Positions 1 through 64,000 of a stretch of 64,000 bases of DNA are shown here, piece by piece. The position numbers and the translations under genes are program-made. Position 1 is the first letter of the stretch, and each line of letters starts with the position of its first letter. The stretch spans positions 241,110 through 305,109 of the forward strand of contig NZ_CP123991.1 in NCBI RefSeq assembly GCF_029919255.1. The letters are read 5' to 3'. Source of the stretch: a cyanobacterium endosymbiont of Epithemia clementina EcSB (GTDB lineage Bacteria; Cyanobacteriota; Cyanobacteriia; Cyanobacteriales; Microcystaceae). The notes beneath the pieces were generated by a model. That model did not search any database and had not been told where the DNA came from. It worked only from the letters and a program-made list of their open reading frames with translations.

Positions 1-847
1 ACAATGATTAATCTTGGATATACAGTCTCCTTTACTCAAAGTAAATGTCTAACAGTCAATTTATTTTTTTGAGAAAAGTTACTAGTAATTTAGCGACAAT
101 AAATCTTAATTTATATTAAATATTTTTTAAAAATTTTATCTATACGTTAAGGCTAAAAAATTAGCTAATTAGTTGGTTTAACAAATAAATTAATGATTAA
201 TAATTAAAATTTGTCTTTATATATTTTATTTTTATAAAACCAGTTTACTCACTTTAGAAAATTATTTCAAGTGAGTAAACTAAAAGTATGTTTCTAAATC
301 AAAGTGCCCGTATTGTTTTATTATATTGGATTATAAAACAATATTTAAAGTTTATTTGAAAAATATCTGAATTTTTTTCAGAAAAAGCAAAATTTGTTTA
401 TAAAAAAAAATTAAGAAGATTGCTTAATAACTTTTTTAAATCCTAAATTATCTAAATCATTTATATATTTTTAGGAGTATCCTTGATAGACAAAAGTACC
501 TAAACTAGAGTAAAATCAACTATCTAAGTAATTGTTGAAATACAATGAACTTACCAGTTGACATTATAAAGATAATTAATCAGGAATATAAGCTGAGTCA
601 AAGCTAGTATATAACTATTGAGTCCGTACTTGTACTGAATAATATAAGCTAAATAACTAATTACCATACACACGATACCAGCCACTCAAGGCAAAATTTT
701 GTTTTTTTTTAAAAATGATCAAATTTTAGACAAAAATCTCTTATTTATTATTTTTTGATAAAATTAATCTTTTTACCAATTTAAAGTTATGCTACATAAT
801 TGACTAATCTCTCACCAACTTTAATTAGGGGGAGTTCGAGCTAACCT
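1..847. other. AT-rich intergenic region, no gene seen
   Basis: No frame on either strand carries a recognisable protein, and stops are dense in all frames. No tRNA-like cloverleaf or strong hairpin was noticed. The last part must hold the promoter of the DUF389 gene, and an AGGGGGAG ribosome-binding stretch sits near 829-836. Confidence 0.5.
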
Positions 848-2002
848 ATGAAAACTTGGATTAAAGATAAAATTCCTCGAGTTTCACCAGAAGCTCTAGA
901 TAAATTGCGCCAGGAACTCCTAGAAGAAGCCAAACTCGAGACTAATTTTCTAGTTTTGACCTTCAGTTCTTGTATTATTGCCAGTTTGGGGCTATTAATG
1001 AATAGTGCTGCTGTAATTATAGGAGCAATGTTGATTGCACCACTAATGTTACCATTAAGAGCATTGGCACTCGGTGCACTGGATACAAACGGGAAACTTT
1101 TAGAAACTAGCTTATTAACTCTAAGTGTAGGTACTCTGACATCCATCCTGATATCAGGACTAGTGGGAGGATTGTTTGGGGTCCCTGCAGCTTCTTTTGG
1201 GGGAGAAATCTTAGCACGGACTCAACCCAACCTAGCTGATTTAGGAGTAGCAGTGATGGCTGGAGGGATTAGTGGGTTTGCCAAAATTCAACGTAAAATC
1301 AGCGACGCGCTGGCGGGGACTGCAATTTCAGTGGCTTTGATGCCTCCATTATGTGTGGTAGGTATTGCCCTGTCTCAACAAGACTGGCAACTCAGTAGTG
1401 GCTCCTTTCTTCTATATTTAACCAATTTATTAGGGATTACCCTCTCTTCTCTATTTATTTTTACCTTAGGGGGATACTACCTCAATTATAGCCGTACAGG
1501 GAAAGCGTTAGGAGGATTTTTCGTCATGACAGGACTTCTAATTTTTCCTTTGTTTATAAGTTTTTGGAATCTTATTCAAGAAGAACGATTTGAAGCTGAT
1601 ATAAAAAAAATTCTTCAGAATCAAACAATTACTGTCGGTCAACAAACGGAACTAATTAAATTTGAGGTTCAATGGACTAGAGCTCCTTGGAGTAAAAAAA
1701 GGCCTACCGTATTTTTAACTGTTCAAGAAAATGCGGACAATCCCGTTACCCCGAATCAAGTTCGCTTAGTAGAAACTTTACTTGAACGCTCCTTGGGAAA
1801 AAAATTTAAGCTAGTTTTCCTAGCGAGTGAATTACGAGAAGTGCGTGCTGATCAAGAAAAGGAACTCTCTCCATACTTCCTTTTTGATCCCCTTCCTCCT
1901 CCATTAATGCCTCGAAATGAACGTAATTCATCATCCTCTTTTTTTACTCCTTCATTTCGAGTTGACGAGGATCTCGAAACGCCCCTCTTTCCTTCGGATT
2001 AG
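848..2002 (+). CDS. DUF389 family multi-pass membrane protein
   Basis: Predicted inner-membrane protein of 384 residues in the DUF389 (TIGR00341/TIGR00271-like) family, whose function is not established. Residues about 34-235 are a chain of hydrophobic segments carrying the family signature MNSAAVIIGAMLIAPLMLPL near residues 51-70 and a second conserved stretch, ISVALMPPLC. Residues about 245-384 are soluble and probably cytoplasmic. The ATG at 848 is supported by AGGGGGAG about 12 bases upstream. It stands alone, with 190 bases before ahcY. The reading frame is intact. Family assignment is firm; transport or signalling roles would be guesswork. Confidence 0.85.
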   Translation: MKTWIKDKIPRVSPEALDKLRQELLEEAKLETNFLVLTFSSCIIASLGLLMNSAAVIIGAMLIAPLMLPLRALALGALDTNGKLLETSLLTLSVGTLTSILISGLVGGLFGVPAASFGGEILARTQPNLADLGVAVMAGGISGFAKIQRKISDALAGTAISVALMPPLCVVGIALSQQDWQLSSGSFLLYLTNLLGITLSSLFIFTLGGYYLNYSRTGKALGGFFVMTGLLIFPLFISFWNLIQEERFEADIKKILQNQTITVGQQTELIKFEVQWTRAPWSKKRPTVFLTVQENADNPVTPNQVRLVETLLERSLGKKFKLVFLASELREVRADQEKELSPYFLFDPLPPPLMPRNERNSSSSFFTPSFRVDEDLETPLFPSD

Positions 2003-2152
2003 TCCGCTAATCAAGATTTAATCTGTCATAGAACCTTAATCTATTACTTAAAGTAACTAGAGGAGATAAGGCAATATTTAAGTCTTAACTATCCCGATTA
2101 CAATTTTTTTATGTTAGACAAGTTCTGAGAAAGTGTTAACTTGAGTTATTAG

Positions 2153-3472
<1,320 letters not shown>

Positions 3473-3484
3473 TCAATTGAAAAT

Positions 3485-3503
3485 GGGTGGGAATAACCCA
3501 CCC
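3485..3503 (+). terminator. Hairpin after ahcY
   Basis: GGGTGGG (3485-3491) and CCCACCC (3497-3503) form a perfect 7-bp all-G/C stem with loop AATAA, 12 bases after the ahcY stop. No T-run follows, so it may end or stabilise the transcript without being a classical intrinsic terminator. Confidence 0.55.
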
Positions 3504-3562
3504 GTAGTGATTTAGGGTAAATAATTAATAGTTACTTTCCAAAAGAATCAATAGAACATGGC

Positions 3563-4186
3563 ATGGCAAAACTTTCAGTTGAATTAGAACGCTATTTTTT
3601 TGAAGAAGAAAGAGCTTCAGATGTTAAACTTGTCGATATTTTATCTTTAGCTGGTGAGCGAATCTTTGGATTTTTATTTATTACTCTGGCTTTACCTTCT
3701 GCTTTACCAGTTCCTGCACCAGGTTACTCGATTCCCTTTGGGATTTTAATGTTTCTATTGGCTATTCAATTGATTGCAGGGTGTAAAGTTCTTTGGTTTC
3801 CAGAAAAGATAATGAAAGGGTCAATCAAACTAGAAACAGTGCAGAAGTTTCTAGAAAAAGGACTTCCTTGGTTAAGAAGAATTGAAGCATTGACTCATCC
3901 TCGCATGACCTATATTTGTACAAGTCTACCAGGAAGAGTTGTAATCGGTTTGGCGATTGCTTTAATGTCTATTTTGATGATGATTCCTATTCCCGGAACC
4001 AATACTTTACCTGCAATTGGAATTTTTGTAACCGCTTTTGGGTTACAAGAAGATGATGGATTTATTAGTCTAGGAGGACTAGTTATTTGTCTGATTGCTG
4101 GTACTATGTCAACCCTGATTATCTTTTTAGGAAAAGAAATTATTAAAGAAATTTTTGACCTTGCAAAATGGTTTTTAGGCGGTTGA
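3563..4186 (+). CDS. ExoD-like membrane protein
   Basis: Membrane protein of 207 residues resembling the ExoD (exopolysaccharide synthesis) family. The N-terminus is hydrophilic (about 1-30). Hydrophobic segments follow at about 34-72, 125-145 and 170-200. The first contains the ExoD-like run ALPSALPVPAPGYSIPFGIL and the later part MIPIPGTNTLPAIGIFVTAFG. The family is named from rhizobial exopolysaccharide mutants; its molecular function is unknown. It lies 91 bases after ahcY and 40 bases before the radical SAM gene, so the three could be co-transcribed. The frame is intact. Confidence 0.75.
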   Translation: MAKLSVELERYFFEEERASDVKLVDILSLAGERIFGFLFITLALPSALPVPAPGYSIPFGILMFLLAIQLIAGCKVLWFPEKIMKGSIKLETVQKFLEKGLPWLRRIEALTHPRMTYICTSLPGRVVIGLAIALMSILMMIPIPGTNTLPAIGIFVTAFGLQEDDGFISLGGLVICLIAGTMSTLIIFLGKEIIKEIFDLAKWFLGG

Positions 4187-4225
4187 AATCTATCCGATTA
4201 CCTATCAGCTTAGATACTTCATTAT

Positions 4226-5587
4226 ATGACTCAATCTTCAATTCACCCCGCTAAAATTAGCTTTGTTCTCCCCAATTCTATTGCTAAAGAAGTTGGTTTT
4301 GAAGTGGGTGACTCTTTAGTGGCTATTAATGGGTTTCCACTGCGGGATTTAATAGATTATCAGTTTTTGTGTGCAGATGAATATTTAGAATTAGACGTAG
4401 TTGATAACAAGGGACAAACTCATTATGTAGAAATTAAAAAAGATTATGATGATGATTTAGGATTAGAGTTTGAAAAGGCTTTATTTGATGGATTAATTCA
4501 ATGTAATAACCATTGTCCTTTTTGTTTTATTGATCAACAACCTCCAGGAAAACGAGATAGTCTTTACTTAAAAGATGATGATTATCGTTTGAGCTTTCTT
4601 TATGGCAGTTATTTGACCTTGACTAATTTATCTAAGAAGGAATGGAAACGTATTGAAAGAATGCGTCTCTCTCCCTTATATGTTTCAGTTCACTCAACAG
4701 AAGCTGATGTACGAATTCGCTTATTGAAAAATCACCGTGCTGGACAAATTATAGAACAATTGAAATGGTTCCAAAAACGACAGTTGCAAATTCATGCTCA
4801 AGTCGTTGTTTGCCCGGGAATTAATGATAGTCTTCACTTGGAAAAAACCTTGACTGATTTAGCCTTATTTCATCAAGGAGATGTTCCCACAATTATTTCT
4901 ACTGCGGTAGTTCCAGTAGGATTAACTCGCTTTCGTCCCCTGAAAGATGAATTGATTCCTGTCACGAAAACTAAAGCAAAAGAAGTTATTAAACAAGTGC
5001 AATCTTTACAAAAAGAATTTTATTTTAAATTTAACAGTAATTTTGCTTGGTTAGCTGATGAATGGTTCTTAATTGGACAAGAAGAATTACCTCCAGAATC
5101 TCACTACGAAGATTATCCACAAAGTGATAATGGAGTAGGGTCAATTAGTAAATTTATCAGGGAATTTGAAACAACAGCAAAACAGTTATTACCAGCTAAA
5201 ATTAATAAGTCAGTTACCCTGACTTGGGTCGTAGGAAATGCAGTAAAAAAGGTTTTTCAACCCCTGGTTAAAAAACTAAATAAAGTAGATGGATTAACGA
5301 TTAAGTTAGAAGCACTAAAGAGTCATTACTGGGGACAAGAAACAACAGTAACAGGATTATTGACAGGAGAAGATTTACTGAGCCAATTACAAGGAAAAGA
5401 TTTAGGTGATGGAATTTTATTACCCTCAATTATGCTTAAACACAATGATATTTATTTCCTAGATGATATGACAGTTGAAGAATTAGCTAAACAATTAAAT
5501 GTTAAAATTTTTCCTGTTACTGGAATTGAAGAACTTATTCAAATTTGTTTACATATTTCCACTTTGCCTACTATGTTAAATAAATAG
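4226..5587 (+). CDS. PDZ/radical SAM DUF512 iron-sulfur protein
   Basis: Putative Fe-S oxidoreductase of 453 residues. A PDZ-like segment (about 10-55) precedes a radical SAM CxxxCxxC cluster motif, CNNHCPFC, with Cys93, Cys97 and Cys100. A DUF512 domain fills the C-terminal half (about 220-445). This architecture matches the cyanobacterial family TIGR03279. The reaction is unknown; the cluster motif predicts SAM cleavage and radical chemistry. It starts 40 bases after the ExoD-like gene, and that spacing allows one transcript. No frame damage is seen, which suggests the unknown function is still needed in this shrinking genome. Confidence 0.88.
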   Translation: MTQSSIHPAKISFVLPNSIAKEVGFEVGDSLVAINGFPLRDLIDYQFLCADEYLELDVVDNKGQTHYVEIKKDYDDDLGLEFEKALFDGLIQCNNHCPFCFIDQQPPGKRDSLYLKDDDYRLSFLYGSYLTLTNLSKKEWKRIERMRLSPLYVSVHSTEADVRIRLLKNHRAGQIIEQLKWFQKRQLQIHAQVVVCPGINDSLHLEKTLTDLALFHQGDVPTIISTAVVPVGLTRFRPLKDELIPVTKTKAKEVIKQVQSLQKEFYFKFNSNFAWLADEWFLIGQEELPPESHYEDYPQSDNGVGSISKFIREFETTAKQLLPAKINKSVTLTWVVGNAVKKVFQPLVKKLNKVDGLTIKLEALKSHYWGQETTVTGLLTGEDLLSQLQGKDLGDGILLPSIMLKHNDIYFLDDMTVEELAKQLNVKIFPVTGIEELIQICLHISTLPTMLNK

Positions 5588-5726
5588 AGAACTGAAGCAT
5601 TTCTATCCAAAAATAAAGTCTGCTTTTACAGATTTAATTAATAGGTTACTACTCCTTCTTTTTAGTTTCTCTATTTAGAGTTCAAGTCTATTCTTTAGAC
5701 TAGTGTAGTATAAACAACATAACAAA

Positions 5727-5751
5727 ATGGACAGGCTAGTTTCCTGTCCAT
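5727..5751 (-). terminator. Intrinsic terminator of petC-petA
   Basis: ATGGACAGG (5727-5735) and CCTGTCCAT (5743-5751) form a perfect 9-bp stem with a 7-base loop. Read on the - strand it is followed by TTTTG, as expected of an intrinsic terminator 39 bases after the petA stop. Confidence 0.8.
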
Positions 5752-5789
5752 CTAAACTTATAAAACTTTTGAAAAAGTTACAAAAAAGC

Positions 5790-6776
5790 TTAGAATTTCA
5801 TCTCGGCTGCTTGAACTCTTTCGACTTGTTTCTTCTTAAGAACTAGCAGGATTTGAGCTAACATAATCCCTGCTAAGAAGATCAATAACCACTTAACTCG
5901 TGTTGGACTTTGTAAAACAATTTCCGTATCTTTTTGCCCAAAACCACCAACATTAGGATTATTAGTGAGGGCTTCTCCTGCTGCTACTTGTTGTCCTTTA
6001 GAAACAATCAACTGAGGACCTGCAGGAATTGTATCTACTACATCACCATCAGTCGTCGTCAATGTAACAGTATAACCGCCAGCCTCATTTTGACTAATAG
6101 CGGAAATCTTTCCAGCTTGAGATGCTTTAAAAACGTTATTATTGCTAGATTCCCCGTTGGGATATATTTGACCACGACCGCGGTTAGCTCCTAAGTGAAC
6201 AGAATATTTGCCAAAGTTTACGGTTTTGTCCGTGGCAGGATTAGGAGATAAAACAGGAAAAATAATCTCTTGATACTGATCTCCAGGTAAAGGTCCAACA
6301 AGAACCACGTTTTCTTGGTCCTCACTGTAGGGTTGGAAGTAGAGTCCTCCGATCTTTTCTTGCATTTCTTCAGGAATGCGATCAGATGGAGCAATCTTAA
6401 ACCCATCAGGTAACATGAGGACAGCCCCCACATTTAGACTACCTTTGGATCCATCTCCTAACACCTGTTGAGAATTGGAATCGTAGGGAATTTTAACCAC
6501 TGCCTCAAAAACAGTATCGGGTAGGATCGACTGAGGAATTTCTACTTCAGCAGCCTTTTCTGCTAAATGACAGTTGGCACAAACAATACGTCCAGTTGCT
6601 TCTCTAGGGGTTTCTGGAGCTGTTTCTTGCGCCCAGAAAGGATAGGCAGCAGCCCCTTGAGGAAAAGCAACATCGTTAAAAATATAGAGGGCAAAAGTAG
6701 CACAAGCAATCAAAATGATATGCATCGTAACCTGCTTACTTGCTTGCCAAATTGCCGAGAAATCGGGTGTTCTCAT
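5790..6776 (-). CDS. petA: Cytochrome f, cytochrome b6f complex
   Basis: The c-type cytochrome subunit of the b6f complex, which passes electrons from the Rieske protein to plastocyanin or cytochrome c6 in the thylakoid lumen. The 328-residue protein has a signal peptide of about 44 residues ending before YPFWAQ, where Tyr45 would be the mature N-terminus and axial haem ligand. The haem motif is CANCH (Cys67, Cys70, His71). A C-terminal membrane anchor lies at about 294-312 with a short stromal tail. It sits 64 bases downstream of petC on the same strand, and an intrinsic terminator follows. All key residues are present, so it is probably functional. Confidence 0.98.
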
Positions 6777-6840
6777 TGCTAAGTCAAACCACTCAAATCT
6801 TAAATGTTAACGTTACCAAGGATCGAGACAATTGACCGAA

Positions 6841-7383
6841 TTATACCCACCAGGGGTTTTCATCAGTTCGAAAATCTTTTTCTGTCCAAGTGCTAAAAAC
6901 TACTTTGTCGTTGTCATCAACATTGACATGGGCCAGTATTAATGATAAGGGAGCAGGCCCGCGCGTGACCTTTCCCTGGGCATCGTATTGGGAGCCATGA
7001 CAGGGACAGATAAATTTTTCTTCGCTAGTGTTCCAAGGAACAACACAACCTAAATGGGTGCAAACAGCGTTAATTCCATAGTTGGCTAAAGTTTTATCTT
7101 CCTCAACTACGATATAAGTAGGATCGCCTTTTAACCCTTGGGCTAGAACGCGATCACCTGGGTTGTGAGTTGCTAAAAATTCGCTGGCAATGACATCATT
7201 ACCAAGAGCATCTTTAGCCGTTACACCACCACTAGTCCCACCACTAGAAGAGGGAATGAAATATTTAACCACCGGATATAATGCCCCAGCTGCTACGCCG
7301 GTAATTGTTCCGAAAGTCAATAGATTCATGAATTGGCGACGTCCCATATCGGGGACATCGGACGAACCAGATACTTGAGTCAT
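6841..7383 (-). CDS. petC: Rieske iron-sulfur subunit of cytochrome b6f
   Basis: High-potential 2Fe-2S subunit that takes electrons from plastoquinol. The protein is 180 residues from the ATG at 7383, which gives the usual [18 protein letters not shown] start; an in-frame TTG two codons earlier is less likely. A membrane anchor follows a twin-arginine-like RRQF (about 15-40). A flexible Gly/Ser hinge (about 45-53) precedes the cluster motifs CTHLGC (Cys108, His110) and CPCHGS (Cys126, His129), with the structural disulfide pair Cys113/Cys128. It is the first gene of a petC-petA operon, the classical cyanobacterial order. Confidence 0.97.
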
Positions 7384-7644
7384 AACCAATTGTTATTTGT
7401 CTACGTTTGCTGATACTTCTAATCACTAGGAATCAGGAGTTACTCGTCTGTGCTGCTTAGAAAGGGTATAGTAGCAACCTTGAGCCAAATTGAGGACACT
7501 TTTACAGAGAACTCAAGTTGCATCATCAAGCCATACAGTTGTATCCTTGCTTTGAAAACAGATTACAAGTCCGTTTTAAATTATGGCAGAAATTTGCCCA
7601 AAAAACTTAGTAAATTTGGCCGTCAAGTAATTAATACCAAGATA

Positions 7645-9048
7645 ATGAATTCTCTTGATTTAGCTTTTACCCCTGCCCTAGAATTAGCCAAATTAATTCG
7701 CACTCGTCAAATTTCTCCTCTAGAATTAACTGAAGTTTACCTTAATCGAATTCAACAATATAACCCCCAGTTAGGCAGTTTTTTCACTATAGCAGGGGAC
7801 ATAGCTATGGCCGACGCTAAAGCTAAAACGGAACAATTAGCCCAGACTTCAGAGATTAATGCTCTTCCTCCTTTTTTTGGAGTTCCTACGGCAATTAAAG
7901 ATCTTAATGCTGTTGCACAAATGCCTTTGAGCTATGGAATTTCTGTCTTCAAAAATAACATTGTAAATTATGATGATGAGGTGGTAAAGCGAATCAAAGA
8001 GGCAGGATTTATTGTCCTAGGTAAAACAGCCACTTCTCAATTGGGTTCTTTTCCCTATACAGAACCTCCAGGGTTTCCTCCAACTCGTAACCCTTGGCAT
8101 CGAGATTATGTGGCGGGAGGATCGAGTGGTGGAGCGGCTGCTGCTGTAGCAGCCGGATTATGCCCCATTGCTCAAGGATCGGATGGAGGGGGATCAATCC
8201 GTATTCCGGCTGCTTGTTGTGGGTTGGTAGGGATTAAACCTTCTAGAGGTCGAGTATCTAATGCTCCCGTAGGGGACTTTCAAAGTGGGATCTCAACCCA
8301 CGGCCCATTAGGGAGAACAGTGGCTGACGCAGCAGCGTTATTAGACGTGATGGCCGGCTATGTGACAGGAGATCCTTATTGGTTGGTATCCCCTAAAATT
8401 TCTTTTTTAGCAGCTACTCGTCAATCTTCAGTTCCTCTTAAAGTTGCCTTTGCGACTAAAATCTACCCGTTTCCTGAAGCTGAAGTAGTTATCAAAGAAG
8501 CAGTTCATAAGACAGTTAAATTATTAGCAGAAATGGGACATGAGGTGGAACCTAGCTGTCCCAATTTTGAGGAATTAACCAATCCTTTTAAGCAAATTTG
8601 GCAAGCAGGAGTTTTAGCGTCTGGAGTTCCTTTAAAAGTATTAAGTCCCATTAATCAGTGGTTAGGAGAACAGGCAAAAATGACAGGAAAATATTTACAA
8701 GCAGTTCATCAAATGCAAATTATTTCACGGCAAATTGTTGCTTTTTTTGATCGTTTTGATTTATTGGTTTTACCTGTTTATCTACAACAACCGATTAAGG
8801 TAGGAGAATGGGCTAATTTATCTCCAGAAGAAGTCGTAGAGAATATTGTTAAATGGATTGCTCCTTGTCCTCCTTGTAATGCGAGTGGTTTACCAGGAAT
8901 TACTTTATCGATGGGACAAGATAAAAAAGGTTTACCAGTAGGAGTTCAATTAATTGGAAAACCTGCCGATGAATTAACATTAATTCGGGTGGCAGCGCAA
9001 TTAGAACAAATGACTGATCGCCCTTCATTTAAAATGATTGAATTATAG
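7645..9048 (+). CDS. Amidase signature family enzyme
   Basis: Amidase signature hydrolase of 467 residues from the ATG at 7645. The frame stays open back to a GTG at 7450, but those 65 codons do not resemble the family. The Ser-cisSer-Lys triad is visible: Lys85 in AIKD, Ser160 in GGSSGG, and nucleophile Ser184 in GSDGGGSIRIPA. GatA of the Asp/Glu-tRNA amidotransferase shares this fold, but its partners gatB/gatC are not nearby and the C-terminus looks like a stand-alone amidase. The substrate cannot be told from sequence. It is divergent from petC, with 261 bases between the two start codons. Confidence 0.85.
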   Translation: MNSLDLAFTPALELAKLIRTRQISPLELTEVYLNRIQQYNPQLGSFFTIAGDIAMADAKAKTEQLAQTSEINALPPFFGVPTAIKDLNAVAQMPLSYGISVFKNNIVNYDDEVVKRIKEAGFIVLGKTATSQLGSFPYTEPPGFPPTRNPWHRDYVAGGSSGGAAAAVAAGLCPIAQGSDGGGSIRIPAACCGLVGIKPSRGRVSNAPVGDFQSGISTHGPLGRTVADAAALLDVMAGYVTGDPYWLVSPKISFLAATRQSSVPLKVAFATKIYPFPEAEVVIKEAVHKTVKLLAEMGHEVEPSCPNFEELTNPFKQIWQAGVLASGVPLKVLSPINQWLGEQAKMTGKYLQAVHQMQIISRQIVAFFDRFDLLVLPVYLQQPIKVGEWANLSPEEVVENIVKWIAPCPPCNASGLPGITLSMGQDKKGLPVGVQLIGKPADELTLIRVAAQLEQMTDRPSFKMIEL

Positions 9049-9095
9049 TTTAACGCTCTATCCAATTTACTTACTAATTGTAATTTAGTTCACAA

Positions 9096-9116
9096 AGACA
9101 AAAATAAGTTTTGTCT
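9096..9116. terminator. Bidirectional hairpin between convergent genes
   Basis: AGACAAAA (9096-9103) and TTTTGTCT (9109-9116) form a perfect 8-bp stem with a 5-base loop, between the converging amidase (+) and NlpC/P60 (-) genes. The A/T-rich flanks would serve either direction. Confidence 0.6.
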
Positions 9117-9124
9117 AAAAGGAT

Positions 9125-9826
9125 CTAAGCTGTCAAAGAATTACTATAACTTCTCATGACGCGCCCACAACTCCAGAAATTTTTATAATATCTCTGACTA
9201 ATTTCATCCCCTTGTTCCGAAAAAGGATCTATCGCAATACCATTTCTGCCCGTTTCCTTACCAGAACTATGGATATAATACCCTTGTCCTAGATAAAGAG
9301 CAACATGGTTTACCTGTTTTTGCCCAAAAAAAATTAAATCTCCAGCTAAAAGTTCTTCTTTTTTAATTCTTTTCGTAAAAGCTTCTTGTTGATAAGAATC
9401 TCTCGGCAGCCAGATTCCTGATACTGCAAAAGCTCTTTGTATTAACCCTGAACAATCATAATTTGGTCCAATAGTTCCCCCCCATAAATAATAATTAGGT
9501 TGTTCCATAGCCACCTTCGTAAAGGCAATAATTTCTCCTAAACGAGGCGCAATGTCATTACGGTAAAAAATAATAGGATTATAAGGTTCATTCACAGGTT
9601 TTAATGCTGATAGTTGAGTTAGGGACAGCCATGCTAAATAGTTGTCTTCTCTCAAACAAACTTGAACAGCTTTCTCAGTGGCAGTTTTGAATAAAACGGT
9701 GAAATTTCTTCCAGTAGCTGCTTGAGTAGCTAATTCTTGACATTGAGAAGAATTAAATAAATTTAAAGGAGTATGATTACAATATTCACCGCAGACTGAA
9801 GGAAGTAGAGAGTTAAGGAAAGTCAT
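9125..9826 (-). CDS. NlpC/P60 peptidoglycan endopeptidase
   Basis: Likely gamma-D-glutamyl-L-diamino-acid endopeptidase (C40 family) that trims peptidoglycan peptides. It has 233 residues from the ATG at 9826; a TTG four codons upstream is a weaker start. The N-terminal ~95 residues fit the bacterial SH3-like domain seen in cyanobacterial members. The catalytic domain shows Cys125 in YDCSGLIQRAF, His174 in VNHVALYLG and the third polar residue His186 in YYIHSSG. No clear signal peptide is seen, as in the Anabaena/Nostoc homologues. The gene is intact, in line with a retained cell wall. Confidence 0.9.
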   Translation of the reverse strand: MTFLNSLLPSVCGEYCNHTPLNLFNSSQCQELATQAATGRNFTVLFKTATEKAVQVCLREDNYLAWLSLTQLSALKPVNEPYNPIIFYRNDIAPRLGEIIAFTKVAMEQPNYYLWGGTIGPNYDCSGLIQRAFAVSGIWLPRDSYQQEAFTKRIKKEELLAGDLIFFGQKQVNHVALYLGQGYYIHSSGKETGRNGIAIDPFSEQGDEISQRYYKNFWSCGRVMRSYSNSLTA

Positions 9827-10005
9827 AATTTGAAACAAACAAAAAAATTAATTTATTTAAAAATGTAGATGAGACACTATTGAAGTTAAAGACAAGACAA
9901 AACAACAAGAAATAGTCAAAATCTTAGTTTCTTAATAATAGTTTTTAACACAAGTCCACGTATTTATCCACAGACAACTTATGTCAGGATATGAAAACAA
10001 TAGGC

Positions 10006-10030
10006 AGCTGATTTTTTATAAAAATCAGCT
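10006..10030. promoter_or_regulatory. Hairpin in the NlpC-GNAT divergent region
   Basis: AGCTGATTTTT (10006-10016) and AAAAATCAGCT (10020-10030) form a perfect 11-bp stem with loop TAT, in the space between the two divergent genes (9827-10133). It could be a leader hairpin or a leftover terminator; its position about 100 bases before the GNAT start does not decide which. Confidence 0.35.
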
Positions 10031-10133
10031 ACGATTTACTGTGTGTATCAGAAAAGAGTTAAGTACATTCTAAGCATGTCTATGACTTTTGACTTCAAAT
10101 TAATCTCTAAATACCCGTTAGGAATTATTCAAG

Positions 10134-10622
10134 ATGGATTGTCGTCACATTAATTTTTCTATCGACAGAGCTAAAGTTGATCTTGTACAACTTCAAGCAT
10201 TGTTCAACGAGGTAGCCTTTTGGGCAAGAGAAAGAACTCTTGAAGATTTAGGGATTGCACTGGCAAACAGTAATCCAATCGTTACTGTTTGGGATACAAC
10301 AAGAATGATTGGCTTTTGTCGAGGGATATCTGATGGGATTTATCGGGGAACTATCTGGGATGTTCTTATTTGCCCAGAATACCAAGGATTAGGTCTAGGA
10401 CGCAAGTTAGTAGAAACGGCTTTAAGTCATCCGTTGATGTGCCGGGTTGAACGAGTTTATTTAATGACGACTTACCAACGAAAGTTTTATGAACGCATTG
10501 GCTTTCAGGAAAATAAGTCGACCACTATGGTATTGCAGAACACTTATGAAATTAATTCTCTATCTCTGGGTGGAGAATCTTTTGAGTATATGCTAAATGG
10601 ATCGGAACAAGTATTTGGGTAA
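10134..10622 (+). CDS. GNAT family N-acetyltransferase
   Basis: Acetyl-CoA-dependent N-acetyltransferase of 162 residues. The acetyl-CoA pyrophosphate loop is visible as PEYQGLGLGRKLVE (about 82-95), and motif B follows as YLMTTYQRKFYERIGF. The substrate cannot be assigned. It is divergent from the NlpC/P60 gene, with a 307-base intergenic region that holds an 11-bp hairpin. It is the last intact gene before a 1.8-kb desert. Confidence 0.83.
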   Translation: MDCRHINFSIDRAKVDLVQLQALFNEVAFWARERTLEDLGIALANSNPIVTVWDTTRMIGFCRGISDGIYRGTIWDVLICPEYQGLGLGRKLVETALSHPLMCRVERVYLMTTYQRKFYERIGFQENKSTTMVLQNTYEINSLSLGGESFEYMLNGSEQVFG

Positions 10623-11778
10623 TCTTTTCCGAAAATTTTAAAGTAGGAGTTTATTACTTTTAATACTCTTTATTCTGCAACAGTAATTCACATATCAACT
10701 ATGTATAATAAAGTAATTGTAGTAAACTTTGTTTATTAGCTATTAAGTAGGTGAGCTTGAATACGTCCAAAATAGAAAAGTAGTTGAAAAAGTACTATTA
10801 CTAAATAGCGCTACATAGCAGTTCGCCTAAAAATTTAGTTAACAAAATTAGATGAGCAAACACCATTAAGGTTGACTCGCAACCTAATTTTTTTTAGAGT
10901 GAGAACAAAAACAGAAATTTTATGTTCAAATAAAAAATGGAAGGTAAAAAAATACAAATTGGATGGAACTATAACAGAATATAATTATAAAAAAATATAG
11001 ATCTATTTGTTAATAAAAAGAAGAATTGTAGTTTTATCCAAAAGACGAAAGAGAAATAACTCGAAGTAGAAAAAATGTGAAATATTTTAAACTGCTCTCA
11101 TAAAAAATAAAGAAATCATAATATTTGACAATTGTATAAGACCTTAAAAAAGAGAAAAGTTAAATTAACTTCTGAAGGAATGAATCCAGATTTTTTTTAG
11201 AAAAATGGTTAGAAACAGCAAAGAACAAAAGTTGATAGGAAAATTAATCTATATCCTAAAAAACTGAAATAGTTTCTTATACCATAAGAATGAAGAAATA
11301 GACACTGTAATTATCAAAAATAATCGCATTCATAACAAACTTGTAATGTAAGATTAACCAGCAAAATGCTAGGTTAAAAGACTTTATATATATAAAATTC
11401 ATAAATTCTTATCTTAATAAACTTTAACTTATTATTTATAGTTTACGCTATTTTTTAGATTTTATCCGTATAAAAAAGAATCTCTTCGATAAGAATTAAC
11501 TGATTTTAATCGTACTGATAGTCAGTTTTAGTTTTCATAAAAAATTGTTATGTAGTTATACTTTAGTTGATATATTTCACAAAATATAGACATTCTATAC
11601 ACTTGGTTTAGTTGGGCTTTTGTTCTTTGCTTCACTTTTTTTATATATTTGTCTTTTTGAACGATAAGATAATCTCTTTTTTAGCTTTTAGCTATTTTAT
11701 TAGCTCTTTATATTTTTTTGTCTCTCTAATCCTTAGACTCACCTCTTTATATAAATTAACTAACATTAGATAATAATT

Positions 11779-11973
11779 TTACTGTACTTCAATTATAGTA
11801 ATTTTATCAATTACCAATCGTTTTAATTTCTGAATTTTTTTCAAGTGTAAGTCTTGACATAAATCGTTGAATATTGTTTCTATTTCTTGTTTACTTACTC
11901 CATTTATTGGAATCACATTTTTGATGTAACTATTTAAGACATCTTCAATAAATTTTATTCTACATCCTCTAGA
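11779..11973 (-). pseudogene. Possible C-terminal gene remnant, unrecognised
   Basis: On the - strand about 60 codons stay open to a TAA at 11779-11781, with protein-like content such as FIEDVLNSYIKNVIPINGVS followed by KQEIETIFNDLCQDL. No ATG begins it, and a stop lies just upstream. I do not recognise the family. It could be chance, but the amphipathic, charged composition differs from the surrounding poly-Ile/Lys/Asn translations. Confidence 0.25.
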
Positions 11974-12339
11974 TTATGTTAATTTTAAAAATTAACTTTT
12001 TATGTAAATTATTTAAATATTAATTACATGTCATTTTATGACAAGCTATCTTGAGATAGATTACTTATTCTACACAGGGTAAATATATTAGTTAATTCAT
12101 TTTTTTGATAAAATTTGCTAGTAGTTTAACCATAACAAATACAAGTTGTTATTTAGTATATTTTTCGGGTTAATTTAACAATTAATCAATGACGATAAGT
12201 TTTCTCTGAATTTATAATCATTGATTAAACTGAGTAAAGTATTTGATTCAAAAGTATAAATTAGGTAAAATATTGAATTTAGTATAATTTAACTCAAATA
12301 TAAAATCTGCTATAACTGCTATACACGCAGCAATTATAA

Positions 12340-12379
12340 CTTTTTATAAGCCCATTATTAGTAATAAGCTTATAAAAAG
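12340..12379. terminator. Hairpin after the YrdC-family gene
   Basis: CTTTTTATAAGC (12340-12351) pairs perfectly with GCTTATAAAAAG (12368-12379) around a 16-base loop. A further 6 bp outside are separated by one mismatch. It lies 20 bases beyond the stop of the - strand YrdC-family gene, so it probably ends that transcript. Confidence 0.55.
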
Positions 12380-12398
12380 CTATAATCTATTCGAGGGT

Positions 12399-12995
12399 TT
12401 ATTCTTCCTTAATAAAGACGTTCCCTTGACGTAAAATTATCCACCCTTTTTCTGTCCATTTTGCAATAGTTGAGGGAGTTCCACTTGCATATTTTTCTTC
12501 AGAAGTTAAGTTGCTATCATCTAGAGTATAAACATTAATAAAAGTTGCTGCAATCTCTCCCATAGTTTCTAAGGGAGGATGTCCTGATAGATTAGAACTA
12601 GTAGTAGCTAAACATCCCGTTTTTGCCAAAATTTCTTGGGCAGTTTTATGGTTAGGAATACGAATACCAATAGTACCTGAATTAGTAGGATTAATTATTG
12701 CTGGAACTAGAGGCGAAGCAGGTAATACTAAAGTTAATGATCCGGGCCAATAACGTTGAGCTGTTTGTTGCCAAACATCTAATTCTTGAGTAGTTCCTTT
12801 GACATATTGCCACAGATCTTCAGGAGATGCTCCCATTAAAATTAAGGGTTTGTCGGGGGAGCGTTTTTTAAGAGAGAAGATCAGGGAAGCACTTTCAGGT
12901 AAAACCCCCAGAGCAGGAACGGTATCTGTAGGAAAACTTATCACTTGACCAGTTTTTACGACTTTAATTAATTGAGATTTGCAAACTTTAGGCAT
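12399..12995 (-). CDS. Sua5/YciO/YrdC family protein (TsaC-like)
   Basis: Protein of 198 residues from the ATG at 12995; a TTG three codons earlier is also in frame. It has the YrdC-fold features: VISFPTDTVPALG (about 18-30), the basic motif KKRSPDKPL (43-51) and TTSSNLSGHPPLET. The TsaC/Sua5 branch condenses threonine, bicarbonate and ATP into threonylcarbamoyl-AMP for the universal t6A37 tRNA modification. Length and motifs fit TsaC, but YciO paralogues look alike, so the exact role is probable rather than certain. Retention in this shrinking genome favours the essential t6A role. Confidence 0.85.
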   Translation of the reverse strand: MPKVCKSQLIKVVKTGQVISFPTDTVPALGVLPESASLIFSLKKRSPDKPLILMGASPEDLWQYVKGTTQELDVWQQTAQRYWPGSLTLVLPASPLVPAIINPTNSGTIGIRIPNHKTAQEILAKTGCLATTSSNLSGHPPLETMGEIAATFINVYTLDDSNLTSEEKYASGTPSTIAKWTEKGWIILRQGNVFIKEE

Positions 12996-13050
12996 TTTTT
13001 CCAAAAGTAACTACTATAAACTTGTTAGAGTTTTCTGAAAAACTCCCCTA

Positions 13051-13685
13051 TTAGGTTGGTAGAATTACTCCATTTAAATTTACTTATTGTAATTGACTTA
13101 TTGTAAATTAGCTTGAAGCAAATTAGCTGATAATAAATTTGTCTAAAATAAGTCTTCGCAAAATAAATTTGCTCTTTCTAAATTTACTTTATACACAAAG
13201 AATATCATTTAAATCCGCGTAGCTCAAATTTGTATAGATTAATTTACGTCTTGATAAATCCTTTTCTTTTACATCAACACCCTATAAACCAACCTCTATT
13301 GAGTCACGATAATAGGAGCGTTGAGATAACTGAGGGGAGTTCAATAATACTGAATGCAATTTTTATGACTATGAACATAGGAGTTTTGAGTCTAATAATT
13401 AGAGGGGCAAGTATAAGGTCTTTTTTGCTTTGTAATAGTAGGATTAACTTGTTTAGAAAAAAATCTATCAGATTGATGAGATTTAGTCCGTTTGCAGGTG
13501 TAATTAAATTCTTGGAGTTTGGCTACCGCTTTAGCAATTAACTGTTCCATTAACTGTTAATTATCTTTCGACAGACAATCAGAATGCCAAATAAATACCA
13601 AACTTCGATAAGCTTGGTTAATCTTTTTAAGGGATGCACTTATTCCTAATCCCAACACTCTGTAAGACTGTTCTACTTTTTTCAT
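13051..13685 (-). pseudogene. Decayed DnaJ-domain pentapeptide-repeat protein
   Basis: From an ATG at 13685 the - strand reads SYRVLGLGISASLKKINQAY followed by RSLVFIWHSDCL, a J-domain in which the HPD tripeptide has become HSD, and then a stop. About 300 bases on, the same strand reads KDLSRRKLIYTNLSYADLND and, after a frameshift, VNLERANLFCEDLF, an in-frame stop, then TNLLSANLLQANLQ: A(N/D)LxX pentapeptide repeats. A last fragment, NLNGVILPT, ends at 13051. J-domain plus pentapeptide repeats is a known cyanobacterial architecture. At least three disruptions plus loss of HPD show that it is dead. Confidence 0.8.
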
Positions 13686-13992
13686 TACTACGCAAAGAGA
13701 CTAACCAACAATAACACTAGTTTACAGAACGATTATAGCAGGTTAGGACATTGAACCGAAAGAATCAATGACTAACTCTATCAATTGTGATAAATCCTAA
13801 TTGATAGAGAATGAGAATTAAAATACTAGAAAAAAGTTACGTCTGTAAAAGTTACGTCTGTATCAGACAGTGAGGGAATGAAAGTTGGGAATAAAAAGAT
13901 TAATTATTAATAGGAGAATTAATCGTAAAAATTAATTTAATTGGTTTAAAATCTACTTTTAATTTATTACTATCTAATAGTTTATACCTGAT

Positions 13993-14214
13993 TTATCGTG
14001 TCTTTTTTACGACAAATAAGAGTTTAAATTTTAACCCTAAAATAGATAAATACTTTACTAAATATTTATTCAGCTTGAGTAACATAGATTGCTCAAACAA
14101 ACCACTTAATAATATTGCAGTGATTATAAAAAATAAAAATACCAATAAAAGGCGAGATATTAACTCGATAATATTGATATTAAAATCGATTAAAGAAAAA
14201 AATACAGAAGACAA
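13993..14214 (-). CDS. Hypothetical small hydrophobic ORF, doubtful
   Basis: A 73-codon frame with one strongly hydrophobic stretch (about 13-42) and a basic C-terminus. No family is recognised, no ribosome-binding site is evident, and the amino-acid content resembles random AT-rich DNA. It could be a small membrane protein or the end of a decayed gene. It is listed because nothing else explains 13.7-14.5 kb, where I otherwise see no gene. Confidence 0.2.
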   Translation of the reverse strand: MSSVFFSLIDFNINIIELISRLLLVFLFFIITAILLSGLFEQSMLLKLNKYLVKYLSILGLKFKLLFVVKKTR

Positions 14215-14574
14215 GATAACATAGAATATATCGAACTCTTTTTCATAGAATAAGGTTTAGTTAATAAAGAACAAAACTCATACAATTTGATCTAAAAAAC
14301 TAGTAGCATGATCAGAAAGATTAGCAGAAATAATTCTCACTTGATTAAAAGAGTAGAGTAGACTAATTATTAGTCTTTTCAGAAAACTAGAAAGTTAAAA
14401 TATATTTTCTATTCTCTTCTCTTCAAAAGTAAATTTTACATTACAGGTACGGTATAACTATCGTTTCTTCATTACAACCTCATCTAGTTTCTATTCCCGA
14501 AAACAACAAAAGCGTATACCTGAGCAGGTATCATCTATAACTGAATCACAGAACAATTTAGCTAGGATGTGAAG

Positions 14575-15984
14575 ATGATTAACTGGACCGATCAAAATCG
14601 AGGAAAGAGTTGGGTAACAAAATTATTTTGGGTGGGAGTTGTCATTACTCTAGCAATTTTCCTATTGAATTTCACTTTAATAGGGTTTGGGGTATACGGA
14701 GATGGGATAGGGTATTATACACCTCTACGTTCTTTGATTTTTGACGGTAATCTTCAAATTAATGACGAATATGAATATTTATCTCATTCTGTATCTAATT
14801 TTGGTGGTGGTGCTCGCGTAGATAAAGCTATTCCCCAATACAGTAAATATACTTTGGGTTTAGGATTAATGCTATCTCCCTTTTTTGTCCTCGGACATTT
14901 TGCAACTTTAATTGCAAATGCTTTGGGGGCAGAAATTGACCCGAATGGACTGACTTGGAGCTATGAATTATTCTACTGCCTAGGCAGTATTACATTAGGT
15001 ATTGTTGGACTAATTTTTTGCTATAAAGCCGCTAGATTATTTTTTAGTCAGACCGCTTCTGTCTTAGCTGTAGCAGGTATTTGGTTTGCCTCTCCTTTGA
15101 GTTTTTACCTTACCCTAGAAGTTTCTATGTCTCATGCTGTTTCTCAATTTTTAATTTCTATTTTTCTCTATGTTTGCATTTCTACAGTTTGGGTAAAACA
15201 ACGCCCTCAACAAATTTTATTAGGACTAGTTTTGGGATTGGCAGCATTTGTTCGTCCTCAGAATATTTTGTTTGCTATTGTTCCTATTATCATGATTGTC
15301 TGGAATATAATTAATGGAGTCATTAAAGCTAACAAAATTGGTATTAATAATCCCTGGACAAAGATTATTAAATTACCAGATATTACTTCATTAGCTGTCA
15401 TAGGGTTGGTAGCTTGTTTAATGCAACTTCCTCAAATTTTTATCTATCAATGGCAGTATAGTAATTTCTTAAAAATTCCTTATCTGGAAGAAGGGAGCGC
15501 AGAAGGGTATGAGTCCAGCTTTAACTGGATTCAACCCCAAATTAGTAATGTTTTATTTTCGGGACATCGTGGGCTATTTTTTTGGCACCCTGTATTATTT
15601 TTAAGCATCATTGGCTTAATTTTAGCCTATAGAAAATCACCAATGTTAGTAACAAGTTTTTTACTGGTTTTTGGATTACAAGTTTATTTAGTTGCTTCTT
15701 GGTGGTGTTGGTGGCAAGGCTCAAGTTTTGGGGGAAGAATGTTTACAAATTGTAGTTTAATTTTTGTTTGGGGATTAGCAGCTTTTTGGGATAATTTATC
15801 CTGCAAGAGATCACGATTACTTGGAGTAGGGGTAACTCTATTTTTAATGGGATGGAATACCTTATTAATTCTACAATACGAATCAGGAATGATTCCTTCA
15901 GAAGATGCTGTTACCATCAGACAAGTTTTGCATAATCAATTGTTTGCGATTCCTTACTTTATAAATCATATTTTTAATCGTTAG
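14575..15984 (+). CDS. Multi-pass membrane protein, GT-C glycosyltransferase-like
   Basis: Integral membrane protein of 469 residues with about ten hydrophobic segments. The first loop carries an acidic motif, FGVYGDGIGYYTPLRSL (about 33-49), like the Asp-bearing first periplasmic loop of GT-C (PMT/ArnT-type) glycosyltransferases. A later conserved-looking stretch is GHRGLFFWHPVLFL. Members would transfer a sugar from a polyprenyl-phosphate donor, but the acceptor is unknown here. The ATG at 14575 is preferred because AGGA lies 7 bases before it; a GTG at 14569 is too close to that site. It has no neighbours in an operon. Confidence 0.6.
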   Translation: MINWTDQNRGKSWVTKLFWVGVVITLAIFLLNFTLIGFGVYGDGIGYYTPLRSLIFDGNLQINDEYEYLSHSVSNFGGGARVDKAIPQYSKYTLGLGLMLSPFFVLGHFATLIANALGAEIDPNGLTWSYELFYCLGSITLGIVGLIFCYKAARLFFSQTASVLAVAGIWFASPLSFYLTLEVSMSHAVSQFLISIFLYVCISTVWVKQRPQQILLGLVLGLAAFVRPQNILFAIVPIIMIVWNIINGVIKANKIGINNPWTKIIKLPDITSLAVIGLVACLMQLPQIFIYQWQYSNFLKIPYLEEGSAEGYESSFNWIQPQISNVLFSGHRGLFFWHPVLFLSIIGLILAYRKSPMLVTSFLLVFGLQVYLVASWWCWWQGSSFGGRMFTNCSLIFVWGLAAFWDNLSCKRSRLLGVGVTLFLMGWNTLLILQYESGMIPSEDAVTIRQVLHNQLFAIPYFINHIFNR

Positions 15985-16122
15985 TCATTAATTGATGATT
16001 CTTCAACCTAAAGATATTTGATTATTTACTTTAAATTGTTAATTATAACGGTAAATTTTAACCCTAGTGAATTAATGGTCAGTTATCATGTAAAATAAAA
16101 TTTCAGTAACTTTTAATTGCAG

Positions 16123-17346
16123 ATGTCTCCTGTTATCCCTTCTAAAAGCTTAGCTTGGTTGTATAGAGGAACTCATGAAATCTTCCCCCATCAACCCAAT
16201 TCAGATAACTCTGAAGAAAACCTTGAACAATACCTAAAAAAGTGCGACCATCCCCTTAGGGTAAAGCTAGGAATTGACCCTACAGGTTCGACTATTCACT
16301 TAGGCCATAGTATTCCTTTTCGAAAGTTAAGAGCGTTTCAGGATGCTGGCCATACTGCTGTAATAATTATAGGAGACTTCACAGCACAAATTGGCGACCC
16401 GACAGGAAGATCAGAAGTTAGGAAGCAATTAACACCCGAACAGGTTCAGGAGAACGCTAGAAACTATTTAGAACAATTGTCTCCCATTCTTGATTTCGAG
16501 ACCCCAGGACGATTAGAAATCCACTACAATTCTGAATGGCTAAAGGAATTAAATTTAACTAAAATTCAAGAATTATTAGCCACAATGACCGTGGGACAAA
16601 TGTTAGCTAAAGAAGGATTTGCAGAAAGATTTAAACAAGAAAATCCCGTTTTTCTCCATGAATTTTTGTATCCATTAATGCAGGGTTATGATTCAGTGAT
16701 GATCGATGCAGATGTAGAATTAGGGGGGACGGATCAAAAATTTAATATTGCTGTAGGAAGAGACTTACAAAGATACTTTGGAAAACCTCCTCAATTTGGT
16801 TTATTATTACCTATTTTAATTGGGACGGATGGCCATCAAAAAATGTCTAAATCCCTCAATAATTATGTTGGGTTAAAAGAAAATGCGTTGTCGATGTATT
16901 CAAAGTTAGAAAAGATTCCAGATACTTTGATTAGAAGTTATTTTGAGTTATTAACTAAATTACCTTTAGATAATTTACCTAAAAATCCAAGGGACTGTCA
17001 AAAACAATTAGGGATTGAAATTGTCTCTCAATTCCATGGAAAAGAAGCTGCTGTAACTGCCCAAAAAACTGCCGAAGAGTTAGTAAAAAAAAGGAATGGA
17101 ACCTCGATAGATATCGTAGCTGAATATGACCTCTCTGGAGTAGAATTTCCTGCAAAACTATTTTATATTTTGAATGCTAGTGGATTATGTAGCAGTAGTG
17201 GAGAAGGAAGACGACAACTTCAAGGGGGTGCAGTTCGTTTAGATGGTGATCGCGTTACCGATGTTAACTTAAGTTTTGAAACTGTCGAAGAACTCCAAGG
17301 AAAAATATTGCAAGTAGGGAAGAAAAAATTTGTTAGGTTAATTTGA
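16123..17346 (+). CDS. tyrS: Tyrosyl-tRNA synthetase
   Basis: Class I aminoacyl-tRNA synthetase charging tRNA-Tyr. It has 407 residues from the ATG at 16123 (an in-frame TTG lies two codons upstream). The HIGH-like motif is HLGH (59-62) within [15 protein letters not shown], and the KMSKS loop appears in [16 protein letters not shown] (about 235-250). The C-terminal ~65 residues form an S4 RNA-binding domain ([17 protein letters not shown]). The length fits the longer TyrRS (TyrZ-like) group common in cyanobacteria. The gene is intact and monocistronic. Confidence 0.97.
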
Positions 17347-18060
17347 ACGATTGACGTAAAATCTGGTTTTTATAGCTCCTTTGTCCTTCTTTATTCCCAA
17401 ACTTTCTCGTCTCTTACCTATTTTATTACTTCTTAATATAAATAAGTTTCCAGAAATAAATCAAAATAGGATAGCTTCTGGATCAAATCAATTAGGAAAT
17501 AGTTAAATAAAAAAAGCTTAACTTAAATATTTAGAGACTGTCATCTAGTTTTCTATCTATTGACATTCTACTTTAATCATAGATATGAGATTTTAATGGT
17601 TAATAGATAAAAGGTGAATTGAACTATACAGGTGCAGTTGCTCTCAATATAAAGGTTTATTAGCTCGTTCTCTCGGGCTATAGATTTTATACTTTAATAT
17701 TCTTGATTTAGTACCTAAAATAGCGTTTTTAGGCAAAAATGCTGCAGCCAAAGAAGTCAAAGAAGTATTTAATCAAGAGATAAAAAAATAGTATCGAAAA
17801 GATGAGAACAAGTGAAAGTATTTTAATCATTTCACTTGTATAGATTAATCTACATTTACCAAGATAAAATTAAGTGTCATATTTATCTATACTTGTCTAC
17901 TTAACACATCCCTTCTGTCTCAGAAGTAACAACTTTGTAGTTCACCAGTATGAGAACTTACATTAATTAATTTTTGGAGATGTGTAACATTTTAGAAAAA
18001 TAAATGTAAGTTTTTGGAAAAATTCTAGAGATTCATTCTTTCTCCAGAATTTCCATTAAA
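17347..18060. other. Intergenic region with a gene remnant
   Basis: About 700 bases between tyrS and the convergent metF-like gene. The only coding-like content is the fragment at 17607-17791, listed separately. The rest is AT-rich with stops in all frames. Confidence 0.5.
17607..17791 (+). pseudogene. C-terminal remnant of an unidentified protein
   Basis: One + frame reads CSCSQYKGLLARSLGL, a TAG, then ILYFNILDLVPKIAFLGK followed by NAAAKEVKEVFNQEIKK and a natural-looking stop. The charged, Ala-rich C-terminal helix and the single stop in an otherwise clean frame point to a recently dead gene whose 5' part has gone. I do not recognise the family. Confidence 0.45.
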
Positions 18061-18972
18061 TTAATTAATAACAGCTTGTTCTAAAGAAATAGGAGAAACT
18101 CCTGCTAAATTTAAAATCTTAGGAATCAAATCTTCGCGTTTAACAGCCATAACATGAACTCCTTGACATAATTCTCTAGCCAATTGCACTTGTTCGGCAG
18201 CAATTTTAACTCCTTCTTGCAAAGCATCATCCGCATTAGCCAACCTTTGGACAGTTGTTTCAGGAATTTTTACTCCAGGAACATTACGGTTAATAAAATT
18301 AGCATTTTTAGCTGATTTCAAGAGAAAAATTCCCGCCAAAATTGGTTTACCAGTTCCTGCAGCTATTTGGTTCATAAACTTATCTAATTGCTCAAAATCT
18401 GTAATTAATTGACTCTGAAAAAATTGTGCTCCTGCTGCTAATTTTCGTTCGAATCTTCGTTGTAAGCCAGACCAACTGGGGCATTGAGGATCAACTGCTG
18501 CCCCAGCAAATAAATCTAGAGGATCATCGGGAAGAGATTGATCATTAAAATCAACCCCACGATTAAGATTATCAATCATTTTGAGTAGCCGAACAGATTC
18601 TAACTCAAATACTGCTCTTGCTTTTTTGTGATCGCCTGCGTTAACTGGATCACCAGTTAACGCCAGAACATTGCGTAATCCTAGAGCATAAGCCCCCATT
18701 AAGTCTGCTTGCAGGCCAATTACATTGCGATCACGGCAAGCCATCTGACAAATAGGTTCTATTCCATATTGCAACAACAAGGCTGAAGCTGCCATGGAAG
18801 ACATTCGCAAGACAGCCCTACTCCCATCAGTTACATTAACCCCATGAACTCTCCCTTTAAGTTTTTGGGCCATCTCTATCATACGGACAGGATTTCCTCC
18901 TTTGGGAGGAGTCACTTCTGCAGTAATTAGAAATTCTTTGTTTTGAACAGCTTGTCGAAAACGATTGATCAT
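18061..18972 (-). CDS. metF: Methylenetetrahydrofolate reductase-like protein
   Basis: TIM-barrel flavoprotein of 303 residues resembling MetF, which reduces 5,10-methylene-THF to 5-methyl-THF for methionine synthesis. Visible motifs are the catalytic-Glu segment ITAEVTPPKGG (Glu19), GVNVTDGSRAVLRMSS (44-59) and the flavin-binding LALTGDP (103-109). The sequence differs enough from E. coli MetF that it may belong to the branch found in many cyanobacteria and actinobacteria. It lies 36 bases downstream of trpS on the same strand, so the two are probably co-transcribed. Confidence 0.85.
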   Translation of the reverse strand: MINRFRQAVQNKEFLITAEVTPPKGGNPVRMIEMAQKLKGRVHGVNVTDGSRAVLRMSSMAASALLLQYGIEPICQMACRDRNVIGLQADLMGAYALGLRNVLALTGDPVNAGDHKKARAVFELESVRLLKMIDNLNRGVDFNDQSLPDDPLDLFAGAAVDPQCPSWSGLQRRFERKLAAGAQFFQSQLITDFEQLDKFMNQIAAGTGKPILAGIFLLKSAKNANFINRNVPGVKIPETTVQRLANADDALQEGVKIAAEQVQLARELCQGVHVMAVKREDLIPKILNLAGVSPISLEQAVIN

Positions 18973-19013
18973 GAGAATAGTGACGAATAGAATTAAGGGT
19001 TTTTATGTAGTTT

Positions 19014-20024
19014 TTAAAAGGAGACTAAATATCCTAAAACTACTTTAACTCGTTCTAAAGTTTGGTTGGCAACGGCTTCAGCTTTTTCTTTTCCTCCTTT
19101 CAAAACCGATTCTAAATAGTCTTTATTATCCATAATTTCTTGATATTTTACTTGAATAGGTTTAAGAGCTTCTACTGTTGTTTCACTTAGTATAGGTTTA
19201 AATTTTCCCCACCCCATTCCTTGACATTCAAAAACTACTTGTTCTTTTGTTTTCCCTGATAATAAACCGTACAATTTTAATAAGTTGTTACATTCAGGAC
19301 GTTCTAGATTGTCAAATTCTAAACCTTGAATAGGGTCAGTTTTGCAGCGTTTAATTTTTTTATTGATTAATTCGGGAGGGTCTAATAGATTTATGCGACT
19401 CATATCCGAGAGATCAGATTTGGACATTTTACGCGTACCATCTGTTAAACTCATAATTCTCGCACCTTCAGTTCTTATTAAAGGTTCAGGGACCTTAACC
19501 ACAGGGTTTTCAGGAGTCGCAAATTGATCATTTAAACGGGTGGCAATATCGCGGGTTAATTCTAAATGCTGTTTTTGATCTTCTCCTACAGGAACGCAAT
19601 CAGCATCGTACAGAAGAATGTCAGCAGCCATCAATACTGGGTAGTCAAGTAAGCCAACACTAACGTTCTCCCCTTGTTTAACTGCTTTTTCCTTGAACTG
19701 TATCATTCGTTCTAGCCAATTGAGAGGGGTAATACAGTTTAGTAGCCAAGCCAGTTCGCTATGGGCTGTTACATGGGACTGGACAAAGATAGTCGCGTGT
19801 TCCAAATCGATACCACAGGCTAAGTAAAGAGCGGCAATCGTATAGGTATCCTGGGCTAAAGTTTGAGGGTCATGTGGAATCGTAATGGCGTGTAAGTCCA
19901 CTACACAGAAAAAATTATCGTAATTTTGCTGAATCTGTACCCAATTGCTAATTGCTCCTAAATAGTTACCTAAATGTAGATTTCCTGTGGGTTGAACCCC
20001 TGATAATACTCTTTGTTTGCCCAT
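19014..20024 (-). CDS. trpS: Tryptophanyl-tRNA synthetase
   Basis: Class I synthetase charging tRNA-Trp; 336 residues, the usual bacterial length. The HIGH-like motif appears as PTGNLHLGNYLGAI (about 12-25), the adenylate/ATP-binding segment as GEDQKQHLELTRDIA (about 148-162), and the signature loop as TRKMSKSDLSD (about 200). The ATG at 20024 gives the canonical MGKQRVLSGVQPTGN start. It is the first gene of a likely trpS-metF pair. About 250 bases separate it from the end of the small ORF after petN on the same strand. Confidence 0.97.
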   Translation of the reverse strand: MGKQRVLSGVQPTGNLHLGNYLGAISNWVQIQQNYDNFFCVVDLHAITIPHDPQTLAQDTYTIAALYLACGIDLEHATIFVQSHVTAHSELAWLLNCITPLNWLERMIQFKEKAVKQGENVSVGLLDYPVLMAADILLYDADCVPVGEDQKQHLELTRDIATRLNDQFATPENPVVKVPEPLIRTEGARIMSLTDGTRKMSKSDLSDMSRINLLDPPELINKKIKRCKTDPIQGLEFDNLERPECNNLLKLYGLLSGKTKEQVVFECQGMGWGKFKPILSETTVEALKPIQVKYQEIMDNKDYLESVLKGGKEKAEAVANQTLERVKVVLGYLVSF

Positions 20025-20273
20025 TTTTGATTATGCTGTTAACGGTTATAGCTTATTCTTCATCATAATAATTATCTACAACTCGAAGGCATGCCTAAAT
20101 TCTTAAACTGAAACCCTGTCCCTATCATTTAGGTACCTTAATCGTCAAAGACAAAAATATACACAGACCAAAGAAAATTACTTGGTAGTTAAAATATTAG
20201 GGAAATCAATTCTCACTCCCCTAATTGATTGATTTATCACCCTGTTTGTTTATTTAGATCTTAACGGCGGTGA

Positions 20274-20375
20274 TTATGTCACTCTATAACGCTGGTTAGT
20301 GGCATTATGGCCACTAACCAGGATCAGCAAGCCTAAAGCAACCAAAAGTGCATTGAAAATAGGCGTTGTCTCCAC
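20274..20375 (-). CDS. Possible 33-residue membrane miniprotein after petN
   Basis: Three bases after the petN stop, a GTG opens a 33-codon frame, reading METTPIFNALLVALGLLILV then SGHNATNQRYRVT. One transmembrane helix (about 5-21) is predicted. Spacing suggests translational coupling to petN. Against it, the 12-bp hairpin at 20292-20321 lies wholly inside the frame and could be the petN transcript end, which would make the ORF accidental. I do not recognise it among the named small subunits of b6f, the photosystems or NDH-1. Confidence 0.4.
   Translation of the reverse strand: METTPIFNALLVALGLLILVSGHNATNQRYRVT
20292..20321. terminator. Strong 12-bp hairpin downstream of petN
   Basis: CTGGTTAGTGGC (20292-20303) and GCCACTAACCAG (20310-20321) pair perfectly over 12 bp with a 6-base loop. 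It lies 58 bases after the petN stop on petN's strand. No T-run follows, so it may stabilise the petN mRNA end rather than act as a textbook terminator. It overlaps the small ORF described separately. Confidence 0.6.
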
Positions 20376-20378
20376 TGT

Positions 20379-20468
20379 TTAGAAACCATTACGACCCCAT
20401 ACAACCATTGCTAGAGACCAGGTAAACAAAGCTAAAATACCAACCCAACCGAGAGCTAAAATATCCAT
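20379..20468 (-). CDS. petN: PetN, cytochrome b6f subunit 8
   Basis: Single-helix subunit of cytochrome b6f, needed for assembly or stability of the complex. The 29-residue product reads [20 protein letters not shown] then MVVWGRNGF, matching the family along its whole length, including the invariant C-terminal VVWGRNGF. It is too short for ordinary gene callers. The ATG is at 20466-20468 and the TAA at 20379-20381. It sits about 13 kb from petC-petA, as expected for the scattered pet genes of cyanobacteria. Its perfect preservation in a decaying neighbourhood implies selection. Confidence 0.95.
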
Positions 20469-21544
20469 AGTTGTTTATGTCTGTGACTAATGCACTTGTT
20501 CAAAATTACAGATTCTATAATACTTCTATTAGGTGAAGTTGTGGAAGATCATGGGAGATAAATGTCGGACTTAGAATGTCTTAAATCGCTCAAGACAGGG
20601 AGTTTAGGATTGATCACTTTTACGGAAATTACTAGATAGTCAGGATAATTAATTACTTTTTTCTTAAATTAGACTCCTTAAAATTTTTAATAGTGAAGTT
20701 AAAATTGCCAATCACTTTGTTGAGTAAATTTTCGTATGTTATTACTTACTGTTACATTATTTGCTTCAATAACAATTCTTATCTCAAAGATTAGATAGTT
20801 ATAGCTTTTAAGTTAGTTTAGAAATTAATTCTCGTAAAAATGTCTGCAAATTTGATTAAACTGAGTTTAATCAAATTTGTTAGCAATCAAGAGTATTCTT
20901 TAAATTTATAATTACTCGTTTTTATCTTAATTTTACTTCTTATCATTCAGTAATTATATTTTTTACTTAATTTTCAAGATTGATTCGATTGAAAACTATA
21001 GACTTTTTAAAATCTTCTTAACTAGAAGATGAAATAATTTAAAATTTTTTATAATTTAACTAAACTACATCAACAGAGGATAACGCATTTCTAACAGTTT
21101 TACTATCATGAAGATTAACCACTTATTCTTCTTCAGAAGAAAAGACTCTCGTACTTAATATATCAATTATCATTGATATATTAACATTATTTTTCTCATT
21201 GTATTTTATGACAGTTTCACCCAATCTTTAATCCCTTTAAATTTCTATCCTATTGGATTTAAATATAAAATTATTGCTCTTTTTCTTGTTATGGAAAGAA
21301 TTTTTAGGTTGCAGTTCGAATCTGAAAGTTCTCGCTTTTCTAATTATGTTAGCTGAACTTTGAGACAAGCTAATATCTAGAAACTACTTTTTTTTAACTA
21401 TTTTTCTATTTTAGACTTATTTAAGTCTATCTACTTAATATTTATGGAACCAATTTTTTAAAAGTCTTCGTAGTACACAAATGAGACACACTCATTAGTT
21501 TGTCCTAAAATACACGAAAAATCTTGCTGAGTTATGAGCAAGAT
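20469..21544. other. 1.1-kb intergenic region
   Basis: No gene is seen. The part next to 20469 must contain the petN promoter. A perfect 13-bp inverted repeat (21155-21184) and the terminator of the downstream DUF4168 gene are the only structures noticed. Confidence 0.5.
21155..21184. repeat. Inverted repeat, 13-bp arms
   Basis: TTAATATATCAAT (21155-21167) and ATTGATATATTAA (21172-21184) are perfectly complementary around TATC. It is AT-only apart from one G/C pair and lies in a gene-free stretch, so no function is evident. Confidence 0.6.
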
Positions 21545-21546
21545 TT
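21519..21546 (-). terminator. Intrinsic terminator of the first DUF4168 gene
   Basis: AAATCTTGCT (21519-21528) and AGCAAGATTT (21537-21546) form a perfect 10-bp stem with an 8-base loop. Read on the - strand it is followed by TTC, with the T-run partly in the stem. It overlaps the stop codon of the DUF4168 gene ending at 21545. Confidence 0.7.
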
Positions 21547-22033
21547 AATTACCCACCATCTGCTGTACTTTTTCTTGTAATTTACTATCTTGGGATATGA
21601 TAGTCTCAATCTGCCGAAAACGCTTGATTGCTAATCCCTGAGACTGGATCACGCGCTCTTTTTTTTGTTCTGTATTGACAATAATTTCTTCTACTTCACT
21701 TACGGTTTTCTGGAATTTCTCTAGTTCTTCTAGTGAAGCCTGAACTCCAGCTGCATAGTTATAGTTATTCTGACTTTGTCCAATTTCCATAAATCGCTCG
21801 TAACTTAGTCCCCCTTTTTTTATTGCCATTGCCATTTTTTGTTGGGTTCTATAGTCAATTGCTTGAAATTGTTGTAGTACCTGAGCAAATTGTCTCAGTT
21901 CTAAGGGGCTAATTTCTGAATGCTCAGCTTCAAAAAACTGGGTGGTTCTAGCTTCAATTTGACCATGGACAGGCAAAGATACAGATAAGTACAAAACTCC
22001 TGCAACTCCTCCGACTAGAATTAGTTTAAGCAT
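21545..22033 (-). CDS. DUF4168 secreted protein (copy 1)
   Basis: Exported protein of 162 residues with a signal peptide (about 1-25, ending near VHGQ) and a helical DUF4168 domain (about 40-160). Landmarks are LRQFAQVLQQFQAIDYRTQQ and the paired 'LSYERFMEIGQ...' and 'LAIKRFRQIETI' helices. The domain function is unknown; it is common in cyanobacteria and proteobacteria. A paralogue (24605-25129) lies 2.6 kb upstream on the same strand, with a dead glgP between them. The reading frame is intact and it has its own terminator. Confidence 0.8.
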   Translation of the reverse strand: MLKLILVGGVAGVLYLSVSLPVHGQIEARTTQFFEAEHSEISPLELRQFAQVLQQFQAIDYRTQQKMAMAIKKGGLSYERFMEIGQSQNNYNYAAGVQASLEELEKFQKTVSEVEEIIVNTEQKKERVIQSQGLAIKRFRQIETIISQDSKLQEKVQQMVGN

Positions 22034-22289
22034 TAGATAAATTCACTTTATTGATTGTTGAGAAATATATAAAAGTCCCGATTTTCTTCAAACGTTAACA
22101 CAGTCATCCTAAAAATTGCAAGTCACTAGCTTGTGATCAGTTGTATTGTCGAGCTATGATGACTATATGTCAAATTTTTGAGATTGTAATCTCCGATGGT
22201 ATGGTTAATTCCTAGATTTAGGTCCTGATAAAATTGTATCGCTTGTATTGCTAAAATTTTATTATCTATATCTAGTTCGTCTTCTAGTC

Positions 22290-24341
22290 AATCTTGATGA
22301 CACTGTTGTTTAAGGGAAAATTTCATATTACTTATTCGTGATACTTCTTGCCCAGCGATAGAAATTTGTTTGGATAAATCAGCTGTTGGATAAAACCGCT
22401 GTCCTAGGGTGACATTATTTAATGAGGAAGGAAGATAACTTTTAGGCTATCACCAGGATCATTATTTACCACATCCCCTACCGATGTAATTAACTTAATA
22501 ATCCGCTTAGCTATTAAATATTCTGAAGTAAATTTACCACTTAAAATCAAAGTAAGAAAGTAAGAGGGACAACATCTAAATTGAGATCATATTTGAGACT
22601 TTTATAAAGAGTAATGATGTGTAAGCTATTCAAATCTTGACGTTTGTATTCATAAACGCGCTTAACTTGAACATCAAATAAAGAAGTCGGATCAACTTAA
22701 ATTCTCAATTTTGTTTGGATGTAATTAGCAAAATAACGTTTTACTGTGCGCTTGACTGCTCGCTATTGATGACAAAAAGACAGATCATCTATAAACTCTT
22801 CTAATTTCCGTAATTCATTGAGATGTTTAATCTAATTTTTACAGATTTTTTCTTTAATCAATTTGGTTAGTCTGGGGTTACTTTGAACCATCCAACGACT
22901 AGGAGTGATTTCGTTAGTAACGTTTATAAATTTTTCGGGGAACAATTTATGAAAATCGCATAATACGGTTTCTCTAAGCAATTCTGAATGTAGGGATGCA
23001 ACACTATTAATCATATGGGAACCAACACAAGTTAAATTAGCCATACAGACATATTTTTTCCCTACTTCTATCGATAAGAGAAGGATTAGACAGTTTTTCA
23101 GCGTTACCTAAAAATTTAATTTGGACACGCTTGAGAAATTATTGATTAATTTCGTAGATAATTTCCATAAATCGAGGAAGTAATCGACTAATAATACTCA
23201 ATGGCCATTTTTCTAACACTTTAGGTAATAGAGTATGGTTGGTATAACCAAAAGTATTTTAGACGGTCTCCCAAGCTTGAGCTTAATCATAAATTATGAA
23301 TATCTACCAACAACCCATTTACTTAGCTGCTTTCACAGCAGGATGGGTATCATTTAGTTAAGCTACCCATTGTGCATTAAAATTATCTAAGTTGGGGTTT
23401 TCTCTCAAATGAATGCAAATCATATCCTGTAGAGAACAGGAGATAAAAAATATTGCTGTTGTAGCCGTCATTTTTTCCCTTGAATTGGTTCATCTTTAGG
23501 ATAAAGAACTTTACTGATGTTTTCCGAATTAACCTTCCTATTGCTGCTCCGTAGTAGTATCCTAAGTTAAAGCGTTGAAACTTAAAGAATTTACAGGCTT
23601 CTGATTTCCCTAACTGTAGGGTGTTTGCTGTGTTAACTTTGTACCCTAAAACCGGGGTGTCGTAAGGAATTCCTTTAACCACATGGTCAAAATTCAATAG
23701 ACTCGGTAGGTTTCATACTCATCAGTATAGAGTTTTGTATGACCTTCAAAATTAACGGTAACTGAGGCTTCAGGACGGGCGACTTCCCAGAGATTACCAT
23801 GTTGTAGTTATTTATTCAGTAATTTAAACTTGCCAAGCGTCGCGAATTTCTTCGTTAAAATCCCAAATTAGTAGCGAATTTCATAGCCAATAGCTGGAAT
23901 TTCTAGACTTAATAAAGAGTCCATGTAACAAGCAGCTAATCTCCCTAATTCCCCATTCCCTACTCCTGGCTCTTTCCCCGAATACATTAATTCTCGAAAA
24001 TTTATTTATAATTTTTCTACTGTTTGGCGAATATATTTTTCAACGTCTAGGTTAATAAAATTGTTACTTAAAATGGGGACTAACTAGAAATTATGCTAAT
24101 AGGTAGCAGACGACTTTGACATTTTCAAAAATTAATTTGGACCGTATTCAACCAACGTTGAAGGAGATAATGACGGACAGTATAAACCAATGCCATATAA
24201 AAATTATTTATTGTCGCAATAGCTGACAATGTTCTCTAACATATGAAAAATATTATCGAGGAGCGCTTATCGAAGAGTTTCTATCTCTAATCCAGTGTGC
24301 TTATTTTCTATCGCGGATTCTCTCTGTAAAGATGCATTCAT
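22290..24341 (-). pseudogene. glgP: Decayed glycogen phosphorylase
   Basis: Glycogen/alpha-glucan phosphorylase releasing glucose-1-phosphate from glycogen. Homologous fragments appear in order on the - strand but in shifting frames with many stops: MNASLQRESAIENKHTGLEI from 24341; YMALVYTVRHYLLQRWLN; VVKGIPYDTPVLGYKVNTAN (about 23660); MANLTCVGSHMINSVASLHS (about 23040); VKRVYEYKRQDLNSLHIITL (about 22650); and [16 protein letters not shown] to [13 protein letters not shown] (about 22450-22340), around the pyridoxal-phosphate region. The C-terminus is unrecognisable. At least five separate lesions make it non-functional. Whether another glgP copy exists elsewhere cannot be seen. Confidence 0.93.
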
Positions 24342-24424
24342 TAGTCTTTTGTTATCTTTTTTATTAGACGATACATGATTCTCAGTTTAAAATGTGTTGT
24401 TTCTAGAATGTTCTTGAAGAAATC

Positions 24425-24455
24425 TCTTTCTCCTTATTAAACTTAAGGAGAAAGA
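24425..24455. repeat. 12-bp-arm hairpin between glgP remnant and DUF4168 gene
   Basis: TCTTTCTCCTTA (24425-24436) and TAAGGAGAAAGA (24444-24455) are perfectly complementary with a 7-base loop. It lies between the dead glgP start and the stop of the second DUF4168 gene, so on the - strand it may be that gene's distal terminator. Confidence 0.5.
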
Positions 24456-24604
24456 AAAATGTACGTTAAATTATTAAATATTTATTTCTAAATTAATGAT
24501 TGAAAATTCGTATTATTGATAAATATACTGACATACTTCCCAGTCAAATCAAAAACGATAATGGTATAGTATGCCAATGAAATGTTGGTAAACTCAAACT
24601 AGAT

Positions 24605-25129
24605 TTAGTTTTTCATGAGTTTGAGGACTTCTCGTTGTAGAGAAGGATTATTTTGAACTTTAGTGGCGATCGCATTGAACTCCTGGATGGTAAATCCTTG
24701 AGATTTGACCAGTTCCCGTTGTCTGAGTAGATCTTCTTGGGCAATTTTTTTGACTTCGGGAAAAACGTTCTCGAACTTTTTAAGATCTTCATCTGAGAAG
24801 TTCCCTATAGACGCTCCTGTGTCACTCTTTTCTTGAGCAATTTCTCGAAAACGTTGTCTGCTTAATCCTTCACTTTCGAGGACTTTAAGCATTTTCTGTT
24901 TAGTTTCTTGGGCTAGACTCCGTTGTTTTTTGACAATTAGAGCGAATTTCTCCAAGTCTTTTACAGTGGGATTTGTAGAAGTTTGAGCTATCGTATATCC
25001 CTCAGTTATCTGTTTAAATGCACTTCCTAATACATAGTTCTCAGTTTGACTCCACGTTGGAAGTCCTCCTACTCCCAATAATAAAGGTAACACTCCGATA
25101 AACTCTCCCAAAAGCAGTTTTTGAAACAT
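24605..25129 (-). CDS. DUF4168 secreted protein (copy 2)
   Basis: Exported protein of 174 residues with a hydrophobic signal peptide (about 1-28, ending near LPTWSQ) and a helical DUF4168 domain (about 50-172): VKDLEKFALIVKKQRSLAQE, then LSRQRFREIAQE and FTIQEFNAIATKVQNNPSLQ. It is similar in plan to the protein at 21545-22033 but clearly diverged, so the pair is an old duplication or two separate family members. Function is unknown. Both copies stay open while glgP between them has collapsed. Confidence 0.8.
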   Translation of the reverse strand: MFQKLLLGEFIGVLPLLLGVGGLPTWSQTENYVLGSAFKQITEGYTIAQTSTNPTVKDLEKFALIVKKQRSLAQETKQKMLKVLESEGLSRQRFREIAQEKSDTGASIGNFSDEDLKKFENVFPEVKKIAQEDLLRQRELVKSQGFTIQEFNAIATKVQNNPSLQREVLKLMKN

Positions 25130-25876
25130 TGTATGATTTCCTTAAAAATATAAATTTGTGGCTATCCGTTAATCTCAGATAGTTCTTTTGTCCTCTATTC
25201 ATGGATAATGGAAAGAGTTCTATTGATTTTAACAACTCTTGGTTCAAAAAAAGAGAAAAGATGTAGAAAAGTCAAAAATATTTTTATTTTTTCTTAGTTT
25301 GATCTTATTGAATAAATCTTCTCTTACATAAAAGACCACTCCTGTTACAAATTAAATAAATCATTTATCATTATCTAGTTGAATAGATTATCTAGATTAC
25401 CGTAGTTTTATCCTGAATTTATAATCTCAGGCTAATTCAATATATTTGATCGATATTTTTAATGTTAATATCAACCAATTTAGGATAATTAAATTTAGTT
25501 AATATCTGTTATCTATCTATTAGTAGATATTTATAATTTAGTCATTAATAAATTTTATTCTGAGAAACCCTCTTGATTTTCAAAGCAAAATTTAAGCATC
25601 AGATTCAATGCCTGTTATTTTAATAAAATTAATGGCAATCTGAATCAAAATAATTTTTAAAAACACTTTGTCAACAAGTATTTAGAAATTTTTTATATTT
25701 TTTTAGCTCTGATACAGGAAGATAACTTTACTTCCTAGAGCTAGGATTTAAATACCCTGGTTAACAGTAATAAAAATATTTATTTGTTAAACTTTAAGGT
25801 CTTGCAGAATCAATCAAATTTGACAGTTCTACTAAACTTTAGATAATAGGGTAGCATTGCTAACCCTAGAAAAGGA
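25130..25876. other. 750-bp intergenic region
   Basis: AT-rich, with no recognisable coding content on either strand. It holds the promoter of the second DUF4168 gene near 25130 and the 3' end region of the GH116 gene. I see no clear hairpin terminator. Confidence 0.5.
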
Positions 25877-28285
25877 CTATAAAGAGCTAAAATTAGTTAA
25901 TACTCCATAAATTCCCCAAATAGCCATCGCTCGTAGATAATGACATACACGAAAAGTTCCGACAGCCGTTATGGCTTCAGGCGTACGAAATTGTAAGCCA
26001 TTTTCATACACTTGTTTAACCACTACTTCTGTTAACTTCAATGCCTCATCTCTGCGTCCCATTTGTACTAGAAATGCCGCTAAGCCAAAGTTAATTCCTG
26101 TCCACACTTCCTGGGGATGAGTTGAACTAGGATCTTCAGGAGTTCCATCGGGCTTCATGCCATTTGCTGCCCCATATTTTCCTTCTTGAAACTTCAAAAA
26201 ACAAGCATCATAAACCTTGTTTAAGGTTGACTCGATATATTGATTTTCAACTATGTCAGGCAATCCCAATAAACGGGCATAAAATTGACCACACAATTGA
26301 TCTGCCATTACCACATTAGAACCACTTTCACTGTCGAGTTGATAGTATTCTCCATTCCATAGAGTTTTATGATAAATTGACCGAGATTGTTGTAACCAAT
26401 AGTTGTAATTTTTGAGATAATCACTGACCAGTTTTCGTTCTGACTCTAGATTTATTGGAGAATTTTCTAAGAGAATCTCACCTATTTTAATAGCCGCTTC
26501 CAGGGCTGCTATCCACAACCCGCCACAATAAGCACTTATTCCTTGTAATTGCCAATCATCAAAGGTTTGATCAGGTGCACCGGAATTTTCGGGTATACCA
26601 TCACCATCTAAATCAAAGGTTTTTAAATAGGCTAAAGTTTCTGCAATTGCCGGCCAACATTTTCTTAAGAATTCTTTATCTTTGCCTGGTGTTAATAAAT
26701 AATCTCGATACACTTGCAAGACAAAATCACTGCCTAAATCTTTCCATAAATTACAATCTTGATAGCTAGTATAATTGGTTTTTTCCCAGGGATGTTCATT
26801 AGGAGCGCCTAAATCATGAGGAGTTGCCCCTTTGGCTTTTCTAATTGCTTTTGCCTGGTTGTAACCAATAATTCTAGGGGTGTCATCATAGGTGGGAATT
26901 GCTCTAGCAAATGCTTCTAAAACTGACTTTTCTATACTTGGCCAAAGCATCATTAATCCAAAGGAACCATACAATCGAACATCCAGACTTTCATACCAAC
27001 GATAGTCTAGACATTCAAGTACACCAAATTGCCCAATTGGATCATTTTCTGAGGCGGCTGTCCATAAAGTTCCTCCATCAGTAAGTAAATATAATTCATT
27101 CAATAAAGCCATTTTAAACCAGTCGGGCAAGTCGTTCCTTTCAATAATAGGACACTGCCATTCTTCTATCCTTTTATGCCAAACATTAAAATCTTTTAAA
27201 GCTGTTCTAACTATTGCCCAACCGTTCTTACCATTGCGATCAAAAAAGTCAGTGTAGCGACGATAATATTCTACTCCTTGAGTAAATTCTGTGACAGGAA
27301 AATCCCAGGCTAAAATAAAGGGAATTTTCTTAGTCTCCCCAGGACGAATAGTAAACCGGATAGTCATGGCCGCGGCAATTTGTTCTCCAGGTTCGGCTGG
27401 GGTTTCGTCTTCGATATCTGGTAAAGATCCATTTAGAGAAAAATCGTCCCAAACTTCTGAACCATCTCCCTTCGGATTCCATTTTCCTAGATAAAAAACC
27501 TCGACACTGGGATTAGTCACACTAGCAATGCAAATTTGTCCTTCCCCTTCTCGCACTTGAGTCTGGAGTTGAATGTGGTTGAGGATGAACCCAACACTAA
27601 AGTTATCCCGCACCCATTGATTAAAATTCCCCTCACTCTGTTCCCATCGGGGTTGATATCTATATTCAGGGCTACCATCGTCTCTAACGCTAATTTCAGG
27701 AGATTTAATAGTATTTGTAAACCATCCTACAATGTTCTGCCATGTTAACATGATGCTGAGGGTAATAGGTTTGTCCGTGGGGTTGTGAGCAGTCCATTCA
27801 AAGATAGCTAAAGGGTAGCTCGTTTCCTGATAATTATTCGGAATAATTGGAGAAAATTGCTCACAAACTAGCTTAATTTGAAATACACCTTTGTATTCGT
27901 ACCAACTGCGAGGATAAAGGGCGTGATAAGTCCCTTTTTCCGTAGGATACCAATTCCAAGTTGATAAAGTTCCATCTTCGGGAGGTTGGGTACACAGAGC
28001 ATAAGCTTGAGAATTTTCCTCTTCGGATTGTTCAAAGACGCTAAACTGACAAGCGGGAATACTACCGAATGTATGTTCACCCCCATCAAAATGCCAGAGG
28101 TTGAAGTCACCATGGGGGGAACGGCCAATGCAACCAGCGCCGAACCCACCGAGAGGCATCCCATGGTTTGGCCCATCGTCTAAATTACTAACTCTTCGTA
28201 CTGTGTAAGGTTTATCCCATCCTTTGCCGATAGGACGTTTCCAAGTACAAGGAGGAATCTTGGGAAGAGGACATGGTGTTTTCAT
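25877..28285 (-). CDS. GH116 glucosylceramidase-like beta-glucosidase
   Basis: Large cytosolic glycoside hydrolase of 802 residues, related to mammalian GBA2 (non-lysosomal glucosylceramidase) and bacterial GH116 beta-glucosidases/xylosidases. The N-terminal beta-rich domain (about 30-350) begins with GMPLGGFGAGCIGRSPHGDF. The C-terminal (alpha/alpha)6 domain has the probable nucleophile Glu in GVLECLDYRWYESLDVRLYG (about 420) and the probable acid/base Asp in PDQTFDDW (about 575). Length is normal and no stops occur, so it is probably active. The natural cyanobacterial substrate is unknown; a glycolipid or host-derived glucoside is possible but unproven. No signal peptide is seen. Confidence 0.9.
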   Translation of the reverse strand: MKTPCPLPKIPPCTWKRPIGKGWDKPYTVRRVSNLDDGPNHGMPLGGFGAGCIGRSPHGDFNLWHFDGGEHTFGSIPACQFSVFEQSEEENSQAYALCTQPPEDGTLSTWNWYPTEKGTYHALYPRSWYEYKGVFQIKLVCEQFSPIIPNNYQETSYPLAIFEWTAHNPTDKPITLSIMLTWQNIVGWFTNTIKSPEISVRDDGSPEYRYQPRWEQSEGNFNQWVRDNFSVGFILNHIQLQTQVREGEGQICIASVTNPSVEVFYLGKWNPKGDGSEVWDDFSLNGSLPDIEDETPAEPGEQIAAAMTIRFTIRPGETKKIPFILAWDFPVTEFTQGVEYYRRYTDFFDRNGKNGWAIVRTALKDFNVWHKRIEEWQCPIIERNDLPDWFKMALLNELYLLTDGGTLWTAASENDPIGQFGVLECLDYRWYESLDVRLYGSFGLMMLWPSIEKSVLEAFARAIPTYDDTPRIIGYNQAKAIRKAKGATPHDLGAPNEHPWEKTNYTSYQDCNLWKDLGSDFVLQVYRDYLLTPGKDKEFLRKCWPAIAETLAYLKTFDLDGDGIPENSGAPDQTFDDWQLQGISAYCGGLWIAALEAAIKIGEILLENSPINLESERKLVSDYLKNYNYWLQQSRSIYHKTLWNGEYYQLDSESGSNVVMADQLCGQFYARLLGLPDIVENQYIESTLNKVYDACFLKFQEGKYGAANGMKPDGTPEDPSSTHPQEVWTGINFGLAAFLVQMGRRDEALKLTEVVVKQVYENGLQFRTPEAITAVGTFRVCHYLRAMAIWGIYGVLTNFSSL

Positions 28286-31033
28286 AAAGTTTATCTTAAC
28301 TTGTTAAAGTTATGTTCTGAATGCTATTAATCGGCTATAAATTTCAACATCTATAGTCAAAGACAAACTGGAAAAGAAATCCGAACATACTTGATTAGTT
28401 GATGAGAAAAATGTGGGATAAAGGTTTAGAGTCTTTTGTCCGAAGCTCTAAAAGTACTTTCTCCTGGAACGGTCTCCACTAGTCATTTAGACAATGAATA
28501 GCTTTTGATGGCCATTGTAACAAACCTATAGATTATTAAACTCTTATCCATCAGACAAAATGACTAAACTTATTTGTAATTTTTTTATAACAAACAATAT
28601 ATTTCTAATTGTGGAAAATACTTTAACGATTAAAGACATTTGTCTAAAATAAATGGAATATTCACCAAAAATGTGCCCATTTCGCCCTTTATTCCTCAAG
28701 TATTGAGAATAACTCTCAAGCAATTTGATCAACTAATAGCAATTGAACAACTTGCCTAACTAGAGTAAAATGAGATCAGAGGGGTAATTTTCAGTCCTAC
28801 GGGTGGAAAAATTGGATGAAAAATTTAAATTTATATATTTAAGCTTGTAATTTAGAGTCGTTAGACTAGGTTAAAAAATACTTTTTATTCTTCTACCGTG
28901 CTTATTCTATTTGACGATGTTAAGCGTTCAAATTCTCAATATCAACAAATATTTACCCGATTATTTCTGATATGATGATTGGATGAGTCAGTCCTATCAA
29001 CTTAACAAATAGGCGATATAAAGATTAACAAGCAAAGAGTCTGGAGTATCTAGACCTGGATTAACTTTAGATTGAAGTAAGATTTTATAAGTTCGACAAT
29101 TCACTAAGTAAAGATGATAATTACCACTGAAGTAAGCTGATTAATTTACTCAAGTAAAAAGAATATTAAATATACTTAATTTACTACAAGTTGGTAGTGA
29201 TTGGATTTTACTACTACTTTTTTTCGAGTAAATTATTATATGTATAATATGCAATTTTCTTTAAAAAATTAATTTTATCTAAAATAGAATTCAAGATAGA
29301 TTCTATTCTTTTAAATCTTTTTTAAAGAATCAGGAATTAACTAGGAGTTAAGTAATTTTTTAAGTTGTGTCGATTTTTAATATTGTCTTTCTATGTATTT
29401 AGTTTATTTATAAGTTTAATATTTAAATTAAATACTTTTCATGAAAAGTTAATGATAGTTATCTTATTAAAAATTTTTGCAATCATTCGGTATCTAAAGT
29501 TATTTCTCTTGCTCTAAACTCTCTTTTTGTTTGCAACAGGTTCCTAATTTATATTCTCAGGCAACTACAAAAATATTTTGTAGTGTACTAGTGTAGTAAT
29601 ACTATGTAAATTTATCATTTTTTTTATCTAATCTCCTTTTAACTTAAGTCTTAGAGTTGTATTTTGAAAATAAAAAAGTATGTGAACCCAATCTCAATAA
29701 TACAGTTATATTGTCGTTTTTTAAATATAAATATCTATCATTTTTATTATTATTAAATTTATCAGTTCTAATTTTATATCAAGTAAGTATTTTGTTAAAC
29801 ATTGAGTGTAATGTAACACTACATAAGTTTAGTAAACTACATCTAGTTTTATGATGCCATCTTCTTTTTTTTTAACCTTACAAAGAAATGATGTTGTATT
29901 TTAGTTGGTATTCAATTGCTTATATTATCCTTTTTATTTTCATTATTATTGAATTTATATAAGAAAAGACATTGATAGTCACTTGTCCAATGTAAGTCAA
30001 TAACTGAGTCACTACCAAGACAGTTAAAATTTTTTTTATTAAAAAATACAAGAAAAGATAGATATTGATTATTTAAAATATTTTAATAAAAGATTTTACC
30101 ATATCGATAACTCGTTCCATTTAAATATTTGTCAAAATAAAAGTACTTTTGAATATGAGGGTGATATAAACTTTCTACAATATTTTTAGTCTTAAAGTCA
30201 TGAAATATCTTCTGTATAAGATATTTGATTAATTTTCTCTTCTAGTTAGATTAGTTTCTACGGCTATAATTATTATTTATATATTTATATAACTTAATTT
30301 TTTATATTTCTATTTATCAGTTTTAATTAGTCAAATAAATATTTAATTAATTTAGTTAGTTAGTTACTTTTTTTCTTTAAACCTTATTTCCTATATGTTC
30401 AGGGTGAACCCTTTTAGTCTTTTTTAGACTGAGCCTTATAAATAAATAGTTAATGATTTCGATTTTTGTATTTTAAATATTTTTTATTATCTCATGAATT
30501 TAATTATTTTAAAGTTAAACTTTTTAAGTCATGAAATTTATATCAAAACTATGCTATGCAGTCATTCTATGAATAGACTATTATATTTTAGTAAGGTAGA
30601 AATATTTTTTTAAAAAACTTTAAGATAATACTTCAAGATAATTTAATTGTAATTGTATTTATTGCATAAATATTTCTAATAGTTGCATTTTTTAGTTCAA
30701 TAAGATTTGATACTTTACATCTAAAATAGATGATCTATTGACTACCTTTACTCTTTTTTAAAAGACAAGCATATAATAATATCTAGTTAACTGAATAAGT
30801 TAAATAAAAATTAATGTTGAACACTAAAAATAGTAGATCAGCTTGTGTTAGAAAACAATTAGATACCAAATTAATTGCTATGTTTTTAGATAGACTTAAT
30901 AAAGTCTAAACTTAGATATATAAGCTAATTACCTAGATTATATATTTAAGTTTGACAGATTGTCTTTTGACGAATATTGGAGATCATTTGTAAGATAAAC
31001 TTCGCTAATATACTTAATCATCTAACGTTACCT
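28286..31033. other. 2.7-kb gene desert
   Basis: The longest gene-free stretch of the window. Both strands were read: only short AT-driven frames of about 60 codons appear (for example 28544-28732 - and 29657-29854 +), without a family resemblance or ribosome-binding site. No RNA gene or strong long-stem hairpin was recognised. It is probably old pseudogene sequence decayed beyond recognition. Confidence 0.5.
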
Positions 31034-31423
31034 ATGGATTCAACAGTCGAAAAAAAAAAGCTCGTTTCTGTTCAACCCACAGGCTTTTGTAATCAACAAA
31101 AAACTGCCCTTATCTCTATTGGTATTACCCCGACAGGCTATATCTCGATTGGCATTGCGCCCATGGGTATTATTGCTATTGGGATTGTTCCGATGGGAGT
31201 AATTTCATTTGGGGCAGTGGCTATGGGAACTGTTGCCACAGGAGCGGTTTCCATGGGAATAGCGGCTTTTGGAGTCGAAACTATGTCTCTCTTAAATTTA
31301 GAACGGTCACAACTAGGATCTGTAGAAATTAAGTACAAACCTCACAATCACAATAATTACGAAAACCATAATCATTCGAGTTCTGAAAGTTCAACACCTA
31401 ATACACTTAAGATAAACCATTAA
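31034..31423 (+). CDS. Decapeptide-repeat protein, IG-rich
   Basis: Predicted 129-residue protein from the ATG at 31034; an in-frame TTG at 30977 is a weaker start. Residues about 26-85 are six tandem ten-residue repeats of the type (I/V)(S/A)(I/F)G(I/A)xPMG(x): ISIGITPTGY, ISIGIAPMGI, IAIGIVPMGV, ISFGAVAMGT, VATGAVSMGI, AAFGVETMSL. Such short Gly/Ile periodicity suggests a stacked beta-solenoid or a glycine-zipper-like membrane structure. The C-terminal ~35 residues are hydrophilic and rich in His, Asn and Ser. Function is unknown. It lies 116 bases before a coiled-coil protein on the same strand. Confidence 0.65.
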   Translation: MDSTVEKKKLVSVQPTGFCNQQKTALISIGITPTGYISIGIAPMGIIAIGIVPMGVISFGAVAMGTVATGAVSMGIAAFGVETMSLLNLERSQLGSVEIKYKPHNHNNYENHNHSSSESSTPNTLKINH

Positions 31424-31538
31424 TTTTCTGGAAATTCTACGAGCCACGGATTAACCAAGTGGATTAAGGAAACCAAATCTGGCTCTAGACCATCTATCTA
31501 TCTATATATTCGGAGCTAGGCCATATTGCCATTCTTTT

Positions 31539-32567
31539 ATGAATAACTTTAATCCTCCTCAGATGCCCTTAGACAGTAATTTAGAGCCAAAACATAGTTC
31601 TGACTACCTGAATCAGACTGATCTTTTTAATCCACAAATTTGCCAAAATAAAGCTACAATCGAAGTTAATGAACCATCTCTCCCTACATCTATAGAAATC
31701 TCAGTTACGCCTGAGAACGACCCAGCCACCAGTCGAGATTGGTTTAACCTAGCCCGAAAACTAAGAGAACAAAATCGGGAACTACTTGAGAGTATCGTAA
31801 AATTAGAACAATCTCTAGCTGAATCTCAACAACAGTTACAAGAACAAGGACAACAAGCGCGTCGCAACGATTTCCTTATTACCCAGAAAACTGCCCAAGT
31901 TGATGCTATAAAAGCACAATTTCAAACTGCTCAAAAGCAGTTTCAACAACAACAACAAGAGTTAAGTACCCTTCAAGAAAAGTTGGTAACGACTCAATCC
32001 CAATTAGCTCATGTAGAACGTCAATGTACCCTGCTTAAGCAACGTTATCGAGAAAAAGCCGATAGACTAGATCATAGTCAAAAACAGGTCGAAGAATTAC
32101 AAATTAGGTTGCAACGACAACAACGATATGCCCTGCAATATAAGGCAGCTTTAGATGAATGCTTAAGTAAGTCTACTAAAAAGCAGGCTCAGCTTTCAAT
32201 AGATTCTCTTAGTTCAGCTAAAACTTTTACTCCTAGAATAACTTCCATTAAAACCTGGTCAGAACAACTCACAGCACAAAAAGCATCAGGGTCAGTTTCA
32301 GCAGCGCCAGAAATACCTGAAGTGGTGAAACAAATAAAGACTGACACACAGGAAATACTCAGTCAAGAAGGCCCGCAATCAACATTAGCTAATGTTGCTC
32401 CCAAAACTGTTGCTAACCATGATAGTCATTCTCACAAAATGATTACTTCAACACCTAAAGAATTAGCACTACAGCCTCCTGTTACTTTTAGTTTCGATAT
32501 TGATTGTAACAAACCTCATGATAAAGCTAAGATTGACTTACCTTCTTTTTTATCTAAACGACATTAG
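31539..32567 (+). CDS. Coiled-coil protein of unknown function
   Basis: Soluble protein of 342 residues without signal peptide. The N-terminal ~60 residues are low-complexity and acidic. Residues about 62-215 form a long Gln/Leu-rich coiled coil (LVTTQSQLAHVERQCTLLKQ and similar heptads). The C-terminal ~120 residues are Ser/Thr/Pro-rich and probably disordered. A WFNLARKLREQNRELLESIV segment at about 67-86 opens the coil. I do not recognise a named family; coiled-coil proteins of this layout serve as scaffolds. The frame is long and undamaged, so it is probably expressed. Confidence 0.7.
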   Translation: MNNFNPPQMPLDSNLEPKHSSDYLNQTDLFNPQICQNKATIEVNEPSLPTSIEISVTPENDPATSRDWFNLARKLREQNRELLESIVKLEQSLAESQQQLQEQGQQARRNDFLITQKTAQVDAIKAQFQTAQKQFQQQQQELSTLQEKLVTTQSQLAHVERQCTLLKQRYREKADRLDHSQKQVEELQIRLQRQQRYALQYKAALDECLSKSTKKQAQLSIDSLSSAKTFTPRITSIKTWSEQLTAQKASGSVSAAPEIPEVVKQIKTDTQEILSQEGPQSTLANVAPKTVANHDSHSHKMITSTPKELALQPPVTFSFDIDCNKPHDKAKIDLPSFLSKRH

Positions 32568-32690
32568 AAGTAGTTGTCAACTCCAACGTTAAAATTATTT
32601 ATCTTTGGTTGTAAACTGTTTTGAGAGTTAACGAATCAGGTGATTGACGCTATAATTGGACCCAATAATTCCGATAAGCCAACTGAAATT

Positions 32691-33461
32691 ATGGATCGAC
32701 GCTCTTTTCTCAAATCAATTCCTGTGGGATTAGCAGGGACAACCTTTAGCTTAAGTTTTCCTTCGCTATTAGCAGCTATTGGTAAAGAAAATCATAGTGA
32801 ATGGGATTACCGACATCCTGAACGATGGGGAGAAATTTCTGAAGAATACCGTGTTTGTAACATTGGAAAACAACAATCACCTATTGACTTACAATCTCCT
32901 ATTGAATCTCAGCTTAGAGATGTAGAAATTTTCTACAAAGAAATTCCCCTGCGCATTATCAATAATGGTCATACCATTCAGGTTAATAGTGTACCAGGGA
33001 ATTTTATTATCGTTGATGACCAAAAATTTGAGCTTTTACAATTTCATTTCCATCATCCTAGTGAACATACTGTGAATGGAAAAAACTACCCGATGGAAAT
33101 TCATTTAGTTCATCGAAATCAACAGGGTTCCCTTGCTGTTTTAGGAGTTTCTCTTAAACAAGGCCAAGAACATCAAACTCTTCAGTTGATTTGGGATAGT
33201 ATGCCATCTAGAAAAAGTGCCGAAAAATTAATTTCTGATTGTTATATTTCTCTAAATAGACTGTTACCTACTAACTTTGATAGCTACCGATATTTTGGTT
33301 CCCTGACTACTCCTCCTTGTTCTGAGATTGTCTATTGGATAGTGTTTCGAGAACCGTTGGAAGTTTCTTTAAGGCAAATTCAACAATTTAAACAAATTTT
33401 TCCCTTAAATGCTCGCCCAGTTCAACCGATTAATCGTCGTTTTATTTTAAATTCTATCTAG
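32691..33461 (+). CDS. Alpha-type carbonic anhydrase, Tat-exported
   Basis: Zinc enzyme interconverting CO2 and bicarbonate, of the EcaA-like alpha class. It has 256 residues from the ATG at 32691, which places the twin-arginine signal DRRSFLK at residues 2-8, followed by a hydrophobic run to about 29. That start is preferred over a GTG at 32640. The three zinc histidines are His119 and His121 in LLQFHFHHPSEH and His138 in EIHLVH. The C-terminal part has TTPPCSEIVYWIVF, also a family hallmark. Export to the periplasm is predicted. All ligands are intact. Confidence 0.93.
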   Translation: MDRRSFLKSIPVGLAGTTFSLSFPSLLAAIGKENHSEWDYRHPERWGEISEEYRVCNIGKQQSPIDLQSPIESQLRDVEIFYKEIPLRIINNGHTIQVNSVPGNFIIVDDQKFELLQFHFHHPSEHTVNGKNYPMEIHLVHRNQQGSLAVLGVSLKQGQEHQTLQLIWDSMPSRKSAEKLISDCYISLNRLLPTNFDSYRYFGSLTTPPCSEIVYWIVFREPLEVSLRQIQQFKQIFPLNARPVQPINRRFILNSI

Positions 33462-33971
33462 AAACCGGTTGAACAAACTCTCTAAAGTACCCAGACGAAT
33501 TATGACTAAGACCGGTAAGTTTTGGACCTAAATCATGAGTGAAACTAAACATAGTAAGAATGGCATTAGGAAAAAATATAGCTAAGATACAACCATTTTT
33601 TCTTGACTTCCTATTATTAAACGTTGAGCTGAAGTTTTCTATCGATGGACAACCCAGGGAGTTTAGCTCGAAGACATTATGGTCAACACTTGAGAATAAT
33701 ACGCTTCATCGATCTTGTCTTCGATTACTGAAAAATTCAACAAAACTAGCTTATAAATTAGTGAGAAACTGTCTTAAATAAGATGGTGGTCAGCCTCCAC
33801 ATGCTTCATCAGTTCTAGAAAAGAAACTAGAAAATTAGACCGCGGTTCCCCATAATAGTGCTCTAGTTTTTTATTAACTGTCTCCAAGTTATTGCTTCTT
33901 ATAATCTGCTTTGCTATGCGTCTACAAGTAGTTTGAATTACTTAGTAAGTTTATCATAACAATACGGCAAC
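33462..33971. other. Intergenic region between convergent genes
   Basis: 510 bases between the carbonic anhydrase (+) and crtR (-) stops. An 80-codon + frame at 33539-33781 has no family resemblance and is not counted as a gene. No strong terminator was seen. Confidence 0.4.
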
Positions 33972-34847
33972 TCATTTATGATGGAGGCGAATTCCTAAAA
34001 AGACATCATATAGAAAACTCCAGAAATTTTTTCCTTCCAACAGACCTAAAGATTGATCACAGCCCTTGGCGTCTAAAAGAAGTTTGGTAGCATTATAGGC
34101 TGACTCATACTTGTACCAGGGAATAGATGGCCATAAGTGATGAACTAGATGATAATTCTGTCCAAAAATTATCAGATTTAAAATAGAACTAGGGTAAACT
34201 CTCGCATTTTTCCAGCGATCACGTTCTTTAAAAGGACGATGGGGAAGATAGTCAAAAAATAACCCCAAAGCAACTCCCACCACCAAAGCAGGAACAAACC
34301 AAAAATGCATTAAATAATCGATAAATCCGAAATGAATACCCAAAAAAACTCCCGTAAATAGAAATAGTCGGCTCAAAAACCATTCTAATAACTCATACTT
34401 GCGCCACAGACGACGTTTGAAGAAAAAAACTTCGTGATAGAAAAAACGAGCAGCAATCATCCATAGAGGTCCTCCGGTAGAGACAAAATGATCAGGATCA
34501 TTGTTAGGATCATTAACATGAGCATGATGTTGTAGATGTACCCGTGTGAACACGGGAAAGGCAAACCCTAGCATTAGCGCACTACCGTGGCCCAAAATGG
34601 CATTGAAAATCCGATTATTATGGGCAGCATTATGGGAGGCGTCGTGAATAACTGTTCCTGATAAATGAAGGGCGAGAACATTAGAAAAAAAACAAATCCA
34701 ATTAGACCATCCCCATAACCAATAACCGCAGGTTGAAAGACTAATCAGTAAGAGTGCGCTAAAAAACATTAAGACATTAGGGTTAAACCCACCTGGTGTT
34801 CTGAGATATTCTTTGGGGATTGTCAGCGGGGTCTGAGCTGACTGCAT
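33972..34847 (-). CDS. crtR: Beta-carotene hydroxylase
   Basis: Membrane di-iron hydroxylase of the fatty-acid-desaturase superfamily that adds 3-hydroxyl groups to beta-carotene, giving zeaxanthin. It has 291 residues from the ATG at 34847 (MQSAQTPLTIPKEYLRTPGG), the start typical of cyanobacterial CrtR. The frame is open 40 codons further upstream, but that part is unlike the family. The histidine boxes are HDASH (68-72), HLQHH (104-108) and HLVHH near residue 238 in FGQNYHLVHHLWPSIPWYKY. Several membrane segments lie between. Intact, it implies that xanthophyll synthesis is still used. Confidence 0.93.
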   Translation of the reverse strand: MQSAQTPLTIPKEYLRTPGGFNPNVLMFFSALLLISLSTCGYWLWGWSNWICFFSNVLALHLSGTVIHDASHNAAHNNRIFNAILGHGSALMLGFAFPVFTRVHLQHHAHVNDPNNDPDHFVSTGGPLWMIAARFFYHEVFFFKRRLWRKYELLEWFLSRLFLFTGVFLGIHFGFIDYLMHFWFVPALVVGVALGLFFDYLPHRPFKERDRWKNARVYPSSILNLIIFGQNYHLVHHLWPSIPWYKYESAYNATKLLLDAKGCDQSLGLLEGKNFWSFLYDVFLGIRLHHK

Positions 34848-35299
34848 TTTGTTGCTTACTCCTTTGTCAATGTAATATCCATCCTTAGATAGTCCATAAG
34901 ACCACCTCATTTTAATAAAGATTCGTGATATCATGACATCTTTATAGAATAAAGGACGAACAATCATTGATCATAAAGCATAATCTTTAGAGGGAATACC
35001 ATTTCATCATGTTTTGCTCAGATTTTTTCGCTATCGATGGGAAAAATATTCTATACAGTTTAACTTTCACCTCTGGAATAGATTGGGTTTTAAGTAGGTT
35101 CCGACAGAAAATTGTTCTTGTATCGACGCTTTATTCAAGAGAATTTAATATTAACCAATAAAGGTAATTTTCTAAAGTTGTTTAAATAAACAGCAATTTA
35201 ATTAATTTCAAAAATTGAGTTTGTCTCTTGTAAGGTTGTTATAATTTTAAAAAAAGACTGATAGCATAGTAAAAATAGTAATTTAATTGTTGATTGACA
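34848..35299. other. Divergent promoter region, crtR and DUF2062 gene
   Basis: 452 bases between two divergent starts. No gene is seen apart from the dubious upstream extension of crtR. Promoters for both genes must lie here; I could not assign -10/-35 boxes with confidence. Confidence 0.35.
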
Positions 35300-35839
35300 A
35301 TGCCTTTAAATATTCGTTCTAGTTATTCCCCTGAGTCGATGGTGATAAAAGAAGACATGCCTCCGAACTTTACAGACTTTAATTTATTATCTTGTCGTTT
35401 GGGAAAGTATTGCCGTTACTTATATTTGCGGTTGCGTCGATTACGGGGAACTCCACATTCCATAGCGCGGGGATTAGCTTGTGGAGTGTTTGTTGGGTGT
35501 TTTCCTTTGTTTGGACTTCAAACTATTATGGGGGTTTTGCTGGCAGTTATTTTTCGGGGTAATAAATTTGCTGCAGCTATCGGAACTTGGATTAGTAATC
35601 CTTTAACTTATGTTCCTATTTTTGCTTTTAATTATAAGGTAGGTAAATTGTTATTATTAAGGTTCCAAAATACAGTTTTACAAATAGATTTTCGGCAAAG
35701 TTGGCAATCTTGGTCAACGTTAATAGAATCAGGGTTTGATTTTACATTGACACTATTTTTAGGATGTTTTATTGTTGGTGCATTTTGTTCTTTCATTAGT
35801 TATTTTTTAAGTTTAAAGGTATTTTTTAGGCAAAAATAA
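35300..35839 (+). CDS. DUF2062 membrane protein
   Basis: Membrane protein of 179 residues from the ATG at 35300 (a TTG two codons upstream is possible). It has the DUF2062 pattern: a basic amphipathic start YLRLRRLRGTPHSIARGLAC, then GVFVGCFPLFGLQTIMGVLL and NKFAAAIGTWISNPLTYVPI, and two or three hydrophobic segments up to residue 177. The family is widespread and uncharacterised; members often sit with glycosyltransferases, but here it stands alone. Confidence 0.85.
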   Translation: MPLNIRSSYSPESMVIKEDMPPNFTDFNLLSCRLGKYCRYLYLRLRRLRGTPHSIARGLACGVFVGCFPLFGLQTIMGVLLAVIFRGNKFAAAIGTWISNPLTYVPIFAFNYKVGKLLLLRFQNTVLQIDFRQSWQSWSTLIESGFDFTLTLFLGCFIVGAFCSFISYFLSLKVFFRQK

Positions 35840-36137
35840 CGTCGATTTGCCAATCAGAAATTACAATCACTAAATCTAAGACAGATAATTATAGATTAGG
35901 TAGACTTAAAATTACATGTTTTAATTGAAATTACCAGGGATTTCTAAACCAATTTCAATGTATATATTATTTTTATTTTCTCGGATAGAAATAAAATAAA
36001 GCTAATTCTATTTAGCTAGGAAAATATTTCTAACAAAAAGTAACGATCTGATAACTTCGTCTGAAGATTGAGTCAGAAATTGCCTACAATAAGGTAAAGT
36101 TGACGGTCAACTAACCAATAATCTCCCAGATGAAGGC

Positions 36138-36599
36138 ATGACAAAAACTGTTGCAGATGTAATGACCCCCAATCCTATAACGGTGACCCCACAAACACCG
36201 TTACAAGAAGCGATAAAATTATTAGCCGAAAAACATATCAGTGGACTACCTGTCGTTAATGATTTGGGTAAACTCGTTGGAGTCATCTCTGAAACCGATT
36301 TAATGTGGCGAGAATCGGGCATTGAAGCATCTCCTTATATCATGATTTTAGACAGTATTATTTATTTGCAAAATCCCGCTCGCTATGAAAAAGAGATTCA
36401 CAAAGTATTGGGGCAAACAGTAGGAGAAGTAATGAGTAGTAAACCTATCTCAGTTCAATCCTCTCAATCTTTGCGTGAAGCTGCCCACATTATGCACACA
36501 AAAAAAATTAGCCGTTTACCAGTAGTTGATAACCAAGGAGATAAGGTAATTGGTCTGTTAACTCAAGGAGATATTATTCGTTCAATGGTTCAAGATTAG
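36138..36599 (+). CDS. Tandem CBS-domain protein
   Basis: Small cytosolic protein of 153 residues made of two CBS motifs (about 7-55 and 97-152) forming one Bateman module that binds adenosine nucleotides. The first reads DVMTPNPITV to GVISETDLMW, the second EVMSSKPISV to GLLTQGDIIR. A 35-residue insert separates them. No effector domain is attached, so it probably regulates a partner. The ATG at 36138 has GAAGG 5 bases upstream. The partner is not evident from neighbours. Confidence 0.88.
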   Translation: MTKTVADVMTPNPITVTPQTPLQEAIKLLAEKHISGLPVVNDLGKLVGVISETDLMWRESGIEASPYIMILDSIIYLQNPARYEKEIHKVLGQTVGEVMSSKPISVQSSQSLREAAHIMHTKKISRLPVVDNQGDKVIGLLTQGDIIRSMVQD

Positions 36600-36747
36600 C
36601 TTAATAAATGAATCCAGTTCAAAATAAGTATTTCACATTTGCATGAAATGTACTCAGTCGACATTGAAAACTATTGCCCACAAGTTTAACTTCCGACCTG
36701 GTATCGGGTGACTCGATTAAACTAAAACTCTAAGAGAGAAACTTCAA

Positions 36748-37560
36748 ATGAAGACTACTTTTTCTAAAAATGTTTCCAGTAGTGTTATTGAAAACTACAT
36801 TCAACGAGTTACTGAATTAAGTCAATCGAGTCAGCGCATTCCCACGATGGGAGAAGTGGAAAAAATTGCGGCGGAATTGGGTATTGAGCCTGATGAAATT
36901 GAAGCCGCCCAAAAACAATCCCACGACCACTATGTTCGCGCTCAAGGTTATATGCGCCTAAAGCATTGGGATGATGCCATATTAGAACTTCAAGAAGCAG
37001 TAGCTTTTAACCCCTCTAATTTAGAGATGTTAATTAGTCTTGCTGGTTCCTATATGGGGCGCTGGCAAGAAAAACATTATCATGAAGACGAAAATAATAT
37101 TCGTTTTAGAATTCGTCAATGTCTTGTCATTAAACCAGATTGTGAAGAAGCGTTAAATTTATTAGAACAGTTTTCTAAGGCTTTAAAATGGCGTAAACAG
37201 ATATTAATTGGGATTATTGTTGGATTAGGAGGATTAGGACTAGGAGTTAGTAGTTTTTTCTGGTTAAGTGATACATTTCCTACTTTGTGGAAAAAAAAAT
37301 CAAAGCTTCAACAGTTAGAAAGAGTTGTTTTCCGAGATATTAATGAGTTGCAAAAAGAACAAGCAGTCTTCAAAGCAGAAATTTTCACCCTACACAAACA
37401 TAATGATCAGCGTTATCAAGCTGATGTCAGTGAGCTCCACAGTCGTATGAATCAATTGGAACGACAATTGGCCACTATACAACGAAAAATACTTGAGATG
37501 GAAAAACCTCAAGCAAATAAACTAACCCCTAAATCCTTTCCTTACATTACAATTCCCTAA
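36748..37560 (+). CDS. TPR-like protein with membrane anchor and coiled coil
   Basis: Protein of 270 residues in four parts: an N-terminal helical segment (about 10-55, EVEKIAAELGIEPDEIEAAQ), a TPR-like pair of helices (about 62-145, YMRLKHWDDAILELQEAVAF), a transmembrane helix (about 152-173, ILIGIIVGLGGLGLGVSSFF), and a coiled coil (about 185-252) with a Pro-rich tail. Probably a bitopic membrane scaffold. No named family is recognised. An AGAGAG-type ribosome-binding site precedes the ATG. Its 3' end overlaps, by about 40 bases, an open antisense stretch discussed at 37522-37674. Confidence 0.7.
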   Translation: MKTTFSKNVSSSVIENYIQRVTELSQSSQRIPTMGEVEKIAAELGIEPDEIEAAQKQSHDHYVRAQGYMRLKHWDDAILELQEAVAFNPSNLEMLISLAGSYMGRWQEKHYHEDENNIRFRIRQCLVIKPDCEEALNLLEQFSKALKWRKQILIGIIVGLGGLGLGVSSFFWLSDTFPTLWKKKSKLQQLERVVFRDINELQKEQAVFKAEIFTLHKHNDQRYQADVSELHSRMNQLERQLATIQRKILEMEKPQANKLTPKSFPYITIP

Positions 37561-37674
37561 GTCTAATACTTCTTCAGCTTCTGCGCCAGAAGCCCAACGC
37601 CATAAACTAGCGGGATACCTTGGACTATGAGGAAGTAACCGCCATAATATTCTGGCGTTGGGATGAAAATACTC
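37522..37674 (-). pseudogene. Possible gene remnant, or the complement of a structured RNA
   Basis: On the - strand one frame is clean from 37674 to a TAG at 37522-37524 and reads like real protein: EYFHPNARILW, RLLPHSPRYPASLWRW, ASGAEAEEVLD. Trp/Pro/Arg content is high for such AT-rich DNA. A TAA (37675-37677) closes it upstream and there is no start, so it would be the C-terminal end of a broken gene. The same DNA also holds nested inverted repeats (37584-37662), so a structured RNA is the rival reading. I do not recognise the protein family. Confidence 0.4.
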
Positions 37675-37813
37675 TTAGGTTTTAACGACAAAGCTAAAAT
37701 AAAACGAGTCTAGTTGACGCCTGGAAACAGACTAAGAAATTAACGAGAGGATGCTCTAGCTAGTAGGGGATACGCGCCCATAAGTTAGACTAGACAGTCA
37801 GCTATGCTAAGAT

Positions 37814-39739
37814 TCAGCTGTCTCGCTCTGCTAATTCTAGCCATCTTCCAGTAGCTGTCTCAATAGATTCAACCAACTGAGCTAATTCCTCTGTTAACTC
37901 TTGCATTTCAGTAAAATCACTAGGAGGATCGTTATATAGTATTTGTTCAAGGTTTTCTTTTTTAGCTTCTAATTCTGGAATTCTTTCTTCAAGTTTTTTA
38001 TATTCGTGTTTCTCACTAAAAGACAGCTTATGAGATTGACTAGACTTTGATTTTTCCAAGAAAACTTCTCTTTTCCTAGTTTTAGCTTCTTGTTTTTTAT
38101 TTTCTTTATGTTCTTTTTTACCTTGTTCTTCTTGATCTTTTTTATAATCTAGATAAACAGAATAATTCCCCGGATATTGACGAATATTTCCACCAGGTTC
38201 TAGAGAAAAAATAGTCTCAATAGTACGGTCAAGAAAATAACGATCATGAGACACTACAATCACACAACCATTAAATTTTTCTAAATATTCTTCTAAAACT
38301 GCCAATGTTTGTACATCAAGATCATTTGTAGGTTCGTCTAAAATTAACACATTGGGCGAACTCATCAAAACTCGTAGCAAAAATAATCGCCGTCTCTCTC
38401 CTCCAGAAAGTTTATGAATGGGTGCATATTGTTGATCCGGTGGAAATAAAAATCTTTCTAACATTTGAGAAACAGTAATTATATTTCCGTCGGCGGTTTG
38501 AACTAGTTCAGCTACACTTTTGAGATAATCAATCACTCGTTGGTTGTTGTTAACAATCAAATCTTCGGAGTGTTGATCAAAATAACCAAGATGAACGGTT
38601 GACCCAATATCTACTGTACCTAAGTCAGGGGTAACTTGACCCATAATAATATTCATCAAAGTAGACTTTCCCGCTCCATTTGGTCCAATAATTCCTACTC
38701 GATCCCCTGGACTAAAAATGTAAGTAAAATCTTTAATTAAAGTGCGCTCACCGTAGGACTTACTAATCTCTTTTAATTCAATAATTTTATTGCCAATTCG
38801 ACGATTAATTGTGGAAATATCTACCTTATTTTGAGATTGTTTATATTCTTTCTCCTGCATCTCTCTAATGCGGTCAATTCTAGCTTTTTGTTTAGTACTT
38901 CTAGCTTTTGGTCCCCGCTTAAGCCATTCCAATTCCCTTTGTAAAATTCCTGCTTGTTTGCGTTGACTACTTAATTGGGATACTTCGGCCTCAACTTTTT
39001 TTTGCAGATAATAGCTATAATTACCAGAATAGCCATAAAGATCTCCCTGATCGATTTCTAAGATACGATTGGTCACCTTATCAAGAAAGTAACGATCATG
39101 GGTAATAAGCAATAAAGCTCCTTGATAGTGATTTAAATAACTCTGCAACCATTCTACCGACAGGGCATCAAGATGATTAGTCGGTTCGTCCATGAGTAAA
39201 ACATCAGGGTTAGATAACAAGGCCGATGCTAGTGTGATACGCTTGCGATAACCCCCTGATAAATTAGCAATCCTGCCCCCAAGATCTTCAATTCCCAGTT
39301 GACTTAAAATAATTTTGGCATTGGTTTCTACTTCCCAAGCTTTCAGTGCATCAATGCGTTGACTGACACTCGATAACTGGGCCATTAAGGTTTCTATTTC
39401 TTCTGGTTGGTGTGCTAGTTGATGTGAAAGTTGTTCATACTCCTGAACTAACTCCATTTGCTCTCTACAGTCAGTAAAGATTTGCTCTAAGACTGTGAGG
39501 TTTTCATCTAGGTTAGGTTGTTGGGGCAAATAGACAATTTTGGCTCCAGCATTAATCCATATATCTCCTCCATCAGCTGGTTCTAGCTGAGCAATGATTT
39601 TAAGCAAAGTGGACTTACCAGAGCCATTTGTCCCGATTAACCCAACTTTATCCCCTTCATTGAGGCTAAAGCTGATATCCTTAAGTATTTCTTTGATACC
39701 AAAGTTTTTTCTAAGTGATTGCAGGGTAAAAATGGTCAT
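37814..39739 (-). CDS. ABC-F family ATPase, Uup-like
   Basis: Soluble tandem ATPase of 641 residues, without membrane segments, of the ABC-F class that acts on ribosomes; the C-terminal coiled coil resembles Uup. The first cassette has Walker A GLIGTNGSGKSTLLK (about 35), signature LSGGYRKR and DEPTNHLD. An arginine/lysine-rich linker follows (about 265-300). The second cassette has GIIGPNGAGKSTLMN, LSGGERRR and DEPTNDLD. Residues about 530-640 form a charged coiled-coil domain. All motifs are intact. Exact subfamily function (ribosome rescue or DNA-linked roles proposed for Uup) is inference. Confidence 0.92.
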   Translation of the reverse strand: MTIFTLQSLRKNFGIKEILKDISFSLNEGDKVGLIGTNGSGKSTLLKIIAQLEPADGGDIWINAGAKIVYLPQQPNLDENLTVLEQIFTDCREQMELVQEYEQLSHQLAHQPEEIETLMAQLSSVSQRIDALKAWEVETNAKIILSQLGIEDLGGRIANLSGGYRKRITLASALLSNPDVLLMDEPTNHLDALSVEWLQSYLNHYQGALLLITHDRYFLDKVTNRILEIDQGDLYGYSGNYSYYLQKKVEAEVSQLSSQRKQAGILQRELEWLKRGPKARSTKQKARIDRIREMQEKEYKQSQNKVDISTINRRIGNKIIELKEISKSYGERTLIKDFTYIFSPGDRVGIIGPNGAGKSTLMNIIMGQVTPDLGTVDIGSTVHLGYFDQHSEDLIVNNNQRVIDYLKSVAELVQTADGNIITVSQMLERFLFPPDQQYAPIHKLSGGERRRLFLLRVLMSSPNVLILDEPTNDLDVQTLAVLEEYLEKFNGCVIVVSHDRYFLDRTIETIFSLEPGGNIRQYPGNYSVYLDYKKDQEEQGKKEHKENKKQEAKTRKREVFLEKSKSSQSHKLSFSEKHEYKKLEERIPELEAKKENLEQILYNDPPSDFTEMQELTEELAQLVESIETATGRWLELAERDS

Positions 39740-39781
39740 GGAAATAGTGTTTTAGAGATGGGAAGATATCCCCGCTTATGA

Positions 39782-40033
39782 TTATTCTTCATCCCACGCC
39801 TCTACGTTCAGGACTTCGCTTACAGGGTCTTTCATAGTAAATTCAAACTCTAAAAGTTCTCCTTTCCAATAACCCCATTGATCGCCATAAAGGAGAGCTA
39901 GTTTCCATAGACTATCTTCCGGCTTAAGCACTTTAGACTCTACGAGTGAAGCGACTTTACGCTGAAACTTCACCATGGGATGGGCCATTTGTTGCGTCAT
40001 AGACTCAATTAACTTGCATTTACTAAATTTCAC
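39782..40033 (-). CDS. Small cyanobacterial-type protein of unknown function
   Basis: Protein of 83 residues, or 72 if the internal ATG at 40000 (MTQQMAHPMVKFQRKVASLV) is the start. It is a mix of helices with aromatic pairs (LYGDQWGYWKGELLEF) and an acidic C-terminus (NVEAWDEE), without membrane segment or cysteines. Composition is clearly that of a folded protein rather than random AT-rich sequence. It lies 42 bases upstream of the ABC-F gene on the same strand, so they may be co-transcribed. No family name can be given safely. Confidence 0.65.
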   Translation of the reverse strand: MKFSKCKLIESMTQQMAHPMVKFQRKVASLVESKVLKPEDSLWKLALLYGDQWGYWKGELLEFEFTMKDPVSEVLNVEAWDEE

Positions 40034-40226
40034 AAATACTTGTCGGATTATGCTTCTTGTATGTGGTTATAAATTAGTGTTGCTGTATAGAATTAGATAA
40101 ACAGACAGATTGATAGAGAAGCAGTCCTTATATTTTTAGTTTTAGCTTATCTGTTTAGTTTTTGCAAGGGCCTTCAGGCTAATGTACGGGAATTACTACC
40201 ACCATAAAGACCTATTAGCTCAAAAC

Positions 40227-41123
40227 TTACCTAATTTGAGAGTTCGATGCAATCAACATCGAGCCAATACCCTTATCGGTGAATATCTCTAATAATAGGG
40301 CGTGAGGAAATCGCCCGTCAATAATATGAGCAGCCTTTACTCCTTGGGCAAGCGATCGCACACAACAATTGACCTTAGGAATCATCCCGCCTGTTACAAC
40401 ACCTTGACTAATTAATTCCCTAACCTGTTGAATATCCAATTTAGTCAATAAAGTCGAGGAATCCTTATAATCTTGAAGAATTCCTCGAGTATCGGTGATT
40501 AAAATTAATTTTTCTGCTCCTAAAGATGCGGCTATTTCTCCAGCTACTGTATCGGCATTGATATTATGTACTTGTCCTTTTTGATCAGCGGCCACACTTG
40601 AGATCACTGGAATGTAACCACTATTGATCAAAGCATTAACAATTCTCGTATCGACTTGATTTACTTCACCAACAAATCCAATACCTTCTGTGCCAACGTG
40701 ACGAGCCTTAATTAAGTTACCATCTTTGCCACACAGTCCAACTGCTTGACCACCAGCTTGGTTAATTAGGACAACTAATTCTTTATTGACTCGGCCAACT
40801 AATACCATTTCTACCACATCCATGGTAGCTGCATCTGTCACTCGCAACCCGTCTTTAAATTGGGGTTCAATGCCTAGTTTTCCCAGCCAAGTATTAATTT
40901 CGGGACCGCCACCATGGACAACGACAGGATGAACGCCAACACAAGCTAAAAAGACAATATCGCGGATAATTTTATCTTTAAGGTAACTGTCTTTCATAGC
41001 AGCACCACCGTACTTGACAACGACAGTCCGTCCAGTAAATTGTTGGATATAGGGAAGAGCTTCACTAAGTACTCGGACGCGGGTAGCTTCTACTTCCCCA
41101 ATATACTCATTTTCGATACTCAT
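40227..41123 (-). CDS. argB: Acetylglutamate kinase
   Basis: Second step of arginine synthesis: phosphorylates N-acetylglutamate. The 298-residue protein is in the arginine-inhibitable, PII-regulated class by length, with an N-terminal helix ahead of the core (about 1-25) as in cyanobacterial enzymes. Motifs are [12 protein letters not shown] (about 34-45), [11 protein letters not shown] (66-76), [20 protein letters not shown] and [18 protein letters not shown]. In cyanobacteria PII binding relieves arginine inhibition; whether PII is retained here is not visible. The gene is intact and monocistronic. Confidence 0.96.
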
Positions 41124-41659
41124 AATCGATTACTCATTTGTTAACGTAGCCAGATTAACAGTTTAAGGGAAAAAACAGCTAACCCCAAGTGTTTTAAGAG
41201 TGAATTGTAAACTTCTTCACTTGATAATAAGGTTGATGTTCAGTGTTGGAGATTTCAGGGAAGGACTTTACCTGGCCATTCTGTAAAAAATTTTTTTTTA
41301 GGGAACATTATTATCTATTTTATTCGTCACTACTTAAGTGTTTTCCTAAACAAGAACATCGAGGGTAAGAAATTAATTTTGAGTCTAAACTGTGTCATTT
41401 TAGACTTCAAAAGTTTTACTGCTATATCACTTTTGCAAAAATACGGGACACAACGTAAATTGTCACAAAAATCTATAGTTTCAAACGATATTTTTAATAT
41501 TAGCCTTTATAATAAGAACATCTTGGTCTATTATCTCGTGATGCGTTCAACTGGTATTCTAGGATATTCTTTTTTAGACAATTAAGGACAAGAACGTAAA
41601 ACCAAGTGTCTTTTCGATTAATTTCAAGTGTCTTTTCGATTAATTTTAGGTGGTGTGAG
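41124..41659. other. Intergenic region, no gene recognised
   Basis: 536 bases between argB (-) and the small + ORF. Short frames on both strands lack family resemblance. A 22-bp tandem duplication ends 14 bases before the small ORF and is listed separately. Confidence 0.4.
41603..41646. repeat. 22-bp perfect tandem duplication
   Basis: The 22-base unit beginning CAAGTGTCTTTTCGATTAAT occurs twice head-to-tail without mismatch (41603-41624 and 41625-41646), just upstream of the small ORF at 41660. It is probably a recent slippage duplication in the leader. Confidence 0.9.
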
Positions 41660-41881
41660 ATGTTAGAGCGTTTGCTATTAGCTAGCACAGTAACGTGTTT
41701 GTTATACTTTTCCGTTCAAGTAGGTCGATCTTCAGTGAATCCGACACAGACTAATCAGCCCTTTGGGTATGTAATGTTTGAGAGCTCTTCCTTGCCGACC
41801 TCTCGGGAAGTGTGGGCTGACTCCGCCTTTTCCAAGTCAGATTCTGTCTTAGGTCAGGCTATTGATCAGGTCATTGTTTAA
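41660..41881 (+). CDS. Small secreted or membrane protein, hypothetical
   Basis: A 73-residue product from the ATG at 41660, chosen because TAGGTGG lies 8-14 bases upstream and because the frame before it runs through a tandem duplication. The N-terminus MLERLLLASTVTCLLYFSVQ is a signal or anchor sequence, and the rest is polar (SREVWADSAFSKSDSVLGQA). No family is recognised. Composition looks protein-like. Next to it lies the convergent glpD gene, 102 bases away. Confidence 0.5.
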   Translation: MLERLLLASTVTCLLYFSVQVGRSSVNPTQTNQPFGYVMFESSSLPTSREVWADSAFSKSDSVLGQAIDQVIV

Positions 41882-41982
41882 TTCATGATAACAGCTGGTG
41901 GGGGGAGAACTTCACCAATCCAGTCTAGATTTTATAGTTGGTTTTTGAGAAGCCTCTCCCTTCCCCAAAATATCAGTGTTGA

Positions 41983-43656
41983 CTACAGAGATGTTTTTAA
42001 AGAGTCAAAATCAGGAAGACAATTGTTGTTAATGTAGTCAATGTATCTCTCTTTTTCTTGACGACATTTATTTTCATCCCAACCACAATATCGACTCAGA
42101 GTCTCCGTAAGACTTGGCAGTAAATCGATTCCATAATCAGAGTGCATAGAAAGAGTGGTACGACGACGCATAATGTCTACTAAAGTGTAAGCTAGTTCAT
42201 AACGAACTGCATAAACAATTTGGGCTTTAATATCGGGAAGTTCAGGAAAAATAACTGTGGCTAAATCCGGTTCTGAGTCTATTAATGCCAAAATATCTAG
42301 GGTTTTTGATCCGTACATTGAGAATAAATGATCCATGGTTTGGTTAGAAACGCGATCACGATATTCAGTTAAAACTCGTTGTACACGGGGATCACCGGGT
42401 AGAATCGAGCCTGGAAGAGGTTTATCTCCTGTCGGACAAGGGGGAACAAATTTCCCTTGTTGCTTAAAGACCAGATCAACCATTTCTTCGCCTACTTGGC
42501 GATAAGTGGTCAACTTCCCTCCAATTAAAGAAATTAAATTAGTTACTCCTTCTTTAGAATGATTAAAGAAGATGTGTTTACGGGTAATACTCCCTGGTTT
42601 TTTCCCTTCAGCATTAGGGAGAGGACGTACTCCTGAATAAGTAAACTTTACGTCTTTACGCGAAAGTCGAGCGTTGGGAATAATGTTGTTAGTTTCCCTT
42701 AATAAATAATCAATTTCATCATCATCGGCCTTAAGTTGATCGAGATTCCCTTTAAATGGTTGATCGGTAGTTCCAATCAAATACATTCCGTCCCAAGGTA
42801 CAATAAAGAAGGGACGACCATCAGACTTGGCTTCTACATAAAGACTGGTATTGGGCGCTCCGACAAAGGGGTTAACTACAATGTGACTACCTTTTGTTCC
42901 ACCAATTTTCTTTGTTTTACCGATGGGAGCCTCTTTGCCATCTTTCATACCCGACTGACAAACATAATCAACCCAAGGACCTGCTGTGTTAATCACTATC
43001 GACTTGTCATGGCCATTAACAATAAATTCTTGGTCTGTCCAATAGTCTTTACAGGTGAGGGATGTAATTCTATTGCCTTGACGGTTTAAGTGAATCACTT
43101 TAACGTAACTAAGAACTGTTGCTCCGGCTTCTTTTGCCGAGATTATGTTTTCTAAACATAATCTTTCTGCATAAGTTACTTGACCGTCATAATATTGTGC
43201 TCCTCCAGCTAACCCATCTGAATCGATGGAAGGAAAAAGTTGTTTAAATTGGGCAGGAGGTAACATCCGATGAGGAGGCAGTGTTTTGTCCGCACTAAAA
43301 ATATCATAAAGTATCATTCCCGCCCAGATTTTCCAATAGGGACGAGAGCGATCACGGTAGATAGGAATGGTTAATAGTAAAGGTTTAACTAGATGAGGAG
43401 CAGTATGAAGGAGAATTTCTCGTTCTTTTAGAGATTCTCTCACTAGTGGGAATTCAAAGTATTCTAGGTAGCGTAACCCTCCGTGAATCAAACGGGTTGA
43501 CCAGCTAGAGGTTCCACAAGCAAAATCCCCTTTCTCAACGAGAATCGTTTTTAATCCTCTTAAAGCAGCATCTCGAGCTACGCCGGCACCATTTACACCG
43601 CCACCAATGACGATCAGGTCGTAGTTCGTTTGTTGAATTTCATTAAAATTTCGCAT
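41983..43656 (-). CDS. glpD: Glycerol-3-phosphate dehydrogenase, FAD-dependent
   Basis: Membrane-associated flavoenzyme oxidising glycerol-3-phosphate to dihydroxyacetone phosphate and feeding electrons to quinone. About 557 residues. The N-terminal FAD site is LIVIGGGVNGAGVARDAALR followed by VEKGDFACGTSSWSTRLIHG and GGLRYLEY. The C-terminal GlpD domain runs from about 400 to the end. Three in-frame ATGs lie at 43665-43656; the last has AAGGA at the best spacing and is used here. It lies 211 bases downstream of ggpS on the same strand. The two enzymes compete for glycerol-3-phosphate. Confidence 0.93.
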   Translation of the reverse strand: MRNFNEIQQTNYDLIVIGGGVNGAGVARDAALRGLKTILVEKGDFACGTSSWSTRLIHGGLRYLEYFEFPLVRESLKEREILLHTAPHLVKPLLLTIPIYRDRSRPYWKIWAGMILYDIFSADKTLPPHRMLPPAQFKQLFPSIDSDGLAGGAQYYDGQVTYAERLCLENIISAKEAGATVLSYVKVIHLNRQGNRITSLTCKDYWTDQEFIVNGHDKSIVINTAGPWVDYVCQSGMKDGKEAPIGKTKKIGGTKGSHIVVNPFVGAPNTSLYVEAKSDGRPFFIVPWDGMYLIGTTDQPFKGNLDQLKADDDEIDYLLRETNNIIPNARLSRKDVKFTYSGVRPLPNAEGKKPGSITRKHIFFNHSKEGVTNLISLIGGKLTTYRQVGEEMVDLVFKQQGKFVPPCPTGDKPLPGSILPGDPRVQRVLTEYRDRVSNQTMDHLFSMYGSKTLDILALIDSEPDLATVIFPELPDIKAQIVYAVRYELAYTLVDIMRRRTTLSMHSDYGIDLLPSLTETLSRYCGWDENKCRQEKERYIDYINNNCLPDFDSLKTSL

Positions 43657-43775
43657 GATCATCATTCCTTGTTTCTAAATTCCTCAAGAGCAATTCTTAG
43701 TTAGATTAGCGACTAACGACACTTTCTTTGTGTCCTTTAAGAAAGAGAAAAGAACTCAAAACGGGCAAAAGAATC

Positions 43776-43821
43776 CCCAGATCAAACTGGGTTACTTTCC
43801 CAGATCAAACCGGGTTACTTT
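43776..43821. repeat. Two 23-bp tandem units, each a small hairpin
   Basis: CCCAGATCAAACTGGGTTAC... (43776-43798) is repeated at 43799-43821 with one change (CTGGG to CCGGG). Each unit can fold as CCCAG-ATCAAA-CTGGG; in the second copy one pair becomes A-C. They lie between the ggpS stop and the glpD start and may act as a processing or attenuation site. Confidence 0.85.
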
Positions 43822-43867
43822 TTATAGGTGATCCTCAACTCGCTAGAGGTTATTTATCTAAGACAGT

Positions 43868-45343
43868 TTAGTGTTTTATGTCCTGAAATAACTTAAAGAG
43901 ACGATTTGCCCAATAGTCAACATCATAGGTTGTCACAGTTTCATACATTTTAGTCATCCGTTCCTTTTGTTCTTCAGGGGACATGGCTAAAGCTTCATCT
44001 ATTGCTTGATCCATGCGATCAATCGAATATGGATTGGTCAAAATAGCTTGAGGAAGTTCAATGGCAGCTCCAACAAACTCCGAGAGAATCAACACCCCAT
44101 CTTTACCTTCATGAGCGACAATGTATTCCTTGGCTACTAAGTTTAAGCCGTCTCGTAGAGGAGCTGTCCAGCAAATATCGGCGGCGCGATAGTAGCAGAA
44201 TAGATCTTCTAAAGGTAAAGGTTGAGTAAACAGCCGAATGGGAGTCCAATCGAATTGGGCATATTGTCCATTGATGTTTCCTACCAGCTGCTCAATCTGC
44301 TTCTGAGCAATTTCATATACTCGCATTCCAGTGGCAGGTTGTACACAAGTCATAACGAGGTTGATCTTACCATGTAAGTCAGGACGACGTTCCAATAAAC
44401 GACCAAAGGCTTCTAATTTCTCACTATTTCCTTTCACATAGTCTACTCGACCAGCAGCAACCAATAGTTTGCGTCCTTGGAGTTCTTCTTTAATTTGCTC
44501 AAGTCTAATTTTAATTTCCGGTTTATTCAGAACTTCAAGAATATTTTTGGGATTAGTCCCCACTGGGAAAGCGTCAATATTAACGATTTTTCCTTTATGG
44601 GAGAGCTTTGTAGTTCTTTCAGGTTCAGCTAGAGCAATCCCCACAGAAGTCATGTGTCCAGCCACTTTTTCTCTCTCGACAATTTCCACTGCTCGCAAAC
44701 TGCGAGCTACACCCACAAAGTTTTCTGAATACCGAGGAATATGAAATCCAACCACATCACAGCATAGCAAACTATCCACAATAGCTTCGCGCCAAGGTAA
44801 AATATTAAATATATCTACCGCGGGAAAAGGTGTATGGTGGAAAAAGGCGATGCGAACATTCGGCATTTTCTGACGAATAAAATGAGGAACTAACCAAAGG
44901 TTATAGTCATGAACCCAAACTAAGGCATCATCAGCTGCCTCTTTACAAGCAGCATCTGCGAAGAGACGGTTAATTTCCGTAAAGTTCTCCCAATCTGATG
45001 ACTCACTCGTGAAATGAGAAGGGAAGGAATGGAGAATTGGCCAAAAGGCTTCTTTCGAAGTAATGTGGTAAAAATGTTTAACTTGATCGGCGTTTAGAGG
45101 AATACGATGAACGGTGTAATTTGCATCTTCTTCTACAGTAACCTGTTCGGTGAACGTGGCTTTTTCTTCAAGACTAACCTGCTTCCATGCAATCCAAGTT
45201 CCTTGACGGACATCAGTGAAAAAGCTTTTTAAGGTTGGGACAATTCCATTAGGACTTTTTTTTGGTAGGTAGTGAATCTTTTCATTTTCCACTACTTCAT
45301 CATAGGGTTCGCGGTGGTATAGAATAACGAGAGATGATTTCAT
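43868..45343 (-). CDS. ggpS: Glucosylglycerol-phosphate synthase
   Basis: GT20-family glucosyltransferase joining ADP-glucose to glycerol-3-phosphate, the first step in making the compatible solute glucosylglycerol. The 491-residue protein starts MKSSLVILYHREPYDEVVEN and has the KKSPNGI segment typical of cyanobacterial GgpS rather than OtsA. Other landmarks are VWVHDYNLWLVPHFIR, FFHHTPFP and the donor-site region PLRDGLNLVAKEYIVAHEGK. The phosphatase GgpP is not in this window. It is followed by glpD on the same strand, an arrangement that makes sense because both use glycerol-3-phosphate. Trehalose-6-phosphate synthase is the main alternative and is less likely. Confidence 0.9.
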   Translation of the reverse strand: MKSSLVILYHREPYDEVVENEKIHYLPKKSPNGIVPTLKSFFTDVRQGTWIAWKQVSLEEKATFTEQVTVEEDANYTVHRIPLNADQVKHFYHITSKEAFWPILHSFPSHFTSESSDWENFTEINRLFADAACKEAADDALVWVHDYNLWLVPHFIRQKMPNVRIAFFHHTPFPAVDIFNILPWREAIVDSLLCCDVVGFHIPRYSENFVGVARSLRAVEIVEREKVAGHMTSVGIALAEPERTTKLSHKGKIVNIDAFPVGTNPKNILEVLNKPEIKIRLEQIKEELQGRKLLVAAGRVDYVKGNSEKLEAFGRLLERRPDLHGKINLVMTCVQPATGMRVYEIAQKQIEQLVGNINGQYAQFDWTPIRLFTQPLPLEDLFCYYRAADICWTAPLRDGLNLVAKEYIVAHEGKDGVLILSEFVGAAIELPQAILTNPYSIDRMDQAIDEALAMSPEEQKERMTKMYETVTTYDVDYWANRLFKLFQDIKH

Positions 45344-45860
45344 GATCTATCCTTTGCTGGTTAATATTTATCGCGAGCTGTTAACTTTCTAGACTCTCAA
45401 CGAAATACTCTGTGAACTTTTTTATTTGTTCTTCTTGTTTAAGAGAACCTATAATTAGAGTCTAGATTCATATGAGCGAGTATTTTGGTAGTTTATTGAT
45501 TGCTCGCATATTCACATACATTTAGGTTAAAGCTCGTCGTTTAGGTCTACTTTCGTCACCATGAAGTTCTAGCGAAGAGTGTAGTTTTGATTGACTTAAT
45601 TCACTTGTTTATTTGTTTTGTATGGATTATATGTTGAATATTTTAACATAAATTCACAGTGTTGAGTATGAAATATTTAGGTATGAATTGGGAGCGTTCT
45701 CTATCTTGAGACAAGGACTAATGGTTAATAAACTCTAAAGAATTAATAAAACTATGAAAAATTCTCCTATTATCTGGGTGAATGGACCAGCCTAAAACTT
45801 TCAACCGAGGTCATATTGACATTAGTCATCATAAGGTAGGACATCATAAGTAATTTAAAA
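45344..45860. other. Divergent regulatory region, ggpS and thioredoxin
   Basis: 517 bases between divergent genes. In Synechocystis the ggpS promoter is salt-regulated through a small overlapping ORF (GgpR); I do not see a convincing equivalent here. No RNA gene or long hairpin was noticed. Confidence 0.35.
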
Positions 45861-46178
45861 ATGGTAATTAAAAAGCAATTTTCTAGTTTTCAAAATCTGC
45901 TAGCTACTTCCAAAGTTCCTGTGTTGGTTGATTTCTATGCAACTTGGTGCGGTCCCTGTCAAATGATGAGTCCCATCTTAGAACAGGTTGGTACTCATCT
46001 GAGAGGTCGTCTGCAGATTGTAAAAATTGATAGTGATAAGTATCCGAAAATATCCTCTCAATATGAAATCCAAGCTTTACCGACTTTAGTCTTATTTAAG
46101 AAAGGTAAACCAGTCGAGCGCATTGAAGGGGTAGTTCAAGCGTCTCAACTAATTCAACATTTACAAATTCTCATCTAA
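45861..46178 (+). CDS. Thioredoxin
   Basis: Cytosolic dithiol redox protein of 105 residues. The active site WCGPC lies in VDFYATWCGPCQMMSPILEQ (about 24-43), and the cis-Pro loop reads IQALPTLVLFKKGK (about 73-86). Length is standard. It is one of several thioredoxin types found in cyanobacteria (m/x/y); the type cannot be fixed from the sequence alone. It converges on glgA with only 53 bases between stops. Confidence 0.95.
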   Translation: MVIKKQFSSFQNLLATSKVPVLVDFYATWCGPCQMMSPILEQVGTHLRGRLQIVKIDSDKYPKISSQYEIQALPTLVLFKKGKPVERIEGVVQASQLIQHLQILI

Positions 46179-46231
46179 ATTGTTGATGGCGAATTATGAT
46201 TACCTAATCGCTGTTAACTTTTAATGTCAAT

Positions 46232-47674
46232 TTAAGTTATGGACTCACTTAAATCACTTAAAAAATTGAGCTTATCGCGTTCGGCGTTACTTAATTTAGG
46301 AGACTCCCCCACGACCGACTTATATATTTTAATGTATTCGACGGCAGATTTATACCAACTAAAGTTTTGGGACATACATCGTTGTTGAAGTTTTTGCCAA
46401 TCTTGTTTAAAGCGGAACCCCTCCCAAGCTCGGATAATACAAGTTAAAAAGTCTAGAGGCTCATAGCGGTCGAAACAGTATCCGGTGCCTGTATTATTTT
46501 CGGGGTCATAAAATGATACTGTATCGACTAGTCCCCCAGTACGACGAACAATGGGGACACAGCCATAACGCATGGCTAACAATTGACTAATGCCACAAGG
46601 TTCGAAACGAGAGGGCATTAAGAAAACATCCGAACCAGCATAAATTCGTCGGGAAAGAGCATCATTGTAGAGAAGTTGCACCGAAATTCTACCTCGAAAA
46701 TGAGAAGCGATTTGCCATAATTGAGTTTCATAATAGCGGTCTCCAGTTCCAACAATGACTAATTGAGCATCAGTGTAAGCCATAAACCGATCTAGGATTT
46801 GCATAACGAGGTCAATACCTTTTTGTTCGACTAGACGAGTCACCATCCCCATCAATAAAACATTTTTATTCACCTCTAGACCTGTCTCTTCTTGTAACCC
46901 AATCTTATTAGCTCCTCGTATTTCTAGAGTATCTTTTGTGAAGGTTTGATATATAAATTTGTCAGTACTTGGATTATAACTGTCCATATCAATACCGTTG
47001 AGAATTCCCACCATATTCTCATTAATGTGAGAAAGCAAACCTTCTAACTTTTCTCCATACTCCGTTGTTTGAATTTGCTGAGCATAAGTAGGAGAAACGG
47101 TAGTAACTCGTCCCGCAAATTGCAAGGCTGAAGCCATAACATTATCCCCTTGCATATACCAAGGACACCATGTTACTTGTTCTAAATAGCCACGCCATGG
47201 TCCTTGATAAGCCAAATTATGAATAGTAAAAACTGTATTAATATCAGGAGATTGGTTCATCCAAACAGGGATCATTCCCGTATGCCAGTCATGACAGTGA
47301 ATAATATTTGGTTTCCAGAAATTCCAGGCAAATTCAGCTGCCCCATTGGCAAAAAGAGTAAATCGCCAAAATTCATCTTCCCCATGATAAATACGACGGG
47401 GAGTAAAAGCTGGATGGCCAAATAGATAGAGTGGAATATCACTATTGGGCAAGGTAGTCTCATAGACAACGAAATTTTGGAACATAGCAGACCCCTGCCA
47501 AATAGGAGTTGGAGGAATTCTTAATTTATCAGCTAAAAAGCCATAATAGGGGATAAAAATCCGTACATCGTATCCTAATTTATGTAAAATTTTTGGTAAA
47601 GCACCGACTACATCCCCCATACCTCCGGCTTTTGCGAGGGGGGCGACTTCTGCCGCAACAAATAAAATCCGCAT
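46232..47674 (-). CDS. glgA: Glycogen synthase
   Basis: GT5 enzyme that extends alpha-1,4-glucan from ADP-glucose. It has 480 residues from the ATG at 47674, giving the universal start MRILFVAAEVAPLAKAGG with the ADP-glucose-binding K-x-G-G motif. An open extension of 37 codons upstream is unlike the family. Other landmarks are HCHDWHTGMIPV (about 130) and PSRFEPCGISQLLAMRYG (about 355), with the donor-site Glu. The C-terminal GT1-type domain is complete. It is intact although glgP 23 kb away is destroyed. Confidence 0.96.
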   Translation of the reverse strand: MRILFVAAEVAPLAKAGGMGDVVGALPKILHKLGYDVRIFIPYYGFLADKLRIPPTPIWQGSAMFQNFVVYETTLPNSDIPLYLFGHPAFTPRRIYHGEDEFWRFTLFANGAAEFAWNFWKPNIIHCHDWHTGMIPVWMNQSPDINTVFTIHNLAYQGPWRGYLEQVTWCPWYMQGDNVMASALQFAGRVTTVSPTYAQQIQTTEYGEKLEGLLSHINENMVGILNGIDMDSYNPSTDKFIYQTFTKDTLEIRGANKIGLQEETGLEVNKNVLLMGMVTRLVEQKGIDLVMQILDRFMAYTDAQLVIVGTGDRYYETQLWQIASHFRGRISVQLLYNDALSRRIYAGSDVFLMPSRFEPCGISQLLAMRYGCVPIVRRTGGLVDTVSFYDPENNTGTGYCFDRYEPLDFLTCIIRAWEGFRFKQDWQKLQQRCMSQNFSWYKSAVEYIKIYKSVVGESPKLSNAERDKLNFLSDLSESIT

Positions 47675-49242
47675 TTTTGCTCCGTGTGTCTTGTTTGCTC
47701 CGTGTATCTTGGCGTTAGCGCTCTGATTGATTATACGAGAGTTGATCCCTCTTGAGATAGTTAAATTTTGAATGGTAAAAATCAACTATTGACTTTTTGT
47801 TGTTGAAAGGACACACAGTTTTATTTTTAATTTCTTTCCTAGATTTAAAAGTACTTGATAGTAATTGACTTTACTTAAAAATGGTCAATTCGCATTTTCT
47901 TAGTTAGCAATATTAATTATAATGTCTTATAAAATGATATTTTAATTGATAAAAAAAAATTATATGCTGTACTAAACTACAAAATTATTCTTTTTCTGTT
48001 AAAAATAACATAGAGATAGCTATGGTCATTTTAGTATCATTCAGTACGATTAATCCTATCTAGACTAGTTCGGCATTAGAGAATCTGATTTATCTTAAAT
48101 TATTGTTGCTAAAGTCAATATTTTATAAATACTATCAAAGCTTTTGTTAGCTAAGTTCTATCAAGAGCTTTAATCAATAATTAAATCAGAGATTAATTCT
48201 ATTTAAAGAATAGATGTTTAATTATTATTTTAAATAGAAAATCAAAATCTTCTACTTATAGATTAGATAGATCAAGTTGACAATTATTTAGATTAGTCTT
48301 TTTTAAAAAAAATCAAAAAGCTAAGTATTTTAATAATCGATTTCTTAAATTAAAAATTAATAATTTTAAACTCTTTAAAACGTTGTATAATTCATGTTTT
48401 CTATAAACTTTAACATGTTGAGATAAATTATCTTTATATTGATAACTATTTTTTTATATAAAAACTAACATAAGTATAAACAATAACACTCTTATTTAGA
48501 TTAAAACTAAGATTCAATTGTAGTTTATTTTTTTTCTATGTTCTTCTCTTAAAAATCCTTGTCCCCATTTGATTGCTCTTAATTTCTTCTTATGAATTTG
48601 CTTTTAATAATTTTAAATTCAATAGAAAAATATTTATTTCTTTAAACACTTTGAACAGTTTTAGGTTTGAATACATTTGTAGAATATTTTTAAAAAATAC
48701 TTTTAACTTTTATCCATTAAAATTTTTAGCTTTTATTTTTGCTATGTCTAAATTAATTAGAACTAATTTAGATGTGTTAATAAAAAAAACTACAATCACT
48801 AAAATTAACTTTATATAAACTTTAATAGCTTAAGTTTAGTTGAAAATAATAAATAAAATATGAATGTAAATGATTAATTTTTTATATCTCTAGTTAATGA
48901 TAATTAAGTTGTATAGTTACTATTTTAAAGTTTTCTTGAAATAAAAAAATTAGAATAATTTGATTAGTACTAAAAATATATCTATTTAATAGATTTAAAT
49001 AAAGACTTCTATTCAGTAGTAAAAAGCAAAATACATCTAAAATTTATACTTTCTAGTTTTTACTAAAGACACCTTTTAAAAAGTTTTGATCAACCATTGC
49101 TTAAACTGAATTTAGTTGACTATTTTCGTTGAAACATACTATTATTAAATATCCTTAAATCAAATGTTTATTTAAAAATGTTTCTTTACATTAGCATTCA
49201 TGAAATAATATTTTTTGACGTAAAGCTTCTATCGTACCTCTG

Positions 49243-49269
49243 AAACATAACTTAGGATAAGTTATGTTT
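49243..49269. terminator. Hairpin with 11-bp arms
   Basis: AAACATAACTT (49243-49253) and AAGTTATGTTT (49259-49269) are perfectly complementary with a 5-base loop and a T on the 3' side. No intact gene ends here; it may be the surviving terminator of a lost + strand gene. Confidence 0.4.
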
Positions 49270-49440
49270 TTAACATTATCTTTCTTCAGCTGAGCAATTT
49301 ATAGATTAATTTAAACTAAATCGTATCATATCGTTCTAAATTAGCCTCAAAAAATTAAGTTTTTTGTTTTCTGTTAGTTCAATAGTTTTTATTATCCTAC
49401 TTTATACTTATTATTTGTAATGATACTTTTTTGGTATAGG

Positions 49441-49630
49441 TAAGTTTTTCAGTCTTTTTTAAACATTTAAAAATACACAGATATTGCTTGTATTTATACG
49501 ATAAGTATCTATCCCTAAGAAATGAACTTACAACTCTATTTTTAAAATATTTATTTTTAATTTAATGGCTTTTAACTTAGAGATTAAAAAGTGTGTATTT
49601 CTATCTATTTAAAAAAGACTGAAAAACTTA
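49441..49630. mobile_element. MITE-like unit with 23-bp terminal inverted repeats
   Basis: TAAGTTTTTCAGTCTTTTTT plus AAA (49441-49463) recurs as its perfect reverse complement at 49608-49630. Inside them AAATACACA and TGTGTATTT form a further matching pair. The 190-bp unit has no ORF. This is the form of a miniature inverted-repeat element, but I see no clear target duplication and no second copy in the window, so a long-range hairpin of other origin is possible. Confidence 0.4.
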
Positions 49631-49891
49631 TTAAACTAAATAAGTAATTAATTTAAATACAGGTTCTCAAAAATACTTGAGTAATCTAGTGGATTCTAAG
49701 AATAGAAGATTAACTTATATAAAATTTTCGAAAAATCGCTAATTACATTCTCTATAAATCTAATTTTTAGGTAAGGTTCATCTTATTCTACTACAATAGG
49801 TAGTAGGATAGGAGCGTTTGTCTAATGAGAGTAAATTTTCTCTTAGTGTAGTTAAATTTCAAGAGTATCAGAGTTACAATACTTCGAGATT

Positions 49892-49946
49892 GACATATTA
49901 TGTTATCTACATGACATAATATGTCATGTAGATAACATAATATGTC
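49892..49946. repeat. 55-bp perfect palindrome
   Basis: Two 27-base arms are perfect reverse complements around a single central A at 49919. The left arm begins GACATATTATGTTATCTACA and the right arm ends with its complement. GACATA/TATGTC motifs also occur within each arm, so shorter hairpins nest inside. No gene abuts it; the nearest is the Deg protease start at 50122. Confidence 0.95.
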
Positions 49947-50121
49947 ATGTATTCATGATACTCTACATGGCAGATTACGTCAGTATCAGGTTACATTTTA
50001 TAAGATAGCTTTTTATATAACGGACTGGTAAACCAACTTTTTCTCTCCATGACTATTTCAATTTCAAACTATTTTAATCTCAAACTGTTTTAATCTCAAA
50101 TTATTCAGGGCAAAATCCGTA

Positions 50122-51351
50122 ATGAAAAACAATACACTTAATCTCGATTATTCGCACTCTAATAAATCTCAACGTCCTGTTTTGAGAACCCCCTTAATCT
50201 ATGTTTCTTTAGTTTTGCTAGGAATCGGAATAGGAGTTGGGGGAGCTTATACGATTAGTCAGTCTAAATTCTTGGCAAAACCCAGTGATTCTTTGGAAAA
50301 ATCTCATATTAATGAACCTTCGGAATTATTTGTTTCTTCTCAAAATAACGGAAGTTTTGTAACTGATGTTGTTAAAAGAGTTGGGCCTGCTGTTGTTCGT
50401 ATTGATGCTTCTAGAACAGTAACAAATAAGGTTCCTCCAGTTTTTGATGATCCATTTTTTCGCCGTTTTTTTAGTTCTGAAATTCCTGGAGTTCCTCAAG
50501 AACAAATTGAACGGGGAACAGGTTCAGGATTTATCTTAAGTAGTGATGGAAAAATTCTTACTAATGCCCACGTTGTTGCTGGAACAAAAGAGGTAACTGT
50601 TACTTTAAAAGATGGACGTACATTTGAAGGGAAGGTGTTAGGAACTGATCCTTTAACAGATGTGGCTGTTATTAAAATTGAAGCTAATAATTTACCCAAA
50701 ATACAACAGGGCAATTCCGATGATCTTCAGGTTGGGGAATGGGCGATTGCTATTGGCAATCCTCTAGGATTAGATAATACAGTTACAACAGGCATCATTA
50801 GTGCAACAAAAAGGTTAAGTTCCCAGGTTGGAGTCGGTGATAAACGGATTGAATTTATCCAAACTGATGCGGCAATTAATCCTGGTAATTCAGGGGGTCC
50901 TTTACTCAATTCTAACGGACAAGTTATCGGAATGAATACCGCTATAATTCAAAATGCTCAAGGAATTGGGTTTGCAATTCCGATTAATAAAGCTGAAAGA
51001 ATTGCTAATAAGTTAATTAAAGACGGGAAAGTAGAACACCCATTTTTAGGAATCCAAATGGTAGAAATCACTCCTGAAATTCAAAAGAAACTACAGGAAA
51101 ATCAGGGACTAGATTTAACAACGGATCAAGGAGTGTTAATTGCCAAAGTTATGCCAGATTCTCCTGCTGAACAAGCTGGATTAAAAGCGGGAGATATTCT
51201 TCAGGGGATTGGTGAAATACTCCTAAATAATCCAGGAGAAGTACAAAAAGCTGTGGAAAAAACTCAAGTTGGCGAGATATTACATTTACAGATTGAACGA
51301 AATGGAAGTTCTATTAATTTGAATGTTAAAGTAGGAGTGCTACCTAATTAA
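50122..51351 (+). CDS. HtrA/Deg family serine protease
   Basis: Envelope quality-control protease of 409 residues. A cytoplasmic N-terminus leads to a membrane anchor or uncleaved signal (about 24-43). The trypsin-like domain (about 80-290) has the triad His150 in TNAHVVAG, Asp180 in DPLTDVAVIKI and Ser257 in NPGNSGGPLLN. One PDZ domain follows (about 305-405, LGIQMVEITPEIQKKL onward). Cyanobacteria carry HtrA, HhoA and HhoB paralogues; which one this is cannot be told without comparison. The gene is intact. Confidence 0.95.
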   Translation: MKNNTLNLDYSHSNKSQRPVLRTPLIYVSLVLLGIGIGVGGAYTISQSKFLAKPSDSLEKSHINEPSELFVSSQNNGSFVTDVVKRVGPAVVRIDASRTVTNKVPPVFDDPFFRRFFSSEIPGVPQEQIERGTGSGFILSSDGKILTNAHVVAGTKEVTVTLKDGRTFEGKVLGTDPLTDVAVIKIEANNLPKIQQGNSDDLQVGEWAIAIGNPLGLDNTVTTGIISATKRLSSQVGVGDKRIEFIQTDAAINPGNSGGPLLNSNGQVIGMNTAIIQNAQGIGFAIPINKAERIANKLIKDGKVEHPFLGIQMVEITPEIQKKLQENQGLDLTTDQGVLIAKVMPDSPAEQAGLKAGDILQGIGEILLNNPGEVQKAVEKTQVGEILHLQIERNGSSINLNVKVGVLPN

Positions 51352-51458
51352 TTAATTATAAATAGTGAATACTTTTATTATTGATTAATCTTTTCTTTTA
51401 AAGTATTCTGACGTTAGAAAATAGTAGCAATCACTTAGTTTTTCTAGAAAAGACTCAC

Positions 51459-52307
51459 ATGGTGTTTGACATGAAAAGGATCATTAGTAGATTTGGCTTT
51501 TTTTCGGGAGCGACTTATCCTTTTCGTCTTCTAGAAATCTTCAGGACTCATCCTTCTCTTTTATCTCATATCATTATTCCTATTTTGATTAATCTTGTCT
51601 TAGGAATTGTTCTTTATCTAGGATTATTATACTTTGGTTGGCAAATCAGTCAAACAGTAATGGTAAATTTAATTACTTACCTAGATACGGTTTTAACTAA
51701 TCTTCCCAGTTGGTTAAAAACCTTAGACTATTTTATACTTGGATTAATATTTTTAGTTAGATTTTTACTGGGAATTATTTTATTAATTTTAACAGGATTT
51801 ATTCTAGTTCAATTTGGAGTGATTTTAGGTGCTCCTTGGTATGGAAAACTTTCAGAGAAATTGGAAAAATTAAGGACAGGAACAGTTGATGTAATAGAAG
51901 TTGGAATAATTTCAGATATTTGGCGAACAATTCTTTTTGAACTCAAAAAATTAGTATTAGTAACTTTGATTGCATTACCGTTATTTTTACTTAATTTTGT
52001 TCCCGTTCTAGGAACTTTATTATCTACTGTGGTAGGAATTACTGTAACCACGATGATTATTTGTCTTGATTTTTTCGATTCAATCTTAGAAAGACGGCGG
52101 TTACGGTTTCGTCAAAAATTAAGAATTGTTTGGAAAAGTTTGCCAGGAAGTGCAGGATTTGCTTTAGTTTGTTTTTTATTAATTAGTATTCCTTTAGTGA
52201 ATTTATTAACCATTCCTTTTTGTGTTGGTGGAGGTACTTTATTTGTCTGTGATCGCGTTCTATTAACCGGATCATTACCAAGTAGTAATTTACTTAACGA
52301 CGTTTAG
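51459..52307 (+). CDS. EI24-domain membrane protein
   Basis: Integral membrane protein of 282 residues (or 278 from the ATG at 51471) with the EI24 fold shared with the sulfate permease CysZ and eukaryotic etoposide-induced 2.4. It opens with FFSGATYPFRLLEIFRTHPS and has four or more hydrophobic segments (about 38-62, 85-120, 162-200, 230-262). It lies 107 bases after the Deg protease gene on the same strand. Transport function is possible but unproven. Confidence 0.8.
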   Translation: MVFDMKRIISRFGFFSGATYPFRLLEIFRTHPSLLSHIIIPILINLVLGIVLYLGLLYFGWQISQTVMVNLITYLDTVLTNLPSWLKTLDYFILGLIFLVRFLLGIILLILTGFILVQFGVILGAPWYGKLSEKLEKLRTGTVDVIEVGIISDIWRTILFELKKLVLVTLIALPLFLLNFVPVLGTLLSTVVGITVTTMIICLDFFDSILERRRLRFRQKLRIVWKSLPGSAGFALVCFLLISIPLVNLLTIPFCVGGGTLFVCDRVLLTGSLPSSNLLNDV

Positions 52308-53181
52308 AAGTTTTTCTTAGTTAGAAAAAGTATTTATCTCAAAATTAATCATCGTTAAATTAAAGTCAATTAATATAGAAAAAAATTAGAAGAGAGTTAT
52401 TTATTTTTAACAAAAAATTAATACAATATATGCTGAGGTATTTTTTATAAAAAAAATCAAAAAGTTTTTAATAGTGACATTATTAATTTTATCCCAAACA
52501 ATAAGTGAATAATTATAAAAAAATTGGACATCAAAAAGGTTTTTTAAAATAAAATTGTTGTTGTTAAACTATAAAAACCCAAATATCAAAATTCAGCTAT
52601 GTAATATCAATTACATATATATAAAATGATATGTAACTGTTAATTTTTTAGAAATAGTTCTAATAGCTATCTATACTTTTTAAAAATCTCTTTTATTGTA
52701 TTAGTTTTTTACTTTTTATTTTTAGTGATTACTTTATGTCTTCCAGTAAATTGGATCTAAGTTTACTGGTCAATACCCGATTCCTAATATTTAGATAGAC
52801 ATTTATGAATAAATTATTTTTGAAATATAGAAAAAATTAATTTTTTAATTTGTTTGTTAAAATTTGTCAAATTAGATGCGATCATAAAGTTAAAAGTTTT
52901 AATCAGTTTCTTCTGATGTACATTGATTTAAATTGATCATAACTGCCTACCGATCTTATATTATCTAATCTGTATTTTTACAATAAAGGAACATTAAAAA
53001 TAACTATCAATAAAACAGTGGATAAAGCTAATTAAATTTCTATACTTGGCTTTTTAATTTTAAATTAAAGGCTTTTGCTCTGAGCGCTGTGGTCTTTAAA
53101 TTAAACCAATAGAAAAATTAAGGCCATGATGTTAAGAATAGATAATTGGCTCATCTTCAATAAAAGATAAACAGTGTTGAA
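52308..53181. other. Intergenic region, no gene seen
   Basis: About 870 bases of AT-rich DNA between the EI24 gene (+) and gmk (-). All frames are broken. A small TTTTTC/GAAAAA stem just after 52310 may terminate the EI24 transcript. Confidence 0.45.
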
Positions 53182-53736
53182 CTAAACAGCCAAAATAAGA
53201 CTTTCAAACTTTTGTAATGTTTGGTCCAGGTCATCATTAATAAGAGTGTGGTTAAATTCTCCACTGGCCGTTAATTCTTCTTTGGCCCGTTTCAGACGGC
53301 AAGTGATGGCCTCTTGTGAATCTTTGCCTCGTTTTCTCAGACGACGTTCTAGTTCTTCTAGAGATGGAGGGAGAATGAAAATTCTTAGAGCATCAGGAAA
53401 AGTCTGTTTAATATTTCTTGCTCCCACTACATCAATTTCTAATAACACTTTTGTCCCCAAGTTAATTTTTTTTTCTACCTCAAAACGAGGGGTTCCATAG
53501 CAATTATCGGCATATTCTGCCCATTCTAATAACTCTCCCCGGTAAATCATCTCCTCAAATTGGGAGCGTGTGACAAAGTGGTAATCTTTCCCATCTACTT
53601 CGCCCCGACGAGGAGAACGGGTCGTAGCAGAGATAGACAAATAAAGGTCATTATGGCGTGCTAGTAAGGAACGAACAAGCGTCCCTTTACCAACGCCACT
53701 AGGCCCCGTCAGTACGATGAGCTGTCCTGATGACAT
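53182..53736 (-). CDS. gmk: Guanylate kinase
   Basis: Phosphorylates GMP to GDP with ATP. Full-length at 184 residues, with P-loop TGPSGVGKGTLVRSLL (about 10-25), GMP-binding SISATTRSPRRGEVDGKDYH (about 34-53) and a lid region (RLRKRGKDSQEAI). It lies 15 bases downstream of the DUF370 gene on the same strand; this remA-gmk order is widely conserved and indicates an operon. Confidence 0.97.
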   Translation of the reverse strand: MSSGQLIVLTGPSGVGKGTLVRSLLARHNDLYLSISATTRSPRRGEVDGKDYHFVTRSQFEEMIYRGELLEWAEYADNCYGTPRFEVEKKINLGTKVLLEIDVVGARNIKQTFPDALRIFILPPSLEELERRLRKRGKDSQEAITCRLKRAKEELTASGEFNHTLINDDLDQTLQKFESLILAV

Positions 53737-53751
53737 GGGGGGATTTTACCT

Positions 53752-54021
53752 TTAATTACCGTTAGTATGAGTATCTTTGCTGATGACAAATCGATGGGCG
53801 ACGGTTTCTGGCTGAATGGCTGAAAGTACCACATGACTCGAGTCTGTCATAATTACTGCGCGGGTTCGACGGCCATAGGTGGCATCGATAAGTTGCCCGC
53901 GATCACGGGCATCGGTGATAATACGCTTAATCGGCGCTGATTCAGGGCTAACAATTGCGATCACCCGATTAGCAGAAACGATGTTCCCAAACCCAATGTT
54001 GATCAGTTGTATGTTTTCCAT
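53752..54021 (-). CDS. DUF370/RemA family protein
   Basis: Small protein of 89 residues in the DUF370 family, whose Bacillus member RemA is a DNA-binding regulator of biofilm matrix genes. Conserved stretches [20 protein letters not shown] (about 7-26), [20 protein letters not shown] and [20 protein letters not shown] are all present. Its role in cyanobacteria is not established. It forms the first gene of an operon with gmk, 15 bases apart. Confidence 0.9.
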
Positions 54022-54630
54022 AGTTGTAACGGCTGTGCCGTTTGAGAAGTAATTGATAAACCACCATTACTAATGGTATCGATAAAAATTAAGACTTACA
54101 ACGTCAAAACCTATCTAACCATTTATTTTTCAGTTTTTTTCACCTTTTTATCAGACTTTTTTCCCTAATTGCCTTAGGTAGTCTCTACACTCACAACAGA
54201 CATGATGGTTATCATTACTAAAAAATACCATGAACCTTGAAAAATACCTATATTTTGATAAATTTAGAATTATATAGGTTATTGTCCCGGTATCAATGTT
54301 CTCTAACTTTGTTTTGGAGGAAATTTAAATCAATATCAGCAAGACAATCATAATCAAGAAGATTTTCAATGGGGACAAATTCAACGAAGATAATTATTTT
54401 TGTGCTCAATGAAATAAATAGATACTCTGTTTTAGGAAAAAATTGTAAAATTTTCGGTGAAGCCACAGAATATAACCTCGGCTCCTTTATAAATATTCTT
54501 TGAATATAACATTACCCGATTAATCACACTGTACAATTACTCAGATTATTTTTTGTAGCAAGTTAAAAGTTGACAAAAGAACACGATACACTCAAAGAGT
54601 GTGATTTTTACAATTCGTAGATGTTTGCCA
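54022..54630. other. Divergent region with a possible remnant
   Basis: Lies between the remA-like gene (-) and rlmN (+). One + frame near 54312-54393 reads CFGGNLNQYQQDNHNQEDFQ then WGQIQRR before a stop, which looks protein-like but is too short to assign. Otherwise nothing is seen. Confidence 0.3.
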
Positions 54631-55662
54631 ATGATTTCAACCGCAGAGACCCTTTTAGGTAAATCTTTAGAGGAATTAACCTATTGGGTACAACAACAGG
54701 GACAACCTGCCTATCGAGGCAAACAACTCCATCAGTGGCTATATCAAAAAGGGGCACGATCACTGGAGGATATTTCTGTTTTTCCGAAAGTTTTGCGTAA
54801 AAAACTGGGTAATTATCCTGTTGGTCGTTCTAAGATTAATTATTGCACTATTTCCCCTGATGCCACGCGAAAATATTTATTATCTCTTGATGATGGCTTA
54901 ATTATTGAAACTGTTGGCATTCCTACTACTAAACGCTTGACTGTTTGTGTTTCTTCTCAGGTAGGATGTCCCATGACTTGTGACTTTTGTGCCACAGGAA
55001 AAGGAGGCTATGACCGTAATCTTAAAGCTCACGAGATTGTAGATCAAGTTTTAACAGTTCAAGAAGATTTTCAAAGACGGGTAAGTCATGTTGTTTTTAT
55101 GGGGATGGGAGAACCTTTACTCAACCTCGACGCAGTAATCTCTGCTGTAAAAATTCTTAATCAAGATATGCGGATTGGTCAACGATCGCTGACTATTTCT
55201 ACGGTGGGACTTCCTCAAAAAATTATTCAATTGGCTAACTATCACCTACAAGTTACTTTTGCCGTCAGTCTTCATGCTTCTAACCAAGCACTACGAGAAA
55301 AATTAATTCCTAGTGCAGTCTCTTATCCTATAAAACAATTATTAGAAGACTGTCAAAAATATGTTGAAATCACTCGACGGCGGGTGACTTTTGAATATAT
55401 CTTATTAGAAGGAGTCAATGATCTACCTTATCACGCCATTGAATTGGCTAATCACTTACGTGGATTTCAAAGTCATGTTAATTTAATCCCCTATAATCCC
55501 ATTGAAAAAGCGAATTATAAACGTCCCAATCAGCAAAAAACTCAAACTTTTATTGATGTCCTTAAACAACATAAAATTGCTGTTAGTGTTCGCTATTCAC
55601 GAGGATTAAAAGCTAATGCAGCTTGTGGACAATTACAGTCTTCTCGTATAACTTCAAGCTAA
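54631..55662 (+). CDS. rlmN: 23S rRNA/tRNA adenine-C2 methyltransferase
   Basis: Radical SAM enzyme that methylates C2 of A2503 in 23S rRNA and A37 of some tRNAs. It has 343 residues from the ATG at 54631; a GTG at 54601 is in frame. The cluster motif is CPMTCDFC (Cys113, Cys117, Cys120). The C-terminal methyl-carrying cysteine lies in NAACGQLQ (about Cys334). The middle has [17 protein letters not shown] and [10 protein letters not shown]. Complete and intact, with its own hairpin at the 3' end. Confidence 0.96.
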
Positions 55663-55692
55663 TTCTTTTTTAAGAAATAGCTTGAAGTTATA
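55647..55692 (+). terminator. Hairpin at the rlmN 3' end
   Basis: TATAACTTCAAGCTA (55647-55661) and TAGCTTGAAGTTATA (55678-55692) are perfectly complementary over 15 bp with a 16-base T-rich loop. The left arm contains the last codons of rlmN. No T-run follows on the + strand. Probably a transcript-end structure. Confidence 0.65.
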
Positions 55693-57315
55693 TGTGTGTT
55701 AAAACTATAAGTTATTTCTGATAAAAGTAGCCCAAGTGTGAAATATTACTATTTTTTGGGTTAGAGAACAATCGACCATTAAATAAATATCAACTGGACA
55801 GTTAGTCTCAATAATTTTGGTATGATTGCGGTGATATCGTTGATCAAGACCTACAGAATTAGGACAGCAATTTTTTTTAGTTTTATTTATAGTTGTCTTA
55901 ATTCAAAGAGAAGATCCTCTTTAAATCAAGACTTATAACGATAAACTAAGTAAATTTAGTCAAAAATACATGAAACCTAGTTTTGCTAAGGTAGTAAGAT
56001 TTCAAAGACTGTCACTCAATATTCGGTGATGTTTTTTTCTATATTCAGAACATAATAAAATACGAACTAAGTTTCACAGCTAATATCTTAAATTAGTTTA
56101 ATAACCTTAAATTAGTATAATAACATGGCAACTTTTCTTTATGTACTTTGCTGTCATTGTTAAGCATAGTAAATTTTTTAAACATTAATTTTTAGAAGAT
56201 AAAAAACAAGTATATCGTTATGGAAACTCCAACTAACTATCACTAAAAACTCATCGTAAATAACTTTTATACAGGTAGCAATAAAGAAATAAAGAAATAA
56301 AACAATAAATCATAGAAATGTAACACAATGGCAGTTTAATTATAGACACAGTTTGTATATTTTTTAAAATTACCTTGATAGTAATTAAAGAATTCAAAAA
56401 ACACTTTATAATAGCAAAAATAAATTAACTTTTTTACTGAAGAAGAGGAAACTAAGTAAAAATCAGAAAATAAACAGAGAACGGAATCAGAAAAAGGATA
56501 TTTAAAACTAAATAAAATGTGGATTTTTATAGCAAAAAAGTAATCAAAAATAGCCATTATATTCTATAAATAGAATAAGAGAAAAAGTATTAGCTTATGT
56601 TTTTAGCAAAGAAAAGATTAAGTATTTTTCAAATTTAAGAAGCTCTTGGAGCTATTTCAAATTAAACATTATTCTTCGAATGAATTAGAAGCCTATAAAC
56701 GACATATATCTATATATGGACATAGACAAAATTGGAGAGAAGAAAACTTAATAGCTCAAATGTAAACATATTTAACTGAATACTAGAATATAAAAACCAG
56801 AAAGAAAGACTATTGGCTTTTCTAAAACTAAAGAAGTACATTAGATTATTCTTAGTATATTTATCAATAAGTAGGAGTTTGATTGTTTGCAATCATGGGG
56901 GCAATTTATTGCTATCATGGGATAGTTTAATAAAAATTAAATGCAGAATATTAACCATAAACAGTTAACTCTAAATTTATTTATGTTAGTAGAATTGTTT
57001 CTCACAAATATAACTAGATAATTTTTCTGACCAGTAATTTATTATCAAGTCACAAGTAAAAAGACTATTTTAGGAGTTCTAAAAAGACTAAAATGTATAG
57101 ATTATTATCCACAATGTCAGCGCTGAGTTTGGTTGTATAAAGAATAAGTAAAAAAGATAAAATTCTAAATTTCATATGATAGATATTTTAAATAAAAAAA
57201 TCCCATAGTTATATGGTTATTTTATTTTCTAACCTAATCAAGAAATATAATTATAATTAACTTATTTTGAAGAAGTGATTGAGTATCTTTAACTTTTTGC
57301 TAGTAGAATTAACTG
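55693..57315. other. 1.6-kb gene desert
   Basis: Only coding-like scraps were found. On the - strand about 55708-55865 reads CPVDIYLMVDCSLTQKIVIF and similar. On the + strand about 56640-56764 reads LFQIKHYSSNELEAYKRHIS and WREENLIAQM before a stop. Neither is assignable. With the clear pseudogene that follows, the whole 2.1 kb is probably a graveyard of several genes. Confidence 0.45.
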
Positions 57316-57748
57316 GTGGGTAATAAAACCGACTCGACTACGAATTCTCAATAAATCATTTACTTTTCCTAAAAATACTCAACTTTATATCTCTGATTTT
57401 GATATTTTTTTTGAAAAGGACTATGTTGACATCCGTACTGCTTCAGTTTTAGAAAAAGAGCTAATGAAAGTTGACACTCAACATGATAATCTCGAAGAGA
57501 AAAGCGCAGCAGTTAGTACATTTTTTCAAGAAAAGATTAGACAAGCTTAACCCCAAACTGAAGAATTAAGAATTGACATCGATGATAGTAGTGTAGCAGT
57601 TCTTAATCTTGCCTTGAGAATGAAACATATTAAAACTTTGGAATTCTGGAATGGAAATAGATATTTTGTGATGTAAGATTTAATTGAGAGGATGTTAGAA
57701 GATATTTCTAGTGATGAGTTTAAAGAACAAGAATTAGAGGACAGTTAG
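57316..57748 (+). pseudogene. Recently broken gene of unknown function, C-terminal part
   Basis: One + frame holds about 140 codons of convincing protein with two in-frame stops: LRILNKSFTFPKNTQLYISD, YVDIRTASVLEKELMKVDTQ, EEKSAAVSTFFQEKIRQA, TAA, EELRIDIDDSSVAVLNLALR, LEFWNGNRYFVM, TAA, DLIERMLEDISSDEF and a final TAG at 57748. Frame is kept throughout, so the stops are recent point changes. The 5' end is lost. The family is not recognised. It converges on the alcohol dehydrogenase gene. Confidence 0.75.
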
Positions 57749-57828
57749 TTAGTGTTATCCTTAAAGTAGTAAAATCTCCGAGTATTTAATCTTGAGACTT
57801 AAACTTATTAATTAACTCATCCTAAATA

Positions 57829-58962
<1,134 letters not shown>

Positions 58963-59135
58963 TTAGTCTAATGGCGTATTGACACATTCACACAATAGCA
59001 AACTATGTACTTGAATGCTATACCCAGAAGACTGTTTGTAAATATAGAATCAAATATAATCCGTTAGGCAAACTTTCGTCGCTTTCTATAAACTGAATTA
59101 ATTTGTCATGCTGTAACACTCTTTTTATAGAAAAA

Positions 59136-59173
59136 TTTTAGAGTATACTAGTGCGCACTAGTATACTCTAAAA
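59136..59173. repeat. 38-bp perfect palindrome without loop
   Basis: TTTTAGAGTATACTAGTGC (59136-59154) is followed directly by its exact reverse complement (59155-59173). It lies between nagZ (stop at 59218, - strand) and the alcohol dehydrogenase start (58938). On the - strand it ends with a TTTTA-like tail and could serve as the nagZ terminator. Confidence 0.9.
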
Positions 59174-59217
59174 TCAAAGTAAGACTTACTTTATAAACAT
59201 TTTCTAACAGTTATTAA

Positions 59218-60840
59218 CTAGAGAAAATTATCCTCTGAATTACAAGAAACTTCTGACAAACCAAATAACGTCTTACAGGATATCTCCTGGCCTTTTGCCA
59301 TTTGTCCGTAAGAAAATACCCAAGGTAAATCATCCTTCAATACTTTAGTTTCACGAAGAAACCAATCCTTAACATAAGGACTTCCATAAATTATTAATCC
59401 CTTAACTATCTTGTACTTTAATAATTTTTTATAAATCTTCTGTGCTCTATCAGTTAATCCTGCATTTCCTCGAAATGGATTTCCCCTAACAAATATTTGT
59501 AATAGAGTGTTGCGATTGTCCTCTAAAACAAAACTGAGGGTATTTTTATCTACCAACTGCAAATTGTACCCCATCTGTTTAGGAATAGTGACAGCAGGAG
59601 TCTGGCGATCTAAAAAATCACAATTAAGAATATCATCTACCACGATTAAATTACGTCGTTTATATTTTTTCTTTAGAGGTAAATTACCTCCCTTCTCACT
59701 CGAATATTGGAGAATATGAACAACCGTTTGTTTGGCTCTAGGTTGAGATAATTGATTTAGAGAAGATAAAAGCTGACTTTCAGGGGAACAAATGGTAGTC
59801 GATACTTTTTGTTTAGCATGCCAAATTCGAGCTAGAGAAGCTTCTATTCTCTCATGGGTAATGCGTCCTGACTCAACCGCTTGGTAAACTGCCTCAATGG
59901 TTTTTTCGGGATCGTGAGGCATTAATAAAATATCAGCCCCCGCCTCTACTGCCATCACCGCCACTTCTTCAGAAGTAGCATAATTAGTTACTCCTCCCAT
60001 TACCAAAGCATCGGTAACAATTAAGCCTTCAAAACCCAACTTTTCTCGTAATTGACCTGTTAAAATCTTGTTAGATAAGGTTGCAGGTTTTTGTTCATCC
60101 CAAGCCCGAATTAACAAGTGGGCCGTCATCACACTATCGACACCAGCCTCTATTGCTTTTTTAAAGGGGACTAATTCCACCTCAGCTAGTCGACACATTT
60201 TATGGGGTATAACCGGTAAGTCTAGATGAGAATCAGTGCTAGTATCTCCGTGGCCTGGAAAATGTTTAGTAGTAGTTAGAACGTTGTAGGTTTTAGCCCC
60301 GTCTATAAACGCCGTTGCTAAGTGACTAACAATCTCAGGATCATTACTAAAAGACCTGATATTGATTACCGGATTTTCCGGGTTATTATTAACATCAACT
60401 ATAGGGGCTAATATCCAATTAATCCCGATGGCGAGAGCTTCTTGGGCAGTAATTACCCCCATTTGGGTTGCATATTCAATTGCTTGACCTAAATCTTGTT
60501 TAGCAATAGCTCCCAAGGCCATTGGCGGAGGAAACCAGGTCGCCCCAGAAAATCGCTGTCCTACCCCCTCTTCAGTGTCAGCAGCCACTAACAGAGGAGT
60601 CTTTGACCACTGTTGTAGCTGTTTAGTTCTTAGGGCTAATTCAGCTCCAGTTCCCCCCAATAAGATAACGCCTCCTAAATTTAAGGTTTGTAGCCAATGG
60701 CGTAATTTAGCATTAGGGGCTTCCCAAGTAGGGAAACGAATTTGCTGATCGAACAAGTGGCCAGAGGCACGAACCACTACCATTTGTCCAATTTGTTGTT
60801 TGAGAGTTTCGTTAATCAAATGGAATGATGAGTTAGTCAC
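59218..60840 (-). CDS. nagZ: GH3 beta-N-acetylhexosaminidase (NagZ-like)
   Basis: Glycoside hydrolase family 3 enzyme likely removing N-acetylglucosamine from muropeptides in cell-wall recycling. The catalytic barrel (about 15-350) shows the NagZ signature KHFPGHGDTSTDSHLDLP, with the mobile catalytic His/Asp loop, and the nucleophile region LIVTDALVMGGV. At 540 residues it is much longer than the ~340 of E. coli NagZ; the extra C-terminal ~165 residues (about 375-540) form a second alpha/beta domain as in larger GH3 members. It begins 20 bases after rbfA, so the two form an operon. Confidence 0.88.
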   Translation of the reverse strand: MTNSSFHLINETLKQQIGQMVVVRASGHLFDQQIRFPTWEAPNAKLRHWLQTLNLGGVILLGGTGAELALRTKQLQQWSKTPLLVAADTEEGVGQRFSGATWFPPPMALGAIAKQDLGQAIEYATQMGVITAQEALAIGINWILAPIVDVNNNPENPVINIRSFSNDPEIVSHLATAFIDGAKTYNVLTTTKHFPGHGDTSTDSHLDLPVIPHKMCRLAEVELVPFKKAIEAGVDSVMTAHLLIRAWDEQKPATLSNKILTGQLREKLGFEGLIVTDALVMGGVTNYATSEEVAVMAVEAGADILLMPHDPEKTIEAVYQAVESGRITHERIEASLARIWHAKQKVSTTICSPESQLLSSLNQLSQPRAKQTVVHILQYSSEKGGNLPLKKKYKRRNLIVVDDILNCDFLDRQTPAVTIPKQMGYNLQLVDKNTLSFVLEDNRNTLLQIFVRGNPFRGNAGLTDRAQKIYKKLLKYKIVKGLIIYGSPYVKDWFLRETKVLKDDLPWVFSYGQMAKGQEISCKTLFGLSEVSCNSEDNFL

Positions 60841-60860
60841 AGGGGTTAATTATTCTTTTC

Positions 60861-61238
60861 TTAGTCGAGATCATTTTCGTCGGGGAGAGTTTCCTTAATT
60901 TGATTGAGTAGATGAACCATTTTATCCCCTCTTTCTAGGGAAAGATCTTGGAGAAAGACCACTTCCGGGGTGCGTCTTAACCGCATTCGCTGTCCCAATT
61001 CTCGACGAACATATCCTGCAGACGATTGAAGTCCGGCCATAGTTTCTAATTGAGCTTGTTCACTGCCATAAATACTCACAAAGATTTTGGCATGTTGTAA
61101 GTCTCCTGAGACATCAACTGATGTAACACTAACCATTCCTGTCCCCACGCGGTCATCTTTGATATCGTGGAGTAACATTTGACTGACTTCGCGTTTTATC
61201 AATGAGGAAACACGAGAAACTCGACGACTAGTGGCCAT
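60861..61238 (-). CDS. rbfA: Ribosome-binding factor A
   Basis: KH-type protein that binds the 30S subunit and helps 16S rRNA 5'-end maturation. The 125-residue protein has the family stretches [20 protein letters not shown] (about 8-27), [20 protein letters not shown] (about 35-54) and [20 protein letters not shown] (about 84-103). Length is normal. It is the first gene of an rbfA-nagZ pair separated by 20 bases, a pairing I would not predict from function. Confidence 0.95.
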
Positions 61239-61383
61239 TCTTGCCCCCTATTGTTCTATGTATTGTTGGCCAAAATTAAGACAGGATATCTCAAGTTGAC
61301 AATTCTGTTGTCCATAAGGATATCAATATATCACTGTTCTAATTAGGGAAGATAATCCTCATTAATTTTACTCAATCGAGGGA

Positions 61384-62157
61384 TTATCCCAAAGCCGAAG
61401 ATCCTAAATCAGGGGGAATATCTTGCCAACGCCCAGGCCCAACAGCCCGAATGGCTTCTACTAGGTTTAGGTTTCCTGTATATAGGGCTTTTCCTATAAT
61501 TACCCCTGTTACCCCTACAGCTTCTAAAGAAAGTAACCCTAATAAATCAGTCAAAGAACTAACTCCCCCCGATGCAATGACTGGAATCTCAACATGACTC
61601 GCTAATTCTCGTAAGGCTTTGTGATTAGGCCCGCTCAAAGTTCCATCTCGGTTAATATCGGTATAAATAACAGCAGCGGCTCCTGATCTTACCATTTGTT
61701 GGGCGAGGGTTATAGCTAGGACTTCTGAGGTTTCTAACCATCCTCGTGTGGCTACTTTTCCATTACGAGCATCTATTCCTACGGCAATTTTTCCAGGAAA
61801 TTCTTGGCATAATTCTTGAACTAGAGCAGGATCTTCTACAGCGACAGTTCCCACAATAGCACGCTCAACTCCCAGGTTGAGGAGTTGAGTAATACTAGAA
61901 CTATTGCGTAAACCTCCTCCTACTTGGACAGGAATAGCAATAGATTTCACAATGGCTTCAATGGTAGTTAAATTGACAAGTTTTCCTTGTTTAGCTCCAT
62001 TGAGATCTACTATATGAAGGCATTGTGCCCCAAGGTCTGCCCATTTGCGGGCTATTTCCACTGGATTTTCACCGTAGACTTGGGATTGTTGATAGTCGCC
62101 TTGATAAAGACGTACACAACGTCCATCAAGAAGGTCGATCGCAGGGATAATATCCAT
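61384..62157 (-). CDS. hisA: ProFAR isomerase of histidine synthesis
   Basis: Phosphoribosylformimino-5-aminoimidazole carboxamide ribotide isomerase, a TIM barrel of 257 residues. The ATG at 62157 gives [20 protein letters not shown], with catalytic Asp8 in AIDL. The second catalytic Asp is in [16 protein letters not shown] (about residue 131), and the phosphate loop is [13 protein letters not shown]. The frame is open 26 codons further upstream but that part is unlike the family. Other his genes are not in the window. Intact. Confidence 0.95.
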
Positions 62158-62281
62158 TTTTGATTTATATTTTAGGGTTAATTTGCCTTGATTTTCATTA
62201 TCCCCTAGAGTTCCACAATTAGAGATTAAAGACAAAAAACCTAATCACAAAACTAGTTTGATGGTTTTTAGTTTTTTAGTG

Positions 62282-62301
62282 CATTTTCTCTAGAGAAAAT
62301 G
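62282..62301. repeat. 20-bp perfect palindrome
   Basis: CATTTTCTCT and AGAGAAAATG (62282-62301) are exact complements without loop, between the acsF stop (62323) and the hisA start. It probably marks the acsF transcript end. Confidence 0.6.
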
Positions 62302-62322
62302 AAGCCTATTGGATATAGAAAG

Positions 62323-63402
62323 TTAATGAACTGTTCCTCGTAGGGCTTCTGCATCGATAGGTTTTAGTAAATAAATTCGTAATAAATCACCAAAAATTCC
62401 GGCAATTAACGGTAATTGACTTAAAAATTTCACAATTTTCGGGACGTTACTTTCTCCAATTTCTTTTATCTTTAAATTACGCTTAGAACATCGTTGTAAA
62501 CGAGGATAAAATTCAGGACTATCTACATCAAGAATACTGGGAAATGCCCTTGCTGATGTTTGATTTGTTTTACGGATTACTTCTTGATCAAATTCTGTAG
62601 CGTTTAACCCTAAAGATTCATAAAAACTAGCTCTTTCATGAACGGTTAAAGTGTGGGTAGCAAAGACAGATAAGAGGAAAAAGCGGCTCCATAATCTAGA
62701 TTGCCAAGTGTTCCAAAGTTTAGGTTGAGAACGTAATAAGGCAGTAAAAATATCTCCGTGACGATTTTCGTCTTGACACCAGTTTTCAAACTTTTTAAAA
62801 ATAGGATAGAATAGCTTTTCTGGATGTTTTTCTAGATGATTAAAAATAATAATATAACGCCAATACCCGATTTTTTCAGAGAGATAGACTGTGTAAATTA
62901 CCCATTCTAATGGAAAAAATGTATAGGTACGGGTTTTAGTGATTCTTCCTAGATCCAGAGATAAGTTAAAGTCCGCCATTGCCTTATTCAAAAATCCCGC
63001 ATGACGGGCTTCGTCACGCGCCATCAAGTGGAATATTTCTGATAAAATTGGATTGCGACCTCTCAATTTTCTAGAAAGTTCTTTGAACAAAAGAAACCCG
63101 GAAAATTCTGAAATACAAGACCGTTCAAGATATTCAATAAATCCTTTTTTCACAGTTTCATCTAAATGATCCCAAGAACCTGTATTGAATTCTTCATCAC
63201 GGACAAAGTGGTGGCGATTGTAGTCTTTTCTCATCTCTGTCAACATCGCGTTTAATTCTATCTCTTGTTCGGTCAAAGAAAGATTAGCAGCGGCTTCAAA
63301 ATCTGTTGTGTAAAAACGTGGGGTGAGAAGAGTTTCTTGAATAGGGGCTTTAGTTGTTGATTCGACTTGTGTTGGAGTGACTTGATCTAGTGTGTTAACC
63401 AT
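62323..63402 (-). CDS. acsF: Mg-protoporphyrin IX monomethyl ester oxidative cyclase
   Basis: Di-iron oxygenase that forms the fifth ring of chlorophyll, using O2. The 359-residue protein is full length (AcsF/ChlA). Iron-binding carboxylate/His motifs are visible in DEARHAGFLN (about 131-140) and DENRHGDIF (about 211-219), with a first Glu in LERSCISEFSGFLLFKEL (about 93-110). Several membrane-facing aromatic segments (FFPLEWVIYTVYLSEKIGYW) are typical. The frame is undamaged, so chlorophyll synthesis was still selected recently. The ATG lies inside a 46-base palindrome (63399-63444). Confidence 0.95.
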   Translation of the reverse strand: MVNTLDQVTPTQVESTTKAPIQETLLTPRFYTTDFEAAANLSLTEQEIELNAMLTEMRKDYNRHHFVRDEEFNTGSWDHLDETVKKGFIEYLERSCISEFSGFLLFKELSRKLRGRNPILSEIFHLMARDEARHAGFLNKAMADFNLSLDLGRITKTRTYTFFPLEWVIYTVYLSEKIGYWRYIIIFNHLEKHPEKLFYPIFKKFENWCQDENRHGDIFTALLRSQPKLWNTWQSRLWSRFFLLSVFATHTLTVHERASFYESLGLNATEFDQEVIRKTNQTSARAFPSILDVDSPEFYPRLQRCSKRNLKIKEIGESNVPKIVKFLSQLPLIAGIFGDLLRIYLLKPIDAEALRGTVH

Positions 63403-63444
63403 AGTATTTTTATATAACCGAATAGTTATATAAAAATACTATGG
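63399..63444. repeat. Palindrome over the acsF start codon, 20-bp arms
   Basis: CCATAGTATTTTTATATAAC (63399-63418) and its exact complement (63425-63444) flank a 6-base loop. The left arm contains the acsF ATG (63400-63402 on the - strand). In the acsF mRNA leader the start codon could be locked in this stem. Confidence 0.9.
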
Positions 63445-63822
63445 CTAAGGATACTTCCTTGGCTAGGGGGTGTTCTTCAACTGTTACGGAATGCTGATAT
63501 TTAGATCCATCTTCAATTTTGTAAGCAAATAAAATTGATTCATATTGAGTTTAAACTCAATATGAATGACTAGTTAAACCAGAAAACTATTTTTATTTTT
63601 TATTGAATTTAAAAGCATTAATCCATCTATATTGGCCTATCTTAATAAATTAAGAACTAGGTTTGATAAAAGTCACAAAAACCAGTTTAACGTATTCGTT
63701 GATTTCATCCGTTTAGGTGAAGCAGATATTTTGTTGTTTGTTTTATCCTTTTAGGAGTGGAAATAGATTATTTTTAGTGTGAAATTGAGGATGAAATAAC
63801 CCTGTACACCCCTTACATCTTC
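63403..63822. other. Divergent upstream region with palindromes
   Basis: Lies between acsF (-) and the partial + gene. It contains most of the start-codon palindrome and a second, loopless 30-bp palindrome at 63538-63567. No gene is seen. Confidence 0.5.
63538..63567. repeat. 30-bp perfect palindrome without loop
   Basis: ATTCATATTGAGTTT (63538-63552) is followed directly by AAACTCAATATGAAT (63553-63567), its exact complement. It lies about 140 bases upstream of acsF and 255 bases upstream of the next + gene, so it could be an operator or simply a local inversion product. Confidence 0.85.
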
Positions 63823-64000
63823 ATGAAAGTTATCTTATTGTTCATTAGTCTAAGTTTTTCTCTAACAGTAACGGTGATCGCCTCTGAAACGGAGCCTTCG
63901 GCTAAAGACTTAGCCGGAGCTGAACCGAGAGCTTTTGACGACTGGGATTGGGCAGTTGGAGGTAAGTATGCAAATCACATACAACCGGAATCTTACAACT
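63823..64000 (+). CDS. Secreted protein, partial at window edge
   Basis: From the ATG at 63823 the frame is open to the end of the window (59 codons). A signal peptide is clear: MKVILLFISLSFSLTVTVIA, with likely cleavage near ASE. The following part is acidic and polar (FDDWDWAVGGKYANHIQP). The family cannot be assigned from this fragment. Confidence 0.6.
   Translation, partial: MKVILLFISLSFSLTVTVIASETEPSAKDLAGAEPRAFDDWDWAVGGKYANHIQPESYN

Follow-up and report, generated by a model that had tools for sequence, protein, structure and literature searches.

How did a perfect, loopless palindrome come to lie in the spacer downstream of an intact nagZ-like gene, and does it serve a function there? 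In the window, the 64-kb stretch of DNA analysed here, the palindrome occupies 59135–59174 and consists of ATTTTAGAGTATACTAGTGC followed directly, with no spacer, by its inverse complement (40 bp, arms of 20, no loop; no strand is assigned to this or the other palindromes). The initial annotation, which had described it as loopless with perfect 19-bp arms at 59136–59173, was accurate, and the repeat extends one base further on each side. It lies 43 bp past the stop codon of the gene for a nagZ-like β-N-acetylhexosaminidase (59218–60840, minus strand), the 3′ end of which points towards it, and is flanked on the side opposite nagZ by an intact S-(hydroxymethyl)glutathione dehydrogenase (class III alcohol dehydrogenase) gene (57829–58938, minus strand).

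The window is part of a single contig of 3,072,807 bp (G000) that very probably comes from a diatom spheroid body (diazoplast). Among the genomes compared, its nearest relative is the cyanobacterial endosymbiont of Rhopalodia gibberula (G005; NZ_AP018341.1; 3,020,309 bp), the NagZ of which is 92% identical; the comparison also included two further reduced genomes of the same genus (G002 and G003), two larger genomes taken as free-living (G001 and G006), and one (G013) that we take to be UCYN-A. Gene order in G000 and G005 is collinear over the first 1.25 Mb and inverted across much of the remainder, a pattern that a single large inversion, or a few of them, after the split could produce. In the orthologous spacers of G005 and G002, which are of equal length, the palindrome is absent. 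The strong fold of the 59135–59174 hairpin (−23.5 kcal/mol), so placed behind a stop codon, speaks for a transcription terminator or another selected RNA hairpin, but the G005 counterpart folds with −2.1 kcal/mol, i.e. the hairpin is not kept.

The palindrome is not alone in the window, and three of the four companions named in the initial annotation are real; the fourth, at 62282–62301, is only 20 bp long (arms of 10) and weak by itself. The longest, at 49891–49947 (57 bp, arms of 28, 1-nt loop), has orthologues in G005 and G002 that are within 5 bp of its length and contain no such palindrome. Inside it lies a second, nested palindrome with the core ATGACATAATATGTCAT, and this nesting suggests that two fold-back events may have occurred in succession. 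The palindrome at 63399–63444 (arms of 20, 6-nt loop) lies upstream of acsF, encoding Mg-protoporphyrin IX monomethyl ester cyclase (62323–63402, minus strand), the 5′ end of which touches it, and is common to the R. gibberula endosymbiont (counterpart L058 3053–3096). Between the two species the loop is exactly inverted, CGAATA versus TATTCG, which might reflect repeated flipping, and both arms differ by an identical one-base indel; the loop inversion adjoins an otherwise conserved acsF 5′ region. At 63538–63567 (30 bp, arms of 15, no loop) the arms have identities of 0.87 and 0.67 to the orthologue. A further palindrome at 20847–20879 (33 bp, arms of 16, 1-nt loop) was absent from the initial annotation, as were some shorter ones. 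The window is no hot spot: it contains four palindromes with arms of at least 16 bp in 64 kb, compared with a genome-wide mean of 10.5 per 100 kb.

That mean derives from a census of 864 kb (28%) of the genome, comprising the window and 40 stretches of 20 kb each. Perfect inverted repeats with arms of at least 16 bp and a loop of at most 10 nt number 91 in this sample versus 0.0 in third-order Markov sequence; with arms of at least 12 bp there are 149 versus an expectation of 2.2. Extrapolation from the 864 kb gives an estimate of about 300–320 palindromes with arms of at least 16 bp genome-wide. The other diazoplasts are similarly rich (G005 7.5, G002 13.3 and G003 10.8 per 100 kb, beside 10.5 in G000) and the UCYN-A genomes have 5.0 and 2.5 per 100 kb. 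The low group comprises the free-living G006 (0.6 per 100 kb), G001, G015 and G018 (0.0 each), and Escherichia coli (0.0 in 100 kb); additional free-living genomes have 0–1.2 per 100 kb, and 79 named loci of other, presumably free-living cyanobacteria have 1.4 per 100 kb, several of these matches containing recognisable motifs or being GC-rich. The excess implied in the initial annotation over both random sequence and free-living relatives is thus present (91 versus 0.0, and 0–0.6 per 100 kb in the closest free-living genomes). An excess of short inverted repeats over expectation is known in prokaryotes and endosymbionts, with endosymbionts such as Buchnera ranking top for 6–30 bp repeats, but very short repeats are part of those counts, which track low GC, whereas for the arms of at least 16 bp considered here the chance expectation is essentially zero (PMC4060949, PMC10434271). 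Within the literature searched, the density of template-switch palindromes in these endosymbionts appears to be unreported; the spheroid-body genome papers, as far as searched, make no mention of palindromes or inverted repeats.

REP and MITE families also consist of intergenic palindromes of similar size, but they are copies of a few sequences, whereas the palindromes described here are nearly all unique (PMC3733652). Only two pairs among 127 share a 12-mer, and few short matches occur elsewhere in the sample, excluding an origin as a repeat family and bearing out the earlier observation that the palindromes are mutually unrelated and not copies of one element. In two places in the same genome, L043:4600–7000 and L050:7800–9460, several unrelated palindromes are clustered within 1–3 kb.

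The palindromes are nearly absent from intact ORFs: in G000 there are 22 per 100 kb outside ORFs of at least 100 aa versus 0.2 inside. Within the spacers they are no closer to ORF ends than random positions (455 bp versus 416 bp) and are dense in spacers longer than 2.5 kb, and their arms are AT-rich (21% GC versus 29% for spacers). The distances to ORF ends, the density in long spacers and the AT-rich arms argue against terminators or other selected RNA hairpins; although flanking T-runs are slightly commoner than at random (24% versus 16%), we consider such a function very improbable for the palindromes as a class.

To follow the origin of the palindromes, orthologous sites were compared across overlapping stretches of four diazoplasts. 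This gave 44 comparisons in which the flanks align and the other species is without a comparable perfect repeat, the orthologue standing in for the ancestor; polarity rests on this substitution. In all 44 the inverted repeat is closer to perfect than its counterpart in the orthologue. Length is within 5 bp at 38 of the 44 sites, and none of the orthologues is shorter by 10–40 bp, which excludes an added inverted duplicate as the usual route and indicates that an arm was replaced. The initial annotation had proposed local inverted duplications; as added DNA these do not account for the length-neutral sites, where one arm was overwritten.

Because gapped alignment inflates identity, arm identities were judged against an empirical null of 1,101 random non-coding sites, measured identically, and against a simulated overwrite. 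The better arm is as similar to the orthologue as the null (0.81 versus 0.83, not significant), whereas the worse arm is more diverged (0.657 versus 0.718, p = 0.001); arm asymmetry also exceeds the null (0.153 versus 0.116, p = 0.007). Simulated complete overwriting lowers arm identity to 0.50, compared with 0.657 observed and 0.718 for unchanged sequence; the observed worse arm lies above the overwrite value, so the typical event would perfect a weak, bulged match or build a palindrome stepwise. Some single cases are clear: at L041:19513–19554 compared with G005 L064, the right arm retains 100% identity whereas the left has been rewritten, and L048:14096–14150 versus L070 and L060:6113–6150 versus L037 are further examples. 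When folded, the orthologous segments had a median rank of 0.49 against random spacers of the same genome, most of them being no better, and a strong quasi-palindrome precursor was seen in few cases only (those orthologous to the L040, L056 and L086 palindromes). Ungapped complementarity was only slightly raised (0.478 versus 0.440, p = 0.008).

Palindromes common to two species differ symmetrically, e.g. A:T versus G:C in L038/L061 and C:G versus T:A in L160/L086. Loops are short, with about 20 repeats per nt of loop length at 0–4 nt, 3 at 13–20 nt, and at most 0.4 beyond 20 nt. Symbiont genomes are sometimes amplified prior to sequencing, and fold-back chimeras formed during amplification or assembly might be thought to produce palindromes of this kind. 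Such artefacts would hit intact ORFs, add length, and show no symmetric differences between species, and four separate genomes agree; we therefore regard an artefactual origin as scarcely credible.

The palindromes are probably scars of quasi-palindrome template switching and not functional elements, abundant through frequent origin, relaxed selection, or both. In the proposed mechanism, a short inverted match, itself imperfect, would let the growing strand fold back while DNA is being replicated or a gap filled, and the polymerase would copy 15–30 nt of the nascent strand itself, or alternatively of the sister strand, before rejoining the template in register. One arm would thereby be overwritten by the exact inverse complement of the other, with net length constant, in one step or several. 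The same reaction could later homogenise the arms of existing palindromes, and loop inversion would be possible. Products would come to fill the non-coding DNA of this diazoplast and its sisters, either by arising often, or by escaping removal from decaying spacers and pseudogenes, or both. Strand switching at replication, as the initial annotation had it, remains the best reading, given the length neutrality, arm asymmetry, symmetric changes, loop inversion and short loops, although the replicative nature of the event is inferred. The weak folding of most orthologues, their only slightly raised complementarity and the intermediate identity of the worse arm count against this reading. Template switching is a known process, and as the mutational mechanism here it is well supported.

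Template switching in E. coli shows a strand bias relative to fork direction. In E. coli, yeast and RNA genes, the process is recognised by the use of one arm as template, arm homogenisation and loop inversion (PMC7202029, PMC8604942, PMC8794818). The palindromes of the diazoplasts resemble the E. coli and yeast mutations in that arm is copied from arm, in their perfect arms and short loops, and in homogenisation and loop inversion (PMC7202029, PMC3820800, PMC8604942), but those are known from reporters or hotspots and as short repeats, whereas here a single genome is estimated to contain ~300 long perfect palindromes, the precursors of which are often weak. Similarly, in comparisons between related genomes, of great apes or of RNA genes, one inverted local copy explains clusters of changes, compensatory pairs and loop inversions (PMC7954356, PMC8794818); in contrast to those switches, the ones inferred here occur throughout endosymbiont non-coding DNA and have perfect arms of 16–38 bp.

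Why the palindromes are so abundant is a separate question from how they form. Switching might proceed at an ordinary rate, with small populations and large decaying spacers retaining palindromes that free-living cells purge. The 0.2 per 100 kb in ORFs of at least 100 aa versus 22 outside indicates that selection acts on the sites of survival, UCYN-A, an independent host-bound lineage, likewise has a raised density, and short inverted repeats are known to be in ordinary excess throughout the prokaryotes (PMC4060949). Sequence outside ORFs of at least 100 aa makes up 40–50% of the diazoplast sequence. Counted per 100 kb of such non-ORF sequence, however, the diazoplasts still have 15–28 palindromes and UCYN-A 16.6 (6–36), the latter being weaker evidence because some UCYN-A palindromes resemble GC-rich terminators, versus 1.9 in the sampled relatives, 0–7 in individual free-living genomes, where intervals are wide, and 6.7 (4.1–10.3) in the 79 named loci, several of whose palindromes are recognisable repeat families or GC-rich terminators. 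Non-ORF gaps longer than 600 bp contain 135 palindromes in 623 kb in the diazoplasts versus 1 in 190 kb in the free-living genomes, the few palindromes of which occupy short gaps; this comparison also tells against retention alone, but is indecisive, free-living neutral DNA being scarce. Relaxed selection in decaying DNA is thus a strong competing or additional cause, and we put its chances only a little short of even.

The alternative is a raised rate of switching, and the initial annotation had envisaged a change in replication or repair, including nuclease loss. The expected nuclease losses are absent: tolerance of palindromes through loss of SbcCD is excluded, as all 22 genomes searched carry intact sbcC and sbcD, and RecJ (two homologues), MutS, PolA and RecG, when sought in the diazoplasts, were all intact. 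No match to RNase HII (PF01351), DnaA (TIGR00362) or the ExoVII large subunit (TIGR00237) was found in the four diazoplasts, G000 included, or in either UCYN-A genome, but each is also missing from some free-living genomes with no visible excess, leaving a specific repair defect as only a candidate. Loss of ExoVII (XseA) is not a sufficient cause, since it is also absent in the free-living G006, G008, G011 and G018.

Loss of DnaA and of a fixed origin could lead to many origins and recombination-dependent starts and hence to more switching at forks. Close free-living relatives have dnaA, which all the diazoplasts and UCYN-A lack, and across the 41 sampled stretches of G000 the chromosome lacks any consistent GC skew, a pattern expected of a replicon without a fixed DnaA-dependent origin. 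However, the free-living, dnaA-less G034, G035 and G038 of the same order have only one palindrome with arms of at least 16 bp in 240 kb; these controls exclude DnaA loss as a sufficient cause, and a contribution from it seems distinctly improbable. More widely, an order-wide survey of 294 near-complete genomes found 44 with no DnaA match; many of these appear to be free-living and belong to several families.

Among the three losses, that of RNase HII is the most suggestive of a cause. Leftover ribonucleotides or RNA:DNA hybrids might stall synthesis and provoke quasi-palindrome switching, as in yeast without RNase H2, the loss of which leads to mutations that perfect imperfect inverted repeats (PMC3820800). 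RNase HII is present in every sampled free-living member of the family, and its absence in all these endosymbionts has been independently reported (PMC12903740). Yet the yeast effect was observed only at high transcription, the symbionts are reported to have RNase HI (PMC12903740), and the free-living G038 and G058, also without RNase HII, have 0 and 1 palindromes in 80 kb each, a weak test with 18 kb of non-ORF sequence apiece. We regard a rate raised by RNase HII loss as a possible but doubtful explanation. The broader proposal, that diazoplasts and UCYN-A, two lineages evolving towards nitrogen-fixing organelles, each lost RNase HII independently and that fold-back switching was thereby raised, rewriting their non-coding DNA into perfect palindromes, is an unlikely one. 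RNase HII loss and DnaA loss are at most candidate causes of the excess. Relaxed selection and RNase HII loss both concern the excess and not the mechanism, and are compatible with template switching.

Template switching is usually viewed as a source of rare single events, whereas in these endosymbionts it would be a frequent and visible source of multi-base change in spacers, and closely related diazoplast genomes allow each switching event to be read. Perfect hairpins and compensatory changes in such genomes are accordingly no proof of a functional RNA. The diazoplasts provide a natural test of what controls template switching, be it RNase HII, origin-less replication or drift.
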